DNA of 64,000 nt from Brachybacterium huguangmaarense (GCF_025725725.1 NZ_CP107020.1:496001-560000); one strand, 5' to 3'. Positions 1 through 64,000 are shown, counted from the first letter of the stretch. Notes: generated by a model not told the origin, from the sequence alone. A program made the numbers and translations.

Positions 1-868
1 GGACGGGGCGCCGCGAGCCCTCGGCGTCGCCGGGGCCTGCCACGAACGTGCGCAGCCGCACGCTCAGCAGCACCCGGTTGTTGCTCGTGACGGCCACGGT
101 GCCCGAGCCGATGGTCGCCGGGATCGGCAACTCGCCGACATCCAGGACACTGTGGGGGTCGCATCCCAGTACGTCACGCAGACTGCGCTCGGAGCCGTCG
201 TCGGCGACGAGTGTGCGGTCGAGCTTCAGCGCCGTGCTCGCGAACTCGAAGTACGTGGTCGTACCCAGCGTGAAGGAGTAGTGAGGGACGCGTCGTCCGT
301 TCTCGACGCGCAGCTCGAGGCTAGCGTCCAGAAGGTCGGCTGCGTCGAGATCGACGAACATGAGGCCGAGGGCGTCGGCACGTTCCCGATCCCCCTGCAG
401 CCACTCCTCTCGAACGGCGTCCACCGCCGGGTGCCGCGACCGTCGCGCCCCCGTGGTGGTGTAGGTGCATGACGCGCGTCGAGTCCAGGGAACTCCCTGC
501 GTGCAGGACACCACGATGCTCATGTGCGGGATCGTCATCTCGCCCACGGTCAGCGCGCGCGTCTTCCATGAGTCCTCGGAGAAACGCCGCACGATCTGCT
601 TCTCCCGGCGGGAGGCGAGGCGGTGGCGCAGAGCGAAGAGCGCCACAAGGCCGGCCGCCGCGAGCGTCAGGATCGTGCCGATGACCGAGGAGATCAGCTC
701 GCGTGCGAAGCTGCCATCGTCCGTGTCGTAGAAGAGCATGGAGCAACTCCACAGGAGTGCGCCCGACAGGAGCAGGAGGGCGAAGGGACGCACCAACCAT
801 TGGTGAAGGCGCAGCCAGCTCACGGCTCGTCCCACCGCAGTGGTGCGCACGGATCCGCGACGAAGCAT
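1..868 (-). CDS. Membrane-anchored protein of unknown function, 3' end outside the window
   Basis: This open frame runs off the left edge, so the protein is at least 289 residues and its C-terminus is not seen. It starts with ATG at 868 as MLRRGSVRTTAVGRAVSWLR. Two hydrophobic segments follow (about residues 27-45, PFALLLLSGALLW, and 60-80, ISSVIGTILTLAAAGLVALF), then a soluble and presumably cytoplasmic region that includes MFVDLDAADLL, YSFTLGTTTYFEF and SNNRVLLSVRLRTF. Codon third positions are strongly G/C, which supports coding. The last visible stretch, with RVLLSVR, could be the beginning of a Nudix-like fold, but this is only a resemblance. No Shine-Dalgarno site is evident. I do not recognise the family. 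Confidence 0.7.
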   Translation of the reverse strand, partial: MLRRGSVRTTAVGRAVSWLRLHQWLVRPFALLLLSGALLWSCSMLFYDTDDGSFARELISSVIGTILTLAAAGLVALFALRHRLASRREKQIVRRFSEDSWKTRALTVGEMTIPHMSIVVSCTQGVPWTRRASCTYTTTGARRSRHPAVDAVREEWLQGDRERADALGLMFVDLDAADLLDASLELRVENGRRVPHYSFTLGTTTYFEFASTALKLDRTLVADDGSERSLRDVLGCDPHSVLDVGELPIPATIGSGTVAVTSNNRVLLSVRLRTFVAGPGDAEGSRRPV

Positions 869-928
869 GGCAACACACTATCGGCGCAGGCGCGAGGGTT
901 CCCGTCGCTCAGGCCTCCAACCCCCTGC

Positions 929-1072
929 TCAGTGCTCGATCGCCCCGGCCACCTGCTCCCGCAGCTCGATGAACTCCGGGAGGCGGCGCATCTCCTCGCC
1001 GAGCGCATGGCCGGACTGCGCGGAGAGGTCGACCTCGAGGTCCAGCACCACGCGCCCGGACGCGAGCATCAT
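929..1072 (-). pseudogene. C-terminal remnant of an unidentified gene
   Basis: A 47-codon stretch ending in TGA reads MMLASGRVVLDLEV, then a charged helix with SGHALGEEMRRLPEF and REQVAGAIEH. Codon use is typical of real genes here, with nearly every third base G or C. The coding signal stops abruptly at about 1070, where the opposite strand becomes the C-terminal part of a drug transporter. I read it as the 3' end of a gene whose front has been deleted. The family is not recognised; a standalone small protein is possible but less likely. Confidence 0.45.
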
Positions 1073-1454
1073 CACCCGGATCGCCCAGCAGGTCGGCGGA
1101 TCGTTCGGCACGGCGGTGCTCGCGGTGATCCTCACCGGCGCGGCGACGGCCGCAGGAGCGGGCGTGGCGTCGGGGGCCGGCGCCGCGGGAGCGCAGGCGG
1201 CGCTGACCGGGGCGTTCCAGCACTCCTTCTGGTGGGCCATCGGCTTCACCGCGGCGGGCGCGCTCATCTCGTTCGCGCTCCCGGGCCGACCGACGACGAG
1301 CGCCGACGGCGCGGAACAGGCCGGGGGCGGAGCGCGGGCGGCCAGTGGAGCAGCTGCCGGCCCGGCTGCGGGCGGCGAGGGCTCACCGAGCGGCGCGGCG
1401 ACGGCGAGCGGAGCGGAGGCGACGAGCGACCCGCAGGCGAGCGTTCCGGCCTGA
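1071..1454 (+). pseudogene. C-terminal fragment of a DHA2-type MFS drug transporter
   Basis: The frame begins inside a conserved transporter segment (ITRIAQQVGGSFGTAVLAV), continues through the last hydrophobic helix (FWWAIGFTAAGALISFALP) and ends in an Ala/Gly/Ser-rich tail. This order is typical of the final two helices of the EmrB/QacA (DHA2, 14-helix) drug:proton antiporters, so about three quarters of a normal 450-550 residue protein is missing. There is no start codon or ribosome site at the break. The fragment abuts a minus-strand remnant, which suggests a deletion that removed the 5' ends of two divergent genes. Confidence 0.7.
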
Positions 1455-1956
1455 GGGATGCCGGCCCGAGGGGTGCCGGCCCGACGCCGCACAGCCACGT
1501 CACGACGCGGGCGTCTCGGGCCGGTACCGTCCGACCAGGGCCAGCACGTGGGCGTGTCGGAGCGAGACTGCAGAGTCGAGTCACGACGCGTGCGCGCCGG
1601 CCCAACACCGAGCCGGGCCACGCCGCAGAGCGTGCGCGCTGCGCCGGTACCTGACGACCCGTGGGCAGCGCGTGGGCGTGTCGGAGCGGGACTGCACGGT
1701 CGAGTCACGACGCGTGCGCGCCGGGCCGGCGCAACATGGTCAGGCCCAGCACGGGCGCACCGCGCTGGTACCTCAAGCCCAGGTCCCGGCGCACGCCGTC
1801 CCCGGCCCGCCGACCGTCGAGGTCTCAAGTGCGCGAGGTCCTCTCCGTGCGCGAGGCCGTGCCCCACCGTGGTCCGCGTCCGAAGAGCCGCGCCCGGTGG
1901 CCGGACCGTCGGAGCTGACCCCCTCACCAGCGGAGGCGCCCCTCACGGCATCGGCG
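1455..1956. repeat. Non-coding GC-rich region with a long direct repeat
   Basis: No convincing gene is present. Two near-identical copies of a 54-bp block lie at 1547-1600 and 1671-1724; both start CGTGGGCGTGTCGGAGCG and end in GTCACGACGCGTGCGCGCC, and each is preceded by a GCCGGTACC motif, so the full unit is about 124 bp. Just after the transporter fragment's stop codon, the short motif GCCGGCCCGAGGGGT is repeated and matches the sequence around the stop itself. Confidence 0.6.
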
Positions 1957-2757
1957 TCACCGTACGGCACGAGCGGCCACGCGGAGGACGAGCCGTCGAG
2001 GCATGGCCCCCACCAGACGAGCCGCCGCCGCGTTGACCCGGCCGGGGACCACGTCGGGCCACGGGCGCTTCGCGTCGAGCGCGCGCAGGGCGGTGCCGAC
2101 CACACGCCGCGGAGTCTGGAACCTGCCGACCCCCGCCTTCTCGGCGCCGGCCACCTCGAAGAACTCGGTCCGGGTCGGGCCGGGGCTCAGAGCCAGGACG
2201 CGCAGCCCGCTGTCCCTCGTCTCGTACGCGAGGGCCTGCGTCAGGGACAGCACGTACGCCTTCGACGCCGCATAGGCCGCCATGCCCGGGAGGGGCTGGT
2301 AGGCCGCGGCGCTGGCGATGTTCACGAGGACGCCCCGGCCGTCCTGCACCAGCTGTGGCAGCAGCGCGCGCGTGAGATCGGTGAGCGTCGCGACGTTGAG
2401 CATGACCATCTCGTGCAGCTGACGCGGATCCGCCTCGGCGATCGGGCCGGCCATGCCGAACCCGGCGTTGTTGACGAGCGAGCTCACCTGGATGTCACGC
2501 GCCTCGAGCTCCGCGACCAGGGACCCCGCCGCGTCCGGTGCGGAGAGGTCCGCCTCGATCACCGTGGTCCGCACCCCGTGTGCATCGTGCAGGCGCCGTG
2601 CGAGCTCCTCGAGCCGGTCCCGGCGCCGGGCCACGAGCACGAGGTCGGCGCCGCGGCGCGCCAGGTGCTGGGCGAACTCGGCGCCCAGACCGGAGCTGGC
2701 GCCCGTGATGAGCACCGTGGTCCCTCGGTAGTCGACGGGGTGCTGCTCTCTGGCCAT
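1957..2757 (-). CDS. Short-chain dehydrogenase/reductase (SDR)
   Basis: A 266-residue classical SDR, predicted cytosolic. The Rossmann cofactor motif TGASSGLG lies at residues 18-25, the structural NNAG motif follows near 90, and the catalytic YAASK (YxxxK) lies near 155-160 with a preceding serine. The arginine-rich ARRRDRLEEL after the second strand suggests NADP(H). The substrate cannot be told. The start is taken at MAREQHPVDY because AGAAGGG sits about seven bases upstream; a longer frame upstream would read through low-complexity sequence. It stands alone, with repeats on both sides. Confidence 0.85.
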   Translation of the reverse strand: MAREQHPVDYRGTTVLITGASSGLGAEFAQHLARRGADLVLVARRRDRLEELARRLHDAHGVRTTVIEADLSAPDAAGSLVAELEARDIQVSSLVNNAGFGMAGPIAEADPRQLHEMVMLNVATLTDLTRALLPQLVQDGRGVLVNIASAAAYQPLPGMAAYAASKAYVLSLTQALAYETRDSGLRVLALSPGPTRTEFFEVAGAEKAGVGRFQTPRRVVGTALRALDAKRPWPDVVPGRVNAAAARLVGAMPRRLVLRVAARAVR

Positions 2758-2789
2758 GTCCGATCCCTTCTCTGCCGCGTGGTACGCAG

Positions 2790-2905
2790 GGGCTCGCTGC
2801 GGCCAGCCCGGCCGGCCACCGATGTGGTCAGCCCGGTCGACCACTCCTGCGGCCGGCCCGGTCGACCATCGCTACGGCCGGCCCGGTCGGCCACTCGGAT
2901 CCTCG
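2790..2905. repeat. GC-rich imperfect tandem repeat upstream of the SDR gene
   Basis: Between the SDR start and the palindrome at 3015 the motif CAGCCCGGTCGACCA and its variant CGGCCCGGTCGGCCA recur about every 25-27 bases, four times. No gene is seen from 2758 to 3014. Confidence 0.5.
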
Positions 2906-3014
2906 CCCTGCGCTGTGCCCGACCCTATCGACGCGGGGCGGGGTGATTCACCACCGCTGGTTTTGGCGAGGTCCCGCCGTAGGGGCCGCCTTCAGCAGGT
3001 GAGCTGCAAGAAAA

Positions 3015-3070
3015 GGTAGTCATATGGTCGGGCGAGCCTCTCAGAGAGGGCGGCCGACCATATGACTACC
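3015..3070. repeat. Dispersed palindromic element, copy 1
   Basis: Left arm 3015-3031 (GGTAGTCATATGGTCGG) and right arm 3054-3070 are perfect 17-bp inverted copies. The 22-base loop carries its own hairpin, CCTCT-CAG-AGAGG. This copy lies between the divergent SDR and membrane-protein genes, so it cannot simply be a terminator for either. The 15 outer bases of each arm are identical in three other intergenic elements at 11212, 25209 and 33915. Confidence 0.9.
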
Positions 3071-3534
3071 AGTTCTGGCAGCGCACACCAGGACACAGGA
3101 CAGCCGGGCCACAGGACAACCCCCAGCGCACCCCTTCCGCGAGCCCGAGCCGAACGCCCCTGCGCCCCTCACCTCCCCCGGCCCCAAGCCGGACAGCCTG
3201 ACACCTGGCCGGCCCCGGCCTGGACAACCCGAGCCGGACAGCCCGACCTGGGCACTCTGACTTGGCCGGCCGCATGACTTGGCCTGCCGCGACCTGTCCG
3301 GCCCGACCTGGACTCCCGCGCTACCCGGCCCCGACCTGAACACCCCCTGACCAGCACAGCAACGCTGCCGTCACACCCATCAGGCCTGCCGCGCCTGCCG
3401 CGCGAACCCCCGCGCGCGCCCCTGGGCCGACACACCCGAGGCCAGGGGACGCGGGGAGCCCCGACGGGCGACCGGTGACCACGAGAAGGCCCGTGATAGC
3501 TTCCTGGACGACCTCGACGCACGGAGGAGACGGC
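3071..3534. other. Gene-free GC-rich spacer
   Basis: The first part is low-complexity sequence built from short repeats such as GGCCTGACCTGG and CCCGACCTGGAC. Frames that cross it have no domain-like content. The last 50 bases hold the leader and ribosome site of the next gene. Confidence 0.5.
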
Positions 3535-3681
3535 ATGACCGACCACACCGGCGCCTGGAGCATCCGCGCCTGGGACCTCGTCCGGGCGACGCTGTGCGGG
3601 ACAGCGTCGCTCATCCTCGTGGGCACCGTGGTATACCAGCTGACCATGCGGGACCAGAACCGTTCCGAGGGCCGCGTCTAG
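3535..3681 (+). CDS. Short membrane protein, or 5' part of an interrupted membrane protein gene
   Basis: A 48-residue frame starts at ATG 3535 behind a strong GGAGGAG site. It has one hydrophobic segment (ATLCGTASLILVGTVVYQL, residues 18-36) and a polar end, MRDQNRSEGRV, then TAG at 3679-3681. The next hydrophobic reading frame continues in exactly the same frame one codon later. This suggests a single membrane protein of about 263 residues split by a nonsense codon, although two coupled genes remain possible. Confidence 0.55.
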   Translation: MTDHTGAWSIRAWDLVRATLCGTASLILVGTVVYQLTMRDQNRSEGRV

Positions 3682-3684
3682 GCG

Positions 3685-4326
3685 GTGCTCGTCCTCGCGT
3701 TCATCGCCGCGGTCGCCTACCGCCACCTCGGGGCCCTCATCACCTCCGCTGCGGTCGTGATCATGGGCGGATTCGCCTTCCTCCTCGGCAATCACGCGGT
3801 GTACGTGCACCTGAACCGGAACAGCGACATCTATCTCGCCCGGTCGCTCGACGCGTCCCCGATGCTCCTGCTCCTCCTCGGCAGCGTGCTCGTCGGGCAG
3901 GCGATCGGCATCGCCGCACGACGAGAGCTCGTCCAGTCCCGCCTCGGGCAGTACGGTGCGCGCAAGATCCTGATCGGTCTCGGCCTGGGACTCGCCGCGG
4001 TGCTGCAGCTGATGGCCGCGCTCGACACCGATGCACTGCGGATGGGGACGATGCATCTGTCCTTGGCGGTGACCGTGATCGTCGCCGGGCTGATCGTCGG
4101 CGTGCAACCGGCGGTCTCGCCCGCCGCGCTCGTCCCGCCCCTCGTCCTGCTCGTGTTCACGGTGGTCACCGCGGAGGAGGACGCCTGGTTCGCGCCGGCT
4201 CTCGTCCTGGCGCAGACCGTGCTGGCCGTCGTCCCCTGCCTCGGGGCGTTCGAGGCGACCGCCACGCGGGTCTTCGGCCCGCCGCTGACCGAGCGGCTCG
4301 CCCAGGAGACGCCGGAATCACGCTGA
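3685..4326 (+). CDS. Multi-pass membrane protein of unknown function
   Basis: A 213-residue frame beginning at GTG 3685 with about six hydrophobic segments, for example VLVLAFIAAVAYRHLGALI near the start, SPMLLLLLGSVLVGQAIGIA near residues 58-77 and LSLAVTVIVAGLIVGV near 125-140. It is predicted to be in the cytoplasmic membrane. It is in frame with the 48-residue frame upstream and separated from it only by TAG plus one codon, and its own start has no clear ribosome site. It may therefore be the body of a gene that starts at 3535. No family was recognised. Confidence 0.6.
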   Translation: MLVLAFIAAVAYRHLGALITSAAVVIMGGFAFLLGNHAVYVHLNRNSDIYLARSLDASPMLLLLLGSVLVGQAIGIAARRELVQSRLGQYGARKILIGLGLGLAAVLQLMAALDTDALRMGTMHLSLAVTVIVAGLIVGVQPAVSPAALVPPLVLLVFTVVTAEEDAWFAPALVLAQTVLAVVPCLGAFEATATRVFGPPLTERLAQETPESR

Positions 4327-4535
4327 CCCGCATCCCCCGCGGGGTGCCGGGCACGTCGGGCTGCGCCGCCGGGCAGGCTGGGCCGCCGGGCCGGGCCGGC
4401 GGGCACGTCGTGATACCCCGCCGGGCAGCCCACGCCGCGCCACCGCACACGCCGCGCCGCCGACCCCGTCGGCCGCGTCGGGCCGCCAGGCTCGGCACCG
4501 ACGCACCCTCACCTCACGGACACGCACATCCGACG

Positions 4536-5315
4536 TCAGGGAGTGCGGACGGCCCCGAAGGGTGTGCGGCGCCGCAGGCGGAACCCAAGCTTCTGGTAGC
4601 CGCTGATCGCCGCCGTGTTCGCGGCGGAGGCATGCATGAGCGCCTTGTCCCCGCGACCCTGGATGCCGTGGGCCACGTCGAGCACGAGACGGGAGGCCAG
4701 ACCCTGTCGTCGGTAGGCGGGATCGACGCACACCGCGCTGATCTCCGTCCAACCGGCCGGGTGCAGGCGCTCGCCGGCCATCGCCACGAGCTTGCCGTCC
4801 CGCCTCACCCCGATGTACCGGCCCATCTGAACGGTCCGGGGCAGGAAGGGGCCGGGCTGGGTGCGCTGCACGAGATCGAGCATGTCGGGTGCGTCCTCGA
4901 GGTCGAGCTCGACGGCCTCCTCGTACGGACGCGGCTTCAGGCGCGCCGTCTGGACGAGCTGCACGCCAGGATGCGTGCCGAGCCGGGCCCAGCCGTCCGG
5001 AAGCGTCGGCTCGGCGTGCGAGATGCCGATCTCGGCGCCATGGCCGAACACGTCGATGATCGCGTCCCAGACGTCCGGATCCGACCAGCCCTTGATGCCT
5101 ACGAACGGGCAGACGTCCTCCGGATAGCGCTGCACGAGCGCGTTCCCGCTCGCGAAGCGCGCATGGGCGCCGGTGAGCGACGACCATGCCGGGTTGTCGA
5201 GGGCCGGGTCGTCCAGGACCAGGTCGGCCGCTGCGGGCGCATCCTCCCCGACGACCGACCCTGCCGGGATCGGATCCGCTTCGCCGGGCTGTGCGGCCTC
5301 GTGCGCCGTGCTCAT
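4536..5315 (-). CDS. GNAT family N-acetyltransferase
   Basis: A 259-residue protein with an FR47-like GNAT fold in its C-terminal half: GRYIGVRRDGKLVAMAGERL is the central sheet, ISAVCVDPAYRRQGLASRLV holds the acetyl-CoA pyrophosphate loop (RRQGLA), and YQKLGFRLRRRTPFG is the terminal element. It transfers an acyl group from acyl-CoA to an amine; the acceptor is unknown. The start at 5315 has AGGAAGG eight bases upstream. It lies 38 bp downstream of the rfbCD fusion on the same strand and is probably co-transcribed with it. Confidence 0.85.
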   Translation of the reverse strand: MSTAHEAAQPGEADPIPAGSVVGEDAPAAADLVLDDPALDNPAWSSLTGAHARFASGNALVQRYPEDVCPFVGIKGWSDPDVWDAIIDVFGHGAEIGISHAEPTLPDGWARLGTHPGVQLVQTARLKPRPYEEAVELDLEDAPDMLDLVQRTQPGPFLPRTVQMGRYIGVRRDGKLVAMAGERLHPAGWTEISAVCVDPAYRRQGLASRLVLDVAHGIQGRGDKALMHASAANTAAISGYQKLGFRLRRRTPFGAVRTP

Positions 5316-5353
5316 CTGCCGCCTTCCTCCTGCCTCGTCGTGCGCCCCGCCGG

Positions 5354-6751
5354 TCAGCCCGCGAGGTACGCCGCGAGCGCCTCGTCCTGGTCGCGGGGCG
5401 TGAAGCCAGCGTGCTGGATCTTCGCGAGGTCGAGCGCCGAGTGCTCGGGGCGAGGGGCGATGCCCTCCTTGCCGGCGTAGTACTCGGCGGTGGTCACGGG
5501 GGTCACGCGGGCCGGATCGGCGCCCACCAGCTCGTACACGCGCGCCGCGATGTCCGCCCAGCTGCGCGCCTCGCCGCTGTTGCTCACGTTGTAGGTGCCG
5601 TACGCCGCGCCGCTCGAGAGCAGGTGGTCGATCGCGGCCGCCAGGTCGTCGGTGAAGGTCAGACGCCCGACCTGGTCCGACACGACCGACGGGTCGATGC
5701 CGCGCTCGGCGAGCGAGGCCATCGTGCGCACGAAGTTGTTGCCGTCGCCCACCACCCAGCTGGTGCGGATGAGGTAGTGCGCAGGAAGGGTCGCGACGAG
5801 CGCGTCGCCGGCCGCCTTGGACTGGCCGTACACGCCCAGGGGGCTGAACGCCTCGTCCTCGGCATGGACCTCGGCGGTGCCGTCGAACACGTAGTCGCTC
5901 GAGACGTGCACGAGGCGCGCCCCGCTCTCCCGCGAGGCTTCGACCAGGCGGCCGACGCCCGCGACGTTCGTGGCCCACGCGCCGCGGCGGCCCTGCGGCG
6001 TCTCGGCGGCGTCCACCGCGGTGTAGGCGGCCGCGTTGACGATCGTGCCGTAGGGCGTGAAGTCGAAGCACGCGACGCTCTGCGCGTCGGCGATGTCCAG
6101 GGCGTTGCGGCCGACCACGTCGACGTCCTCACGCGCACTCCAGCGCCGCTCGAGCGCGCGGGCGAGCTGCCCTCCCCCGCCGACGATCAGGGTGCGACGC
6201 AACGGCACGGGGACGACATCCGCGAGCCGCGGATGCGCCTCGTCCTTGGCCGACAGCTCGGCCTCCCCGAGCGGGATCGGCCACGGGATCGCGACCGTCT
6301 CGTCGGCGAGGTTCACGAAGGTGTACTGGGCCTGCGCGCCCTCGGACCAGTGGTCGTTGACGAGGTAGGTGTAGACGGCGGGCGCGTCGAGGGTCTGGAA
6401 GGCGTTGCCCACCCCGCGCGGCACGTAGATTGCGACGTCGGGCGTGATCTCGTGCCAGTAGGCGGTGCCGAACGACGGGCCCTCGCGCAGGTCCACCCAC
6501 GCGCCGAACACGCGGCCGGTGCCGACGGAGATGTACTTGTCCCACGGCTCGGCGTGGATGCCTCGCGTGACCCCGACGGCCTGGTTGAACGAGATGTTGT
6601 TCTGGACGGGCCCGAAGTCCGGGAGTCCGGCCTCGACCATCTTGGCGCGCTGCCAGTTCTCCTTGAACCAGCCGCGGTTGTCGCCTGGGACGGGCAGGTC
6701 GATCACGAGGAGGCCGGGGATGGGTGTGGGATGGACGGCGAGCTGCTTCAT
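5354..6751 (-). CDS. Bifunctional dTDP-4-keto-rhamnose 3,5-epimerase / reductase (RfbC-RfbD fusion)
   Basis: A 465-residue fusion for the last two steps of dTDP-L-rhamnose synthesis. Residues 1-185 are the cupin epimerase RfbC, with the catalytic His66 in GIHAEPWDKYISV and PRGVGNAFQT. Residues 186-465 are the reductase RfbD, with the nucleotide motif GGGGQLA (191-197), the VSSDYVFDG segment (283-291) and the catalytic YGQSK (308-312). The two are separate proteins of about 185 and 290 residues in most bacteria, but fused versions are known in actinobacteria. rfbB lies 131 bp upstream on the same strand. The product would feed cell-wall or capsule rhamnose. Confidence 0.93.
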   Translation of the reverse strand: MKQLAVHPTPIPGLLVIDLPVPGDNRGWFKENWQRAKMVEAGLPDFGPVQNNISFNQAVGVTRGIHAEPWDKYISVGTGRVFGAWVDLREGPSFGTAYWHEITPDVAIYVPRGVGNAFQTLDAPAVYTYLVNDHWSEGAQAQYTFVNLADETVAIPWPIPLGEAELSAKDEAHPRLADVVPVPLRRTLIVGGGGQLARALERRWSAREDVDVVGRNALDIADAQSVACFDFTPYGTIVNAAAYTAVDAAETPQGRRGAWATNVAGVGRLVEASRESGARLVHVSSDYVFDGTAEVHAEDEAFSPLGVYGQSKAAGDALVATLPAHYLIRTSWVVGDGNNFVRTMASLAERGIDPSVVSDQVGRLTFTDDLAAAIDHLLSSGAAYGTYNVSNSGEARSWADIAARVYELVGADPARVTPVTTAEYYAGKEGIAPRPEHSALDLAKIQHAGFTPRDQDEALAAYLAG

Positions 6752-6881
6752 ATCGCGGTGTTCTCCTGCGGGACGGACGAGTGTGGGACGGCGGAGCTGA
6801 GCGGGCGAGGAGCGACGCGCGGGGTCGGGCGAGGCGGCGGGTCGTCATCGGAGCGGACCGCGCGACCGCATCGCCTTCGCG

Positions 6882-7979
<1,098 letters not shown>

Positions 7980-8071
7980 TCAGGCCCCCGGGCCGCGCGG
8001 AGCGCGGACACAGGAAGGATACGGCACCTCCTTCACGCACCGCCGGACCGTCATGCGACGCGACGACGATC

Positions 8072-9853
8072 TCACGCCCCGGCGAACCAGAACCCCTCGA
8101 AGGTGTCCTTGTAGACCCGGTAGCCCAGGTTCGAGGCGTCGTAGCGGAAGGAGGCCAGGATCCTGCCGTCCGCCGCCCGCTCGGAGAACTCCTTGGCCTT
8201 GCCGGAGTTCACGACGGCGTTCTGGTCGATGCGACCGGTGCCGAGCCGGAAGACGTTGGACACCACGGAGGAGTAGGGCACGTCGACGACGAGGTCCTCC
8301 CGGTAGGTGCCCGCGCTCTCGTCCACGAGGTAGCGCAGCAGATGACTCGTCCCCTCCATCTCGTCCGTCGAGGCGTTGGCGGGCCCGGCCTCCTCCCAGT
8401 CCTTCGCGATCCGCGTCCCGAGGTACCAGTAGTTGTTGTTGAACATCTCCAGGTAGAACTGGCCGTCGGGCAGCGAGGGGTCGTCGATGCGATGCACCGA
8501 GTGCTGTCCCGCGATCCCGACGGGCGTGCCCTCGGCACGCAGGAAGTGGCCGTCGTAGCCGCTGCCCTTCCAGAGGGCCTCCGCACCGAGCATCCATCGC
8601 ACGGTCGGCCGCGCGTCACCGTCGAGCGCCCCGTCGAGAGCGATGACGGTCGAGGTCTCTCGCGAGGAGAGGTACATGACGCCGTCGAGCACCTGGATGG
8701 TGTTGAGGTGGATCCAGTCCTTCCCGGTCGCGGCCGGATCGCCGAGGCCGCCGTCGCTGCGGGCATGGGCGAGCTTCTCGTACTCGGGGAAGACGTCCCG
8801 CAGATCGAGGATCTCCTCCGCCTCGCCGGACGAGAGGTCCACCCTCGTCACCCTGTCCTCCGACCGGTTCGAGCCCTTCTGCGAGGTGAGCACGTAGGCG
8901 ACGTCATCGACGACCCAGAGGTCGTGGTGGGCGATCTGGTCGCCGAGGTCGATGATGGTCCCCGCGTGACCGAGCGCGTCGAGCACCGAGACCTGCGTCG
9001 ATCCGGTGGTCGTCACGATGCGATCGCCCTCGACGACGAAGTGGTGCTCCTCGACATCGGTGCCGGCCACCTCGGCGCGCATCGTGCCGGCGTTGTCGAT
9101 CAGATACGTGTTGTTGCTCAGGCTGGTGACGCCGCTCATCGCGAAGAGGCCGGGTGTCAGAGCGCCGGGATCGACGATGTCGGCGGCGAGCGCCGTCGCG
9201 TACTGGGAGGCCGGAGACGGCGCCGTGAGGCGGATCTCGCCGCTGATCGACTCGCCCTCGTCCGGCGTCCAGGTGAGGGTGAGCGTGTTGTGGGCGCCGG
9301 GCACGAGTCCGACCACGAGGCCCTCGAATCCCGTGGTCTCGGCGTGGTTCGCCGCGGTCCGGGTGAAGTCCGCGGTCGAAGGCGCGGACACGGTGAAGGT
9401 TAGCTTCCCGCCCGTACGGGCCCCGAAATGGACGTAGAGGCCGGTGCGGGTGGTGCCGTACGGGTCCAGCACGAGGAGGGGCTCACTCGCCGACCACGCG
9501 CGCTCGGACCGCTTGGCTCGCAGGGCGTCGTGGCGGGCCTGCTGGGTCGCGGCCCGGTAGAGCTCCGGCGCCTCCTCGTCCGCGCCGAGCTCGTAGTCGA
9601 TGGACCAGACGGTCCAGTCGCCGCGGGCATCGGGGAACTCGGAGACCGTGACCGTCGGCGCGGCGGCCGTCCGCGACTCCTCGCCGTCACGGCAGGCGGC
9701 GAGGGCAAGGGCGGCGGCGCCGACGCCGGCGCCCGCGAGCACCGAGCGCCGTCGCAGCCGCGGTCCCCGAGAGCGGCGGTGCTCCTCGGCGGCGGATCGC
9801 CCGTCGCGCGGAGGGCCGGGGGTCTGAGTGCGAGGGGGCTGTTCGCAGATCAT
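8072..9853 (-). CDS. Exported arylsulfotransferase-like (ASST) lipoprotein
   Basis: A 593-residue secreted protein. The N-terminus has a twin-arginine signal (RRRSVLAGAG) followed by a hydrophobic core and a lipobox (LAAC, then RDGEES), so it is probably a Tat-exported lipoprotein. The body resembles the six-bladed propeller of bacterial arylsulfate sulfotransferases, with repeated blades and histidines at the expected kinds of position (IAHHDLWVVDD, KDWIHLNTIQVLDG, GQHSVHRIDDPSLPDGQ). ASST enzymes move sulfate between phenolic compounds; the donor and acceptor here are unknown. It sits among rhamnose genes, so a role at the cell surface is plausible but not shown. Confidence 0.75.
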   Translation of the reverse strand: MICEQPPRTQTPGPPRDGRSAAEEHRRSRGPRLRRRSVLAGAGVGAAALALAACRDGEESRTAAAPTVTVSEFPDARGDWTVWSIDYELGADEEAPELYRAATQQARHDALRAKRSERAWSASEPLLVLDPYGTTRTGLYVHFGARTGGKLTFTVSAPSTADFTRTAANHAETTGFEGLVVGLVPGAHNTLTLTWTPDEGESISGEIRLTAPSPASQYATALAADIVDPGALTPGLFAMSGVTSLSNNTYLIDNAGTMRAEVAGTDVEEHHFVVEGDRIVTTTGSTQVSVLDALGHAGTIIDLGDQIAHHDLWVVDDVAYVLTSQKGSNRSEDRVTRVDLSSGEAEEILDLRDVFPEYEKLAHARSDGGLGDPAATGKDWIHLNTIQVLDGVMYLSSRETSTVIALDGALDGDARPTVRWMLGAEALWKGSGYDGHFLRAEGTPVGIAGQHSVHRIDDPSLPDGQFYLEMFNNNYWYLGTRIAKDWEEAGPANASTDEMEGTSHLLRYLVDESAGTYREDLVVDVPYSSVVSNVFRLGTGRIDQNAVVNSGKAKEFSERAADGRILASFRYDASNLGYRVYKDTFEGFWFAGA

Positions 9854-9934
9854 CCGTCGGAGTGTAGGAGCTCGACCTCGACGGGGCGTGAGGGGCGCGG
9901 GGTGGGGCGGCGGGGCGTGCGCGGAGCGGCGGCG

Positions 9935-10090
9935 GAGCGGGGAGGTGGGGCGTGCGGGGAACTGCGGCGGGGCGTGCGGGGAGCGGAGTGGGGAGGTGGA
10001 GCGTGCGGGGAACTGCGGCGGAGCGGGGAGGTGGAGCGTGCGGGGAACTGCGGCGGAGCGGGGAGGTGGAGCGTGCGGGGAACTGCGGCG
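9935..10090. repeat. 35-bp tandem repeat array
   Basis: Four to five copies of a 35-bp unit (core GAGCGGGGAGGTGGAGCG then TGCGGGGAACTGCGGCG) lie at 9935-9969, 9986-10020, 10021-10055 and 10056-10090; the last two are almost identical. The array fills the space between the sulfotransferase start and the end of the DUF559 gene. Frames reading through it are repeat artefacts. Confidence 0.85.
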
Positions 10091-10129
10091 GAGCGTGCAT
10101 AGAGCGGTGTCCGCTGCCGGGACGCCGCG

Positions 10130-11074
10130 CTACGTGTATCGCCCACCGCCCAGCCTCGCCACCGCGCCCCTGCCCTGCCTCCCGACGTTGCGGATCACCT
10201 CGCGCAACGCTGTTCGCGTCGTCTCCCAGCTGTACCAGACCTGCGGATAGCTCACCCGGACCAGCTGGAGCCCGAGGCGTCTCATGGCCAGGTCACGCTG
10301 CCGATCCACCTCGAACGCGCTGGGCGAGCTGTGGTGTCCGCGGCCGTCCACCTCGATGAAGACGCCGCTCGCATACGCGTCGATGTACCCGATCCCCTCG
10401 ACGTACACCTGCTGCTCGACGGCGAACCCCGCGTGCCGCAGCCAGCGCACCACGCGCGTCTCCGAACCCGACTCGCTCGCGGTGGACAGCATGCCGATCC
10501 TCCTGCTGAGGCGAAGCGGCGCCTCCTCCAGCAGCTGCTCCACCTCGAGAGGGGCCATCCGCCGCTCATGCAGAGCGGATTCGAGAAGGATCGATGCCGT
10601 CTCCGGGGTCTGGCAGCGGATGGCGTGGGCGAGGCTCAGGTGCAGAGAGGCCACGGGATCCGGCTCGGGCCAGGTCCCCAGCCACGGCGGATGCGGGAGC
10701 GCCCACCGCTCGTGATCGCCGCGCGGCCGTCGCCGGTACACGTGGAGTCGCTCATCCGCCGGCCGGCCAGGGGTCCAGATGCCATGGATCGACGTCGCGT
10801 CGACACAGGTCAGGCGGGAGCCTGCCCGGAGAGCCCGGACGGCGCCGAGGTGTGCGGACGGCGTCGCCAGCCATCCCCGTGCCACAGGCAGGAGCTGGCC
10901 CCGTCGCACGGCTCGCCGGATGTCAAGGTCCGTGCGCTCGGCGGCACGAAGCTCCGCGCGCGAATAGATGCCGTGATCACGGCCGGTCAGGTGGGGCGAG
11001 AGCCGCGACACGAACTGGGGGCGACGGGGACGCACCCCACCGGCGGGAAGCGACATCGAGCTCGCCGAGTGCAT
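10130..11074 (-). CDS. DUF559-type (Vsr-like) nuclease-fold protein with an AbiEi-like N-terminal region
   Basis: A 314-residue protein. The N-terminal part (GIYSRAELRAAERTDLDIRR, VARGWLATP) resembles the winged-helix start of AbiEi-type antitoxins and related actinobacterial proteins. The C-terminal part has DUF559 features of the PD-(D/E)XK/Vsr fold: GSETRVVRWLRHAGF, then YIDAYASGVFIEVDGRGHH, and DRQRDLAMRRLGLQLVRV. Asp in YIDA and Glu-Val-Asp in IEVDG fit the metal-binding positions. DNA cleavage is a family inference, not shown. ATG 11074 is chosen from several possible starts (GTG 11110, ATG 11056), none with a clear ribosome site. No partner toxin is visible nearby. Confidence 0.8.
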   Translation of the reverse strand: MHSASSMSLPAGGVRPRRPQFVSRLSPHLTGRDHGIYSRAELRAAERTDLDIRRAVRRGQLLPVARGWLATPSAHLGAVRALRAGSRLTCVDATSIHGIWTPGRPADERLHVYRRRPRGDHERWALPHPPWLGTWPEPDPVASLHLSLAHAIRCQTPETASILLESALHERRMAPLEVEQLLEEAPLRLSRRIGMLSTASESGSETRVVRWLRHAGFAVEQQVYVEGIGYIDAYASGVFIEVDGRGHHSSPSAFEVDRQRDLAMRRLGLQLVRVSYPQVWYSWETTRTALREVIRNVGRQGRGAVARLGGGRYT

Positions 11075-11211
11075 GGGGCCAGGATGCTCGCGCGTCGCGG
11101 CGTCCCCCACCGCACGCTCGCGCCTGTGGAAGCTCCCACCGTGGGGAGGGGGCCCGAGGTGGGGCCGGACTCCCTGAGAAAACTCGGGTGGCGCCGGGGC
11201 CTGTCAGAAAA

Positions 11212-11267
11212 GGTAGTCATATGGTCAGCCAAGCCTCTGACAGGGCTCGCCCGACCATATGACTACC
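11212..11267. repeat. Dispersed palindromic element, copy 2
   Basis: Arms GGTAGTCATATGGTC at 11212-11226 and its exact inverse at 11253-11267; flanking AAAA and TCTTCC extend the pairing with wobble. The 26-base loop forms an AGCC(T)CTG / CAGGGCT hairpin. It lies 138 bp upstream of the DUF559 start and 411 bp beyond the rfbA stop. Confidence 0.9.
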
Positions 11268-11678
11268 TCTTCCGACACGCCCCCACCCACAGTGGCACCG
11301 ACCTCCAGTCCAGAGCCCCAAATCCCACACCATGGCGCCAGCAGCGTTCACCGGCAGCGCTCACAGGCCAGCGAGGCGCCCGGCCAGCAAGGAGCCCGAC
11401 CGCCCGGCCGACGGATTGCCCGACCTGCAAGGCAGCCGACCGGCAGCCCCCGACGACCGGTAACGCCCGGCCAGCAAGGCGCCGGGCAACAGGACGTCCG
11501 GGCAGAAGGGCGCCCGGGCAACAGGGCACAGGGCACAGGGCACGGCCCAGCGGGCGGTCGGCCAGCAAGGCAGCCGACCGGCAGCACTCGACGACTGGTG
11601 GGGCGCCGGGCCGGCAGCGCTCGACGGGCAGCGAGGCCTCGGGCTACAGGACGTCCGGCCGGCGAACCCGATCCGGCC
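11268..11678. other. Gene-free repetitive spacer beyond rfbA
   Basis: From about 11340 the sequence is made of imperfect repeats of the type GCCGGCCAGCAAGG / CAGCCGACCGGCAGC, arranged at irregular spacing up to the rfbA stop codon. No gene or convincing terminator was found. Confidence 0.5.
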
Positions 11679-12560
11679 TCAGCCGCGCTCGAGGCGCTCC
11701 CGCTCCAGGGCGTCCAGCAGGTAGGCGCCGTAGCCGGACTTCACGAGGGGTTCGGCGCGCTCGCGCAGCTCGTCGTCGCTCAGGAAGCCCATCCGCCAGG
11801 CGACCTCCTCGGGTGCCCCGATGGACAGGCCCTGTCGCTTCTGGACCGTGCGGATGAACTCGCCCGCTGCGGCGAGGTCGTCGAAGGTGCCGGTGTCCAG
11901 CCACGCCGTGCCGCGCGTGAGGACCTCGACGTTCAGCGAGCCGTCGTCCAGGTAGGAACGGTTGAGGTCGGTGATCTCGAGCTCCCCGCGGGTCGAGGGC
12001 TTGAGCGCCTTGGCGCGCTCGACCACGGTGTCGTCATAGAAGTAGAGGCCGGGCACGGCGAGGTTGCTGCGCGGCTCGGCGGGCTTCTCCTCGAGGGAGA
12101 CCGCCTTGCCGTCTTCTCCCATCTCGACCACGCCGTACGCGGTGGGGTCGGCGACCCAGTAGCCGAACACCGCAGCACCGTCGACCTCGGTGTAGCGGCG
12201 CAGCTGGCTGCCCATGCCCTGCCCGTAGAACAGGTTGTCGCCGAGCACGAGGGCGGCCCGCTCACCGTCGAGGAACTCCTCCCCGAGCACGAACGCCTGG
12301 GCGAGGCCGTCCGGCGAGGGCTGGACGACGTACTGCAGCTCGACCCCGAAGGCGCTGCCGTCCCCGAGCACCCGCTGGAAGGCGGCCTGGTCCTGCGGGG
12401 TGGTGATGATGAGGATCTCCCGGATCCCCGCGAGCATGAGGGTGCTCAGGGGGTAGTAGATCATCGGCTTGTCGTAGACCGGCATCAGCTGCTTGGAGAC
12501 GCCGATGGTCAGGGGGTGCAGGCGCGACCCGGTGCCGCCCGCCAGAATGATTCCGCGCAT
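11679..12560 (-). CDS. rfbA: Glucose-1-phosphate thymidylyltransferase
   Basis: A 293-residue cytosolic nucleotidyltransferase that makes dTDP-glucose from dTTP and glucose-1-phosphate, the first step to dTDP-rhamnose. The N-terminus [18 protein letters not shown] holds the nucleotide signature GGTGSRLHP (8-16), followed by [18 protein letters not shown], and later [10 protein letters not shown] and [10 protein letters not shown]; these are classical RfbA motifs, and the length is normal. The start is the ATG directly before RGIILAGG. It is separated from rfbB and rfbCD by the sulfotransferase and DUF559 genes, all on the same strand. Confidence 0.95.
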
Positions 12561-12586
12561 GGGCGTCAGTATGGCAGGAAGCCTGG

Positions 12587-12662
12587 CGCCGACGTCACGT
12601 CGGGAGACCCCCGCCGACGTCACGTCGGGAGACCCCGCACCGACGTCACGGCGGGCGACCCC
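12587..12662. repeat. Three-copy tandem repeat upstream of rfbA
   Basis: Three copies of a 24-26 bp unit centred on CGACGTCACGTCGGGAGACC lie directly upstream of the rfbA start. The GACGTC core and the CGACGTCACGTCG dyad make each unit partly self-complementary, so a repeated operator is conceivable, but the third copy has diverged. Confidence 0.7.
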
Positions 12663-12725
12663 CTGCAGAAGGCGTGGACGAGACACCGGTGCCGACACGC
12701 GCAGCCCGCCGCGCACGCACGTCCC

Positions 12726-14345
12726 TCAGACGAGCAGGGACAGCACGAAGCACCAGCCGCAGGTGAGCGCGAGCAGCACGAGGCTGGGGACGATCGAGGC
12801 GCGGAGCACCTCGCCCTCGCGCCCGGGCAGCCCCACGGCACCGGCCGCGATCGCGATCGACTGCGGGGAGATCACCTTGGCCGCAGTGCCCCCGGCCGTG
12901 TTCGCGGCGACCAGCAGCGCGGGGTCAGCGCCGATCCCGGCCGCCGTCGAGACCTGCAGCGGTGCGAACAGGGTGTTGTTGTTGACCACGGACCCGGTCA
13001 GGAACACCCCGATCCAGCCGATGATCGGGGCGATCAGCGGGAAGAGGGAACCGGTGGCGGCGAGGGCGATACCCATCGAGGCGGTCGCCCCCGAGTAATT
13101 GGTGATGTCGGCGAACATCAGGATCAGGGCGATCAGCGCGATCGCGCTGCCCAGCGAGCGCACGGTCCCCACCAGCTCGCCCAGCAGCCTGCGCACGGAC
13201 AGGCTGGGCGCCGTCAGGAACGTGACGATCACCGCCAACAGGATCGCCGTCCCGGTCGCCGCGAGCGGGCCGAAGCTCCAGGTCGAGTCGACCACCGTCC
13301 CCGATGCCGTGGTGATGGCCCCGGTGACGCCGGGGATCGGCACCGCGAACACCGTCGGGGCCAGCGCGCCCGTGGCGAACAGGCTGTTCACCACGGGCAG
13401 CGACCACAGCAGGATGAAGGCGGTGAGGATGTAGAACGGGCTCCAGGCGATCGCGACCTGCTTGAGGGTGGGGGCGTCCTGGGCACCGGCCGCGGGCGTG
13501 CCCACCTCGTCCGCGCGTTCGCCGCGGTCGATGCGCCGCGGGGACCACACCCGGCTCAGGGCCATGATCGACAGCATCGCCGCGAGACCCGCACCGAGGT
13601 CGGCGAGCTCCGGGCCCAGGGTCCATAGGATCCCGGCCTGCACCGCGTTGAAGACCACCGTCACGACGAGGGCGGCCGGGAAGGTCTCCCGCAGCCCGCG
13701 CACCCCGTCGAGGATGAAGACCAGCAGGAAGGGCACCAGCAGCGTCGGCGGCTGGAGCAGCAGGACGAGCGCACGAGAGACGTCGAGCGTCTCGAGTCCG
13801 CTCACCTGTGCACCGACCAGGACGGGGATGCCGATGGCGCCGTAGGCACCGGCCGCGAAGTTCGCGACCAGGGAGATCATGGCGGCTCGCACGGCGCCGA
13901 AGCCGAGCTGGACCAGCAGGGCCGCACAGATCGCGATGGGCACGCCGAACCCGGCGGCGCCCTCGAGGAACGCGCCGAAGGCGAAGCTGATGAGGAGCAC
14001 CTGGATGCGCCGGTCCGGGCTGATGCTGCGGATCGAGCTGCGGATCACGTCGAAGCGTCCGCTGACCACTGCCAGGCGGTACAGCCATACCGCCATCACG
14101 ATGATGTAGCCGATCGGCCAGATGGCGGTCAGCAGGCCCATCAGGCCCGCCCCCGCAGCTGACCCTGCTGGCATCCCGAAGACGGCGAGCGCGATCACGC
14201 ACTCGACCCCGAGAGCGATCAGGGCGGCGGTGATGCCGGAGAGCTTGATGACGACGAGGCACAGCAGGAACACGAGGATCGGGATGGCGGCCACGAGCGC
14301 GGAGAGCACGAGGTGGTCGAGGGGATCAACGTTCTGGGTCCACAT
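12726..14345 (-). CDS. lctP: L-lactate permease (LctP family)
   Basis: A 539-residue membrane protein with about 12-14 hydrophobic helices. Family hallmarks include AFGAFLEGAAGFGVPIAICAA near residue 120, LVANFAAGAYGAIGIPV, and near the C-terminus GWIGVFLTGSVVNNNTLFAPL and ANTAGGTAAKVISPQSIA, all typical of lactate/glycolate:proton symporters. The start is MWTQNVDPLDHL, with AGGAG six bases upstream. It lies 126 bp beyond the GT4 gene on the same strand; no lactate dehydrogenase or regulator is next to it. Confidence 0.93.
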   Translation of the reverse strand: MWTQNVDPLDHLVLSALVAAIPILVFLLCLVVIKLSGITAALIALGVECVIALAVFGMPAGSAAGAGLMGLLTAIWPIGYIIVMAVWLYRLAVVSGRFDVIRSSIRSISPDRRIQVLLISFAFGAFLEGAAGFGVPIAICAALLVQLGFGAVRAAMISLVANFAAGAYGAIGIPVLVGAQVSGLETLDVSRALVLLLQPPTLLVPFLLVFILDGVRGLRETFPAALVVTVVFNAVQAGILWTLGPELADLGAGLAAMLSIMALSRVWSPRRIDRGERADEVGTPAAGAQDAPTLKQVAIAWSPFYILTAFILLWSLPVVNSLFATGALAPTVFAVPIPGVTGAITTASGTVVDSTWSFGPLAATGTAILLAVIVTFLTAPSLSVRRLLGELVGTVRSLGSAIALIALILMFADITNYSGATASMGIALAATGSLFPLIAPIIGWIGVFLTGSVVNNNTLFAPLQVSTAAGIGADPALLVAANTAGGTAAKVISPQSIAIAAGAVGLPGREGEVLRASIVPSLVLLALTCGWCFVLSLLV

Positions 14346-14471
14346 GCGAACTCCTGGGGATCGGTTCGGAAGTTCACGGCCATGTGCTGGCAGGGGGTGG
14401 GGCGGTACCGCTCGGACGATCGCCACGCGACGCAGGATCATCCGTGGACGGAGTCTCCCACAGTCCACAGC

Positions 14472-15803
14472 TCAGATCGCGGTGCGCACACCTGTCGACC
14501 CCTGGGCGCGCGGGGCACCGAGGGTGCGACGGCTTCGGTCAGCCCCGGGCGTCGCCGACCCGCCGCTCCGTCCGTCGACGAGCTCCTCGAGGATGCCGAC
14601 ATACCGTTCGGCGAGACGCGACCGCTCGGCCTGCTTCATGACCCAGTGCCGGCCGTCGCCGCGCGGGACGAGACGGGAGCGGTCGGCGGCGAGGCCCTCC
14701 CAGAAGTCCACGAGGGCGTCGAGGTCTCCCGGGGGCACGACGTCTCCCGCCCCCGAGGTCTCGATGATCGCGGCGCTCTCGCCGCGCAGGATCCCAGTCA
14801 CGTGACGGCCGGTCGCGAGCGCCTCGTAGAGCTTGGAGGGGATGGTCCAGTCGAAGGGCTCCCACGCGGTGAGCGAGACGATCACGGAGTCGGCCCATGC
14901 ATAGTGCTGGACGAGCTCACTGGGCGGCACCCTCCCGCTCACGATCACGGGGGCGTCGAGAGCCGCGGCGAGGTCGGCCAGGGCCCGCGCATGGGCGCCG
15001 TGCCCGATGAGGCGCACGGAGATCGGGACGCCGCGGCGTGCGAGGACGGCCGCGGCGCGCACCACGAGGTCGAGCCCCTGGGATCGCCCCAGGTTGCCGA
15101 GGTAGACGCAGCGCAGCTCGTCGTGTTCGCCCGTCGTGTGCGGCTCGAACCACGGCACCCGCGAGGTGTCGGTGCCATTGCGCACCACGTGCACGGGCTC
15201 CAGTCCGCGCTGGCGCAGGATCTCGGCGAAGGCGGCGGTGGTCGTCACGACGGCGTCGGCGCGCCGCTGCAGGGCCGTGACCCGCTCGTGGACGAACGCC
15301 TTGGCGGCCGAGACGCGGCACCCGCGCTGCGAGGCGGGCCCGACGAAGGTGACGAGGTCCGGCCAGGCGTCGCGCATCTCGACGACGAGCGGGATCCTCC
15401 ACAGGGCGGCGATCGCGTTGCCCGCGACGAGCGTCTCGACCGCGGGGGCCGTCGCCACCACGATGTCCGGGCGGAGGGCGCGCCGACCGAAGCGGGACAC
15501 CGCGCGGCACAGCGAGTCGACCGACGTCACCGCGTGGTCGAGGCTGCGGGTGAGGATGTCGCCCCGGTGGGGCAGGTAGCGGGCGCGGACCACGAGCTCC
15601 CCGGCCGGCCCGCGATCCGCAGTCCCCGGTCGGTAGCGCTCACGGTCCTCCGCGGCCACCCGGCCGGCGGGATAGTGGGGCGGGGGCGCGATCACGGCCA
15701 CGTCGTGCCCGGCCTCGTGGAGCGTGCGGACCACCGAGTTCCACCGCCGCTGCGGGGCGCCGTGCTCGGGGTGGTAGTAGTGCGACAGCAGCAGGACCCT
15801 CAC
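14472..15803 (-). CDS. GT4-type glycosyltransferase (WbuB-like)
   Basis: A 443-residue GT-B glycosyltransferase. The N-terminus (MRVLLLSHYYHPEHGAPQRR) and APPPHYP match WbuB/WcaI-like enzymes of surface polysaccharide synthesis; the C-terminal domain contains VYLGNLGRSQGLDLVV, the sugar-nucleotide contact region VSLTAWEPFDWTIPSKLYEALATG with its conserved EALA-type glutamate. The start is GTG 15803, overlapping the PRC-barrel stop by four bases (GTGA), so the two are translationally coupled. It acts at the cytoplasmic face of the membrane. Donor and acceptor are not known. Confidence 0.88.
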   Translation of the reverse strand: MRVLLLSHYYHPEHGAPQRRWNSVVRTLHEAGHDVAVIAPPPHYPAGRVAAEDRERYRPGTADRGPAGELVVRARYLPHRGDILTRSLDHAVTSVDSLCRAVSRFGRRALRPDIVVATAPAVETLVAGNAIAALWRIPLVVEMRDAWPDLVTFVGPASQRGCRVSAAKAFVHERVTALQRRADAVVTTTAAFAEILRQRGLEPVHVVRNGTDTSRVPWFEPHTTGEHDELRCVYLGNLGRSQGLDLVVRAAAVLARRGVPISVRLIGHGAHARALADLAAALDAPVIVSGRVPPSELVQHYAWADSVIVSLTAWEPFDWTIPSKLYEALATGRHVTGILRGESAAIIETSGAGDVVPPGDLDALVDFWEGLAADRSRLVPRGDGRHWVMKQAERSRLAERYVGILEELVDGRSGGSATPGADRSRRTLGAPRAQGSTGVRTAI

Positions 15804-16180
15804 GGCGCGGCCTCCGCGGCGAGCGCGCGTCGGGCCGCGGCGAGCGCGTCGGGCTCGAGGTGGGCGGTGGCCGGCGCGGCCATGGCCGTCGTGCGCACCC
15901 GGTCACGGGAGGCCGCGACGCGGACCCGGCCGGGCGCTGCCGGCGAGAGCATGTCGAGGGGGATCACGGCGTCGTGATCGGCGAAGGGACCGAGCGCGAC
16001 GCTCACGGCCGCGAGCTGCCCGGTGCGATCGACGAGGTAGACGTCGAGCACGCGACCCACGCGGCGCCCGTCCTCGTCCTCGACGGTCGCCGACGCGATC
16101 GTGCGCGGGTCGAGCGCGGGGGCGCGCGACGGGAGGCCCGGTCTCGCCGAACCGCCCACCTGCGCCGCGCCGCTGTCCAT
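15800..16180 (-). CDS. PRC-barrel domain protein
   Basis: A 126-residue protein whose middle (RTIASATVEDEDGRRVGRVL, DVYLVDRTGQLAAVSVAL, DAVIPLDMLSPAAPGRVRV) is a PRC-barrel, a small beta-barrel that binds partner proteins or RNA in RimM and photosynthetic reaction centres. The C-terminal 30 residues are Ala-rich and helical. Its ATG overlaps the stop of the upstream fusion gene by one base (TGATG), and its own stop overlaps the glycosyltransferase start, so it is made in step with both. That suggests an accessory subunit, which is an inference. Confidence 0.8.
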   Translation of the reverse strand: MDSGAAQVGGSARPGLPSRAPALDPRTIASATVEDEDGRRVGRVLDVYLVDRTGQLAAVSVALGPFADHDAVIPLDMLSPAAPGRVRVAASRDRVRTTAMAAPATAHLEPDALAAARRALAAEAAP

Positions 16181-18531
16181 CACCGCTCGAACACGACGGC
16201 CATGGGGGTCTGCTCGCGTCCCTGGCCCAGCGGGTTGTCGGCGAACTGCAGCTCGTAGTGGGTACCGCTGTGCGGGGCCGCCTTGCCCAGGGTGTTGCGG
16301 CCGATGTCGTTGGCGTCCATCACGACGGTGCCCGTGAAGGACTCCCGCCACGCCTGCGGCACGGCCGCTCGGACCACGTCGTTCAGATGCCGGGCGACGA
16401 GGTCGGGATCCTTGGGCGGCAGCTTGGCCGACACGTTGGCCGGGTAGACCGAGTACTCGGTGGGCCCGTCGATCGCGCGCACGTTGCCGCCGACGACGTG
16501 GTAGAACCAGCCCTTGCGCCGCAGCACCTTGCCGGCGGCCCCGGCCGCGGAGGCCGCGATCACACGGGGCAGACCCGCCTCCTGGATCGCGAGCTGCATC
16601 GTCACGGGGTCGCCGAGGCCGATGCCCGCGGGCGTGCGCGCCACGTAGCGCGAGAGGTTCTGGGCCCACCACGTGGGCTGGACGTCCCACACGAAGTAGG
16701 AGCGGCCCTGCATGATCGCGATGATCTTCTCGGAGATGGTGAGGTTCCAGGGCTTGCCGACGGTCGCGGCACGATGGTCCTCGGCGTCGGGGCCGTCGGC
16801 TGCGAGCTCGGCGTCGAGCGCGTCGAAGAACCCGGACACGTAGCGCGTCACCTCGGCGTCCATGTCGGAGTCCGCGGCGAACTTGCCGGTCTGCAGCGGG
16901 TAGCGCCGGGCGATCACGGGGGCGGCGGAGCGCGGGTCGCGCACCTCGAGGTCGAGCTTCTTGCCGGGGTTGGCGGCGAGCGGGGGCTTGGGCTCGGGCT
17001 CGTCGAAGCGGCCGTGGTCGTCCTGGCCCTCCCACGCGTCGTCGGTTTCGTCGGAGGCCTCGCGCGTCGGGTCGTCGACGCACTCGCGCATCCACAGCTC
17101 GAGGTTGAGCAGGCGCCAGAACACCTCGTCGCCCCCGGTGGTGCGGCCCGCGACGTGCGCCTCGAAGGCCTCGAGCACGGCACGCTGGTCGCTCCAGGGG
17201 CGACGGGCGAACTGCTCGGAGCGGAACACCTGGTGGAGGGTGCCCTTGAGCCGCGACAGCCACTCGTGCTGGTCAATGGGCGCGATCCGCTCGGGCTCGG
17301 TGGCGACGGCGCGCGGCGCGGCCAGCGGCGCGAGCGGGGCGAGCACGTCGCCGTCGGCGCCGGTGGACTGGGCGAGCACGGAGGCGACCTCGGGGTCCAC
17401 GAGCGGGAGCGCGAACGCGAGGCCGAAGCGCTCGGCGTTGCGCTGGGCGGCGACCACGGCCGCGGTGTCGCGGGCGGAGGCCGGCTCGGAGGCGAGATGG
17501 CCGGCGGCCGCGGTGTCCTCGAGGAAGGCGCGGGCCAGGAGCGCGTCGGCCGTGAGCGCGGTGCGCCCGCGCGCGGCGATCCGCTCGCGCACCGCGCCGA
17601 GCGCGGAGGCAGGAGCCGCGACGACCTCGGGGGCGGACGAGGAGCCGATGAGGCCCGCACCGCGCGGCCCGCTCGCGTCGAGCACGAGCGCCGCGGTGCC
17701 CGTCTCGTGCGCGACCTCCCGCAGAGCGCAGTAGTGGGCGTACACCCCGAGGCCGCCGAAGGGCTCGGCCTGGGTGCGCACGAGATCGCCGAGGTCCTTC
17801 TTGAAACGGTCGGTGGTGGGGCCGACGGTGCGCAGCGCGGCGCCGACGGACTCGGCCGCCACGGCGGCGCGGGAGGCGCCGCCCGTCTCGGCCGAGGAGT
17901 CCTGGGCGCGGGTCGAGCCGGCCCGCACGCGCACGGCCCGCACGGAGTCGTCATCCTGCGGTGCCGCCTCGCCGGGTGTCGCCTCGTCGGTCGTCCGCGC
18001 AGGGCGGGCGCCGTCGACGGCGGCGAGCAGGGCGGCCGAGGCGAGGTCCTCACCGAGCACGACCGTCGGCGCACCCGCGGGCGCGTCGGACAGCGACCGC
18101 TCCACGGCGCCCTGCACGGCGCGGGCGAGCGGCACCGAGGAGGCCGGGGTGGCGGGCTCCGGGCGGAGGCGGTCGACGGAGCCGTCCGCGGCGATGCGCA
18201 TCTCGTCGCCGGCGCGCAGGCGCAGGACGCCGTCGAAGAACGTGGAGGGGGCCGAGGCGACGTCGTCGCCGCGCAGATAGGCCAGGACCACGCCGTGGTG
18301 CGGCGCGATCGGGTGCCCCTGGGCGGCGAGACGGCGCACGAGCCCGCCCAGCTCGGTGCCCCAGACGACCGCGTCGTCGAGCACGGCCAGGTAGAGCTGC
18401 GGAGCGGCGGCGCCGGTGCGGGCGGCGACGATCGTGCCGTCCTCGCGGCGCTCGAGGCGAAGCCCGGCGGGCAGCTCGGGGGCGGCGTCTCCGGCAGAGC
18501 TCAGCGCGATCGAACCGGCGGTCTCGGACAT
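16180..18531 (-). CDS. Degenerate asparagine-synthetase-like / F420:glutamate-ligase-like fusion
   Basis: A 783-residue two-part protein. Residues about 1-500 follow the asparagine synthetase B order: half of a class II amidotransferase domain (AVVWGTELGGLVRRL, VLRLRAGDEMRIAADGSV), a synthetase-like core (DLVRTQAEPFGGLGVYAHYC) and the family tail VFWRLLNLELWMRECVDD. The amidotransferase N-terminal Cys is absent, the PP-loop SGGxDS is replaced by VVLGEDLAS, and the DGxGxDE loop by LDASGPRGAG, so this half is probably not catalytic. After an acidic linker, residues about 560-783 match the F420-0:glutamate ligase fold (ISEKIIAIMQGRSYF, GIGLGDPVTMQLAIQEAG, RRKGWFYHVVGG, DANDIGRNTLGK). GGAGGG precedes ATG 18531. 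No F420 biosynthesis genes are nearby; the glycosyltransferase operon hints at amino-acid decoration of a surface glycan. Confidence 0.75.
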   Translation of the reverse strand: MSETAGSIALSSAGDAAPELPAGLRLERREDGTIVAARTGAAAPQLYLAVLDDAVVWGTELGGLVRRLAAQGHPIAPHHGVVLAYLRGDDVASAPSTFFDGVLRLRAGDEMRIAADGSVDRLRPEPATPASSVPLARAVQGAVERSLSDAPAGAPTVVLGEDLASAALLAAVDGARPARTTDEATPGEAAPQDDDSVRAVRVRAGSTRAQDSSAETGGASRAAVAAESVGAALRTVGPTTDRFKKDLGDLVRTQAEPFGGLGVYAHYCALREVAHETGTAALVLDASGPRGAGLIGSSSAPEVVAAPASALGAVRERIAARGRTALTADALLARAFLEDTAAAGHLASEPASARDTAAVVAAQRNAERFGLAFALPLVDPEVASVLAQSTGADGDVLAPLAPLAAPRAVATEPERIAPIDQHEWLSRLKGTLHQVFRSEQFARRPWSDQRAVLEAFEAHVAGRTTGGDEVFWRLLNLELWMRECVDDPTREASDETDDAWEGQDDHGRFDEPEPKPPLAANPGKKLDLEVRDPRSAAPVIARRYPLQTGKFAADSDMDAEVTRYVSGFFDALDAELAADGPDAEDHRAATVGKPWNLTISEKIIAIMQGRSYFVWDVQPTWWAQNLSRYVARTPAGIGLGDPVTMQLAIQEAGLPRVIAASAAGAAGKVLRRKGWFYHVVGGNVRAIDGPTEYSVYPANVSAKLPPKDPDLVARHLNDVVRAAVPQAWRESFTGTVVMDANDIGRNTLGKAAPHSGTHYELQFADNPLGQGREQTPMAVVFER

Positions 18532-18609
18532 GGGCGGTCCCTCCATGGAGCGGGGCCGGCGCACGCCGGCCGGGTCGAAGAGGGCGCCCGCGGCGGGCGC
18601 CCCGGTGTG

Positions 18610-19383
18610 TCAGCGCAGGAGCATCTCGATCAGGCGCAGGTAGTCGGGCCCGGCGACGCCCGCGCTGCTGGGCTGCACGGCGCCGATCGTGGCCTCGCGG
18701 GTGATCAGCGGGATCCGCATGGAGATCAGCAGGCGCCCGGCCCACGCGAGGTCGAGGCCCTCGACGAGCTCGCCGCGCGCCTCGAAGGCCCGCAGCACGT
18801 GCTCGGCGATGTGCTCGTACACGCGGCGCAGCCGGATCAGGCGTAGCCGGCACGGGAAGTCGGGGGCGATGGCCTCGGTGCTCAGCACCGCGAACAGCAG
18901 CATCTCCTGGGAGTCGGTGACGAAGTCGCCCTTGACGATCTTCTCCAGCCGCTCCGTGGTGATGGTGTCGAACGTGTCGATGTGGTCGATGACGTGCTGG
19001 GCGTGGCCCTCGAGGTCGTCGATCACGGCGTCCAGGAGCGCGTCCTTGGACTTGAAGTGGTGGAGCATGCCGGGGTGGGAGATGCCCACCTTGCCGGAGA
19101 TGTCGCGCAGGCTCGTGCCGCGGTAGCCGCGCACCGCGAACAGCTCCGAGGCGGCGTCGAGGATCTCCCGCCGACGACTGCGACCGCCGACCTCCGTGGG
19201 CGCCATCTGCCCCGACACGGCGTCGAGCGTCGAGATCGCGTGCGCGATCGGGTCCATCGGCGCGACCGGCGGGGATGTCGCCTCCTGGAGCCCGAGCACG
19301 TCGCCGGCCCGGTCGCTCAGAACGGTCTCAGGAGCGGCTGGACCGGGCTCGGATCCCTCGAGGGGGCGGGGAAGTGTCGTCAT
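18610..19383 (-). CDS. TetR/AcrR-type transcriptional regulator
   Basis: A 257-residue regulator. The helix-turn-helix occupies roughly residues 70-115 (RREILDAASELFAVRGYRGT, SLRDISGKVGISHPGMLHHF), followed by a helical ligand domain. The HTH is preceded by an unusually long 65-70 residue extension; initiation at an internal ATG (MDPIAHAIS or MAPTEVGG) would give the usual length of about 215, so the start is uncertain. It lies 78 bp upstream of the fusion gene on the same strand and is the obvious candidate to control that operon. Confidence 0.85.
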   Translation of the reverse strand: MTTLPRPLEGSEPGPAAPETVLSDRAGDVLGLQEATSPPVAPMDPIAHAISTLDAVSGQMAPTEVGGRSRRREILDAASELFAVRGYRGTSLRDISGKVGISHPGMLHHFKSKDALLDAVIDDLEGHAQHVIDHIDTFDTITTERLEKIVKGDFVTDSQEMLLFAVLSTEAIAPDFPCRLRLIRLRRVYEHIAEHVLRAFEARGELVEGLDLAWAGRLLISMRIPLITREATIGAVQPSSAGVAGPDYLRLIEMLLR

Positions 19384-19458
19384 GGCGGTCTCACTGTAGC
19401 CTGCGCCGTCAGCGCGCGACGCCCATGCGCCCGGGCGCCGCGCATCGAACGGCGACGG

Positions 19459-22202
<2,744 letters not shown>

Positions 22203-22464
22203 CGGGGGTGGGCTCCTTGCGATGGGTCCGGGCCGTGGCGGACGCCGTCCGCTCGCCGACCCGGAGCGGGGCCGGGTGCTGCCGGGCCCCGGTGACTCGG
22301 GTGAGCCCGAGCGCGCCGGGCCCGGTGGTCCGCGCAGAGACCACCGCGCTCAGTCTACGAGCGGGGGCGCGGGACCCCCGGCCGCGGTTCGGCATGCGGG
22401 ACCGGGGCGGGGCTGCGGCGAGAGGGCGCGGCGTGTGCCGGGGACGGTGCAGTCCCGGCGCGGC

Positions 22465-23172
22465 TCACGCGTCGAGGGGACGTCCCAGCAGCCAGTTCAC
22501 CTCGTGCAGGAGCAGCGCCACCCGCTCGGGGGACTCGAACGCCCGCGCGTCGTGGCCCAGGGAGTCGTAGACCGTGCGCACGCCGCCCGCCGTGTTCACC
22601 CAGCTGGTCGGATGCTCGACGCCCGCCTCGAGCTGGGTCGTGGTGACGACGACCCCGTCCTCGGGGGCCAGCAGCGTGTACCGCTCGTCGTCGACGGGGA
22701 TGTCGGCGAGCCCCTCGGTGAGGGGGTGCGCGCCCGGGACCACGCGGAAGAGGGCCGGCGACCGCGGGGGATGGTAGGTCGTGCCGCGCACCCAGCGGCC
22801 GCCGATGATGCGCGGCCACGCGGGATCGTCCAGGAACGCGTTGATGCCCTGGTGGTGGGCGAGCAGCGGGGCGCCGGAGAAGACGTGGTCGTGGAGCGCG
22901 CGGTGGAACGGCTGCCAGTCCTCGTCCGTCCCGTCGAACTCGGGGTCGACGCGCCCCGTGCCGCCGTTGACCACGAGGAGGTCGTGCGTCCGGGCCGCGA
23001 TCAGCTCGGCCGTGCTCGGGAACAGGGAGGCGACCGTGGCCTCGAGGCCGTGGGTCTCGAACAGGCGGGCCAGCAGGTGCGAGGTCGCCGCGTGGTCGTG
23101 CCAGGGGTCCTCGTAGCGGCCCCGCCCCGCCAGGACGAGCACCCGTGGCCGGGCCTCCGGGCTCGACGTCAT
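22465..23172 (-). CDS. ThuA-like domain protein
   Basis: A 235-residue protein of the trehalose-utilisation (ThuA) fold, related to class I glutamine amidotransferases but lacking their nucleophile motif. Diagnostic parts are RPRVLVLAGRGRYEDPWHDH, HDLLVVNGGTG, GAPLLAHHQGINAF, GGRWVRGTTYHPP and TSWVNTAGGVRTVYDSLGHD, ending with LLLHEVNWLLGRP. It is divergent from the hydroxyacid dehydrogenase gene at 23357, sharing a 184-bp promoter region. Such pairs accompany sugar or polyol catabolism; the substrate is unknown. Confidence 0.85.
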   Translation of the reverse strand: MTSSPEARPRVLVLAGRGRYEDPWHDHAATSHLLARLFETHGLEATVASLFPSTAELIAARTHDLLVVNGGTGRVDPEFDGTDEDWQPFHRALHDHVFSGAPLLAHHQGINAFLDDPAWPRIIGGRWVRGTTYHPPRSPALFRVVPGAHPLTEGLADIPVDDERYTLLAPEDGVVVTTTQLEAGVEHPTSWVNTAGGVRTVYDSLGHDARAFESPERVALLLHEVNWLLGRPLDA

Positions 23173-23356
23173 CGCTCTGTCCTCCCTTCGGGCCGCGCGC
23201 GGGCCGCTCGACCACCGAGCCGTCGCTGCGGCCCTGGTCTAGTATCGCAGTCACCCGCCTGACCTGCGGCGATCGTCCCCGAGGAAGCTTTCAGGGAGCT
23301 GTCGGTCCACCCACGCGGCGGCCTGCACCGGCGTCGCGACCGACCGAGGAGTGCCC

Positions 23357-24373
23357 GTGACCGACCGCCCCACGATCGTCCTCTCCGTGCTCGACGACTA
23401 TCGCGACCGGTTCTTCGACCCCGCCGCCGTCCGGCGTCTGCGGGACCTGGGCGAGGTCGTGCTCGACTCGGACCCCGCCGCGCACGCGACGCACGAGAGC
23501 CTCGCCCTGCTGCGCCGCGCCGACGTGCTCGTGACCGGGTGGGAGACGGGGCCGGTCGACGCCCTGCTCGCCGCCGGCGCCCTGCCCCGCCTGCGGCTGC
23601 TGACCCATGCGGGCGGATCCGTGCGCGGGGTGGCGGGCCCGGAGGTCTTCGACCACGGCGTCCGCGTGAGCTCGCAGACCCAGCTCAACGCCGAGCCCGT
23701 CGCCGAGTTCACCCTGGCCATGATCATCCTGGCCGCCAAGAACGCCTTCCGGGCCCGGGACGACTACCGCCGTGAGCACGCGAGGCCGGACCTCACGGGC
23801 CCCGCGTACCGGACCATCGGGCTCTACGGCGCGACGATCGGCATCATCGGCCTGTCGCGGATCTCCCGGCGCGTCATCGAGCTGCTCCGGCCCTTCGCCT
23901 GCACTGTGCTCGTCGACTCCGCCCACCTGACCGCTGCCGAGGCGAGCGCGCTCGGGGTGCGGGCCGCGAGCCGGGAGGAGGTGCTCTCCACCTCGGACGT
24001 GATCTCCCTGCACTCGGCCTCCACGCCGCGCACCCGTCACATGCTGGGCGCGCAGGACTTCGCGAGGATCACAGACGGCGCCACCTTCATCAACACCGCA
24101 CGCGGCGCGATCTGCGACGAGGACGCCCTGATCGCCGAGCTCCGCACGGGCCGGATCAGCGCCGTCCTCGACGTCACCGATCCCGAGCTCCCCCACCCCG
24201 ACTCGCCGCTGTGGACGCTGCCCAACGTCGAGCTGTTCCCGCACCTGGCAGGGTCGATGGGGCGTGAGCTGCACCGCCTGGGCGACGGCGCCGTGGACGA
24301 TGTCGCCGCCTTCCTGGCGGGGCGGCCCGTCGCGGGCGAGTTCGGACCGGAGGAGTACGGGGGCCGGGCCTGA
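23357..24373 (+). CDS. D-isomer 2-hydroxyacid dehydrogenase
   Basis: A 338-residue NAD-dependent enzyme that interconverts 2-hydroxy and 2-oxo acids. The substrate loop TLAMIILAAKNAF, the Rossmann turn IGIIGLSRISRRVIELLRPF (near 160), the catalytic Arg in INTARGAICDEDAL, the conserved VLDVTDPEL and the catalytic His in FPHLAGS are present in order. The Rossmann motif is degenerate: GLSRIS replaces the usual GxGxIG. GTG 23357 is preferred over GTG 23351 because GAGGAG ends at 23351, leaving five bases of spacing. It is divergent from the ThuA gene. Confidence 0.88.
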   Translation: MTDRPTIVLSVLDDYRDRFFDPAAVRRLRDLGEVVLDSDPAAHATHESLALLRRADVLVTGWETGPVDALLAAGALPRLRLLTHAGGSVRGVAGPEVFDHGVRVSSQTQLNAEPVAEFTLAMIILAAKNAFRARDDYRREHARPDLTGPAYRTIGLYGATIGIIGLSRISRRVIELLRPFACTVLVDSAHLTAAEASALGVRAASREEVLSTSDVISLHSASTPRTRHMLGAQDFARITDGATFINTARGAICDEDALIAELRTGRISAVLDVTDPELPHPDSPLWTLPNVELFPHLAGSMGRELHRLGDGAVDDVAAFLAGRPVAGEFGPEEYGGRA

Positions 24374-24376
24374 CGC

Positions 24377-24458
24377 CGGGGCGGGAGGTCAGCGGCAGGA
24401 GCACGACGGGCACGGGGCAGGAGGCGCAGGGGTTGCGGTACCGCGCCTCCCGGCCCCG
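24377..24458. terminator. Possible bidirectional hairpin between convergent genes
   Basis: CGGGGCGGGAGG at 24377-24388 can pair with CCTCCCGGCCCCG at 24446-24458, with one bulged base. Inside the loop GCGGTACCGC (24435-24444) is self-complementary. It lies between the convergent dehydrogenase and DJ-1 genes. There is no T-run and the loop is long, so the call is tentative. Confidence 0.3.
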
Positions 24459-24480
24459 ACACAGCCCGTTGCCCGGCGCG

Positions 24481-25026
24481 TCAGCCCCGGGCGCTCACCC
24501 GGGCGATGATCTCGGCGTTGAAGGCGTCGAGGTCGCCGGGGTTGCGGCTCGTGGTGATCCCGCCGTCGGTCACGACCTGCTCGTCGACCCACTGGGCGCC
24601 GGCGTTCTCGAGGTCGCTGCGCAGCGAGGTGTAGCTGGTCAGGCGCGTGCCCTCGACGAGCCCCGCCTCGATGAGGATCCACGGGGCGTGGCAGATCGCG
24701 GCGATCGGCTTGCCGGCGCTCGCGAACTCCTGCACGAAGCGCACCACGTCCGTGTCGACGCGCAGGGCGTCGGCGTTGAGGGTGCCGCCCGGCAGCACGA
24801 CGGCGTCGTAGTCCGCCGCGCTCGCGCCGGCGACGGGCCCGTCGACCTCGAAGTCGCGGCCGCGGTCCCAGTCCCCCTGCAGAGCGGTGATGGTGCCCTG
24901 CTCGGGGGAGAGCAGCCGCACGGTCGCCCCCGCGTCCGAGAGGGCGGAGAGCGGCTGGGCGAGCTCGGGCTCCTCCACGCCGCGGGTGGCGACGAGGGCG
25001 ATGGTGCGACCGGTCAGTTCAGCCAT
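24481..25026 (-). CDS. DJ-1/PfpI family protein
   Basis: A 181-residue single-domain class I amidotransferase-like protein (YhbO/PfpI type). The nucleophile elbow AAICHAPW contains Cys112-His113, and the conserved acidic residue lies early in RGVEEPELAQPL. Also typical are YDAVVLPGGTLNADALR and TTSRNPGDLDAFNAEII at the end. Relatives act as stress-linked deglycase/glyoxalase-like or protease-like proteins; the exact activity cannot be read from sequence. ATG 25026 has AGGAGG seven bases upstream. No operon partner. Confidence 0.9.
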   Translation of the reverse strand: MAELTGRTIALVATRGVEEPELAQPLSALSDAGATVRLLSPEQGTITALQGDWDRGRDFEVDGPVAGASAADYDAVVLPGGTLNADALRVDTDVVRFVQEFASAGKPIAAICHAPWILIEAGLVEGTRLTSYTSLRSDLENAGAQWVDEQVVTDGGITTSRNPGDLDAFNAEIIARVSARG

Positions 25027-25208
25027 GGTGGACCTCCTGTGCTCGGGCGCCGCTCCGGCGGGCTCGTGGCCGGGCCCGGGCGGCGCGCATCGGTGGGCCC
25101 CGAGGTGTCCGGGGCGTCGCTTCCACCGTAACCAGAGTCCCCGTGCCGGCCCAAGGGGTCGACCAGCAGGTCGAGGACCTCCGTGCGGGCGGGGAGGGTG
25201 CAGGAGAA

Positions 25209-25264
25209 GGTAGTCATATGGTCGAGCGGCCACCGTGAGGGACTCGGCTGACCATATGACTACC
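25209..25264. repeat. Dispersed palindromic element, copy 3
   Basis: Arms GGTAGTCATATGGTC at 25209-25223 and its exact inverse at 25250-25264, extended by GGAGAA outside the left arm and TTTTCC outside the right. The loop differs from the other copies. It lies 56 bp beyond the DedA stop, where it could act as a terminator for that minus-strand gene. Confidence 0.9.
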
Positions 25265-25319
25265 TTTTCCGACCACGTCCTGCCGCTCGCCCCGAGGAGC
25301 CGGTCAGCTGCAGCAGGTC

Positions 25320-25973
25320 TCAGGCCTTGCTGCCGGTCGAGGCGCGGTCCTGCTCGCGGCGGCTCTTCCTCCAGGCGCGCAGCCCCTCGATCGCCATGGG
25401 GATCACCGACAGCGCGACGATCAGCAGCACGGCGATCTCGAGGTTGTCGCGGATCGCGGAGACACCGCCCAGGAAGTACCCGAGGACCGTGATGAGCACG
25501 ACCCACAGCACCGCGCCCACGGCCGACCACGTGAAGAACACGCGGCGGGGCATCTGCCCGACGCCCGCGACCACGGTGATGAAGGTGCGCACGACCGGCA
25601 CGAAACGCCCGATCACGAGGGCACGGCGCCCGTACTTGTCGAAGAACGCGATGGTCTGGTCGAAGTACTTGCGCTTGATGATGCGGCCGTCGCGCTCGTA
25701 CAGCCGGTGCCCGGCGGCGCGGCCGATCTCGTAGCCGACGACGTTGCCGGCGACCGCGGCGATCATGAGCGTGACGAGCGACAGCCCGAGGGGCTGATGG
25801 AGCTGGCCCGAGTGGGAGAACATCCCGACCGCGAACAGCAGCGAGTCGCCCGGCAGGATCGGGAAGAACAGCCCGCACTCGATGAACACGATGACGTGCG
25901 AGAGCCACCAGAAGGCGTCCCCGAAGCGCTCCAGCAGCTGGGCCGGGTCCATCAGCAGGTGGATGAGGTCCAT
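25320..25973 (-). CDS. DedA family membrane protein
   Basis: A 217-residue inner-membrane protein with the DedA/SNARE-associated fold: FFPILPGDSLLFAVGMFSH near residue 40, the conserved GYEIGRAAGHRLYER, FFDKYGRRALVIGRFVPVVRTF with the essential Phe/Arg-Pro-x-Val-Arg-Thr motif near 120, and VGQMPRRVFFTWSAVGAVLW. Members help keep proton motive force and flip lipid carriers such as undecaprenyl phosphate. MDLIHLLMD at 25973 is taken as the start, as in family members, with AGGA upstream. Confidence 0.92.
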   Translation of the reverse strand: MDLIHLLMDPAQLLERFGDAFWWLSHVIVFIECGLFFPILPGDSLLFAVGMFSHSGQLHQPLGLSLVTLMIAAVAGNVVGYEIGRAAGHRLYERDGRIIKRKYFDQTIAFFDKYGRRALVIGRFVPVVRTFITVVAGVGQMPRRVFFTWSAVGAVLWVVLITVLGYFLGGVSAIRDNLEIAVLLIVALSVIPMAIEGLRAWRKSRREQDRASTGSKA

Positions 25974-26102
25974 GGAAGTCCTGTTCGGCTCGGGAAGCGG
26001 CGGCCGGTGGCGTGCGGCCCCGTCCATGGTGCTCTGCGCCGGCGCGCGGGGGCCAGTCCAGGTGGCACACCGCTCACGTGATCCCCGCGGTCCCCGCACG
26101 CC

Positions 26103-26957
26103 CTACCTGCTCCTGCGCACCCGGGCGACGACCCGGCACACCCCGTAGAGGAGGAACGAGATCGTCGTGATGTACGGGCTGATGGGCACCGAGCTGCCCG
26201 CGGCCAGCAGCACCCCGCCCACCGAGGCCGTGAGCGCGAAGACCACGCTCAGCAGACACATGGTGAGCGGCGAGGCGGTGATCCAGCGGGCGGCCGCGGC
26301 GGGTGTGACGAGCAGCGACAGCACGAGCAGCGCGCCCACGATCTGCACCGACACCGCGACCGCGAGTCCCAGCAGGAGCATGAACGCGATCGACAGCGCG
26401 CCCGTCCGCACCCCGCGCGCCGCGGCGACGGCCGGGTCGGTCGACGCGAACAGGAGGGGACGCCACAGCGCGAGCAGGGCGACGATCACGATCACCACGA
26501 TGATCACGAGCGACGTGATCCGCGGGGTGTCGATCGCGACGATCTGGCCCGTGAGCAGCCCGAACTTGTTCGCCGCGCGCCCCTGGTACAGGGCAAGGCA
26601 CAGGATGCCGAGCCCGAGCCCGAAGGGCATGAGCACCGCCGTGATCGAGTTGCGGTCGCGGGCCCGGGAGCCGAGCGCGCCGATCGCGAGCGCTGCGAGC
26701 AGCGAGCCGATGAGCGACCCGGGGACCACCCCGATGCCCAGCAGCAGCCCGGCCGAGGCCCCCGCGAAGGACAGCTCGCTGATGCCGTGCACGGCGAAGG
26801 CCATGTCCCGCATCGTCACGAACACGCCGATCAGGCCGCCGACGAGGCCCAGCGCGACGCACGCGATGATCGAGTTGCGCAGGAGCGGCAGCAGCTCGCC
26901 GTAGTCGGAGAAGTCGATGATGCGGGACAGGTAGTCCGAGAGCTCCGCGGCGGTCAT
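26103..26957 (-). CDS. Zinc/manganese ABC transporter permease
   Basis: A 284-residue ABC-3 family permease with eight or nine helices. Characteristic are DMAFAVHGISELSFAGASAGLLLG (residues about 52-75, the HxxE/S motif of metal permeases), FGLLTGQIVAIDTPRI, and VGALLVLSLLVTPAAAARWI. It forms the membrane channel of the importer encoded by the two upstream genes. Its ATG overlaps the ATPase stop by four bases (ATGA), and GGGAGGAGGG provides the ribosome site. Confidence 0.93.
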   Translation of the reverse strand: MTAAELSDYLSRIIDFSDYGELLPLLRNSIIACVALGLVGGLIGVFVTMRDMAFAVHGISELSFAGASAGLLLGIGVVPGSLIGSLLAALAIGALGSRARDRNSITAVLMPFGLGLGILCLALYQGRAANKFGLLTGQIVAIDTPRITSLVIIVVIVIVALLALWRPLLFASTDPAVAAARGVRTGALSIAFMLLLGLAVAVSVQIVGALLVLSLLVTPAAAARWITASPLTMCLLSVVFALTASVGGVLLAAGSSVPISPYITTISFLLYGVCRVVARVRRSR

Positions 26958-27796
26958 CGCCCTCCTCCCGTCGTGGCGAGCGGGTCCGGCGCGTCGTCCG
27001 CGTGGTGGGGCACGTGGTCGGGTGCTCCCACCACGAGCACGCGCCCACGATGGCGGATCACGTCCACGGGCGCGCCGTACAGGTCGGAGAGCACGTCCGA
27101 GCGCAGGACCTCGTCGGGCGTGCCGATGCGGAACCGGGCGCCCGCGATGTAGAGCACGCGGTCGACGGCGTCGAGCACGGGGTTGATGTCGTGGGTGACG
27201 AACAGGACGCCCAGGTCGAGCTGGCGCCGGGCGTCGTCGACGAGGTCGACGACCATGCGCTGATGGGTGAGGTCGAGCGACAAGAGCGGCTCGTCGCACA
27301 GCAGCAGCGAGGGGTCGGCGGCGAGTGCCTGGGCGATGCGCAGGCGCTGCTGCTCGCCGCCCGAGAGGGTGCCGACGGGCGCGTCGGCGTAGCGCTGCGC
27401 CCCGACCGCCTCGAGCAACCCCTCGATGCGGGCGCGCCGCGTGCGCGAGGGCAGCGGCAGACCCCAGCGATGGCCGTCGATGCCGAGCCCGACGAGGTCG
27501 CGGCCCCGCAGCGGCACCCCCTCGTCGGCGAGCGTCTGCTGGGGCACGTAGCCGATGCGCCGGTCGCCGCGGCGCACGGGCGCCCCGAGGAACCGGACCG
27601 TGCCGGAGGTCAGCGGCTGCTGTCCGAGGATCGTCTTGAGCAGCGACGACTTCCCGGAGCCGTTGGCCCCCAGCACGGCGATCACCTCACCGCGATGCAC
27701 GTCGAGGTCCAGGCCGTGCCACAGGGTGCGCTCGCCGAAGCGGAGCGTCGCCGAGCGCAGCGACAGGACCGCCTCGGCGGACTCGGTCCCGCTCAC
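26954..27796 (-). CDS. Zinc/manganese ABC transporter ATP-binding protein
   Basis: A 280-residue ATPase with Walker A GANGSGKSS (near 40), signature LSGGEQQRLRIAQAL, Walker B LLLCDEPL and the switch His in FVTHDIN. It energises uptake through the permease whose gene overlaps its stop. The start is GTG 27796 (VSGTESAEAV), overlapping the binding-protein stop as GTGA, so the three genes are translationally coupled. The C-terminal 40 residues, rich in His/Asp (APDHVPHHADDAPDP), may sense metal, which is an inference. Confidence 0.93.
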   Translation of the reverse strand: MSGTESAEAVLSLRSATLRFGERTLWHGLDLDVHRGEVIAVLGANGSGKSSLLKTILGQQPLTSGTVRFLGAPVRRGDRRIGYVPQQTLADEGVPLRGRDLVGLGIDGHRWGLPLPSRTRRARIEGLLEAVGAQRYADAPVGTLSGGEQQRLRIAQALAADPSLLLCDEPLLSLDLTHQRMVVDLVDDARRQLDLGVLFVTHDINPVLDAVDRVLYIAGARFRIGTPDEVLRSDVLSDLYGAPVDVIRHRGRVLVVGAPDHVPHHADDAPDPLATTGGGR

Positions 27797-28746
27797 TTGC
27801 CGAGCGCGTCGCCGATGGCGCTGAGGTTGTCGCTCATCCAGGTCACGTAGTCCTTGCCCTCGGGCAGGGTCTCGGTCACGCCGACGACGGGCACGCCGTT
27901 GTCCTTCGCGGCCTTGAGCACGGCGTCGGTCTGCGGCCCGGCGGTCTGCTCGTTGTAGGCCAGGAGGTCCACGGACTTGTCGGTGAACAGCGTGAGGGTG
28001 TCGTTGAGGACGGCGGCGGGGACGTCGTCGCCCTCCTCGATGGCCTCGCTGAACTCCTCGGGCGTCTTGTTGACGAGCCCGATCGCGTCGAGCATGTAGA
28101 GCGGCACGGGCTCGGTGATCGCGACGGACTTGCCGTTGTCGCTCGCCTTGAGGTCGGCCTCGGTCTGGACCAGCTCGTCGATCTTGGCGTTGAGGGCCTG
28201 CGCGTTCGCCGTGAAGGTGTCCTTGTGCGCGGCGTCCGCCGCGCCGAGGGCGTCGGCGATCGCGTCGACGACCTTCTTGACGGTCGGGAAGTCGTACCAG
28301 ACGTGCTCGTTGAGCTCCTCGCCGGCGCCGGCGGTGTAGCCCGAGATGTCGACGGCGTTGAGCACGGTGGCCGAGGTGTTCTTGGCCGAGGTGAGCATGC
28401 GGTCGATGAAGTCGTCGTAGCCGCCGCCGTTCTCGATGACGATCGCGGCCTTGGACAGGGCGAGCTGGTTGCGGGTGGACGCCTCGTACTCGTGCGGGTC
28501 GGCGTCCGGGTTGGAGATCAGGGAGGTCACGTCGACCTGCTCCCCGCCGACGGTGGCGGCGAGGTCGCCCCACACGTTGGTGGACGCCACGACGGTGATC
28601 CCCGAGCCGGAGCCTCCGCCGTCGCTCGCTCCCCCGGCGTCGGACGAGCCGGACGCGGTCGAGGACGACTCACCCGAGGAGCACGCGGCGAGCGTGAGCC
28701 CGACGGCGGCCGAGGCGGTGGACAGGAGGAATGCTCTTCTTCTCAT
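27793..28746 (-). CDS. Zinc/manganese-binding lipoprotein (ZnuA-like)
   Basis: A 317-residue solute-binding lipoprotein of cluster A-I. The signal ends in LTLAAC (Cys22) after an MRRR start; a Ser/Gly-rich spacer tethers the two-lobed domain. Metal ligands include His85 in DADPHEYEAS and His148 in NEHVWYDF. The third site seen in classical ZnuA is replaced by AITEPVPLYMLDAIGLVN, as in an actinobacterial subgroup, and there is no His-rich loop. It captures the metal and delivers it to the two downstream proteins. A Zur/Fur-like palindrome lies 58 bp upstream of the start. Confidence 0.92.
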   Translation of the reverse strand: MRRRAFLLSTASAAVGLTLAACSSGESSSTASGSSDAGGASDGGGSGSGITVVASTNVWGDLAATVGGEQVDVTSLISNPDADPHEYEASTRNQLALSKAAIVIENGGGYDDFIDRMLTSAKNTSATVLNAVDISGYTAGAGEELNEHVWYDFPTVKKVVDAIADALGAADAAHKDTFTANAQALNAKIDELVQTEADLKASDNGKSVAITEPVPLYMLDAIGLVNKTPEEFSEAIEEGDDVPAAVLNDTLTLFTDKSVDLLAYNEQTAGPQTDAVLKAAKDNGVPVVGVTETLPEGKDYVTWMSDNLSAIGDALGK

Positions 28747-28803
28747 CAGGGCAGCTTTCTGGACGAACGTGTGCGCGGCGAGGACCACCGCGCGCAACCC
28801 TTA

Positions 28804-28818
28804 TGATACTCATTCTCA
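28804..28818 (-). promoter_or_regulatory. Zur/Fur-type operator of the metal ABC operon
   Basis: On the minus strand the site reads TGAGAATGAGTATCA, an imperfect 7-1-7 dyad close to the TGAxAATxATTxTCA pattern of Fur-family boxes. It overlaps a possible -10 (TATCAT) and precedes the binding-protein ATG by about 58 bases, as expected for repression by metal-loaded Zur. Zur is favoured over Fur or DtxR only because of the operon's function. Confidence 0.65.
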
Positions 28819-28859
28819 AACGATGTTGAGACCACGGCAGGGTGCCGTCCGTGTCTGAT

Positions 28860-29012
28860 CGATGACAGTCGTCAGCGCAAGGGGCACCGGGGGGCCGGGG
28901 CGGGCGCTTCCGGCCAGTCCGGTCCCGTCGCGCTCACCCGGCCCCGTCCCGTCGGCCCGGTCACGTCTGCGGGGGCTGGCCAGCCCGGTCATGCCCGACC
29001 CGCCCGGCCCGG
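28860..29012. repeat. Spaced repeats downstream of nadE
   Basis: Read on the minus strand, the nadE stop region TGACCGGGCCGGG recurs as TGACCGGGCTGG and TGACCGGGCCGACG at spacings of 24-28 bases. The remainder of the spacer towards the metal operon promoter is plain GC-rich sequence. Confidence 0.5.
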
Positions 29013-31262
<2,250 letters not shown>

Positions 31263-31488
31263 GACCTCAGGGTACTGGGGGCACGTCCCCGGGGCGGGAG
31301 CGGTGGGTGTCTCGCCCGGGCGTCACGCCCAGGGGCGGCAGGGCCGGGGCGGCAGGGATAGCGCCGGGCACGCCGGGCACCACGCCGGGGCCGGGCACGG
31401 TCGGCTCCGTCGCCTCCACCATCTCCTCCACAAGCTCTTCTCGGTCTCTCCCCCGGTTCTTCCCGGGTTGCGCGCCGGGCAGGACGTG

Positions 31489-31501
31489 TCGTGTGACACG
31501 A
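31489..31501. promoter_or_regulatory. Possible operator dyad upstream of the ABC exporter
   Basis: TCGTGTGACACGA is a 13-bp perfect dyad with one central base, 75 bp before the ABC ATPase start. The rest of the 314-bp space between nadE and this gene is GC-rich repeat-like sequence with no gene. The size and position fit a GntR- or TetR-like operator, but no regulator is adjacent. Confidence 0.3.
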
Positions 31502-31576
31502 TGCGTCGAGGGCGCCGCCCGCGGCGACCGGCGGATGCCGCAGAGCCGCGCCACGACTCGACCTGAGGGGACTCCC

Positions 31577-32812
31577 ATGACGACGCAGGATCCGATGCAC
31601 CCCGAGCAGGCGGGGCAGCGGGTGTGCCGCGACTACGCGTACTCGCCGCAGCCGCCGACGGGCGATCACGGCCCCTCCGGACGCGCCGACGCGCAGAACC
31701 CCGCCGGGCACAACCCGCAGGAGCCTCCACGCGAGGTGGCGCCGACGCCGGGCCTGGCCGGTCCGCGCCCGCAGGTCCCCACGCCGCCCGGCGCCTGGAC
31801 CGCCGGCGCCGAGGCCGCCCCCGGAACTCCGGCAGCGCCGGGGGCGTCCCCGCAGACGCCGCAGGAGCCCGGCATCGTCGTGGACCGGGTCTCGCGGGCC
31901 TTCGGCGCAGTGCAGGCGGTCGCCGGCATGAGCCTCGTCGCCCCGCGCGGGGCCGTGACCGCGCTCGTCGGCCCGAACGGCTGCGGCAAGTCGACGCTCA
32001 TGCTCATGCTCGCCTCGCTGCTCGCCCCCGACTCCGGCACGGTCCGGATCTGCGGCATCGACCCCCTCGTCGACGCCGCGGCCGTGCGCACGAAGGTCGG
32101 GTGGATGCCCGACCAGTTCGGCACGTGGGACTCGCTGCGCGTGCAGGAGGTGCTCAGCGTGGTGGGCGGCGCCTACTTCATGCCGCGCGAGCAGATCGCC
32201 CAGCGCACGCCCGAGCTGCTCGCCGAGCTGGACCTCGAGCAGCTCGCGACGCAGCGCGCGCACGTCCTCTCGCGCGGACAGAAGCAGCGCCTCGGCCTCG
32301 CCCGCGCCCTCATGCATCGCCCCGAGGTGCTCGTGCTCGACGAGCCCGCCTCGGGCCTCGATCCGGCCTCGCGGCGCAACCTCCAGCGCATCGTGCGGGA
32401 GTTCGCCGCGGCCGGCGGCACCGTGCTCATCTCGAGCCACATCCTGTCCGAGCTCGAGGAGATGGCCGACAACGTCGTCTTCATGGACCACGGCACGCTC
32501 GTCGACCAGTCGAGCGTGCGGGACCTCGCGCGGCGCGTCCAGCCGTGGCGCATCGAGTCCCTCGACGCCGCGCACCTGCGGACGGCGCTCGAGCACGTCG
32601 GCATCACCGGGATCCCGGTGACCGAGGCCGAGCGCACCGTGAGCGGACACGCCGAGGCCGTCGTCCTCGTGTCCGACGAGTCGCAGGCCGCGCGCCTCGT
32701 GTCCGACCTGGTCGCCGCCGACGCGCGGGTGGTCGTCTTCGCCCCCGCCTCCGGCCGCCTCGAATCCGCCTACCTGTCCACCGACGCCGGTCGCCGCAAG
32801 GGAGCCCTGTGA
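31577..32812 (+). CDS. ABC transporter ATP-binding protein with a Pro/Ala-rich N-terminal extension
   Basis: A 411-residue ATPase. The first 95 residues are disordered, rich in Pro, Gly and Ala. The ATPase domain follows: Walker A GPNGCGKST, Q-loop MPDQFGTWDSL, signature LSRGQKQRLGLARAL (Arg for the usual Gly), Walker B VLVLDEPASGLD and switch His in SSHILSE. The order and coupling are those of DrrA/CcmA-type ABC-2 exporters. The stop overlaps the permease ATG by one base. Substrate unknown. Confidence 0.9.
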   Translation: MTTQDPMHPEQAGQRVCRDYAYSPQPPTGDHGPSGRADAQNPAGHNPQEPPREVAPTPGLAGPRPQVPTPPGAWTAGAEAAPGTPAAPGASPQTPQEPGIVVDRVSRAFGAVQAVAGMSLVAPRGAVTALVGPNGCGKSTLMLMLASLLAPDSGTVRICGIDPLVDAAAVRTKVGWMPDQFGTWDSLRVQEVLSVVGGAYFMPREQIAQRTPELLAELDLEQLATQRAHVLSRGQKQRLGLARALMHRPEVLVLDEPASGLDPASRRNLQRIVREFAAAGGTVLISSHILSELEEMADNVVFMDHGTLVDQSSVRDLARRVQPWRIESLDAAHLRTALEHVGITGIPVTEAERTVSGHAEAVVLVSDESQAARLVSDLVAADARVVVFAPASGRLESAYLSTDAGRRKGAL

Positions 32813-33900
32813 TGAGATTCCGTCCCCGCGCCATCGCGCTCGTCGCCGGTCTCGAGCTGCGCCAGCGTGTGCGCTCGATCCGCTGGTACGTGGCCCTCGG
32901 CATCTGGTTCGTGTTCCTGCTGGGCATGTCCGCGCTCATCACGGTCGCCATGCTGTGGATGACCGGCGACCCGTCGAGCGCGATGCCGGGGGCGACCGTC
33001 GCCGCCATCGTCTTCAGCTTCTCGGTCCTCCTGCTGATCTTCGCGATGCTGCTGGTCATCCCGGCCCTCGCCTCGGGCGCCATCAACGGCGACCGCACCG
33101 CCGGGACCCTCGCGACCCTGCAGGCCACGCTCCTGTCCCCGCTCGAGATCGTGGTGGGCAAGGTCCTCGCGGGATGGGCGACGGGCCTCGCGTTCCTGGT
33201 CGCGGCGCTGCCGTCGATCGTGCCGTCCGCGCTCATCGCCGGCAACTCGGTGTTCTACCTCGCCCGGGTGATCATCGCGATCGCGTTCATCACGCTGTGC
33301 ATCACGGCTGTCGGGGTGGGGCTGTCGTCCCTCACGTCGCGGCAGCTGGGCTCCGTGGTGCTGTCCTACCTGGTGGTGCTCGGCACCACCGTGATCCTGC
33401 CCGTGGTCTACGTGTGCACCCTGCCGATGCTGTCGACCACGCGGGAGGTGACCGTCTACGAGGCCGAGTACGGGCCCGTGGGCGGGGGCGACGAGTTCGA
33501 CGAGGTGAGCTGCCAGAAGTCGGTCCAGCAGATGCCGATCGTGCGGACCGACCTCACCCTGCCGCTGCTGTGGGTCAACCCCCTCGTCATCGTCTCCGAC
33601 ATGGCGCCGATCCCGAAGAGCGGGGTCGTCGACTCCTCGCCGGGCACCGTCGACGCCCTCGTCCTGATCGGCACCGGCGTGCGCTACCTGGCCCATCCGA
33701 CCGATCCCTCGCACTTCGTCATGTGCTACGACACGAGCATCCCCGGCTATCCGACGGATCTGGCCTCGCCGACGTCGATCCCGGTGTGGCCCTTCGGAGC
33801 GGCGCTGTACCTGGTCGCGGGGGCCAGCGGCATCGCCGTCGCGACCTGGCGGATCCGCACCCCCATGCGGCGCGTGGGAGCGGGGACGCGGATCGCGTGA
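32812..33900 (+). CDS. ABC-2 type transporter permease
   Basis: A 362-residue membrane protein with six or seven helices, starting MRFRPRAIALVAGLELRQRV and containing the ABC-2 region SGAINGDRTAGTLATLQATL-LSPLEIVVGKVLAGW. A large extracytoplasmic loop between helices five and six contains two cysteines (SCQKSV, VMCYDT). It is the membrane partner of the overlapping ATPase. It ends 14 bp before a palindromic element and converges with the large membrane gene at 34011. Confidence 0.9.
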   Translation: MRFRPRAIALVAGLELRQRVRSIRWYVALGIWFVFLLGMSALITVAMLWMTGDPSSAMPGATVAAIVFSFSVLLLIFAMLLVIPALASGAINGDRTAGTLATLQATLLSPLEIVVGKVLAGWATGLAFLVAALPSIVPSALIAGNSVFYLARVIIAIAFITLCITAVGVGLSSLTSRQLGSVVLSYLVVLGTTVILPVVYVCTLPMLSTTREVTVYEAEYGPVGGGDEFDEVSCQKSVQQMPIVRTDLTLPLLWVNPLVIVSDMAPIPKSGVVDSSPGTVDALVLIGTGVRYLAHPTDPSHFVMCYDTSIPGYPTDLASPTSIPVWPFGAALYLVAGASGIAVATWRIRTPMRRVGAGTRIA

Positions 33901-33914
33901 GCTGTGCCGGAGAA

Positions 33915-33970
33915 GGTAGTCATATGGTCAGCCGAGCCCTCTGAGAGAGTCGGCCGACCATATGACTACC
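33915..33970. repeat. Dispersed palindromic element, copy 4
   Basis: Arms GGTAGTCATATGGTC at 33915-33929 and the exact inverse at 33956-33970. The loop folds further as GCCGA / TCGGC around CTCT-GA-GAGAG, giving an almost continuous hairpin. It lies between convergent genes, 15 and 40 bp from their stop codons, which fits a bidirectional terminator. Confidence 0.92.
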
Positions 33971-34010
33971 TCTTCCTGCAGCACGCAGCGACCGACCTCG
34001 ACGCCCCTGC

Positions 34011-35867
34011 TCAGCGCCCCTCGAGCTCCGTGACGTCCTCGGGGATGTCGTCCCGGGCGGCGGCCGGGGGTCGGGTCCGCGGCGACCGTCCCGCCGAGAA
34101 GTCCGGCAGCGAGCCGTCCGCGCCGAGCGCCCCGGCGCCGGCAGCGGCGGCTCCCGCACTGCCGCCGCCCGCGGGCTTGACGGTCTCGTCCTGTCCGAGC
34201 CGGCGCATGCGTGCCCGCACGAACGGGTCGGCGGCGAGCTCGGTGCGCGTGCCGATCGGCGGGGCGATGAGGGCGAACGGCGTGCGGCGTCGCATGTACC
34301 GGCCCGCGGGTCCGTAGACCACGTCGCGCAGGCCGCCCTGCATGCCGCGCAGCACGGCCGGGTAGGTCAGCGGCGTGAGCACGACGAGGTCGATCGTGAT
34401 CCAGGTCCACGCCATCGGGTCGAGTGTGCCCGCGACGCCCAGCCCGATCGCGAGCAGGACCGTCGCCGCACCCATGGCGATCGTGTCGATCGCGGCCGTG
34501 GTGCGGCACACCGCGACCTCCCACGGGTTCACGGCGGCCCGCTGGGCCCACGTCGGTGCGGTGCGCAGGTCCGTGACGAGCGCGCGCTGCGGCTCGGCCA
34601 GCCGCATCGCGACGAGGGGCGCGAGGGCCATCGCGGCCAGCAGGAGCGCGAGCAGCAAAAACCCGATCGCGTAGGTCGGCCAGGGCAGGCCGGTGCGGAT
34701 GGTGGTGTCGAGGGACGAGCTGATCCGGGTGAAGAAGACCGCCGCATCGCCGATGCCGAAGGCGAGCCACATGGTCGGCAGCAGCACCGGCCCCCACCAC
34801 GTCACGAGGGAGCGCACGGTCACGAACAGGGACCGGAGGACGGCGGGCCCCGGATCGACCGGCCCGCTCGGCGGGAGATGGCGGCGGTCCTGGGCGATCG
34901 CGTCCTCCCGGAACTTCCCGGAGCGGGTCACCTCGCCGTCTCGGGGCCGCAGCAGAGCGGGCACGTCGAGCAGACGGCGCACGATCGCGGAGGCGACCCA
35001 CGTGAGGCCGACGCCTCCCGCGAGCCCGGCGATCGCGCCGTAGCTGAGGTCCTTCCACTGCAGCGGCGCCTGGCAGAGCACGGCCAGCAGCAGGAGGGCG
35101 ATCGCCGCGACGGGCGGCAGCACGAGCACGCGGGCGATGCGGGTCGACACGGCCCGGCGCGCCCCGACGGCCGTGAGGTGCCGGCGCGGGTTCACGCGGG
35201 CGGCCGCCGCCGAAGCGACGGGGAGCAGTGCGAAGCTCAGCGCGGTGCCGACGATCGGCACGAGCACCAGGAGGAGCACGATGCCGCCGAGGCTGAAGCC
35301 GACGAGGGACAGGACCGCCGTGAGCGGCACGCCGCCCGTGGCGAGCAGGAGCGGGGTGAACGCCCACAGCGTGGGCGAGGCGGAGTGGATGTAGCCGATC
35401 GCGAGCAGGAGCCACAGCGCCAGCAGGACGAGCCCCGGCTTCCAGAACCCGCGGCGCAGACGCGCCGTGAGCTCGGCGCGGGACTCGAGCAGGATCTCCG
35501 AGGGGACCGCGGGCGGATCGGCGGGCAGCCGCGGCGGGGCGGGCAGATCGTGCAGCGGCGGCCGGGACGGCATGCCATAGGTCCCGGCAAGGTGCGGTAG
35601 CGGCACGGAGCGCGGCGGCGGTGCGGAGCGCGGGGCCGGCACGGAGTGCGGAGGCAGGGCGCCGGGAGGCGGACCAGCCGTCGCGGGCTGCGGGACCCTC
35701 GGGCCCGGCGGCGTCGAGACCGACATTCCCGGGTGGGGGCTCGGCACGCCCGCGTGGGGGCCCGGCGGCGATCCCGGCACGCCCGTGGCCGGATGGGCGG
35801 GGCGGGCCGGCACCTGTCCCTGCGGTCGGGAGGGCGGGGGCGGCGGCCCGGGCTGTCCGTAGGTCAT
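34011..35867 (-). CDS. Large membrane protein with a proline-rich N-terminus
   Basis: A 618-residue protein. The first 130 residues are Pro/Gly-rich and presumably cytoplasmic and disordered, then about ten hydrophobic helices follow (for example PGLVLLALWLLLAIGYIHSA, GIVLLLVLVPIVGTALSFAL and AIGFLLLALLLAAMALAPLV), and a Gly/Ala-rich tail ends in DDIPEDVTELEGR. No enzymatic motif is seen. It starts seven bases beyond the recR stop and so is probably co-transcribed with dnaX-recR, although a functional link is not evident. Confidence 0.8.
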   Translation of the reverse strand: MTYGQPGPPPPPSRPQGQVPARPAHPATGVPGSPPGPHAGVPSPHPGMSVSTPPGPRVPQPATAGPPPGALPPHSVPAPRSAPPPRSVPLPHLAGTYGMPSRPPLHDLPAPPRLPADPPAVPSEILLESRAELTARLRRGFWKPGLVLLALWLLLAIGYIHSASPTLWAFTPLLLATGGVPLTAVLSLVGFSLGGIVLLLVLVPIVGTALSFALLPVASAAAARVNPRRHLTAVGARRAVSTRIARVLVLPPVAAIALLLLAVLCQAPLQWKDLSYGAIAGLAGGVGLTWVASAIVRRLLDVPALLRPRDGEVTRSGKFREDAIAQDRRHLPPSGPVDPGPAVLRSLFVTVRSLVTWWGPVLLPTMWLAFGIGDAAVFFTRISSSLDTTIRTGLPWPTYAIGFLLLALLLAAMALAPLVAMRLAEPQRALVTDLRTAPTWAQRAAVNPWEVAVCRTTAAIDTIAMGAATVLLAIGLGVAGTLDPMAWTWITIDLVVLTPLTYPAVLRGMQGGLRDVVYGPAGRYMRRRTPFALIAPPIGTRTELAADPFVRARMRRLGQDETVKPAGGGSAGAAAAGAGALGADGSLPDFSAGRSPRTRPPAAARDDIPEDVTELEGR

Positions 35868-35874
35868 GCGGCGA

Positions 35875-36498
35875 TCAGACCGTCTGGCGCCCCGTGAAGG
35901 CGCGCCCGAGCGTCATCTCGTCGGCGTAGTCGAGGTCGCCGCCCACCGGGAGCCCGGAGGCCAGCCGGGTGACGGTGATGTCCATGGGCTGCAGCAGCCG
36001 CGAGAGGTAGGAGGCGGTCGCCTCCCCCTCGATGTTGGGGTCCAGCGCGAGGATGATCTCCTGCGTCTCGCCCGAGCCGAGGCGCGCCATGAGCTCCTTG
36101 ATCCGCAGATCGTTGGGGCCGATGCCGCCGATCGGGTCGATCGCGCCGCCGAGCACGTGGTAGCGGCCCTTGAACTCGCGGATCCGCTCGATCGCGACGA
36201 TGTCCTTGGACTCCTCGACCACGCAGATCACGGCCTCGGTGCGGCGCGGGTCCGAGCAGATACGGCAGGTCTCCGAGGCCGACACGTTCCCGCAGATCTC
36301 GCAGAAGCGCACGGTCTCCTTGACGGTCACGAGCACCTCGGCGAGACGGCGCACGGACGCCTCGTCCGCATCGAGCAGATGGAACGCGATGCGCTGAGCC
36401 GACTTGGGGCCGATGCCCGGCAGCTTGCCGAGCTCGTCGATGAGGTCCTGGACGATGCCTTCGTACACGGCTGCCACTCTAGGCGAGAGGGCCGACAT
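35875..36498 (-). CDS. recR: Recombination mediator protein RecR
   Basis: A 207-residue RecR, which with RecO/RecF loads RecA at gapped DNA. It has the helix-hairpin-helix [20 protein letters not shown] (near 24-43), the four-cysteine zinc finger [16 protein letters not shown] and a Toprim domain starting [10 protein letters not shown] and containing [15 protein letters not shown] 36498 is used, with AGGCGGGG just upstream, although family proteins often begin at the later VYEG. It follows dnaX by 139 bp; the ybaB/ebfC gene often found between them is absent. Confidence 0.95.
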
Positions 36499-36637
36499 CC
36501 CCGCCTGTCGGCGCCCGCTGTTCGCGGCGAGCGCGACGGGAGGGGTCGAGGCACGGCGCGCCGTCCGACGGCCGGACCGCCGACGTGACGCACCCTGCGC
36601 GGGTCGCCACCCGCGCGCAGCTCAGCGGCCTCCGGCC

Positions 36638-39600
36638 TCAGTGGGTCTCGTCGATGACCTCCAGGACCGTGCCGCCGAGCATCTGCTCGACGATCTCCTG
36701 CGGGCGGCGCGAGGTGTACTGGGCGTCCTCGTCGTCACGGGAGGCGCCGCCGGTCGGATCCTCGGGTGCCGGCTCGACGTCCCCCGGTCGGACCGCACGG
36801 CTGCCCGAGCGGTTCGTCGGCCCGGCGGCGCGCGAGGCGAGCGCCGCCTCCCGCACGAGCGCGGCGCCGCTGCGGCTCGCCGAGCGCGGTCCGCTGTCGG
36901 GACGTGCGGACGGGGCGGGCGCGGTGCCGCGGGCCGCGGCCGACGACGTAGAGGAGGGACGTGTTCCGGACGCCGAGTCCGCCGGCGCCGGCGACACGGG
37001 GCCGGACGGTGCGGGGCCGGCCTGCGCACGGTCGGAGGACGCACGGTCCGAGGATGCGCGGTCGGGGGACACGGAGCCGGGCGGGGCATCGCGGCTCTCC
37101 CACCCCTCCCCTGTCGCCGCGGAGCTCGTCGTCGGGGCCTCCGCGGTGGTCGCCTGGGGAGCGGTGGCGCCCGTGCGGGGCTCGGTGCGCACGGGACGAC
37201 CGGTCTCGAGGGCGCGGCGCAGCGCCTCCTGGCCGTGCGTGCGCGGGGTGTCGTCCGGCAGGGAGTCCCGAGAGTCGTCGGGAATGACGATCGGGGTGAG
37301 GTCCGGGGCGCCCACCGGGGCGGGCTCGGCGGGCCGCTCCCGATCCGCGCTCACGCCGGCCGCAGACCCGGGGTCGTCCGTCGACGGGCCGGCGGCGCCA
37401 CCGCTCCGGGCGGGGCCGCGCAGGTCAGCGTGCTCCTCGGGGTCGGCTGACGCCTCGGGTGCCTGGCCGCGAGCGTCCGGCCGTCGGGAAGTAGCTTTCT
37501 GACCACCGTCTGCGGGGGCGCGACCGCCGGTCGCCGTGGGCCGGGCCTCGCGAGCAGCGGGGGCGGACCTGTCCGCCGGCGCCGAGAAGCCGTCACGAGC
37601 CGGCGCGGCCGACGACCAGTCCCCCGACATGCCCGGATCGGCGGCGTGAGCCTCGTAGGGGTCCGGCGGATACGGGTCGTCGGGCTCGGGCGGGAGATCG
37701 TCGTCGGCCGGGAAGCCGGGGCCGCCCGCCGCCATGCCTCGTGGCGAGGTTGCCGCGGAGCGGTGCTCGCCGGCGGTTCCTCCGCGCCGCTCTGCCGGGG
37801 CGCCCGCACCGGAGCCGCCGCCTCGCGACTGCTGGCCGCGGCCGTCTGTGCCGGTCGCGCCGCTCGCCGGCCGGCCAGGAGCGTCACCTCGCGGCGTGCT
37901 CGGGCCTGCGCCCTGCGGGGCGCGACCATCGCGGCCGCCAGGACCGCCGCCCGGGCGGCCCCCGCCACCGCGGCCGTCGGGTCCCTGCGGGCCGCCGCCG
38001 GCCTCGGGGTTCTCCCCGACCACCGCCTCGACCATCACCTCGCGTCGCATGACCCGGCGCACGGCGTCGGCGACATTGCCCGCGCCGGTGCCGCGGTGGA
38101 ACGCGGCGAGCAGCCCGTCGGTCGCGAAGCCGAGCACGAGAGTCGAGTCCTGGGCGGCATGCACGTGGGCGTTCTGCGAGACGAGCGCCCAGGTGGGACG
38201 GCGGATCTGCTGCAGCTCGTCGAGGATCGCCGACCAGTGGCCACGGACCTCGTCGGCGTCGAGGCCGCCCTCGCCGCCTGGCGCGGCGGCGCCGGAACCG
38301 CCGTCCGCCTGTTCGTCGGAGTGCGGGAGCACGCCGCCGTGCAACGGCGCGGCGCGATCGACCATCTGCTCGCCCGCGCCCGACTGCGCGGCGCCGGGAC
38401 CCTGCACACGACCGTCGTCGCGGGACGCCTCCGGCCCGGCACCGCGCCCGTCCGCGGACGCAGGCTCCTGGGGGGCGGCGCGGCCGCCGATGGGCGCCAC
38501 GGGCCCCCAGTCGTCGTCCGTCGAGAGAGCCGCCGCGGGGGCGTCCTGCCGACCCGTGTTCGGCGCGGAGCGGGGCCCCGAGGGACGCGGCGCCCCCTGC
38601 GTGCTGGGGCTGCGATCGCCCGCCTCGCTCCGAGGATCTGCCGCCTGGGGTCGAGTGCTCGAGGCGGCCTGGTCTCCCGGGGCCTCCGGACGCTGTGCGG
38701 GGTGGGGCCGGCCGCCGGTCTCTGTCGAGACCGGGGTGCCGCTGCGCACGTCGCCGGCGCGCTCGCCGTCACGGGCGCGCCGTGCCGCCTCGGCCTGCTC
38801 CTGTGCGATCTGGCGGGCACGATCGCGTCCGCTCGCCTGGCCACCCGCGGCGGGGCGCCCGGCCGGTGCGCCCTGCCCGCGCGGCGGAGCGTCGGGCGCG
38901 CCGACCGGCGCCGCCTGCGCACGCTCGTCACGCAGCACGAGGCGCGCCGCGAGCAGCTCGAGGTGGACGCGCGGGGAGGTGGCCCCCGACATGGTCGAGA
39001 GCGTCTCGTGCACGAGGTCGCCGCAGCGGGACAGGTCCGCCGTCTCGAAGCCCTCGATCTGGTCACGCATGCGGGCGAGCTCGTCGGCCGGATGCTGGGG
39101 CAGCAGGTCCTCGCCGCGCTCGGGCACGGCGGACAGCACGATCAGGTCGCGCAGCCGCTCGAGGAGGTCCTCGACGAAGCGCCGCGGCTCCTGGCCCGAG
39201 GCGATCACCTGCTCGACGGCGCCGTACATGCCCGCGGCGTCGCGTCGCGCGATCGCGTCGACGGCGGTGTCGAGCAGGGCGGTGTCGGTGAAGCCGAGCA
39301 GCGCGATCGCGGTCGCGTGGTCGATCCCGTCGTCGCCGGCACCGGCCATGAGCTGGTCGAGCACGGAGAGGGTGTCGCGCGCCGAGCCGCCGCCGGCGCG
39401 CACCACGAGCGGCAGCACGCCGTCGCCGACGCGCACGTCCTCGGCCGCGCAGATCTGCTCGAGGTAGGGGGTGAGGACCTGCGGCGGGATCAGGCGGAAC
39501 GGGTAGTGGTGGGTGCGCGAGCGGATGGTGCCGATCACCTTGTCGGGCTCGGTCGTCGCGAACACGAACTTCACGTGCTCGGGCGGCTCCTCGACGAGCT

Positions 39601-40030
39601 TGAGCAGGGCGTTGAAGCCGGCCGACGTGACCATGTGGGCCTCGTCGATGATGAACACCTTGAAGCGGTCCCGCGCCGGGGCGAAGGTGGCGCGCTCCCG
39701 CAGCTCGCGCGCGTCGTCGACGCCGCCGTGGCTCGCGGCGTCGATCTCCACGACGTCGAGGCTGCCAGGGCCGCCGCGGGCGAGGTCACGGCACGAGTCG
39801 CACTCGCCGCACGGCGCGTCGGTCGGCCCCTCGGCGCAGTTCAGGCAGCGCGCGAGGATGCGCGCGCTCGTGGTCTTGCCGCAGCCGCGGGGGCCGGAGA
39901 AGAGGTAGGCGTGGCCGATGCGCCCGTGGCGCAGGGCGCGCATGAGCGGCACCGTGACGTGATCCTGGCCGATGACATCGGCGAAGGTCTCAGGGCGATA
40001 GCGACGGTACAGAGCGGTGGCCACCCCCAC
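36638..40030 (-). CDS. dnaX: DNA polymerase III subunits gamma and tau
   Basis: A 1130-residue clamp-loader ATPase. Residues 1-370 are the conserved AAA+ core: ALYRRYRPETFADVIGQDHV, Walker A GPRGCGKTT (46-54), a cysteine zinc module (Cys62, 65, 74, 77, 80), Walker B VFIIDEAHMV and GGSARDTLSVLDQL. About 740 residues follow that are mostly Pro/Ala/Gly/Arg-rich and disordered, interrupted near 600-690 by a folded segment (WSAILDELQQIRRPTWALVS through RRVMRREVMVEAVVGE) that is conserved in actinobacterial tau. This tail is long for the family. GTG 40030 is used; GTG 40024 is an alternative. Confidence 0.93.
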   Translation of the reverse strand: MGVATALYRRYRPETFADVIGQDHVTVPLMRALRHGRIGHAYLFSGPRGCGKTTSARILARCLNCAEGPTDAPCGECDSCRDLARGGPGSLDVVEIDAASHGGVDDARELRERATFAPARDRFKVFIIDEAHMVTSAGFNALLKLVEEPPEHVKFVFATTEPDKVIGTIRSRTHHYPFRLIPPQVLTPYLEQICAAEDVRVGDGVLPLVVRAGGGSARDTLSVLDQLMAGAGDDGIDHATAIALLGFTDTALLDTAVDAIARRDAAGMYGAVEQVIASGQEPRRFVEDLLERLRDLIVLSAVPERGEDLLPQHPADELARMRDQIEGFETADLSRCGDLVHETLSTMSGATSPRVHLELLAARLVLRDERAQAAPVGAPDAPPRGQGAPAGRPAAGGQASGRDRARQIAQEQAEAARRARDGERAGDVRSGTPVSTETGGRPHPAQRPEAPGDQAASSTRPQAADPRSEAGDRSPSTQGAPRPSGPRSAPNTGRQDAPAAALSTDDDWGPVAPIGGRAAPQEPASADGRGAGPEASRDDGRVQGPGAAQSGAGEQMVDRAAPLHGGVLPHSDEQADGGSGAAAPGGEGGLDADEVRGHWSAILDELQQIRRPTWALVSQNAHVHAAQDSTLVLGFATDGLLAAFHRGTGAGNVADAVRRVMRREVMVEAVVGENPEAGGGPQGPDGRGGGGRPGGGPGGRDGRAPQGAGPSTPRGDAPGRPASGATGTDGRGQQSRGGGSGAGAPAERRGGTAGEHRSAATSPRGMAAGGPGFPADDDLPPEPDDPYPPDPYEAHAADPGMSGDWSSAAPARDGFSAPADRSAPAAREARPTATGGRAPADGGQKATSRRPDARGQAPEASADPEEHADLRGPARSGGAAGPSTDDPGSAAGVSADRERPAEPAPVGAPDLTPIVIPDDSRDSLPDDTPRTHGQEALRRALETGRPVRTEPRTGATAPQATTAEAPTTSSAATGEGWESRDAPPGSVSPDRASSDRASSDRAQAGPAPSGPVSPAPADSASGTRPSSTSSAAARGTAPAPSARPDSGPRSASRSGAALVREAALASRAAGPTNRSGSRAVRPGDVEPAPEDPTGGASRDDEDAQYTSRRPQEIVEQMLGGTVLEVIDETH

Positions 40031-40445
40031 AGGCTAGTGGAGGGCACCGACGTCCGAGACGGCCGTGCACAGCGCCCGCAGCGAACCCGGAGGCCGCGCG
40101 GACAGGTGGGGCGGTTGGACTGGTCGAGGGCAGGCCGGCGGCCGGGCAGGTCGGGGGCAGAACCCGCGGGCAGGCCGCGCGGGGCAGGCCAGGTGGCCAC
40201 GCGGGGCAGGCCGCGCAGGCAGGCCGGGTGGCCACGTGGGGCAGGCCGCGCGGGCCGGCCGGGTGTCCAGTGGTGCGAGAGGGAGCAGGCGCGACCCTGG
40301 AGCCATCCATCCTGGTCGTCCCGACATGTCCGCTGGCGGACCCTCGCACGCCGGCCACGGTCCGCGAGCAGGCACCCAGCCCCGCTATCGGTCGTCCGGC
40401 ACACCACGCCACGGACTCCCGCCCCCACCCGGGCCAGCCGGCCGC
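40031..40445. repeat. GC-rich repeats upstream of dnaX
   Basis: From about 40140 to 40270 the motif GGGGCAGGCCGCGCGGGC alternates with CAGGTGGCCACGCGG and CCGGGTGGCCACGTGG in an irregular array. No gene, tRNA or SRP RNA was found in this spacer. Confidence 0.5.
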
Positions 40446-41822
40446 TCAGCGTCGCAGGACGTGGCGCAGGGCGCCCTCGAGCTCCGGGTAGGCGGCCTCG
40501 AATCCGCTGTCGCGCAGCGTCGCGTCCGACACGCGCTGGTCGGCGCGCACCAGCTCGCGCGCTCCTTCTCGGCCGAGCAGCAGGGCGGGCCCGGCGGCCG
40601 GCACGGGCACGACGGCGGGACGGTGCAGCACGCGGCCGAGCGTCGAGGCGAGCTCCCGCGCGGTCGCCGGATGCGGGGCGACGGCGTTGACGGGCCCCGC
40701 GAGATCCGCCGTGAGCAGGGCGTGCGCGTACGAGCGCACCATGTCGTCGAGCGTGATCCAGCTGCTCACGGCGTCGGGCGGGGCCAGACGGCCGCCGAGA
40801 CCGAGCAGGAACAGCGGCAGCTGGGGCAGGAGCGCTCCCCCGCCGTCGGACAGCACGATCCCGGTGCGCAGATGCACGGTCCGCACGCCCGCCTCGGCGG
40901 CACGCCGGGTCGAGGACTCCCAGGCCCGGCACACCTGCGCGAGCACGTCGTCGCCGCCCAGGTCGCCCTCCGTGAGCAGCTCCCCGGGCCGCTGCGCCCC
41001 GTAGTACCCGATCGCGCTCGCCTGGACCAGGACGCGCGGCCCGTCGGACATGCCCGCGATGGTGCGGGAGATGAGCTCGGAGCTCGAGACGCGGGAGGAC
41101 AGGATCTCCTGCTTCGCCTCAGGCGTCATGCGGGTGGCGATCGAGCGGCCGGCGAGGTTCACGACGGCGTCGACGCCCTCGAGGTCCGCCGGGTCGAGCA
41201 CGCCGCGCTGCGGGTCCCACGAGATCTCTCCCTCGCCCGCCTCGCGTCCGCGCACCATGCGTCGCACGCGGTGCCCGCCCGTCTCGAGGAGGGCGGCGAG
41301 CTGGGTGCCGATGAGACCCGAGGCCCCCGCGATCGCGACCGTGAGCCGTGGCGCGTCGGCGTAGCGGGCATGGAGGTCGAGGTCGTCCCGCAGCTGCTCG
41401 GTGCGGAAGGTCAGGGTGCGGCGCACCTGGTCGGCGAGGGCGGCATCGGCCACGCGGCCACCGCCCGGAGCCTCGGCCTCGATCGTGTCCCGGACCGTGG
41501 TGCCGGATCCGTCGCCGCGCAGCTCGTGCACGTGATGCCACAGGCGGAACGGCCCGGTCACCTGCCGGTCCTCGAAGCGCAGGGCGTCGTCGTGCTCGGC
41601 GAGCGCCGCGTGTCGCAGCGTCCAGCGGGGCCGCCCGGTCGGCAGCATGCCCGGGCCGAGGTGCACGCTGACGCGACGGCCGACGTCGAGTCCCCCCTCG
41701 GCGGGCCGGTCGATCGTGGCGAGGCCGGGCGGGGTGAGCCGCACGAGGGCGCCGGGACGGCGATGCCACGCGGCGACGTCGGCGAACGGGTGGTCCAGGT
41801 GGTCGGTGGACTCGATGCGCAT
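40446..41822 (-). CDS. TIGR01777 family epimerase with an SRPBCC-like N-terminal domain
   Basis: A 458-residue fusion. Residues 1-150 resemble a START/SRPBCC domain (HPFADVAAWHRRPGALVRL, GPFRLWHHVHELRGDGSGTT). Residues 160-458 are an atypical extended SDR (LTVAIAGASGLIGTQLAALL, VVNLAGRSIATRMTPEAK, QASAIGYYGAQRPGEL) closed by a DUF1731 C-terminus (ELVRADQRVSDATLRDSGFE). Such fusions are common in actinobacteria and are linked only loosely to cell division (SulA-like YfcH). The reaction is unknown. It has no close operon partner. Confidence 0.9.
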   Translation of the reverse strand: MRIESTDHLDHPFADVAAWHRRPGALVRLTPPGLATIDRPAEGGLDVGRRVSVHLGPGMLPTGRPRWTLRHAALAEHDDALRFEDRQVTGPFRLWHHVHELRGDGSGTTVRDTIEAEAPGGGRVADAALADQVRRTLTFRTEQLRDDLDLHARYADAPRLTVAIAGASGLIGTQLAALLETGGHRVRRMVRGREAGEGEISWDPQRGVLDPADLEGVDAVVNLAGRSIATRMTPEAKQEILSSRVSSSELISRTIAGMSDGPRVLVQASAIGYYGAQRPGELLTEGDLGGDDVLAQVCRAWESSTRRAAEAGVRTVHLRTGIVLSDGGGALLPQLPLFLLGLGGRLAPPDAVSSWITLDDMVRSYAHALLTADLAGPVNAVAPHPATARELASTLGRVLHRPAVVPVPAAGPALLLGREGARELVRADQRVSDATLRDSGFEAAYPELEGALRHVLRR

Positions 41823-41924
41823 GGCATGCCTCCGGGGCTGACGCGGGATCGTGGCTCCACGCTACCGGGGCCCGCGCCGTAGGAGGAACGGCCGGCCGGT
41901 CGGTCGGGTGCGCCGACACAGAGG

Positions 41925-41978
41925 TGACGCTGAGAGCCGCACCCCTCCGATTCTCGAGGGCTGCGGCTCTCAGCGTCA
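41925..41978. repeat. Long palindrome between two minus-strand genes
   Basis: TGACGCTGAGAGCCGCA at 41925-41941 and its perfect inverse at 41962-41978 enclose a loop with a CCCTC/GAGGG inner stem. It is 69 bp beyond the AGCS stop and 102 bp upstream of the epimerase start. It could terminate the AGCS transcript, although no U-tract follows. Arm sequence is unrelated to the GGTAGTCATATGGTC family. Confidence 0.85.
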
Positions 41979-42047
41979 CATGTGTGCGCCGCCCGGCCCC
42001 GTAAGCCGCTCGGGCGGGGACGTCAGCGCACCGCGGGAGCAGCCGCG

Positions 42048-43598
42048 TCAGCGCGTCGCGTCGACCTCCTCCTCGGAGCGCCCGTCGCGCTGGGCGCGCT
42101 TCTCGGCGCGCTCGATCCAGAAGTCCGCGTTCTCGATGCCGAGCTTCCGCGGATCGAACTGCGGGTCGAGCCCGGCCTTCTTCTGCTGCCGGTAGTCCTT
42201 GAGCGCCTTGAGCGCCGGGAACTGCAGCACGAGGATCGCCAGGATGTTGAGCCAGGCCATCGCGCCCACGCCGATGTCGCCCAGCCCCCACGCGGTGCCG
42301 GTGCTCGTGGACAGGCCGCCCACGAGCACGGCCACCATGATGAGCACGCGCAGCACCCACACCAGGGCGCGTCGCGCCGTGTGGTTCGGGACCCAGCGCA
42401 TGAGGTAGGTCAGGTTGGTCTCGGCCATGTAGTAGTACGCGATGATCGTCGTGAACGCGAAGAACAGCAGCGCGAACGCGATGAATGAGGCGCCGACGCC
42501 CGGGAGCATCGTGTCGAAGCCGGCCTGGGCGAAGCCCGGGCCCACCTTGACCGAGTCGGCCAGGCCGCCGGGGCCCTCGGTGAGGATCTGCGAGGGGTCC
42601 TCGACGGCATCGGAGTAGACGCGGTACATGCCGGTGGACAGGATCATGAACGCGGTCGCGGAGCAGACGAACAGGGTGTCGACGTACACCGCGAAGGCCT
42701 GCACGAAGCCCTGCTTGGCGGGATGGGACACCTCGGCGGCGGCGGCCGAGTGGGGGCCCGTGCCCTGGCCGGCCTCGTTCGAGTAGAGGCCGCGCTTGAC
42801 GCCCCACTGCACGGCGAGGCCCCAGATCGCGCCGTACACGGCGTTCATGCCGAAGGCCGAGGAGAAGATCTCGCTGAAGACGGGCACGATCTGGTCGGCG
42901 TTGACGACCATGAGGGCGATCGCCGCGATGATGTAGATGATCGCCATGGCGGGCACGACGAGCGACGCGAAGTTCGCGATGGTCTTGACGCCGCCGATGA
43001 TGATGACCGCGAGCACGACGAGCACGACCACGGTGGGCACCCACAGCGGCAGACCCCACGCGCCTTCCATCGAGGTGGAGATGCCGTTGGCCTGCACGCC
43101 CGGCAGGAAGAAGCTCAGGGCGATCACGGACACGATCGCGAAGATGATCGCGTAGACCTGGGAGAAGCCCCGGCCGCGCGTGTGCCTGTAGGCCTTCTCG
43201 ATGTAGAAGGCGGGGCCGCCGCGGTACTCGCCCGTGTCGCGGTCGCGCTCCTTGAAGATCTGGCCGAGCGTGCACTCGATGTACGACGTGGCCGATCCGA
43301 GGAACGCCATCATCCACATCCAGAACACGGCACCGGGGCCGCCGAAGGCGATGGCCGTGGCCACGCCCGCGATGTTGCCGGTGCCGACGCGGCCGGCGAG
43401 CGAGATCATGAGCGACTGGAACGAGGAGATGCCGGAGGCGGACTTCTCGCCGCGGACGATCTGCCGCAGCATGTCGGGAATGTTCCTGATCTGCAGCAGG
43501 CCCGTGCGGATCGTGAAGTAGAGGCCTGCGGCGAGGCACAGGACGATGAACGGGGTGCCCTGGATGTTTCCGGACAGCCACCCGATGAGGTCGGTCAT
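42048..43598 (-). CDS. Alanine/glycine:cation symporter (AGCS family)
   Basis: A 516-residue sodium-coupled amino acid transporter with about 11 helices. Family motifs are SSFQSLMISLAGRVGTGNIA and GVATAIAFGGPGAVFWMW (near 55-95), FLGSATSYIECTLGQIF, WGVKRGLYSNEAGQGTGPHS (near 270), and FAFTTIIAYYYMAETNLTYL. The substrate is probably alanine or glycine. ATG 43598 has AGGAG seven bases upstream. The charged C-terminal 45 residues are cytoplasmic. The long upstream region could hold a regulatory leader. Confidence 0.93.
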   Translation of the reverse strand: MTDLIGWLSGNIQGTPFIVLCLAAGLYFTIRTGLLQIRNIPDMLRQIVRGEKSASGISSFQSLMISLAGRVGTGNIAGVATAIAFGGPGAVFWMWMMAFLGSATSYIECTLGQIFKERDRDTGEYRGGPAFYIEKAYRHTRGRGFSQVYAIIFAIVSVIALSFFLPGVQANGISTSMEGAWGLPLWVPTVVVLVVLAVIIIGGVKTIANFASLVVPAMAIIYIIAAIALMVVNADQIVPVFSEIFSSAFGMNAVYGAIWGLAVQWGVKRGLYSNEAGQGTGPHSAAAAEVSHPAKQGFVQAFAVYVDTLFVCSATAFMILSTGMYRVYSDAVEDPSQILTEGPGGLADSVKVGPGFAQAGFDTMLPGVGASFIAFALLFFAFTTIIAYYYMAETNLTYLMRWVPNHTARRALVWVLRVLIMVAVLVGGLSTSTGTAWGLGDIGVGAMAWLNILAILVLQFPALKALKDYRQQKKAGLDPQFDPRKLGIENADFWIERAEKRAQRDGRSEEEVDATR

Positions 43599-44006
43599 CT
43601 GCGGACTCCTCGTGGTCGGGGAAACGGGACCTGCATCAAGGGGGAAGCAGGCGTACGGCGTCCGGGCGGTGGCAGAGCACGCCGATGCCGGTGGGCACGG
43701 GCGGGTCCGCGAGGCGGTCGCCGCTCGGATAGGCACCGAGTGTGGCGGACATCTCCCCGTCGGGAGAGCAGTTTTCCGTGCCGGAGCCGACTTCGTTGTC
43801 GATCCGTGACCTTGGCCGGCGCCCCCGCGGGGCGGAGATCGCGCACCTCGCGGAGCATCGCGGGCCGCTCGCGGAACATCGCGGGGCGTCCGCGCCGGTC
43901 GACCTTGCGCACGTGCCCGGGCGGGTCGCGGCCGACGGCTCTGCCTGCGTCCGGGCATGGAAGGACCCCTCGCGCACCTGCCAGAGCCCGCCTGCCCTTG
44001 CTGCCG
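43599..44006. other. Gene-free region upstream of the AGCS gene with a possible structured leader
   Basis: On the minus strand 43706-43751 can form a cloverleaf-like fold: GTCCGC (43751-43746) pairs with GCGGAC (43711-43706), enclosing CTCGG/CCGAG and GGC/GCC hairpins, with another stem CTCCC/GGGAG at 43754-43767. The same stretch also encodes a 38-codon frame (MSATLGAYPSGDRLADPP) with gene-like third positions. No known riboswitch signature, including glycine, was recognised. Around 43850-43890 the motif CTCGCGGAACATCGCGGG is repeated. Confidence 0.3.
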
Positions 44007-44912
44007 TCAAGCCCTGGGGGAGTTCAGCGAGGTGACACCGCACGAGGGGTCGCGGACGAGTCTAGCCAATGCCCCGGGGCGGTGCGAACCCGCACGTCGC
44101 CCCGCCGCCCGCATCACGAGGAACGCGGCGAGGAGCCACAGCGCCCAGCCGCTCGCCTCGACGATCCAGAACGCCCCGTCCCCGCGCTCGGACGCCGGGG
44201 AGAGGAGGTTCTGGTCGATCGCGACGCGCAGGCTGTTGAGGAGGCCGTGCCCGAGCACCGCCGGCCACACGCTCATCCCGAGCACTCGCAGCGTCGACAG
44301 CAGCGGAGCGACGGCGAGGATCACCAGCAGGTAGGCGACGAGCTCGCGACCGGCGAGCCCGAGGGCGATCACGATCGGCAGGTGCCAGAGGGCCCAGAGC
44401 ACGCCGATGACGAGGGAGGAGGCCCAGAAGCCGAGCGGGCTGAGCGTCGTCTGCAGCCATCCGCGCCAGCCCAGCTCCTCGCCGATGCCGAAGAGGGTCT
44501 GGAGGACGAGCACGACGGGCACGGCGACCACGATCATCGCGATGCCGTCGCCTGCGCCGAGCTGCGCCGATCCGGTGACCAGCGCGATCGCGGCGCGCAC
44601 CAGCGGGACCGAGGCGAAGGCGAGCACCGCGACTCCCGCGGCCTGCCAGAGGGCCCTGCGGGACGGGACGGTGAGGGTGAGGGCGTCACGCCTCCGGACG
44701 GATCGGTCGCGCACGATCAGCGCGGCGATCAGCGGGGCGAGCTGCGCGATCGGGACGACGAGACCCACGGCCTCCTCCGGGAGGACGCCGAGGGCGAAGG
44801 GCACGGAGAGCAGGCCGGAGGCCGCGAGGGCGATCGCGAAGAAGGCGGCCACGCGGGTCCAGCGAACCCGGGTCGGCGTCGCCGCGATCGCGGCGGACGG
44901 GGAGAGGGGCAT
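44007..44912 (-). CDS. CPBP family intramembrane metalloprotease
   Basis: A 301-residue membrane protein with about eight helices and the CPBP/Abi signature: FGIGEELGWRGWLQ with Glu145-Glu146 and Arg150, then VLWALWHLPI (His) and VLGHGLLNSLRV (His, Asn). These residues form the active site of Rce1-like proteases. Relatives are involved in peptide maturation or bacteriocin immunity; the target here is unknown. The start is MPLSPSAAIAATP at 44912, with AGGAG upstream. Stands alone. Confidence 0.9.
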   Translation of the reverse strand: MPLSPSAAIAATPTRVRWTRVAAFFAIALAASGLLSVPFALGVLPEEAVGLVVPIAQLAPLIAALIVRDRSVRRRDALTLTVPSRRALWQAAGVAVLAFASVPLVRAAIALVTGSAQLGAGDGIAMIVVAVPVVLVLQTLFGIGEELGWRGWLQTTLSPLGFWASSLVIGVLWALWHLPIVIALGLAGRELVAYLLVILAVAPLLSTLRVLGMSVWPAVLGHGLLNSLRVAIDQNLLSPASERGDGAFWIVEASGWALWLLAAFLVMRAAGRRAGSHRPGALARLVRDPSCGVTSLNSPRA

Positions 44913-45331
44913 GGTCTCGCTCCTGGGATGGAAGGGCGCCCACCGGATCGGGCCGGCCGGGTCGTTCACTGCCCTCGACGCTACGGAGGCGCCGACCGTG
45001 CCGACATGGTGGATCCCGCCGTCCCTTCCGGGGGAGAACCCGAGGTCCCGACGCCCTCTCTCGGGGGACCGCTGCCACGGACGGCGTCCCGGCTCTCGTC
45101 GTCGACCTCGAGGCCCGCTCCCTCGGCGCTCCGTCCCGCTCTCCCCGGCGAGGCCCCTGGGTCACCGGCGTCGAGCTCACGCGACGTGGTCACGACGCGC
45201 TGCTCGATCGCGCGCCGCCGCATCGAGGGCCCGTCGGGGAACAGCGGGATCCCCGGCGCACGGGCGAGACGGTGCCGGCGACGCCGAGCACCTCGGGTCA
45301 GCTCGACACTCAGGTCAGCTCGACGCCCGGG
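44913..45331. other. Spacer with no supported gene; stop-associated repeats at its left end
   Basis: An 80-codon minus-strand frame at 44981-45223 has moderately gene-like third positions but no ribosome site or recognisable domain. At 45298-45345, next to the aldo/keto reductase stop, the minus strand repeats AGCTGACCCGGGCGTCG as 17-bp units that each contain the AGC-TGA of the gene's end. Confidence 0.4.
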
Positions 45332-46336
45332 TCAGCTCAGCCGATGCGGCGGAGAGACCGTCTTGGCGGGGTCGGTCTCCGGGATGTCGCCGAGCACCTC
45401 GTCGATGCGTCGCAGGGTCTCGGCGTCGAGGCGCACGCCCGACGCCTTCACGTTCTCGGTCACCTGCTCGGGCCGCGAGGCGCCGATGATCGCGCCGGCG
45501 ACGTTGTCGTTCGCGAGCACCCACGCCACGGCGAGCTGGGCCATGGTCAGACCCAGGTCGTCGGCGATCGGGCGGAGGTTCTGGACCGCCTCGAGCGTCG
45601 GATCGTCGAGGAAGCGCTTGATCATGTCGGCGCCGCCCTTCTCGTCGCGCGCCCGCGACCCCTCCGGCGGCTCGGCGCCCACCTGGTACTTGCCGGTCAG
45701 GATGCCCTGCGCGATCGGGGACCAGACGATCTGGGAGACGCCGAGCTCGCGCGAGTCGGGCACCACGCGCTCCTCGATCACGCGCCACAGCATCGAGTAC
45801 TGGGGCTGGTTCGAGACGAGCTGGATGCCGAGGTCGCGCGCCAGGTGGTGCCCCGCCCGGATCTGGTCGGCGGTCCACTCCGAGACCCCGATGTACAGGG
45901 CCTTGCCCGCGCGCACGACGTCGGCGAAGGCCTGCATCGTCTCCTCGAGCGGCGTCTCGTAGTCGTAGCGGTGGGCCTGGTAGAGGTCGACGTAGTCGGT
46001 CTGCAGACGCCGCAGGGAAGCGTCGATCGACTCGCGGATGTGCTTGCGGGACAGGCCGGTGTCGTTGTGGCCCTTGGGGCCCGTCGGGAAGTAGACCTTG
46101 GTGAAGATCTCGAGCGACTCGCGGCGCTCGCCCTTGAGCGCCTCGCCCAGGACCGTCTCGGCGGCCGTGTTGGCGTAGGTGTCGGCCGTGTCGAAGCTCG
46201 TGATGCCGCTGTCGAGAGCCGCCCGCACGCAGGCCCGCGCCCGCTCGTCCTCGATCTGGGAGGCGTGGGTGAGCCAGTTGCCGTAGATGATCTCGCTGAT
46301 CTTGAGGCCGCTGCGGCCCAGGTATTTGAATTCCAT
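45332..46336 (-). CDS. Aldo/keto reductase (voltage-gated potassium channel beta-subunit type)
   Basis: A 334-residue NADP-dependent oxidoreductase of the YghZ/Kv-beta group. The tetrad is visible: Asp in SFDTADTYANT, Tyr in the same segment, Lys in IFTKVYFPTG and His in LYQAHRYDY. The C-terminal cofactor loop is AGAIIGASRPEQVTENVKA. The length is normal for the group. The natural substrate is unknown. Single gene. Confidence 0.93.
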   Translation of the reverse strand: MEFKYLGRSGLKISEIIYGNWLTHASQIEDERARACVRAALDSGITSFDTADTYANTAAETVLGEALKGERRESLEIFTKVYFPTGPKGHNDTGLSRKHIRESIDASLRRLQTDYVDLYQAHRYDYETPLEETMQAFADVVRAGKALYIGVSEWTADQIRAGHHLARDLGIQLVSNQPQYSMLWRVIEERVVPDSRELGVSQIVWSPIAQGILTGKYQVGAEPPEGSRARDEKGGADMIKRFLDDPTLEAVQNLRPIADDLGLTMAQLAVAWVLANDNVAGAIIGASRPEQVTENVKASGVRLDAETLRRIDEVLGDIPETDPAKTVSPPHRLS

Positions 46337-46534
46337 GCCGTCAGACTACGAACCCCCGCCGACAGATGCATGGGCGCCGTCGCGGGGCCGCCCGCGGAAC
46401 CCGTCCGGACCTCCTGACCTCCGTGCGCCGTCGTCACCCACTCTCGGACCAGCGCGACGCCGGGACGGGGGCGCGCACGAGCGCGGGCGCGGGCACCCTC
46501 AGGCCATGAGCCCGCTGGCGGACCGTGCCGGCGA

Positions 46535-46597
46535 GGCCACGGTCCGCCAAAGGACACGAGCGCGACGCCACGGTCCGCCAGCAGCCACGAGCGCGAC
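46535..46597. repeat. Two-copy 30-bp repeat beyond the AbgT gene
   Basis: CCACGGTCCGCCA followed by six variable bases and ACGAGCGCGACG occurs twice in tandem. The 300-bp space between the aldo/keto reductase start and the AbgT stop is otherwise featureless GC-rich sequence. Confidence 0.55.
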
Positions 46598-46636
46598 GTC
46601 AGCCCCCTGCCCCGCGCGCCCCGCGCGCGCCGCCCG

Positions 46637-48223
46637 TCACTCGCCGAGGTAGATCCCGTTGCCGGGGCCGAGCGGCAGATCGGCGAAGAAGAACACCGCG
46701 AGGATCGCGGCCCAGATCAGCCAGAACGGCACGACGAAGGGCAGCATGCGCGCGAACAGCGTGCCGAGTCCGGCCTGCGCCTCGTACTTCCGCAGCATGC
46801 CCAGCAGCACGACCATGTACGGGTTCATGGGGGTGATGATCTGGGTCGCGGAGTCGCCCACGCGGAACGCCGCCTGCGTGAACGCCGGCTCGTAGCCGAG
46901 CAGCGCGAACATCGGCACGAACACCGCGGCCATGATCGTCCACATGCCCGAGCCGGAGATGATGAACAGGTTGAGCACGCTCGCCAGCAGGATGAAGCCG
47001 AGCACCGCCCCGAAGCCGGTCAGGCCGATCCGCTCGAGCCCCTCGGCGCCGGTCACGGCGATCCACGAGCCGATCCCGGACCAGTTGAACAGCGCGATGA
47101 AGTTGCCCAGGATGAAGGCGAGCACGAGGAACGGCAGCATCTCCTTGATCGCGTCGGTCATCATGCGCACGGCGTCTCCAGTGGAGCGCAGGGTGCCCGT
47201 GACCATGCCGTAGACCAGGCCCAGCACGACGAAGTACGCGAACACCAGGAACACGATCGAGTCGAGGAGCGGGGACTTGGGCAGGAAGCCGCCGTCCTCG
47301 TTGCGCCACGGCGAGGAGGGCAGGAGCGCCGCGACGAGCACGACCGCGGTGAGCACGACGCCCGCGATCACGGCCGCCACGAGCCCGCGCTTCTCGACCG
47401 GGCTGAGCTTGGCGCGCATGTGCTCGGCCGAGGTGCCGGAGTCGTCCCCGTCCTCGAGCGTCTCGTCGCGCGGCACGTCCTGGCGCACGAGCCGGGGCTC
47501 GATCACGCGGTCGATGATGAAGCCCGCCATCGCGCCGAGGATGATCGACGCGGCGATGTTGAACCACCAGTTGGAGATCGGGTTGACGGTGGTCGCGCCG
47601 AGCCCCGGCAGGGTCTCCATGACCGAGTTGGTGATGCCGGCGAACAGGGCGTCGAGGCTGGTCGGCACGATGTTGGTGGAGTAGCCGGCGCCGGCCGCGG
47701 CGAAGCCGCCGAGCAGACCCGCGACGGGATGGCGCCCGGCCGCCTTGAAGACGAGGGCGGCGAGCGGCGGGACCACCACGAACGCGGAGTCGGCCATGAT
47801 CGAGGCGATCACGCCGACGAAGCCGACCACGTAGGGCAGCGCCCAGGCGGGCGACGAGCCGAACATGGTCCGGATCCCCGCGGCCAGCAGCCCGGAGTGC
47901 TGGGCGATGCCGATGCCCAGCAGGATCGGCATCACGGTGACGAGCGGCGGGAAGCCCATGTAGTTCTGGCCGATGTTCGAGGTCAGCCAGGTCAGGCCCT
48001 CCCCCGTGAACAGGCCCTTGATGACGGTGGGCTCGTCGGAGCCGGGCACCTCGACGACGACGCCGGCGAGCGCCATCGCGGTCGAGACGATGCCGGTGAT
48101 CGCGAACAGGATCAGGAACAGCATGAACGGCTCGGGCAGCTTGTTGCCGATGCGTTCGACGCCGTTGAGGATCCGGTCGCCGAATCCTCGGGGGCCGGCG
48201 CTCGGGGCAGGGGTGGCGGTCAT
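46637..48223 (-). CDS. AbgT family transporter
   Basis: A 528-residue membrane protein with about 12 helices. AbgT hallmarks include RIGNKLPEPFMLFLIL, FPPLVTVMPILLGIGIAQHSG, GYSTNIVPTSLDALFAG, NPISNWWFNIAAS and at the end SATQIITPMNPYMVVLL. Members import p-aminobenzoyl-glutamate (E. coli AbgT) or export sulfonamides (MtrF). The M20 amidohydrolase gene directly upstream on the same strand (94 bp gap) favours uptake and cleavage of an amide such as aminobenzoyl-glutamate or another N-acyl amino acid. Confidence 0.93.
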   Translation of the reverse strand: MTATPAPSAGPRGFGDRILNGVERIGNKLPEPFMLFLILFAITGIVSTAMALAGVVVEVPGSDEPTVIKGLFTGEGLTWLTSNIGQNYMGFPPLVTVMPILLGIGIAQHSGLLAAGIRTMFGSSPAWALPYVVGFVGVIASIMADSAFVVVPPLAALVFKAAGRHPVAGLLGGFAAAGAGYSTNIVPTSLDALFAGITNSVMETLPGLGATTVNPISNWWFNIAASIILGAMAGFIIDRVIEPRLVRQDVPRDETLEDGDDSGTSAEHMRAKLSPVEKRGLVAAVIAGVVLTAVVLVAALLPSSPWRNEDGGFLPKSPLLDSIVFLVFAYFVVLGLVYGMVTGTLRSTGDAVRMMTDAIKEMLPFLVLAFILGNFIALFNWSGIGSWIAVTGAEGLERIGLTGFGAVLGFILLASVLNLFIISGSGMWTIMAAVFVPMFALLGYEPAFTQAAFRVGDSATQIITPMNPYMVVLLGMLRKYEAQAGLGTLFARMLPFVVPFWLIWAAILAVFFFADLPLGPGNGIYLGE

Positions 48224-48317
48224 CGGTGCTCCTGGGGCGGGGTGTCGGGCGGAAGGGAGGCAATGCGGTCCGGGCGAGTCTCGATCGGCAGAGGGGAGCC
48301 GATGCTGGTCAGGCGGG

Positions 48318-49688
48318 TCAGTCGAAGTAATGCGGGACGTCGATGGCGCCGCCGGAGGCCGCGAACTCCTCGGCCACGGCGCGGGCCAGCTCGTCATCGT
48401 GCAGGACGTCCAGGAGGGTCGCGGCGAGGCCGAAGGCCCCGTCGGCGGCGGCCGAGCGGGCGCGGTCGGAGGTCGCGGCGGCCGCGAACTCGCGCGTGTG
48501 CAGGGCGACCTCGGGGTCGGCGATGCGGATGAGCGGGTGCATGCCCGGCAGCCGGTAGCTGACGTTGCCGAAGTCGGTCGACGCGGCGAGGGTCTCGGAG
48601 ACGACGCCGCGGGGCAGCGGCTCACGTCCGCGACGCCGCTGCGCCTCGACCCAGCGGCCGGTGAGCGCCTCGTTGGTGCGCACGGGCAGCGACGGGGGGT
48701 GCACGTCCCAGTCGACGGTCACCCCGCAGCCGGTCATGAGGGCCGCTCCGAGCGCGACGTCCTCGACCCGTCGGGACAGGTCGCGCAGGGTCGCCGGCGC
48801 GGGAGAGCGCACGTACATCTGGACGCGGGCGAGGTCGGGGATGACGCTCGCGCGGTCCCCGCCCTCGGTGATGACGGCGTGCAGGCGGTCGGTGGGCGGG
48901 GTCTGCTGCCGCAGCAGACCGATGCCCTGGTACATGAGGGAGGCGGCGTCCAGGGCGTTGCGCCCCATGAAGGGCTGGGCGGAGGCGTGGGCCGTGCGGC
49001 CGTGGAAGTCGACGGTCAGGGTGCGCCGCCCGAGCCACAGCTGATCGGCCAGGTCGTGGCCGTAGCCGTGGGCCATGACGGCGGCGTCGAGGCCCTCGAA
49101 CGCGCCCTCGCGCGCCATCACCTCCTTGCCGCTGTGCCCCTCCTCGGCGGGGGTGCCGAGGTAGACGACGCGGCCCGGCACGAGGCCCGGGTCCTCTTGG
49201 GCGAGGGCCGCGAGCGCGAGGAACGCGCCGAGGCCCATCACGGCGATCACGTTGTGGCCGCAGCCGTGGCCGATGACCGGCAGGGCGTCGTACTCCGAGA
49301 GCACGGCGACGGTCGGGCTCTCGACGCCCTCGGCCGGGGCGATCTCGGCGCGGATGGCGGTCTCGACGCCGTGCACGCCGAGCTGGGCGTCGATCCCGTG
49401 GCGCTGCAGCATCTCGACGATCGCGCGGCTGGAGCGGACCTCCTCGAAGGCGGTCTCGGGATGCGCGGCGAGGTCGAGCATGAGGTCGACGAGCTCGCCG
49501 TGCAGACCCTCGACGGCGTGCTCGAGGCGAGCGGTCACGGCATCGTCGGCGCCGGCGAAGGCGGAGCCGGGATGGCGTGCGGTCGCGTACGCGGCATCGG
49601 TCGCCGCCTGCAGCTCCTCGAGGTAGTCGGTCGAGGGCTCGAGCGGCTCGGCGGAGGGGCGAGGGGCATCGTGCGCAGTGGTGGGCAT
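48318..49688 (-). CDS. M20 family amidohydrolase (AbgB-like)
   Basis: A 456-residue zinc/manganese peptidase-like enzyme. Metal-site motifs are SEYDALPVIGHGCGHN, PAEEGHSGKEVM and AHGYGHDL, with the dimer domain starting TVDFHGRTAHASAQPF; the last ligand lies in STDFGNVSYRLPGMHP. It hydrolyses amide bonds of N-acyl or aminobenzoyl amino acids in the cytosol. ATG 49688 (MPTTAHDAP) is preferred over ATG 49778, because family proteins begin near here, but neither has a strong ribosome site. It is upstream of and probably co-transcribed with the AbgT transporter gene. Confidence 0.92.
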   Translation of the reverse strand: MPTTAHDAPRPSAEPLEPSTDYLEELQAATDAAYATARHPGSAFAGADDAVTARLEHAVEGLHGELVDLMLDLAAHPETAFEEVRSSRAIVEMLQRHGIDAQLGVHGVETAIRAEIAPAEGVESPTVAVLSEYDALPVIGHGCGHNVIAVMGLGAFLALAALAQEDPGLVPGRVVYLGTPAEEGHSGKEVMAREGAFEGLDAAVMAHGYGHDLADQLWLGRRTLTVDFHGRTAHASAQPFMGRNALDAASLMYQGIGLLRQQTPPTDRLHAVITEGGDRASVIPDLARVQMYVRSPAPATLRDLSRRVEDVALGAALMTGCGVTVDWDVHPPSLPVRTNEALTGRWVEAQRRRGREPLPRGVVSETLAASTDFGNVSYRLPGMHPLIRIADPEVALHTREFAAAATSDRARSAAADGAFGLAATLLDVLHDDELARAVAEEFAASGGAIDVPHYFD

Positions 49689-49889
49689 GGGAACACCCAA
49701 ACACAGCGAGCGGCGTCGGCGCTCCTGATCCGGCACGTGCAACCATGCCGTGACGTGCGCAGACCACGCATCGGTCACCGGTGGCGACGGATGGCGGCCC
49801 TGTGCCTATCCTGGGCCCTTTCATCCGCCGGGCATCCCCGGGCGGCCCGTCCGCCCCGCCCTCGTCCCTCTTCTCCCCGGAAGGCTCCG

Positions 49890-51524
49890 ATGTCCTCCTC
49901 GACAGACACTGCCGCCCCGGAGAAGGCGAGCGCCAATCGCGGCGCCTTCTCCGGTCGTTCCGCCTTCATCTTCGCCGCCATCGGCTCCGCCGTCGGCCTC
50001 GGCAACATCTGGCGCTTCCCCGCCGTCGCGTACGAGAACGGCGGCGGGGCGTTCATGATCCCCTATCTCGTGGCACTGCTGACCGCCGGCATCCCGCTGC
50101 TGTTCGTCGACTACGCGATCGGCCACCGCTGGCGCGGCTCGGCCCCGCTGGCCTGGCGCCGCCTCAAGCGGTGGGGCGAGTTCATCGGCTGGTGGCAGGT
50201 GCTCATCTGCGTCATCATCGGCGCCTACTACGCCCTGATCATCGCCTGGGCGGCCGACTACATGTTCTTCTCCCTCAACACGTCCTGGGGCGATGACGCG
50301 GCCGCGTTCTTCGGGAGCTTCACGCAGGCGCCCGACGCCGCCGAGACCTCCGTCGGCGGCTCGATCGTGTGGCCCGTCCTGATCTCCATCGTGGTGGTCT
50401 GGGTGGCCACCGTCGTCACCATGATCCTGGGCATCCAGAACGGCATCGCCCGGCTGTCGATGATCTTCATCCCGCTGCTCGTGATCATGTTCGTGATCCT
50501 CGTGGTGCGCGCGCTGTTCCTGCCCGGTGCGCTCGTCGGTCTCGAGACCCTGTTCACCCCCAACTGGAGCGCGCTGGCCGACGGAGGGGTGTGGGTCGCC
50601 GCCTACGGACAGATCTTCTTCTCGCTCTCGGTCGCGTTCGGCATCATGCTCACCTACTCGTCGTACCTGAAGAAGAAGTCGGACCTCACGGGCTCCGGGC
50701 TGGTCGTCGGGTTCTCCAACTCCGCCTTCGAGATCCTCGCCGGCATCGGGGTCTTCTCGGCGCTCGGGTTCATGGCCCAGGCCCAGGGCGTGCGGGTGGA
50801 CGAGGTGGTCTCGAGCGGCATCGGCCTGGCCTTCATCGCCTTCCCGACGATCATCGGCGAGGCGCCCGGCGGCGCCCTCATCGGCGTGCTGTTCTTCGGC
50901 TCCCTCGTGCTGGCCGGCTTCACCTCGCTCGTCTCGATCGTCGAGGTCGTCATCTCGGCGGTGCACGACAAGTTCGGCATGTCCCGCGCGGCGTCGGTGC
51001 TGGTCGTCATGGTGCCGCTCGCCCTGGTCTCGACGATCCTGTTCTCGTTCAGCTCGGGGCTGCCGATGCTCGACGTGCTCGACAAGTTCGTCAACGAGTA
51101 CGGCATCGTCGCGGTCGCCCTGGTGTCCACCGTGATCCTCGCGTGGCTCGTGCGCGGTCTGCCCACCCTGCGCGACCATCTCAACCACTCCGGCTCCTTC
51201 AAGATCGGCTGGTTCTGGATCGCGTGCGTGGCGGTCGTCGACCCGATCGTGCTGGCCGTGACGCTGTTCTTCTCGAGCCGCGACCTGCTGGGCGCGGGCG
51301 AGCCCTACGGCGGATACCCGGCCTGGTTCGTCAACGTGTTCGGCTGGGGCATGGCGGCCCTGCTGCTGGTGGCCGCGATCGTGCTGTCGCTCGCGCCCTG
51401 GTCACCCCGCTCGCACCTGCATCAGCTCGACTCCGACGGTGACGAGGTCGCCCCGGACGTCGTGCCCGGCCAGGGCCTCGAGCACGCGGGCGCCGCGACC
51501 CCGCACGCGATGCGCACCCCCTGA
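49890..51524 (+). CDS. Sodium-dependent amino acid transporter (MetP-like, NSS family)
   Basis: A 544-residue LeuT-fold symporter with 12 helices. The first helix carries the family motif IGSAVGLGNIWRFPAVAYEN, with sodium- and substrate-binding residues; GGGAFMIPYLVALLTAGIPL and SLSVAFGIMLTYSSYLKKKS follow. The adjacent small subunit gene identifies it with the MetPS methionine/alanine importer known from Corynebacterium. GGAAGG lies six bases before ATG 49890. It is divergent from the M20 amidohydrolase gene. Confidence 0.93.
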   Translation: MSSSTDTAAPEKASANRGAFSGRSAFIFAAIGSAVGLGNIWRFPAVAYENGGGAFMIPYLVALLTAGIPLLFVDYAIGHRWRGSAPLAWRRLKRWGEFIGWWQVLICVIIGAYYALIIAWAADYMFFSLNTSWGDDAAAFFGSFTQAPDAAETSVGGSIVWPVLISIVVVWVATVVTMILGIQNGIARLSMIFIPLLVIMFVILVVRALFLPGALVGLETLFTPNWSALADGGVWVAAYGQIFFSLSVAFGIMLTYSSYLKKKSDLTGSGLVVGFSNSAFEILAGIGVFSALGFMAQAQGVRVDEVVSSGIGLAFIAFPTIIGEAPGGALIGVLFFGSLVLAGFTSLVSIVEVVISAVHDKFGMSRAASVLVVMVPLALVSTILFSFSSGLPMLDVLDKFVNEYGIVAVALVSTVILAWLVRGLPTLRDHLNHSGSFKIGWFWIACVAVVDPIVLAVTLFFSSRDLLGAGEPYGGYPAWFVNVFGWGMAALLLVAAIVLSLAPWSPRSHLHQLDSDGDEVAPDVVPGQGLEHAGAATPHAMRTP

Positions 51525-51567
51525 ACGCCCAGTCCGCCTCCCGCCCACCGACCCTGAGGAGCTGCAC

Positions 51568-51675
51568 ATGTCGGCCTCGTCCATCGTCATGCTGATCGTC
51601 GCGATCGCGACCGTGTGGGGCGGCCTCGTCGCCGCGATCGTCAACGTCGTGCGTCATCCCGAGGACCTCGACTGA
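51568..51675 (+). CDS. MetS-like small subunit of the NSS transporter
   Basis: A 35-residue single-helix protein (MSASSIVMLIVAIATVWGGL, then an AAIVNVVRHPED tail), starting 43 bp after the transporter stop behind GAGGAG. Its size, helix and position match MetS, the small subunit required for activity of the methionine/alanine importer MetP. It is easily missed because of its length. Confidence 0.88.
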   Translation: MSASSIVMLIVAIATVWGGLVAAIVNVVRHPEDLD

Positions 51676-51796
51676 CCCCGGACCGGCCCGCCGCCTGCAC
51701 ACGATCCTCGTGTGACCTGCGTCGGGCCGGTTTCCGTTCCCGGCCGCCTCTCGGGTAGCCTGGAGCACGCCTCGCGGGCCTGTGCCCCGATGCACT

Positions 51797-51881
51797 GGAG
51801 GATTCGCCTAGCGGCCTATGGCGCACGCCTGGAACGCGTGTTGGGTTCACGCCCTCGGGGGTTCAAATCCCCCATCCTCCG
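51797..51881 (+). tRNA. tRNA-Ser (anticodon GGA)
   Basis: An 85-base class II tRNA. Acceptor stem GGAGGAT pairs with ATCCTCC (51874-51880), with discriminator G. The anticodon stem CACGC/GCGTG encloses CTGGAAC, giving anticodon GGA for UCC/UCU. A long variable arm (GGGTTCACGCCC) and a T-arm GGGGG-TTCAAAT-CCCCC follow. The 3' CCA is not encoded. Confidence 0.97.
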
Positions 51882-51889
51882 CCCACGAG

Positions 51890-51927
51890 AACGCCCCTGA
51901 CCTGCCTTTCGGCAGATCAGGGGCGTT
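51890..51927 (+). terminator. Terminator of the tRNA gene
   Basis: AACGCCCCTGACCTGCC (51890-51906), loop TTTC, and GGCAGATCAGGGGCGTT (51911-51927) form a 17-bp stem with one mismatch, followed by CGTGCG. It is eight bases after the tRNA end. Confidence 0.85.
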
Positions 51928-51983
51928 CGTGCGCCGGGGCATGCCTCCTGCCGGGCACGACGCGGCAGCCGCCCCGCCCGCCG

Positions 51984-52948
51984 TCAGATGCGTCGCACGC
52001 CCCACACGAGCTCGAGGGACCTCCCCGGCTCGAGCACCGCCAGGTCGCGCCCGGAGTTGAAGGCGTCGGGCGGGCACGTCATCGGCTCGATCGCGAGCGA
52101 GGCACGGCGCTCCTGCCCGGGGAGCGTGTCCGCCGTGAACACCTGCACCCATCTGGCGGTCCTGCCGAGCGTGACCTCGACGCCGTGCCCGTCGTCAGAC
52201 GGATGCGCGCGACGCCCTCGTCGTCTCGTCGCAGGTCCGTGAAGGCGGTGTCGAGCACGGTCGCCCCGAGGCGACGGGGAACGGAGACGTCGCGCCCGTC
52301 GCCACCGCTCCGGGGCACCGCCACCTCGTCGATCGGCAGGCCCCGGTCATCGCATCGCAGTGATCGCCGTGCGGGCAGGTCGAGCCGCCAAGCGTCGACA
52401 GCGCCCTCGTGGGCGGGGCCGGCCACGAGGTAGGGATGGACTCCCAGCCCGCACGGCGCCGGGGTCGTCGACACGGTGGTGGCGACGATGCGCTGCGTGC
52501 ACCCCTCGGCGCCGACGGAGGCCTGGACGTCGACCCGCATCCGCCACGGGTAGCCCGGCCGCGGCGCGATCCGTGTGCGCAGACGGACGGCATCGCCGGA
52601 CCGGGCGAGCACGTCGAAGTCCTGCATGAAGACCAGTCCGTGCACAGCGCTGCGGCCGGCGACGTCGTTGACCGGCAGCTGATGGGCCGTGCCCGCGAAG
52701 CGGTACGCGCCGTCCGCGACCCGATTCGGCCAGGGGGCGAGGACCGCTCCCCTCATGCCAGGGAGGAGGTCGTCCTCGTCGAAGCCGCCGACGAGGTCCT
52801 GCCCGCGGAACGTCACCTGGCGCAGGGCGGCGCCGAGGCCCGTGACCGTGGCGGCGTAGTCGCCCGCACGGAGGACGAGCTGTCGCCCGGAGAGCGGCAG
52901 AGGCCGCGCGTCGCCGCGGTCCGCGTCGCCGTCGTCGTCAGGGCGCAT
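51984..52948 (-). pseudogene. Aldose 1-epimerase family gene with a frameshift
   Basis: From ATG 52948 the frame encodes a galactose-mutarotase-like protein (RGAVLAPWPNRVADGAYRFA, GRSAVHGLVFMQDF, GLGVHPYLVAGPA, with the usual His residues) up to GVARIRLTTG near 52188. From there the homology continues in another frame: GVEVTLGRTARWVQVFTADT, then the highly conserved EPMTCPPDAFNSGRD and VLEPGRSLELVWG, ending with TGA at 51984-51986. One missing base (or two extra) at about 52185-52192 explains this; otherwise the protein would be about 321 residues. It may be a real mutation or a sequence error. It lies downstream of the NTF2-like and MFS genes. Confidence 0.85.
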
Positions 52949-53058
52949 CGGACCGGATCCTCTCCTCGACACGGGACACGCGGACGGGCGGGAGGGCGGG
53001 TCGCCAGATGCTGCGCGGCGACCCGCCCTCCCGCCATCAGGACGCACAGACCGGGCCG

Positions 53059-53730
53059 TCAGCGTCCCTCGTCCGCGACGCGCTCGCCGTCGGCGTACCA
53101 CGGGATCAGCCCGTGGACGGGCGTGATCGGGACGTCCGGGTCCACGATCCTGCCCTTCTCCGCGAAAGCGTAGACCGCCCGGTCGTAGTCCTCCCCCGCG
53201 CCGAGGGCGTCTGCTCCCCCGGCCTGGCCGGCCCATCCCTGGAGCGCCAGGGCGACGACGGCGTGATGCGAGCTGGAGAGGATGATCTGCTTGACGATCT
53301 GGCAGTCCTCGTTGATGACGTAGATGTTGAAGTCCGCCATCCGGATCGTCTTGCCGCCCAGGCCCATCGAGCGCGCTCGAGGCGTGTCCTTCGCCGTGCC
53401 CTCGTAGACGGTGTAGACGGCTCCGCAGGCCTCGTTCGCGAAGACCTGGGACTCGACCGCCCGGAAGTCGGGGATGACGTCGTTGATCATCCGGGCCTCC
53501 TGGCTGTCGGCGTCCTTGAGCGCGGTGCCCCAGTCGCCCTTGGGGTATTCGGCGCCGCCCGAGTCCCAGCTCTGCACGGTCGCGTCCGGCGCGAAGTTCC
53601 AGTACGTCGGGTCACGGACGATCCTGCCGGTCTCGTGCCCGTCGACATGGGCCTTCGTGAACTCCTCTGCGACGCGGCGGTGCCATGCGATGAGCTCGTC
53701 GCGCGTCATCTGACTCTTCTTCGGGGACAT
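53059..53730 (-). CDS. NTF2/SnoaL-like fold protein
   Basis: A 223-residue cytosolic protein with a cone-shaped NTF2-like core: ELIAWHRRVAEEFTKAHVDG, PTYWNFAPDATVQSWDSGG, VIPDFRAVESQVFANEACGA and GKTIRMADFNIYVINEDCQI. The family includes polyketide cyclases and small-molecule hydrolases; the extended GLGGKTIR loop and C-terminal SSSHHAVVALALQGWAG are distinctive. It lies 49 bp beyond the MFS transporter gene, suggesting an enzyme for the imported compound. Exact function is unknown. Confidence 0.7.
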   Translation of the reverse strand: MSPKKSQMTRDELIAWHRRVAEEFTKAHVDGHETGRIVRDPTYWNFAPDATVQSWDSGGAEYPKGDWGTALKDADSQEARMINDVIPDFRAVESQVFANEACGAVYTVYEGTAKDTPRARSMGLGGKTIRMADFNIYVINEDCQIVKQIILSSSHHAVVALALQGWAGQAGGADALGAGEDYDRAVYAFAEKGRIVDPDVPITPVHGLIPWYADGERVADEGR

Positions 53731-53779
53731 TGATCTGCCTTTCTTCTGGATCGAACAGGGGAAGATGCCGCGACCGGCG

Positions 53780-55057
53780 TCATCTGACGCTCTTGATCGG
53801 GAACACGCACAGCGAGGAGAGGATCACGCCGATGATGGCGTAGATGAAGATCACCGCATAGTTGTGGCCGAACATGCCGAGCAGCACGGCCGCGAGGATC
53901 GGCACGAGCGTCTGGGGGATGTTGGTCGCCACGTTCAGGACGCCCAGGTCCTTGCCGACATCGCCGCTCGAGGGCAGCACATCGATCATGAGGGCGAGGT
54001 CGACCGAGATGTACGCGCCGTAGCCGACGCCCACGATCACGCCGTAGAGGAACATCGCGGCCGTGGTCGGCACGAGCAGCGGGATGAGGATCGCCACGAT
54101 CATGATGGCGCTCGCGGCGAACACGAAGGCCTTGCGGCGGCCGATCTTGTCGGAGAACCGCCCGAACGCGATGGAGGCCACCATCGTCGTCACCATGATG
54201 ATGATGTTCATGGTGGCGAGCGCCCGGCCCGCCGCGTTCACCTCCAAGCCGATGTAGTCGGTGAAGATGTAGAGGCCGTACTGCTGGATGGCCTGGTACC
54301 CGAGGACCATGAAGAAACGCCCCAGCCACGCCCACACGAAATCGGGGTGCTTGCGGAAGTTCAGCGGCCGGAAGAAGCCGAGGAAGAACTCCTTCCAGGA
54401 GAAGTCGGCGCGAGCGAGCCCCGTCGTGGACCTGTCGCGGTTGACGAGCACGAAGACGACCGCCCAGACGATCACCGCGCCGCCGAAGAGCGTGTACCCG
54501 ACGCCCATGCGGTTCAGCAGGTTCCCGGCGAGCGCGAAGCCCGCCGAGATCCCGAGCGTCGTGCCGACGCCGACGAAGGAGGAGCCCAGCGCGCGGTGCC
54601 GGTAGTCCACGCGATCGGCGAGCACCGCGGACGACGGCGCCTGGAACACGTTCAGCGCCGCCTGCGCCAGCACCCAGCCGATCCCGACCAGCGCGACCGA
54701 GTTCGCGAACTGCATGAGGATGACCACGGCGCCGCCGGCGACGGCACCGCTCGCGATCCAGGGCGTGCGGCGCCCGAGGCGGGACCGGGTCCGATCCGAG
54801 AGCGTGCCGACGATCGGCTGCACGAAGAGCGTGATGAATGCGCCGATGCTCGAGATGACGGCGAGGTTGTCCACCTTGGCGGCGTTGTCGATCAGCGCGA
54901 GCTTGGCCGGGACGAAGACCCCGCCGATCGCCGCATAGGCGGTGTTCAGGAAGAAGAAGCTGAGGAGCAGTGAGACGAGAAGGGCGTTACGCTGCGCGCC
55001 CGAGAGGCCGAACGAGTGCTCTCGTTCGTCGGCCGTGACCGCTTCGGTGGTGTTCAT
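53780..55057 (-). CDS. MFS transporter (SLC45/sugar-type)
   Basis: A 425-residue, 12-helix carrier. The first loop signature is GTLSDRTRSRLGRRTPWIAS, and the equivalent in the second half is FGRFSDKIGRRKAFVF; NVFQAPSSAVLADRV and VGVGYGAYISVDLALMIDVL are typical of the SLC45/GPH-like sucrose and glycoside transporters. ATG 55057 is the start. It is the middle gene of a minus-strand group: truncated esterase, this transporter, NTF2-like protein, then the frameshifted aldose epimerase. Confidence 0.88.
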   Translation of the reverse strand: MNTTEAVTADEREHSFGLSGAQRNALLVSLLLSFFFLNTAYAAIGGVFVPAKLALIDNAAKVDNLAVISSIGAFITLFVQPIVGTLSDRTRSRLGRRTPWIASGAVAGGAVVILMQFANSVALVGIGWVLAQAALNVFQAPSSAVLADRVDYRHRALGSSFVGVGTTLGISAGFALAGNLLNRMGVGYTLFGGAVIVWAVVFVLVNRDRSTTGLARADFSWKEFFLGFFRPLNFRKHPDFVWAWLGRFFMVLGYQAIQQYGLYIFTDYIGLEVNAAGRALATMNIIIMVTTMVASIAFGRFSDKIGRRKAFVFAASAIMIVAILIPLLVPTTAAMFLYGVIVGVGYGAYISVDLALMIDVLPSSGDVGKDLGVLNVATNIPQTLVPILAAVLLGMFGHNYAVIFIYAIIGVILSSLCVFPIKSVR

Positions 55058-55156
55058 GGGTGTCCTTGTCTAGACGTCGTCGTCAGGTAGGTGAGGCGGC
55101 GGTGAGCGGCGCTCGTCGTGCGACCGGAGGTCGGCGAGCGCGGTCACGTCGGGTGG

Positions 55157-55798
55157 TCAGGCCGCGCTCTGCGAGGGGAAGCAGGTCCGGGCGAAGCTGC
55201 GGTACGCGTCGATGCAGCCGGTCTCGTGGTCCTCGTCCGGGAAGATGGCCGTCGTCAGCGTCAGGCCGGGGACGGGGTGGCAGCGCGCCAGGTCGATGAA
55301 GCGGAGGTCCTCCACGGCCATCTTCCTCATGAGCTCGGAGGGCCCGAAGATCTCGCCGGTCCCGAGCGTCATGTGCAGATGGCGGGCGCGGCCGGCGTTC
55401 GCGTCGTCGGCCGCGAAGGCGCGATAGCGGTCGAAGATCGTGCTGTCCGGGACGAGGATGCCGGGGCTGCCGGCACCGAAGCGGGTGAAGAACGTGGACC
55501 CGGAGGTCAGCGCGTAGAGGGCGAAGAGCCCTCCGTACGAGAAGCCGAAGAGGCCCGCCCCCTCGTCGCTCACGCGATGGCGCGACGCGATGAACGGATG
55601 CAGCTCGTGCTCGAGGAGGTCGAGGAAGCGATCGGCCCGCGGGCGCTCGATCCACTCGAAGAACTGGTCGACCAGCGCCTGCGAGCCGCCGGGTGCCTCC
55701 GGGCCGAAGTTCTCCAGGATGTAGTCCCGCATGAAGGCCGGATAGGGCTCGTGCGGGGGCATCAGGTCGCGGTTGCGGAGGGCCAGGGGGTTGATGCC
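55157..55798 (-). pseudogene. Esterase (PF00756-type alpha/beta hydrolase), 5' end lost
   Basis: About 214 residues of a serine esterase remain: LALRNRDLMPPHEPYP, LEHELHPFIASRHRVSDE, the nucleophile elbow GLFGFSYGGLFALYALTSGS, GAGSPGIL and the His-bearing PDEDHETGCIDA. The first third of a normal 270-290 residue enzyme is missing: beyond about 55800 the frame becomes antisense to a DUF3100 gene on the other strand. It would have been the first gene of the MFS / NTF2 group. Fragment translation from an internal ATG (MPPHEP) is possible but would lack core strands. Confidence 0.8.
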
Positions 55799-55819
55799 CT
55801 CGTCCAGGCGGGCCCCGCC

Positions 55820-56830
55820 CTCCTGCTCCAGGAGGTCGGCCACCTCCTGGGCACCGTCGCCCTCGCCCTGCCGCTGGCCGTGCTGCTGCGCATGGGGCCG
55901 GCGACGATCGGCGCGACCTTCTCGATCGACCGCGAGGGCTCCTTCGCGATGGTCAGCGAGCGCTACGGATCGGGCTCCCACCAGTACCGGGGCGTGCTGT
56001 CGATGTACGTGTTCGGCACGGTCTTCGGCGCCGTGATCGTCAGCCTGATCGCGTCGCTCACGATCTCGCTGAGGATCTTCGACCCGCTCGCCCTCGCGAT
56101 GGGCTCGGGCGTCGGCTCGGGATCGATGATGGCGGCCGCCGCCTCGGTCATCGTCTCCGAGCACCCCGACATGGAGCAGCAGGTCCTCGCGCTCGCCGCG
56201 ACCTCGAACCTCATCACCGGCGCCCTCGGCCTGTACGTGGGGGTCTGGGTGTCCCTCCCCCTCACCGACCGGTTCTATCGTCTGCTGACCCGCAACCAGG
56301 ACGCCGAGCTGCCCGGGCGCGGCGCCGGGGCCGCGGACGCCGACGAGGCCGATCCGGCCGCGGTGAGCGAGGTGCTCGCACGGCCGACGGTGCGCGTGCC
56401 GCTGTGGATCTCCCTCGCGGTCGTCGCCGTCGCCGGGGTGATCGTCTCGGTGATCGCGAGTCGCACGTTCTCGTGGGACCTGGTGATCACGTACGTGGTG
56501 CTGGTGGCCCTCGTGGCGGCCGGCCTGGGGCTCAACCACCTGGTCCGCCGGGCGGTCCCCGCGATCATCTTCGTCACCACGATCGGCGTGATCGCGACCT
56601 CGCCGATCTCGCCGATCGCCGACTGGCTGGGCCAGGTGTCGGTCTCGGCGGACTTCCTCGCCATGATCACGGTCATGCTCACGATCGCGGGCTTCACGCT
56701 CGGCAAGGACGTGCCGATGCTCCGCAAGATCGGCTGGAAGATCATCCCCGTCGGCATCGTCGCGATCATCGCCTCGTTCCTGCCGGCCACGATCGTCGCG
56801 GAGTTCGCGCTCGGCATGTGGACCGCGTGA
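55820..56830 (+). pseudogene. DUF3100-type membrane protein, 5' end lost
   Basis: About 336 residues of a multi-pass membrane protein remain, beginning within a helix (LLQEVGHLLGTVALALPLAV) and the conserved RMGPATIGATFSIDREGS; then GSGSMMAAAASVIVSEHPDM, and a C-terminal bundle ending IVAEFALGMWTA. DUF3100 proteins are about 430 residues, so roughly 100 N-terminal residues and the start are gone. The break abuts the truncated esterase. An 8-bp inverted repeat, CCAGGAGG (55828-55835) and CCTCCTGG (55843-55850), lies at the junction. Confidence 0.75.
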
Positions 56831-56910
56831 GCGCACGCCGGGCCGCGGCCCTCTGACCGAGGCGCCCCGGACCGGCGCGGCGCCGCGTCAATCCGCGCCC
56901 CTGTGCGCTG

Positions 56911-57030
56911 CGTCAGCCCGCGCCGGGTCAGCCGGCGCCAGCTCAGCCCGCGCGGGGTCAGTCCGCGCCAGGTCAGTCCGCGCCAGGTCAGCCCGCGCTG
57001 CGTCAGTCCGCGCGGCCGTCAGTCCGCGCG
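56911..57030. repeat. 15-bp tandem repeat that overlaps a gene's stop codon
   Basis: Eight copies of a 15-bp unit (GGTCAGTCCGCGCCA and variants) run without gaps to the end of the membrane-protein gene at 57019. On the minus strand each unit reads GCGCGGACTGACC, repeating the gene's terminal GCG-GAC-TGA, so the array seems to have expanded from the stop-codon region. Confidence 0.85.
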
Positions 57031-58542
57031 GGGCGCGCCGTCCTCGGTGCCGGCGGCATCCGCCGGGGTCCGCCGATCGGTCCGCGGGCCCTGGCCCAGG
57101 TCCGCAGCAGCCGCCTCGTCGTCCTCGATCCCGTAGCCGTCCACGCCCACGTCCTCGAGGCTGCCCATGATGCCGGTCTCCGGCGACCAGTCCTCGGCGG
57201 GGATGGGGCCGTCCTCCAGCAGATCGCTCCCGCGGCGACGGCCGGTCAGGCCGTGGTCTCCGTCGCCCTCGCGGGCGGCCCCCGGGGCACGGTGCCGGCC
57301 GACGTGCCCGGCCGCAGCTCCGTCCTCGGCCGTCCCGTCACCGGTGCGCGCGCCGTCCTCCCCCTCGCCGGAGGTCGCCAGATGCACGAGGGCGCCGTCG
57401 TCACGACGGGCGAGCCCCCGGGCGGCGAGCAGCCGGCCGTTCTCGCGCTCGTGGATGCGCCCGTTGGCCCGCTGGGCGTCCTGGAACATCGTGGTCCTCC
57501 CGCTCAGGACACGCCGCACCCGGCGCCACTCCCAGTAGGGCTTGCCGACCCACGTCAGCACGAGCCCGACGACCAGGTAGCCGGCCCACATCGCCCAGCC
57601 GCGGCCGTAGCCCGGTCCGACGTCGTAGACGAGACGCTTGAGCATCTCGCTGATGCCGGAGCCGACGACGACGTGGTTGAGCCACTGGAAGGGCTGGGGC
57701 ATGAGCCACTGGGGCATCGCCGCACCCGAGGCGGGGATCGACAGGAAGATGAAGATCGTCATGGCGGGGGCCGCGATGAAGCGTCCGACGAAGTAGGACA
57801 GCCCGTTGACCGCGACGCCGATCGCGACCGCCCATGCCCAGCCGAGCCCCCACAGGGCGAAGAAGTGGCCGTGGATCGCGCCGAGCACGAGGTCCACGAG
57901 CACGGCCGCGAGCAGGCTCAGCCCCAGGCCCACGCCGCCGATCACGGCGAAGCGGGTCAGGCGCCGCAGGGGGCCGCCCATGAGGCCGATGAACATCGCG
58001 GCCAGGTAGCCCGAGATGCACCACGCGAGCATGAGGTACATCGGCGTCATGCCCAGGTCCCCCGCGGGCAGCGGCGCGATGTCCTCGTGCGTCGGCGTCT
58101 CGTCGGCGCCCAGGATCGGGGCCACGAGCGTCGGCAGCAGCTGGGCCGCCTGCGCCTGGTGCGCTCCCGCGACGATGACGGCGTTGGACTCGACGTCGTA
58201 GGCCAGCCCCACCCGCCCGGCGCGCACATCGGAGCGCGCGGTCGCGCCGTCCGGCTCGCGCACCATGTCGAAGGCATCGGGCATCGCCGCGTCGGCCGCG
58301 CTCTGGTACTGCTCGACGGCGGCGCTCGTGCCGATCACGCCCACGGGCACGTGGCGGGGCGCGACGTGCTGGAACGCGCCGACGTAGCAGACGATGAACA
58401 TGACGCACAGGAACACCGGCATCCACAGCTGCATCAGGACCAGCTGCAGCGGCGGGTTCAGCCGGCCGAACCAGCGGCGGAACGCGCTCGTGCCCGGCGG
58501 CGGGGTGTGGACGACCTCCTCGGTCGGGTTCGCGCTCGTCAT
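57019..58542 (-). CDS. YhgE/DUF3533-like membrane protein
   Basis: A 507-residue protein. A first helix (LVLMQLWMPVFLCVMFIVCY, near 35-55) leads into an extracytoplasmic domain (HVPVGVIGTSAAVEQYQSAA, ARSDVRAGRVGLAYDVESNA), followed by five or six helices typical of ABC-2/YhgE-like proteins (MYLMLAWCISGYLAAMFIGL, MTIFIFLSIPASGAAMP). The last 170 residues are charged, disordered and cytoplasmic. Relatives take part in export or secretion; no ATPase is adjacent. The extreme 3' end merges with a 15-bp tandem array. Confidence 0.78.
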   Translation of the reverse strand: MTSANPTEEVVHTPPPGTSAFRRWFGRLNPPLQLVLMQLWMPVFLCVMFIVCYVGAFQHVAPRHVPVGVIGTSAAVEQYQSAADAAMPDAFDMVREPDGATARSDVRAGRVGLAYDVESNAVIVAGAHQAQAAQLLPTLVAPILGADETPTHEDIAPLPAGDLGMTPMYLMLAWCISGYLAAMFIGLMGGPLRRLTRFAVIGGVGLGLSLLAAVLVDLVLGAIHGHFFALWGLGWAWAVAIGVAVNGLSYFVGRFIAAPAMTIFIFLSIPASGAAMPQWLMPQPFQWLNHVVVGSGISEMLKRLVYDVGPGYGRGWAMWAGYLVVGLVLTWVGKPYWEWRRVRRVLSGRTTMFQDAQRANGRIHERENGRLLAARGLARRDDGALVHLATSGEGEDGARTGDGTAEDGAAAGHVGRHRAPGAAREGDGDHGLTGRRRGSDLLEDGPIPAEDWSPETGIMGSLEDVGVDGYGIEDDEAAAADLGQGPRTDRRTPADAAGTEDGAPRAD

Positions 58543-58578
58543 GGCTCCTCGGTCTGTCGGCGGGGTCTCGCGGGCAGG

Positions 58579-59469
58579 CTACGCCTGGGCCTCCCGCTCG
58601 TCCGCGCCCGGCATCGGCCGGCCCACGCGCGCCCAGAACCCCGGGTCCCAGGCGATCAGGCCCGCGGCGGGCAGCGCGAGCACCTCGGCCAGCTGCTCGT
58701 CGAGCATGCGCTGGGCCCACAGCTCGACCACCGCCGCCATGAGCCGGCGGGCACGGACCCCCACCCCGCCGTCGCGATCGGACAGCGCCTCCGGCAGCAC
58801 CTCGGTGCGCTCGATCGCCATGGCGACCTCGTGGAACAGGTCGAAGTACTCACGATGCCCGAACGCCGGAGCAGCGCCCAGCTCCCGGACCCGCGCCGCG
58901 AGCCTCTCGACCTCCGCCTCCTCCGGCGCGGCGAAGGCGCGGCGCGCCCAGGCGCGCGCCTGGGCGTCGGACTCCGGCACGAGGCGGCAGTGCTCGATGC
59001 CCGCCTCGTCGCCGACGAGCCGCTCGAGCTGGCGCGACAGGTCATCCGGCTGCTCCCGTACGGCGATGAGCACGCCTGCTCGCAGGGGCCGATACCCCCA
59101 GTGCCGGGCGACGTGCAGCACGCGGTCGCGATCGCCGCGCCGGGTCTCGGGGATCGTGACCAGCAGCGCCCGGAAGGAGCCGTCGTAGGCCGCGGTCTCC
59201 TGAGCCCCGGAGTAGCGGACGAATCCGCCGTCGAGCTGCGTCGAGCGTCGGTAGACGCTGACCCTGCCGGCCGTCGAGCGCACGAGCAGGCCGCGGTCCA
59301 CGAGGCGCACGAGCTCGTTGCGCACGCTCAGCGCCGAGTACCCGCGATGCGCCAGCACGGCCGCGAAGGCGGGGCCGGGCACGGCCACGGCGCCCAGGCA
59401 CCCGAACACGCTCACCAGGTCGAAGGCGGCGCGGGTCATGCGATAGCGGGACGGCGAGACCCTCGGCAT
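58579..59469 (-). CDS. PaaX-like transcriptional regulator
   Basis: A 296-residue regulator. An N-terminal winged helix (AFAAVLAHRGYSALSVRNEL, VRLVDRGLLVRSTAGRVSVY) is followed by a PaaX-type central domain (GSFRALLVTIPETRRGDRDR, WGYRPLRAGVLIAV) and a helical C-terminal domain. PaaX represses phenylacetate catabolism by sensing its CoA ester; no such genes are here, so only the family is assigned. MPRVSPSRYRMTRAAFD at 59469 is the likely start. It is divergent from the small membrane gene at 59633 and 36 bp upstream of the YhgE-like gene. Confidence 0.82.
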   Translation of the reverse strand: MPRVSPSRYRMTRAAFDLVSVFGCLGAVAVPGPAFAAVLAHRGYSALSVRNELVRLVDRGLLVRSTAGRVSVYRRSTQLDGGFVRYSGAQETAAYDGSFRALLVTIPETRRGDRDRVLHVARHWGYRPLRAGVLIAVREQPDDLSRQLERLVGDEAGIEHCRLVPESDAQARAWARRAFAAPEEAEVERLAARVRELGAAPAFGHREYFDLFHEVAMAIERTEVLPEALSDRDGGVGVRARRLMAAVVELWAQRMLDEQLAEVLALPAAGLIAWDPGFWARVGRPMPGADEREAQA

Positions 59470-59632
59470 GCGCCGACGATAGAACACATCTGGCGCCCGG
59501 ATCGGGACGATCTCGCGCCGCGCCGCCACGCGCCCGACGATGGGCGCACCAGCCGCGGCGAGCGCGGTCCCCGCCGGCGCCGCGTCGCCGCGGACCCGCG
59601 CTCCATGCGCCGCCCGAGCGAAGGAGACGCCC

Positions 59633-59869
59633 ATGTCCGCCGATCAGCGCCAGCCCCATCCCCCCGTGCCCGCCGACGACGTGAACCGGCTGGCGCGGGC
59701 GCTCCGGTCGAGCCTGCTCGCCGCCGCGATCGCCGCGATCATCGCGTTCATCGCCTTCGGGATCTTCGCGGGCGACTCCGAGGTCATGGCCCGCTGGATG
59801 GTCATGTCGGCGCTGCTCGCGGGCTCGGGCGGCTACATCGGCGGGCTCATCGCCGGCCGGGGGCGCTGA
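59633..59869 (+). CDS. Small two-helix membrane protein
   Basis: A 78-residue protein with a Pro/Gln-rich cytoplasmic start and two hydrophobic helices (SLLAAAIAAIIAFIAFGIF, residues 28-46, and VMSALLAGSGGYIGGLIAG, 57-75). A strong GAAGGAG site lies before ATG 59633. The function is unknown. A GC-rich spacer with GGGGCCGCAGCC repeats follows up to 59980. Confidence 0.75.
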   Translation: MSADQRQPHPPVPADDVNRLARALRSSLLAAAIAAIIAFIAFGIFAGDSEVMARWMVMSALLAGSGGYIGGLIAGRGR

Positions 59870-60102
59870 CCTCCTGACGCGGCGGCGCCGCGAGCGGGGC
59901 CGGAGCCGCGGGCGGGGCCGCAGCCACGCGGGCGGGGCCGCAGCCGCAGGCGGGGCGAGCGGGTCGGACGCATCGTTCGATGCATCGTGGCGCCCGGGCG
60001 GCGGCGACCGGTGAGAGGGGGCCGACGCACGCCAGTACCCTGGCCCCAACGCCGCGCCCTCCCCCCGTCGCGCGGCCCCGGCTCACCCTGCTGGAGCGCA
60101 CG

Positions 60103-61053
60103 ATGGAACCTCGCGGACGGCATCTCGCCACCGGCGCCGGCCTCCGGCAGCGTCATCCCGCCCTGGTCCTGTGCGCCGCGCTGCTCGTGGGCTGTGTGGC
60201 GGTCGGGGTGGTGGGGATCGCGTTCCTCCACCAGCTGCGCGCGTTCGACGCCCCCTATCGTCCCGGCGGGGCCGATCCGCTGTACTCGCAGGCTCCCGTG
60301 CCGCCCGAGGCCGGCCTCTCGGTCCCCCCGAGCGGGCACGAGAGCCCGGCCTGGTCGGCTCTCACCGGCTCCCCGCTGACCCGGCTGCGGGTGACCGAGA
60401 CGACGGACTGCGATCTGCCCGCGCTGCGCGGCAGATCGACCTCCCGGGACACGCTCCAGGAGCACCTGACGGCGCTCGCCGGCTGCCTCGACCGGCAGTG
60501 GGCGCCCGTGCTCACAGAAGCGGGCCTCACCTTCGAGCCGGTGTCCGTGGTCGTCTTCGATCCCCATCGCGGCACCGGCAGCGCATGTGGCGGCAAGGAG
60601 TCGGCGGTCCCGGCCGTCTACTGCCCGTCCGAGCGCACGATCTACGTCTCGTCCTCGGTCGGCAAGCACCGCTCGGGCACCGCCAACTGGACCGAGCTGA
60701 CCGTCGTGAGCGTGCTGGGCCATGAGTACGGGCATCATCTGCAGTCGCTCACGGGAGTGCTCGACGACGCGGATGCGGCCGCCGCCCAGGGGGCGGACGG
60801 CTCTGCGGACATGGCGCGGCGGATCGAGTCGATGGCCACGTGCCTGGGCGCGCTGTCGCACGGCCGGCTGGGCGGGGCCCAGCAGATCACCCAGGGCTAC
60901 TACGCGCGCATGATCGACCCCGGCACCTATCGCGCGGACGCCTCCCACGGCAGCGCCGCCACCCAGGCGTTCTGGGCCAAGCGGGGCTACGACGCGGACG
61001 GCGACACGAGCCGCTGCGCGACCTTCTCCGCCCCGGCCGAGCAGATGCGCTGA
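60103..61053 (+). CDS. Neutral zinc metallopeptidase (PF04228-like)
   Basis: A 316-residue protein with a short cytoplasmic start, one membrane helix (residues 19-43, ALVLCAALLVGCVAVGVVGI) and an extracytoplasmic domain. The zinc site HEYGH lies at 207-211 (VLGHEYGHHLQ), preceded by the typical ACGGKESAVPAVYCPSERTI and followed by RIESMATCLGAL, whose Glu is probably the third ligand. This is the YpfJ/neutral metallopeptidase layout. Paired cysteines suggest disulfides. ATG 60103 has GGAG nearby. The substrate is unknown. Confidence 0.87.
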   Translation: MEPRGRHLATGAGLRQRHPALVLCAALLVGCVAVGVVGIAFLHQLRAFDAPYRPGGADPLYSQAPVPPEAGLSVPPSGHESPAWSALTGSPLTRLRVTETTDCDLPALRGRSTSRDTLQEHLTALAGCLDRQWAPVLTEAGLTFEPVSVVVFDPHRGTGSACGGKESAVPAVYCPSERTIYVSSSVGKHRSGTANWTELTVVSVLGHEYGHHLQSLTGVLDDADAAAAQGADGSADMARRIESMATCLGALSHGRLGGAQQITQGYYARMIDPGTYRADASHGSAATQAFWAKRGYDADGDTSRCATFSAPAEQMR

Positions 61054-61075
61054 CCGGGAGGGCGCGGGCGGCAAC

Positions 61076-61391
61076 GCAGCCGGTGGGCGGCGCGGCCGGT
61101 CGGTGGCAGAGCCGGTGAGTGGCGCGGCCGGTCGGTGGCAGAGCCGGTGGGCGGCGCGGCCGGTCGATGGCACTGCCGGTGGATGGCGCGGCCGGTCGAC
61201 GGCACGGCCGATGGGCGGGGCGGCCGGTCAGTGGCAGAGCCGGTGGGCGGCAGAGTCGGTCGGCGGCGCGGGCGGTCGATGGCACTGCCGGTGGGCGGGG
61301 CGGCCGGTCGACGGGGCGGCCGGTCGGTAACAGAGCCGGGCGGTGGCAGAGCCGGTGGGTGGCAGGGCCGGTAGGCGGTGCGGCTGGTCGG
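61076..61391. repeat. 16-bp tandem minisatellite
   Basis: About 20 copies of a 16-bp unit, GGTSGGYGGCRSRGCC, mostly arranged as 32-bp doublets (GGTGGGCGGCGCGGCC plus GGTCGGTGGCAGAGCC). It begins 23 bp after the metallopeptidase stop. No gene is present between 61054 and 61943. Confidence 0.85.
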
Positions 61392-61481
61392 ATGAAGCAC
61401 GTCGCACCGGCCGGACGGGCAACGATGGCAGGAGCAGACGCGCAGCCCCGCCAGGGGCACGGCGTCGGACGACAGGAGCCA

Positions 61482-61565
61482 GGCGCTCACCCGAAGTCCG
61501 GGCCGGGCGCTCATCCGAGGTCCGGGCCAGGCGCTCACCCGAAGTCCGGGCCGGGCGCTCACCCG
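61482..61565. repeat. 24-bp tandem repeat
   Basis: Three and a half copies of a 24-bp unit beginning GGCGCTCACCCGAAGTCC and ending GGGCCG or GGGCCA: 61482-61505, 61506-61529, 61530-61553 and a partial copy to 61565. Confidence 0.85.
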
Positions 61566-61661
61566 TGAACCGGGGTGCCAGCCGGCGTCCCGGCCCAGGC
61601 CCCTCCCACCCGGACCTCCTCGGACTCGAGATCAGGGCCGCCTCCTCGGGCCACTGGTCAC

Positions 61662-61723
61662 GGACGGGACGCTGGTGATGTGCTGTGGCTATATAGCCAG
61701 TGCACATCACCAGCGTCCCGTCC
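61662..61723. repeat. 62-bp near-perfect palindrome
   Basis: Arms of 22 bp (61662-61683 and 61702-61723) are perfect inverted copies, beginning GGACGGGACGCTGG. The centre is the 14-bp perfect palindrome TGGCTATATAGCCA (61686-61699); only the two bases on each side of it fail to pair. It lies 221 bp before the monooxygenase gene. Its AT-rich centre stands out in this GC-rich spacer. Confidence 0.92.
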
Positions 61724-61870
61724 AGGACACGCACCCCGGGTACGCCGGCCACGTAGCCCGCCTTTCTCTCTCCCCCCGCAGTCCCCTCGCCGCCACTCCC
61801 TTCCCTCCCTCCGCCGCCCCGGCTCCCTCTCCTCGGTGTGCCATCAGCGACATCCCCTTGCCCCCGCCCC

Positions 61871-61897
61871 TTCATTAGTTTACTTTTCATCTATAGA
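61871..61897 (+). promoter_or_regulatory. Likely promoter of the monooxygenase / FMN reductase genes
   Basis: A rare AT-rich island contains TTCATT (61871-61876) and TATAGA (61892-61897) with 15-bp spacing, 46 bp before the GTG start. It is preceded by a C-rich strand. No operator was identified. Confidence 0.45.
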
Positions 61898-61943
61898 CCC
61901 GGTGTGGCCGGGCCTGCGCCGAGCCCGGAAGGAGGGCGCTCCC

Positions 61944-63116
61944 GTGCAGTTCGGGATCTTCACCATCGCCGACATCACGCCCGACCCGACCACGGGGCGC
62001 GTGCCCACCGAGCACGAGCGCCTGCGATCCCTGGTCGAGCAGGCCACGCTCGCCGAGCAGGTCGGCCTGGACGTCTTCGCCCTCGGCGAGCACCACAACC
62101 CGCCGTTCGTGACCTCCTCGCCCACGACCACCCTCGCCTACATCGGCGCCCAGACCTCGCGCCTGCTCCTGTCGACCGCGACCACGCTGATCACGACCAA
62201 CGACCCGGTCAAGATCGCCGAGGACTACGCGATGCTCCAGCACCTCACGGAGGGGCGCGTCGACCTCGTGATGGGCCGCGGGAACACCGGCCCCGTCTAC
62301 CCGTGGTTCGGCCAGGACATCCGCAAGGGCCTCGAGCTCGCGGTCGAGAACTACGACCTCCTGCACCGTCTGTGGACCGAGGACGTCGTGGACTGGGAGG
62401 GCCGCTTCCGCACGCCTCTCCAGCAGTTCACCTCGACGCCGCGGCCGCTCGACGGCGTCCCGCCCTTCGTCTGGCACGGCTCGATCCGCTCGCCCCAGAT
62501 CGCCGAGCAGGCCGCCTACTACGGCGACGGCTTCTTCCACAACAACATCTTCTGGCCGATCGCCCACACCCGTCAGATGGTCGAGCTCTTCCGCCGGCGC
62601 TTCGAGCACTACGGCCACGGCACCGCCGCGCAGGCGTTCGTCGGCCTCGGCGGCCAGGCGTTCATGCGCGCACGGTCGCAGGACGCGGTCGCCGAGTTCC
62701 GCCCGTACTTCGACCATGCCCCGGTCTACGGCGGCGGGCCCTCGCTCGAGGACTTCACCGCCCAGACCCCGCTCGTCGTCGGCTCCCCCGAGCAGGTGGT
62801 CGAGCGCTACCTCACGATGGCCGACCACGTCGGCGACTACCAGCGCCAGCTGTTCCTCATGGACCACGCGGGGCTGCCGCACCGGACCGTCATGGAGCAG
62901 ATCGAGCTGCTGGGCACCGAGGTCGTGCCCGTGCTGCGGCGCGAGCTCGACGCCCGGCGGCCCGCCGACGTCCCGGACGCGCCCACCCACGCGGGCCTCG
63001 TCGCGGCGGCCGAGGCCGAGCGCGGCGCCTTCGATGCGGCGTACCGTTTCGAGACGGGAGAGAACTGGACCGGGCTCCGGGCCGAGAGCGGTGACTCGCC
63101 ACGGCGACCCGCCTGA
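61944..63116 (+). CDS. LLM-class flavin-dependent oxidoreductase (CE1758-like)
   Basis: A 390-residue luciferase-like monooxygenase with a TIM barrel: VQFGIFTIADITPDPTTGRV at the start, DVFALGEHHNPPFVTSSPTT, LLSTATTLITTNDPVKIAED, VDLVMGRGNTGPVYPWFGQD and PFVWHGSIRSPQIAEQAAYY. It uses reduced FMN and oxygen to oxidise an unknown substrate. GTG 61944 is chosen because GGAAGGAGG lies seven bases upstream. The FMN reductase 90 bp downstream would supply reduced flavin, as in the CE1758-CE1759 pair of corynebacteria. Confidence 0.92.
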   Translation: MQFGIFTIADITPDPTTGRVPTEHERLRSLVEQATLAEQVGLDVFALGEHHNPPFVTSSPTTTLAYIGAQTSRLLLSTATTLITTNDPVKIAEDYAMLQHLTEGRVDLVMGRGNTGPVYPWFGQDIRKGLELAVENYDLLHRLWTEDVVDWEGRFRTPLQQFTSTPRPLDGVPPFVWHGSIRSPQIAEQAAYYGDGFFHNNIFWPIAHTRQMVELFRRRFEHYGHGTAAQAFVGLGGQAFMRARSQDAVAEFRPYFDHAPVYGGGPSLEDFTAQTPLVVGSPEQVVERYLTMADHVGDYQRQLFLMDHAGLPHRTVMEQIELLGTEVVPVLRRELDARRPADVPDAPTHAGLVAAAEAERGAFDAAYRFETGENWTGLRAESGDSPRRPA

Positions 63117-63206
63117 GCCTCATGCGTCCGGTCCGCCGGCCGGCCGCGCCCTCGGCGGTCGCCGGCGCGGCGGCGCCGTCCCGTCCATCGTCAGGGAAGT
63201 GAGGCC

Positions 63207-63959
63207 ATGACCGACACACCGATGCGGATCGTCGTGCTGAGCGCGGGGCTGTCGTCCCCGAGCTCCACCCGGATGCTCGCCGACCATCTCGCCGCGAGCG
63301 CCCGCGCGGAGCTCGAGGCGCGGGGCGCCGAGGTCGAGGTGACGGCCTACGAGCTGCGCTCCTACGCGCACGAGATCACCGACGCGATGCTCTCCCACTT
63401 CCCCGGCGAGCGCCTCGCCGCGCTGATCGCCGCGGTCCGGGACGCGGACGCCGTGATCGCGGTGACGCCGATCTTCAACACCGGCCCCTCGGGGCTGTTC
63501 AAGTCCTTCATCGACGTGGTGCCGCTCGGCGTGTGGCCCGGCAAGCCCGTGCTGCTCGGCGCGACGGCCGGCTCGGCTCGTCACTCCCTCGCCCTCGAGT
63601 ACACGATCCGCCCGATGTTCGTGTACCTCAAGGCGGCTCTCGTGCCGACGGCCGTGGTCGCGGCGAGCTCGGACTTCGGCGTCGCCGCCGTCGGCGAGGG
63701 CGACGCGGCCTCGCTCGCCTCCCGCACGCGCCGCGCGGCCCAGGAGCTCGCGGCGCTCGGCTGCGGCGCGCGCCGCATCGGCCACGACGACGTCGAGCCG
63801 CCCTCGGAGGCGGACGGCCCGGCCGACGAGCGCCCCACAGGCGCGGACGACGCCGCCCCGGCGGGCTCAGCGGACCCCGCGCCGACCGGCGGCGCCGCGG
63901 GCCTGGACCCGGAGTTCTCCGACTTCGTGCCCCTGGGCTCGCTCCTGCGCCGCGACTGA
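63207..63959 (+). CDS. NAD(P)H-dependent FMN reductase (CE1759-like)
   Basis: A 250-residue flavodoxin-like reductase. The flavin phosphate loop is SAGLSSPSSTRMLADHL (near 12-28), and the second flavin segment is AVTPIFNTGPSGLFKSFIDV (near 90-110), followed by LLGATAGSARHSLALEY. A 50-residue Pro/Ala/Asp-rich insert (near 190-235) precedes the conserved end FSDFVPLGSLLRRD. It provides reduced FMN for the upstream monooxygenase and is transcribed with it. ATG 63207 follows GGGAAGTGAGG. Confidence 0.92.
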   Translation: MTDTPMRIVVLSAGLSSPSSTRMLADHLAASARAELEARGAEVEVTAYELRSYAHEITDAMLSHFPGERLAALIAAVRDADAVIAVTPIFNTGPSGLFKSFIDVVPLGVWPGKPVLLGATAGSARHSLALEYTIRPMFVYLKAALVPTAVVAASSDFGVAAVGEGDAASLASRTRRAAQELAALGCGARRIGHDDVEPPSEADGPADERPTGADDAAPAGSADPAPTGGAAGLDPEFSDFVPLGSLLRRD

Positions 63960-64000
63960 CCGCCCCGGCGCTGCGCGACCAGCCGCGACGGTCCGCGCTG

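Follow-up and report, generated by a model that had tools for sequence, protein, structure and literature searches.

An AsnB/CofE-like fusion protein of Brachybacterium huguangmaarense and its apparently undescribed family

CofE uses GTP to phosphorylate the carboxylate of its acceptor, which is then transferred to glutamate at its amino group (PMC10861534, PMC8498797), and it contacts F420 through a long domain-swapped hairpin (PMC10861534). The evolutionary origin of the enzyme was called unclear in a recent review (PMC8498797). For the chlamydial CofE homologue CT611, a role in folate polyglutamylation was proposed and complementation was obtained (PMC1971073). Here we analyse a CofE-like domain joined to the remains of an asparagine synthetase (AsnB) in a single protein, FUS, which is encoded in a 64,000-nucleotide stretch of B. 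huguangmaarense DNA (the window). The chief result reaches beyond the coordinates of this gene: FUS belongs to a widespread and apparently undescribed fusion family in which pseudoenzymes have formed repeatedly. No description of an AsnB-CofE-like fusion was found in the open-access literature that was searched, and an earlier one is possible.

The locus and the two halves of the fusion protein

The gene for FUS (783 residues; 16180..18531, minus strand) has an ATG start with GGAGG upstream and is followed on the same strand by genes for a PRC-barrel protein (15800..16180) and a GT4 glycosyltransferase (14472..15803), which exceed the Pfam cut-offs with 27.5 bits (PF05239) and 58.5 bits (PF13579), respectively. 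The FUS/PRC junction reads TGATG, placing the PRC start one base inside the FUS stop, while the PRC/GT4 junction reads GTGA, placing the GT4 start four bases inside the PRC end; coordinates and overlaps are as an earlier sequence-only reading had given them. Other minus-strand neighbours are a TetR-type regulator (18610..19383) and asd and ask (19459..22202; aspartate-semialdehyde dehydrogenase and aspartokinase) upstream, and an rmlA-like nucleotidyltransferase (11679..12716) downstream.

Direct searches with FUS gave no match to any Pfam, NCBIfam or PDB sequence entry, so that relatives and structure were needed for its identification. Relatives from the same genus are open frames of 930-990 residues that match PF00733 and PF13537 (GATase) and, below threshold, PF01996. 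An AlphaFold model of the whole protein (pLDDT 79, pTM 0.71) was matched by Foldseek to AsnB-type structures over its first half (7ylz, 4e-11; 1ct9, 2e-7; also 1mc1) and to A. fulgidus CofE over its second (2phn, probability 1.0). Both folds of the AsnB/CofE-like fusion that had been claimed are thereby recovered, with the N-terminal half of the predicted structure adopting the AsnB fold.

Alignments, fold matches and a dN/dS of 0.6-0.7 identify residues 1-445 (17197..18531, minus strand) as a decayed AsnB-type half whose reading frame stays open over all 445 codons. Aligned to intact relatives, it has none of the glutaminase catalytic Cys, SGGxDS and DGxGxDE: SGGxDSS (SGGLDSS in relatives) is replaced, the aligned letters being TVVLGEDSA, and DGQGADE is replaced by DASGAGL. 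The motif losses that had been read from the sequence are confirmed, but their extent had been understated, as most of the glutaminase domain, including its first part, is gone and not the Cys alone. The alignments support an AsnB-like half that is predicted to be catalytically dead, and the remaining shell would most simply be a scaffold, a role that had been suggested and is plausible with the catalytic motifs lost, or a slowly eroding remnant. The following segment (residues 446-520; 16972..17196, minus strand) contains the AsnB C-terminal helix, in which W472, R473, E478 and W480 are invariant even among decayed members, and an acidic linker, of which residues 493-505 are modelled with low confidence.

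Residues 521-783 (16183..16971, minus strand) were assigned as a CofE-like amide ligase domain from hhalign, AlphaFold, Foldseek and a dN/dS of ~0.25. In hhalign the domain aligns with canonical CofE with an E-value of 1.3e-5 and with collinear motifs, pairing SEKIxAIxQGR with SxxxISKxxGR, IDGPT with GIDASN, LPPKDPD with LLPxDPD, MDANDIG with TDTxGR and DNPLGQGxxTPMAVV with the CofE C-terminal GDGIPAVVVR. On the minus strand, profile alignment and conservation locate SEKIIAIMQGR at 16702..16734, IDGPT (equivalent to AGIDASN) at 16459..16473, MDANDIGRN at 16294..16320 and DNPLGQG (equivalent to the C-terminal LxxGxGGDGIPAVVVR region) at 16219..16239, with IDGPT and MDANDIGRN as putative acidic sites. 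The alignment of IDGPT and MDANDIG with GIDxxN and TDTxG is an equivalence of motifs that predicts a metal site; these acidic-site equivalents, like the other CofE core motifs, are near-invariant over 42 diverse relatives. Modelled alone, the domain reaches a pLDDT of 90.6 and matches 2phn at 3.4e-6, and at E<=0.001 Foldseek returned only CofE structures (five CofE chains). By its predicted fold the ligase domain is a member of the CofE superfamily, and the statement that this half is intact was borne out at the level of motifs and fold.

The likeness to CofE structures is moderate (TM ~0.5, 12% identity), and the nucleotide and chemistry could differ from those of CofE. A PDB profile search with the C-terminal domain gave no match. 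Against PF01996 (cut-off 25 bits) the window protein gave no match, fused relatives scored 17-21 bits and standalone members 27.8-39.3 bits (two of them 39.3 and 38.8), while against the F420_cofE equivalog TIGR01916 (cut-off 180.65 bits) a standalone member scored 24 bits and fused members gave no match. Relative to canonical CofE, the FUS family has a helical stretch inserted before IDGPT and does not have the segment of ~35 residues after TDTxGR, which we infer to be the hairpin through which CofE contacts F420.

A fusion family with repeatedly decayed AsnB halves

The host genome is one of 36 sampled in Brachybacterium. AsnB-CofE-like fusions turned up, in a scan of named genomes and in two surveys, in Dermabacteraceae, Actinomycetaceae, Intrasporangiaceae, Dermacoccaceae, Micrococcaceae, Glycomycetaceae, Thermomonosporaceae, one Coriobacteriales MAG and Patescibacteria. 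Most fusions have all three AsnB motifs intact, and the majority of genomes with such an intact copy have few other strong PF00733 genes or none. Standalone ligases are present in many Patescibacteria, in Actinopolymorpha and, within the same order, in a second family (group f19); some Brachybacterium have no copy of the gene at all. A plasmid search gave no match, and two unannotated gut contigs matched in a phage collection may be misassigned bacterial DNA.

In a quick tree of the ligase domain, with SH-aLRT support only, the window groups with B. phenoliresistens and genomes G034 and G094 in a clade of four members, which adjoins intact Actinomycetaceae and decayed Dermabacter copies and lies apart from the other Brachybacterium copies, found beside dapA. 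Decay of the AsnB half accounts for nine changes on this tree, or at least seven when only strongly supported branches are used; the half has decayed repeatedly, at least about seven times. In G094 most of it is deleted, leaving a protein of 407 residues. Separate AsnBs nested in the clade of fused AsnBs were found in G094, Microlunatus, Actinopolymorpha rutila, Humibacillus and a Mycobacteriales MAG, all of which also carry a decayed or standalone ligase, the pattern of a duplication with complementary loss as the probable next step.

The two halves differ in constraint, with dN/dS values (from dS that is rough in high-GC genes) of 0.6-0.7 for the N-terminal and ~0.25 for the C-terminal half in the window's clade, and of 0.27 and 0.06 in Dermabacter. 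The weak constraint on the N-terminal half may reflect slow neutral decay instead of a scaffold. A gene dying as a whole, its protein without present function, would match this weak constraint, the decay of the AsnB half and the absence of the gene from some Brachybacterium, but is very improbable in view of the strongly constrained C-terminal half, the intact frame, ligase motifs that are invariant in every decayed lineage and standalone ligases that persist without AsnB. As ligases have persisted without change in lineages whose AsnB is dead or missing, the ligase appears to need no AsnB catalysis in cis.

Gene neighbourhoods, host gene content and candidate substrates

The members of the window's clade share the order ask-asd-TetR-FUS-...-rmlA where contigs reach, with the TetR-type regulator kept (49% identity in G034, 41% in G094) and the rmlA-like gene found in all four. 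From this locus a function had been proposed in which an amino acid is attached by the ligase half to a surface sugar or glycan precursor and the PRC-barrel and GT4 proteins act as partners; the overlap of the three genes is consistent with this, as is the retention of FUS-PRC-GT4 or FUS-GT4 with rmlA downstream across the two genera of the clade. However, a homologue of this GT4 next to the fusion is confined to three of the four members (window, B. phenoliresistens and G094) and is seen in none of the other ~130 loci, and a PRC gene lies beside it only in the window, G034 and B. phenoliresistens. Linkage with glycosyltransferases is not conserved, which the proposal itself had named as a ground for refutation, and a general GT4/PRC partnership was rejected, as the neighbours are confined to one small clade. 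The family also occurs in taxa with unrelated envelopes, Patescibacteria included, and most relatives have an intact AsnB half and adjoin dapA/dapB or gatCAB/asnS or lie elsewhere. We consider a glycan substrate improbable, and with moderate confidence regard PRC and GT4 as recent neighbours co-transcribed with FUS, not as general partners.

Other Brachybacterium show the order dapB...FUS-dapA-RNase J-FtsK, which raises the alternative of an AsnB half that amidates meso-DAP in peptidoglycan, as enzymes of the LtsA/AsnB kind do, and a ligase half acting on the same precursor, with the ligase part alone left in the window. The adjacency of dapA/dapB in most Brachybacterium and of ask/asd in the window's clade would fit, as would a Brachybacterium peptidoglycan of type A4-gamma with mDAP (PMC3035206, PMC6090031), the amidation of mDAP by AsnB homologues (PMC8554201) and the absence of AsnS from Brachybacterium, where free Asn is consequently not needed for translation. 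Yet DAP genes adjoin the fusion in Brachybacterium alone, and the intact half scores as an asparagine synthase against the equivalog TIGR01536 and has DGQGADE, not the SGEGADE of the other AsnBs in the analysis. Furthermore, the fusion is the only AsnB in Arthrobacter/Sinomonas, whose wall is lysine-type. This alternative is unlikely, if less so than the glycan proposal; a correlation with peptidoglycan type was set aside, as wall types vary widely among carriers.

In three Patescibacterial loci (L177, L175, L178) gatC-gatA-gatB come after the ligase, gatC-gatA is seen in L219, and in L165 an asparaginyl-tRNA synthetase gene lies between ligase and gatCAB. Where there is no fusion, a separate asnB can lie directly upstream of the ligase (L212, L219, L220), and gatCAB adjoins the ligase whether AsnB is fused or separate, an association seen in few loci that partly represent one lineage. 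That the two are fused in some lineages and adjacent in others is evidence of a functional tie between AsnB and the ligase. Patescibacteria keep few biosynthetic genes, and the retained ligase points to usefulness for the cell.

The host genome of FUS contains no PF00733 (AsnB) match, no AsnS above cut-off and, by genome-wide search, neither FbiA nor CofH/FbiC; YvcK, flanked by rapZ and whiA, is its sole member of the CofD family, and GatB and FolC (324.5 bits) are present. The ligase would accordingly by gene content work without an asparagine synthetase, not serve F420 and not be needed as a FolC substitute. The host has lost free asparagine synthesis and most likely obtains asparagine for translation by GatCAB transamidation, an established pathway. 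A ligase that consumes Asn supplied by AsnB in cis is disfavoured in a genome with neither AsnB nor AsnS. The host does not make F420 either: that F420 genes are missing holds for the window and, as to FbiA and CofH/FbiC, for the whole genome, while a CofE/FbiB-like gene exists elsewhere in it. The view that FUS is not an F420 enzyme stands, and glutamylation of F420 by a true CofE, for which the fold and motifs would speak, has next to no likelihood given these absences, the failure against TIGR01916, the segment missing after TDTxGR and the abundance of the family in Patescibacteria. Folate polyglutamylation, as for CT611 of the same superfamily, is suggested by the lack of a full-length FolC in most Patescibacterial carriers, but FolC is missing about as often in Patescibacteria without the ligase and scores above cut-off in the host genome and in eight of eight actinobacterial carriers tested. 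We judge it very unlikely, and a role as FolC substitute was rejected for the host, which has FolC.

Proposed function and comparison with known systems

On balance, we favour FUS as a nucleotide-dependent CofE-type ligase that would join an amino acid to a non-F420 carboxylate, with the AsnB remnant as a non-catalytic scaffold. The C-terminal half would bind a divalent metal and a nucleotide triphosphate, which is GTP in CofE, phosphorylate the carboxylate of a non-F420 acceptor, with acyl-phosphate chemistry by analogy to CofE, and couple the activated carboxylate to a small amino acid through its amino group, with glutamate or a member of the aspartate family as the probable choice. Ancestrally, the family would have been paired with a glutamine-dependent asparagine synthetase, either within one protein or encoded by an adjacent gene. 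In the lineage of the window, probable duplication and complementary loss would have left the FUS copy with the ligase and an AsnB half reduced to a non-catalytic scaffold, the catalytic AsnB copy being lost later from the genome. For the family as a whole, the chances seem about even that CofE-type ligases from Patescibacteria to Actinomycetota, with asparagine synthetase and GatCAB as ancestral partners, make an amide-linked metabolite apart from F420 and folate, the fused AsnB half becoming repeatedly a pseudoenzyme scaffold.

As a large group of CofE-like proteins that stand apart from F420 biosynthesis, the family lends itself naturally to comparison with CofE, and an undescribed metabolite with an amide bond is probably to be found behind it. 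The AsnB half, lost repeatedly in parallel lineages and in some cases leaving a separate AsnB, provides a clean natural series for the decay of an enzyme to a scaffold.

Among known systems, CofE and the FbiB N-terminal domain (PF01996; PDB 2PHN, 7ULD) resemble FUS in fold and in the collinear SxxxISKxxGR, GIDxxN, LLPxDPD, TDTxGR and C-terminal motifs, and nucleotide- and metal-dependent amide formation is presumed for FUS by analogy. FUS differs from them in its ~12% identity, the missing segment after TDTxGR, the helical insert before IDGPT, a host without the F420 pathway and the failure of its family against TIGR01916. Glutamine-dependent asparagine synthetases (TIGR01536; E. coli AsnB, 1CT9; TsnB9, 7YLZ) share the fold of the N-terminal half, and the intact halves of FUS relatives pass TIGR01536, whereas FUS is without most of the glutaminase domain, both synthetase loops and a PF00733 match. 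The beta-lactam and carbapenam synthetases (1MC1, 1Q15) combine, like FUS, an AsnB fold with a dead glutaminase, but keep an active adenylating synthetase site, which FUS has also lost. Finally, chlamydial FolC2 (CT611, COG1478) is likewise a CofE homologue in a host without F420; it clusters with folate genes and replaces FolC, whereas the host of FUS has FolC.

Asparagine and F420 genes in the Brachybacterium huguangmaarense genome

Across its whole genome, B. huguangmaarense lacks both an asparagine synthetase (AsnB) and an asparaginyl-tRNA synthetase (AsnS) and contains GatB, part of the GatCAB transamidation route; the AsnB-CofE-like fusion and a clear AsnB are both missing from 6 other sampled Brachybacterium. 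Genome-wide, the F420 pathway markers FbiA and CofH/FbiC are likewise absent, yet a canonical CofE/FbiB-like gene is retained (L001:1027-2154 on the reverse strand, and G000:C1:1923405-1924001; 376 aa, PF01996 at 156 bits), adjoined by a WhiB-like gene. This gene may be a remnant of the F420 pathway or may have another purpose.

Two G+C-rich tandem repeats lie in the window, one with a 35-bp unit repeated 3.2 times (9882-10098) and the other with three copies of the 25-bp unit CGCCGACGTCACGTCGGGAGACCCC (12587-12663). The rmlA-like ORF (11679..12716, reverse strand) carries the latter repeat at its 5' end, and the rmlA start may accordingly have been annotated too far upstream.

Records of doubtful origin

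The fusion protein in a record named Sporosarcina beigongshangi (L181) makes the locus resemble Arthrobacter, and this genome may have been deposited under the wrong name or contain contaminating DNA. A contig from human faeces deposited as 'Bacteriophage sp.' (L238, MT835656.1) codes for a CofE-like protein at 44% identity, and may be Saccharibacteria DNA, not phage.

AsnB and CofE-like genes in other settings

In a second family of the order to which Brachybacterium belongs (group f19), the standalone gene for the CofE-like protein shares 4 bases with the end of a primary sigma factor gene (L084:6269, L085:7283) and has an ATPgrasp_ST gene facing it in each of the 8 genomes examined. In one Patescibacterium, adenylate kinase and a CofE-like domain form a single in-frame fusion (L216:5976-7388) within the secY-map ribosomal protein region. 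A Patescibacterium also carries a separate AsnB (L212:5997-7670) adjoining a CofE-like gene; this AsnB has the N-terminus MSAIVG, from which the glutaminase Cys is gone; this is a further independent loss of that residue, here outside a fusion.
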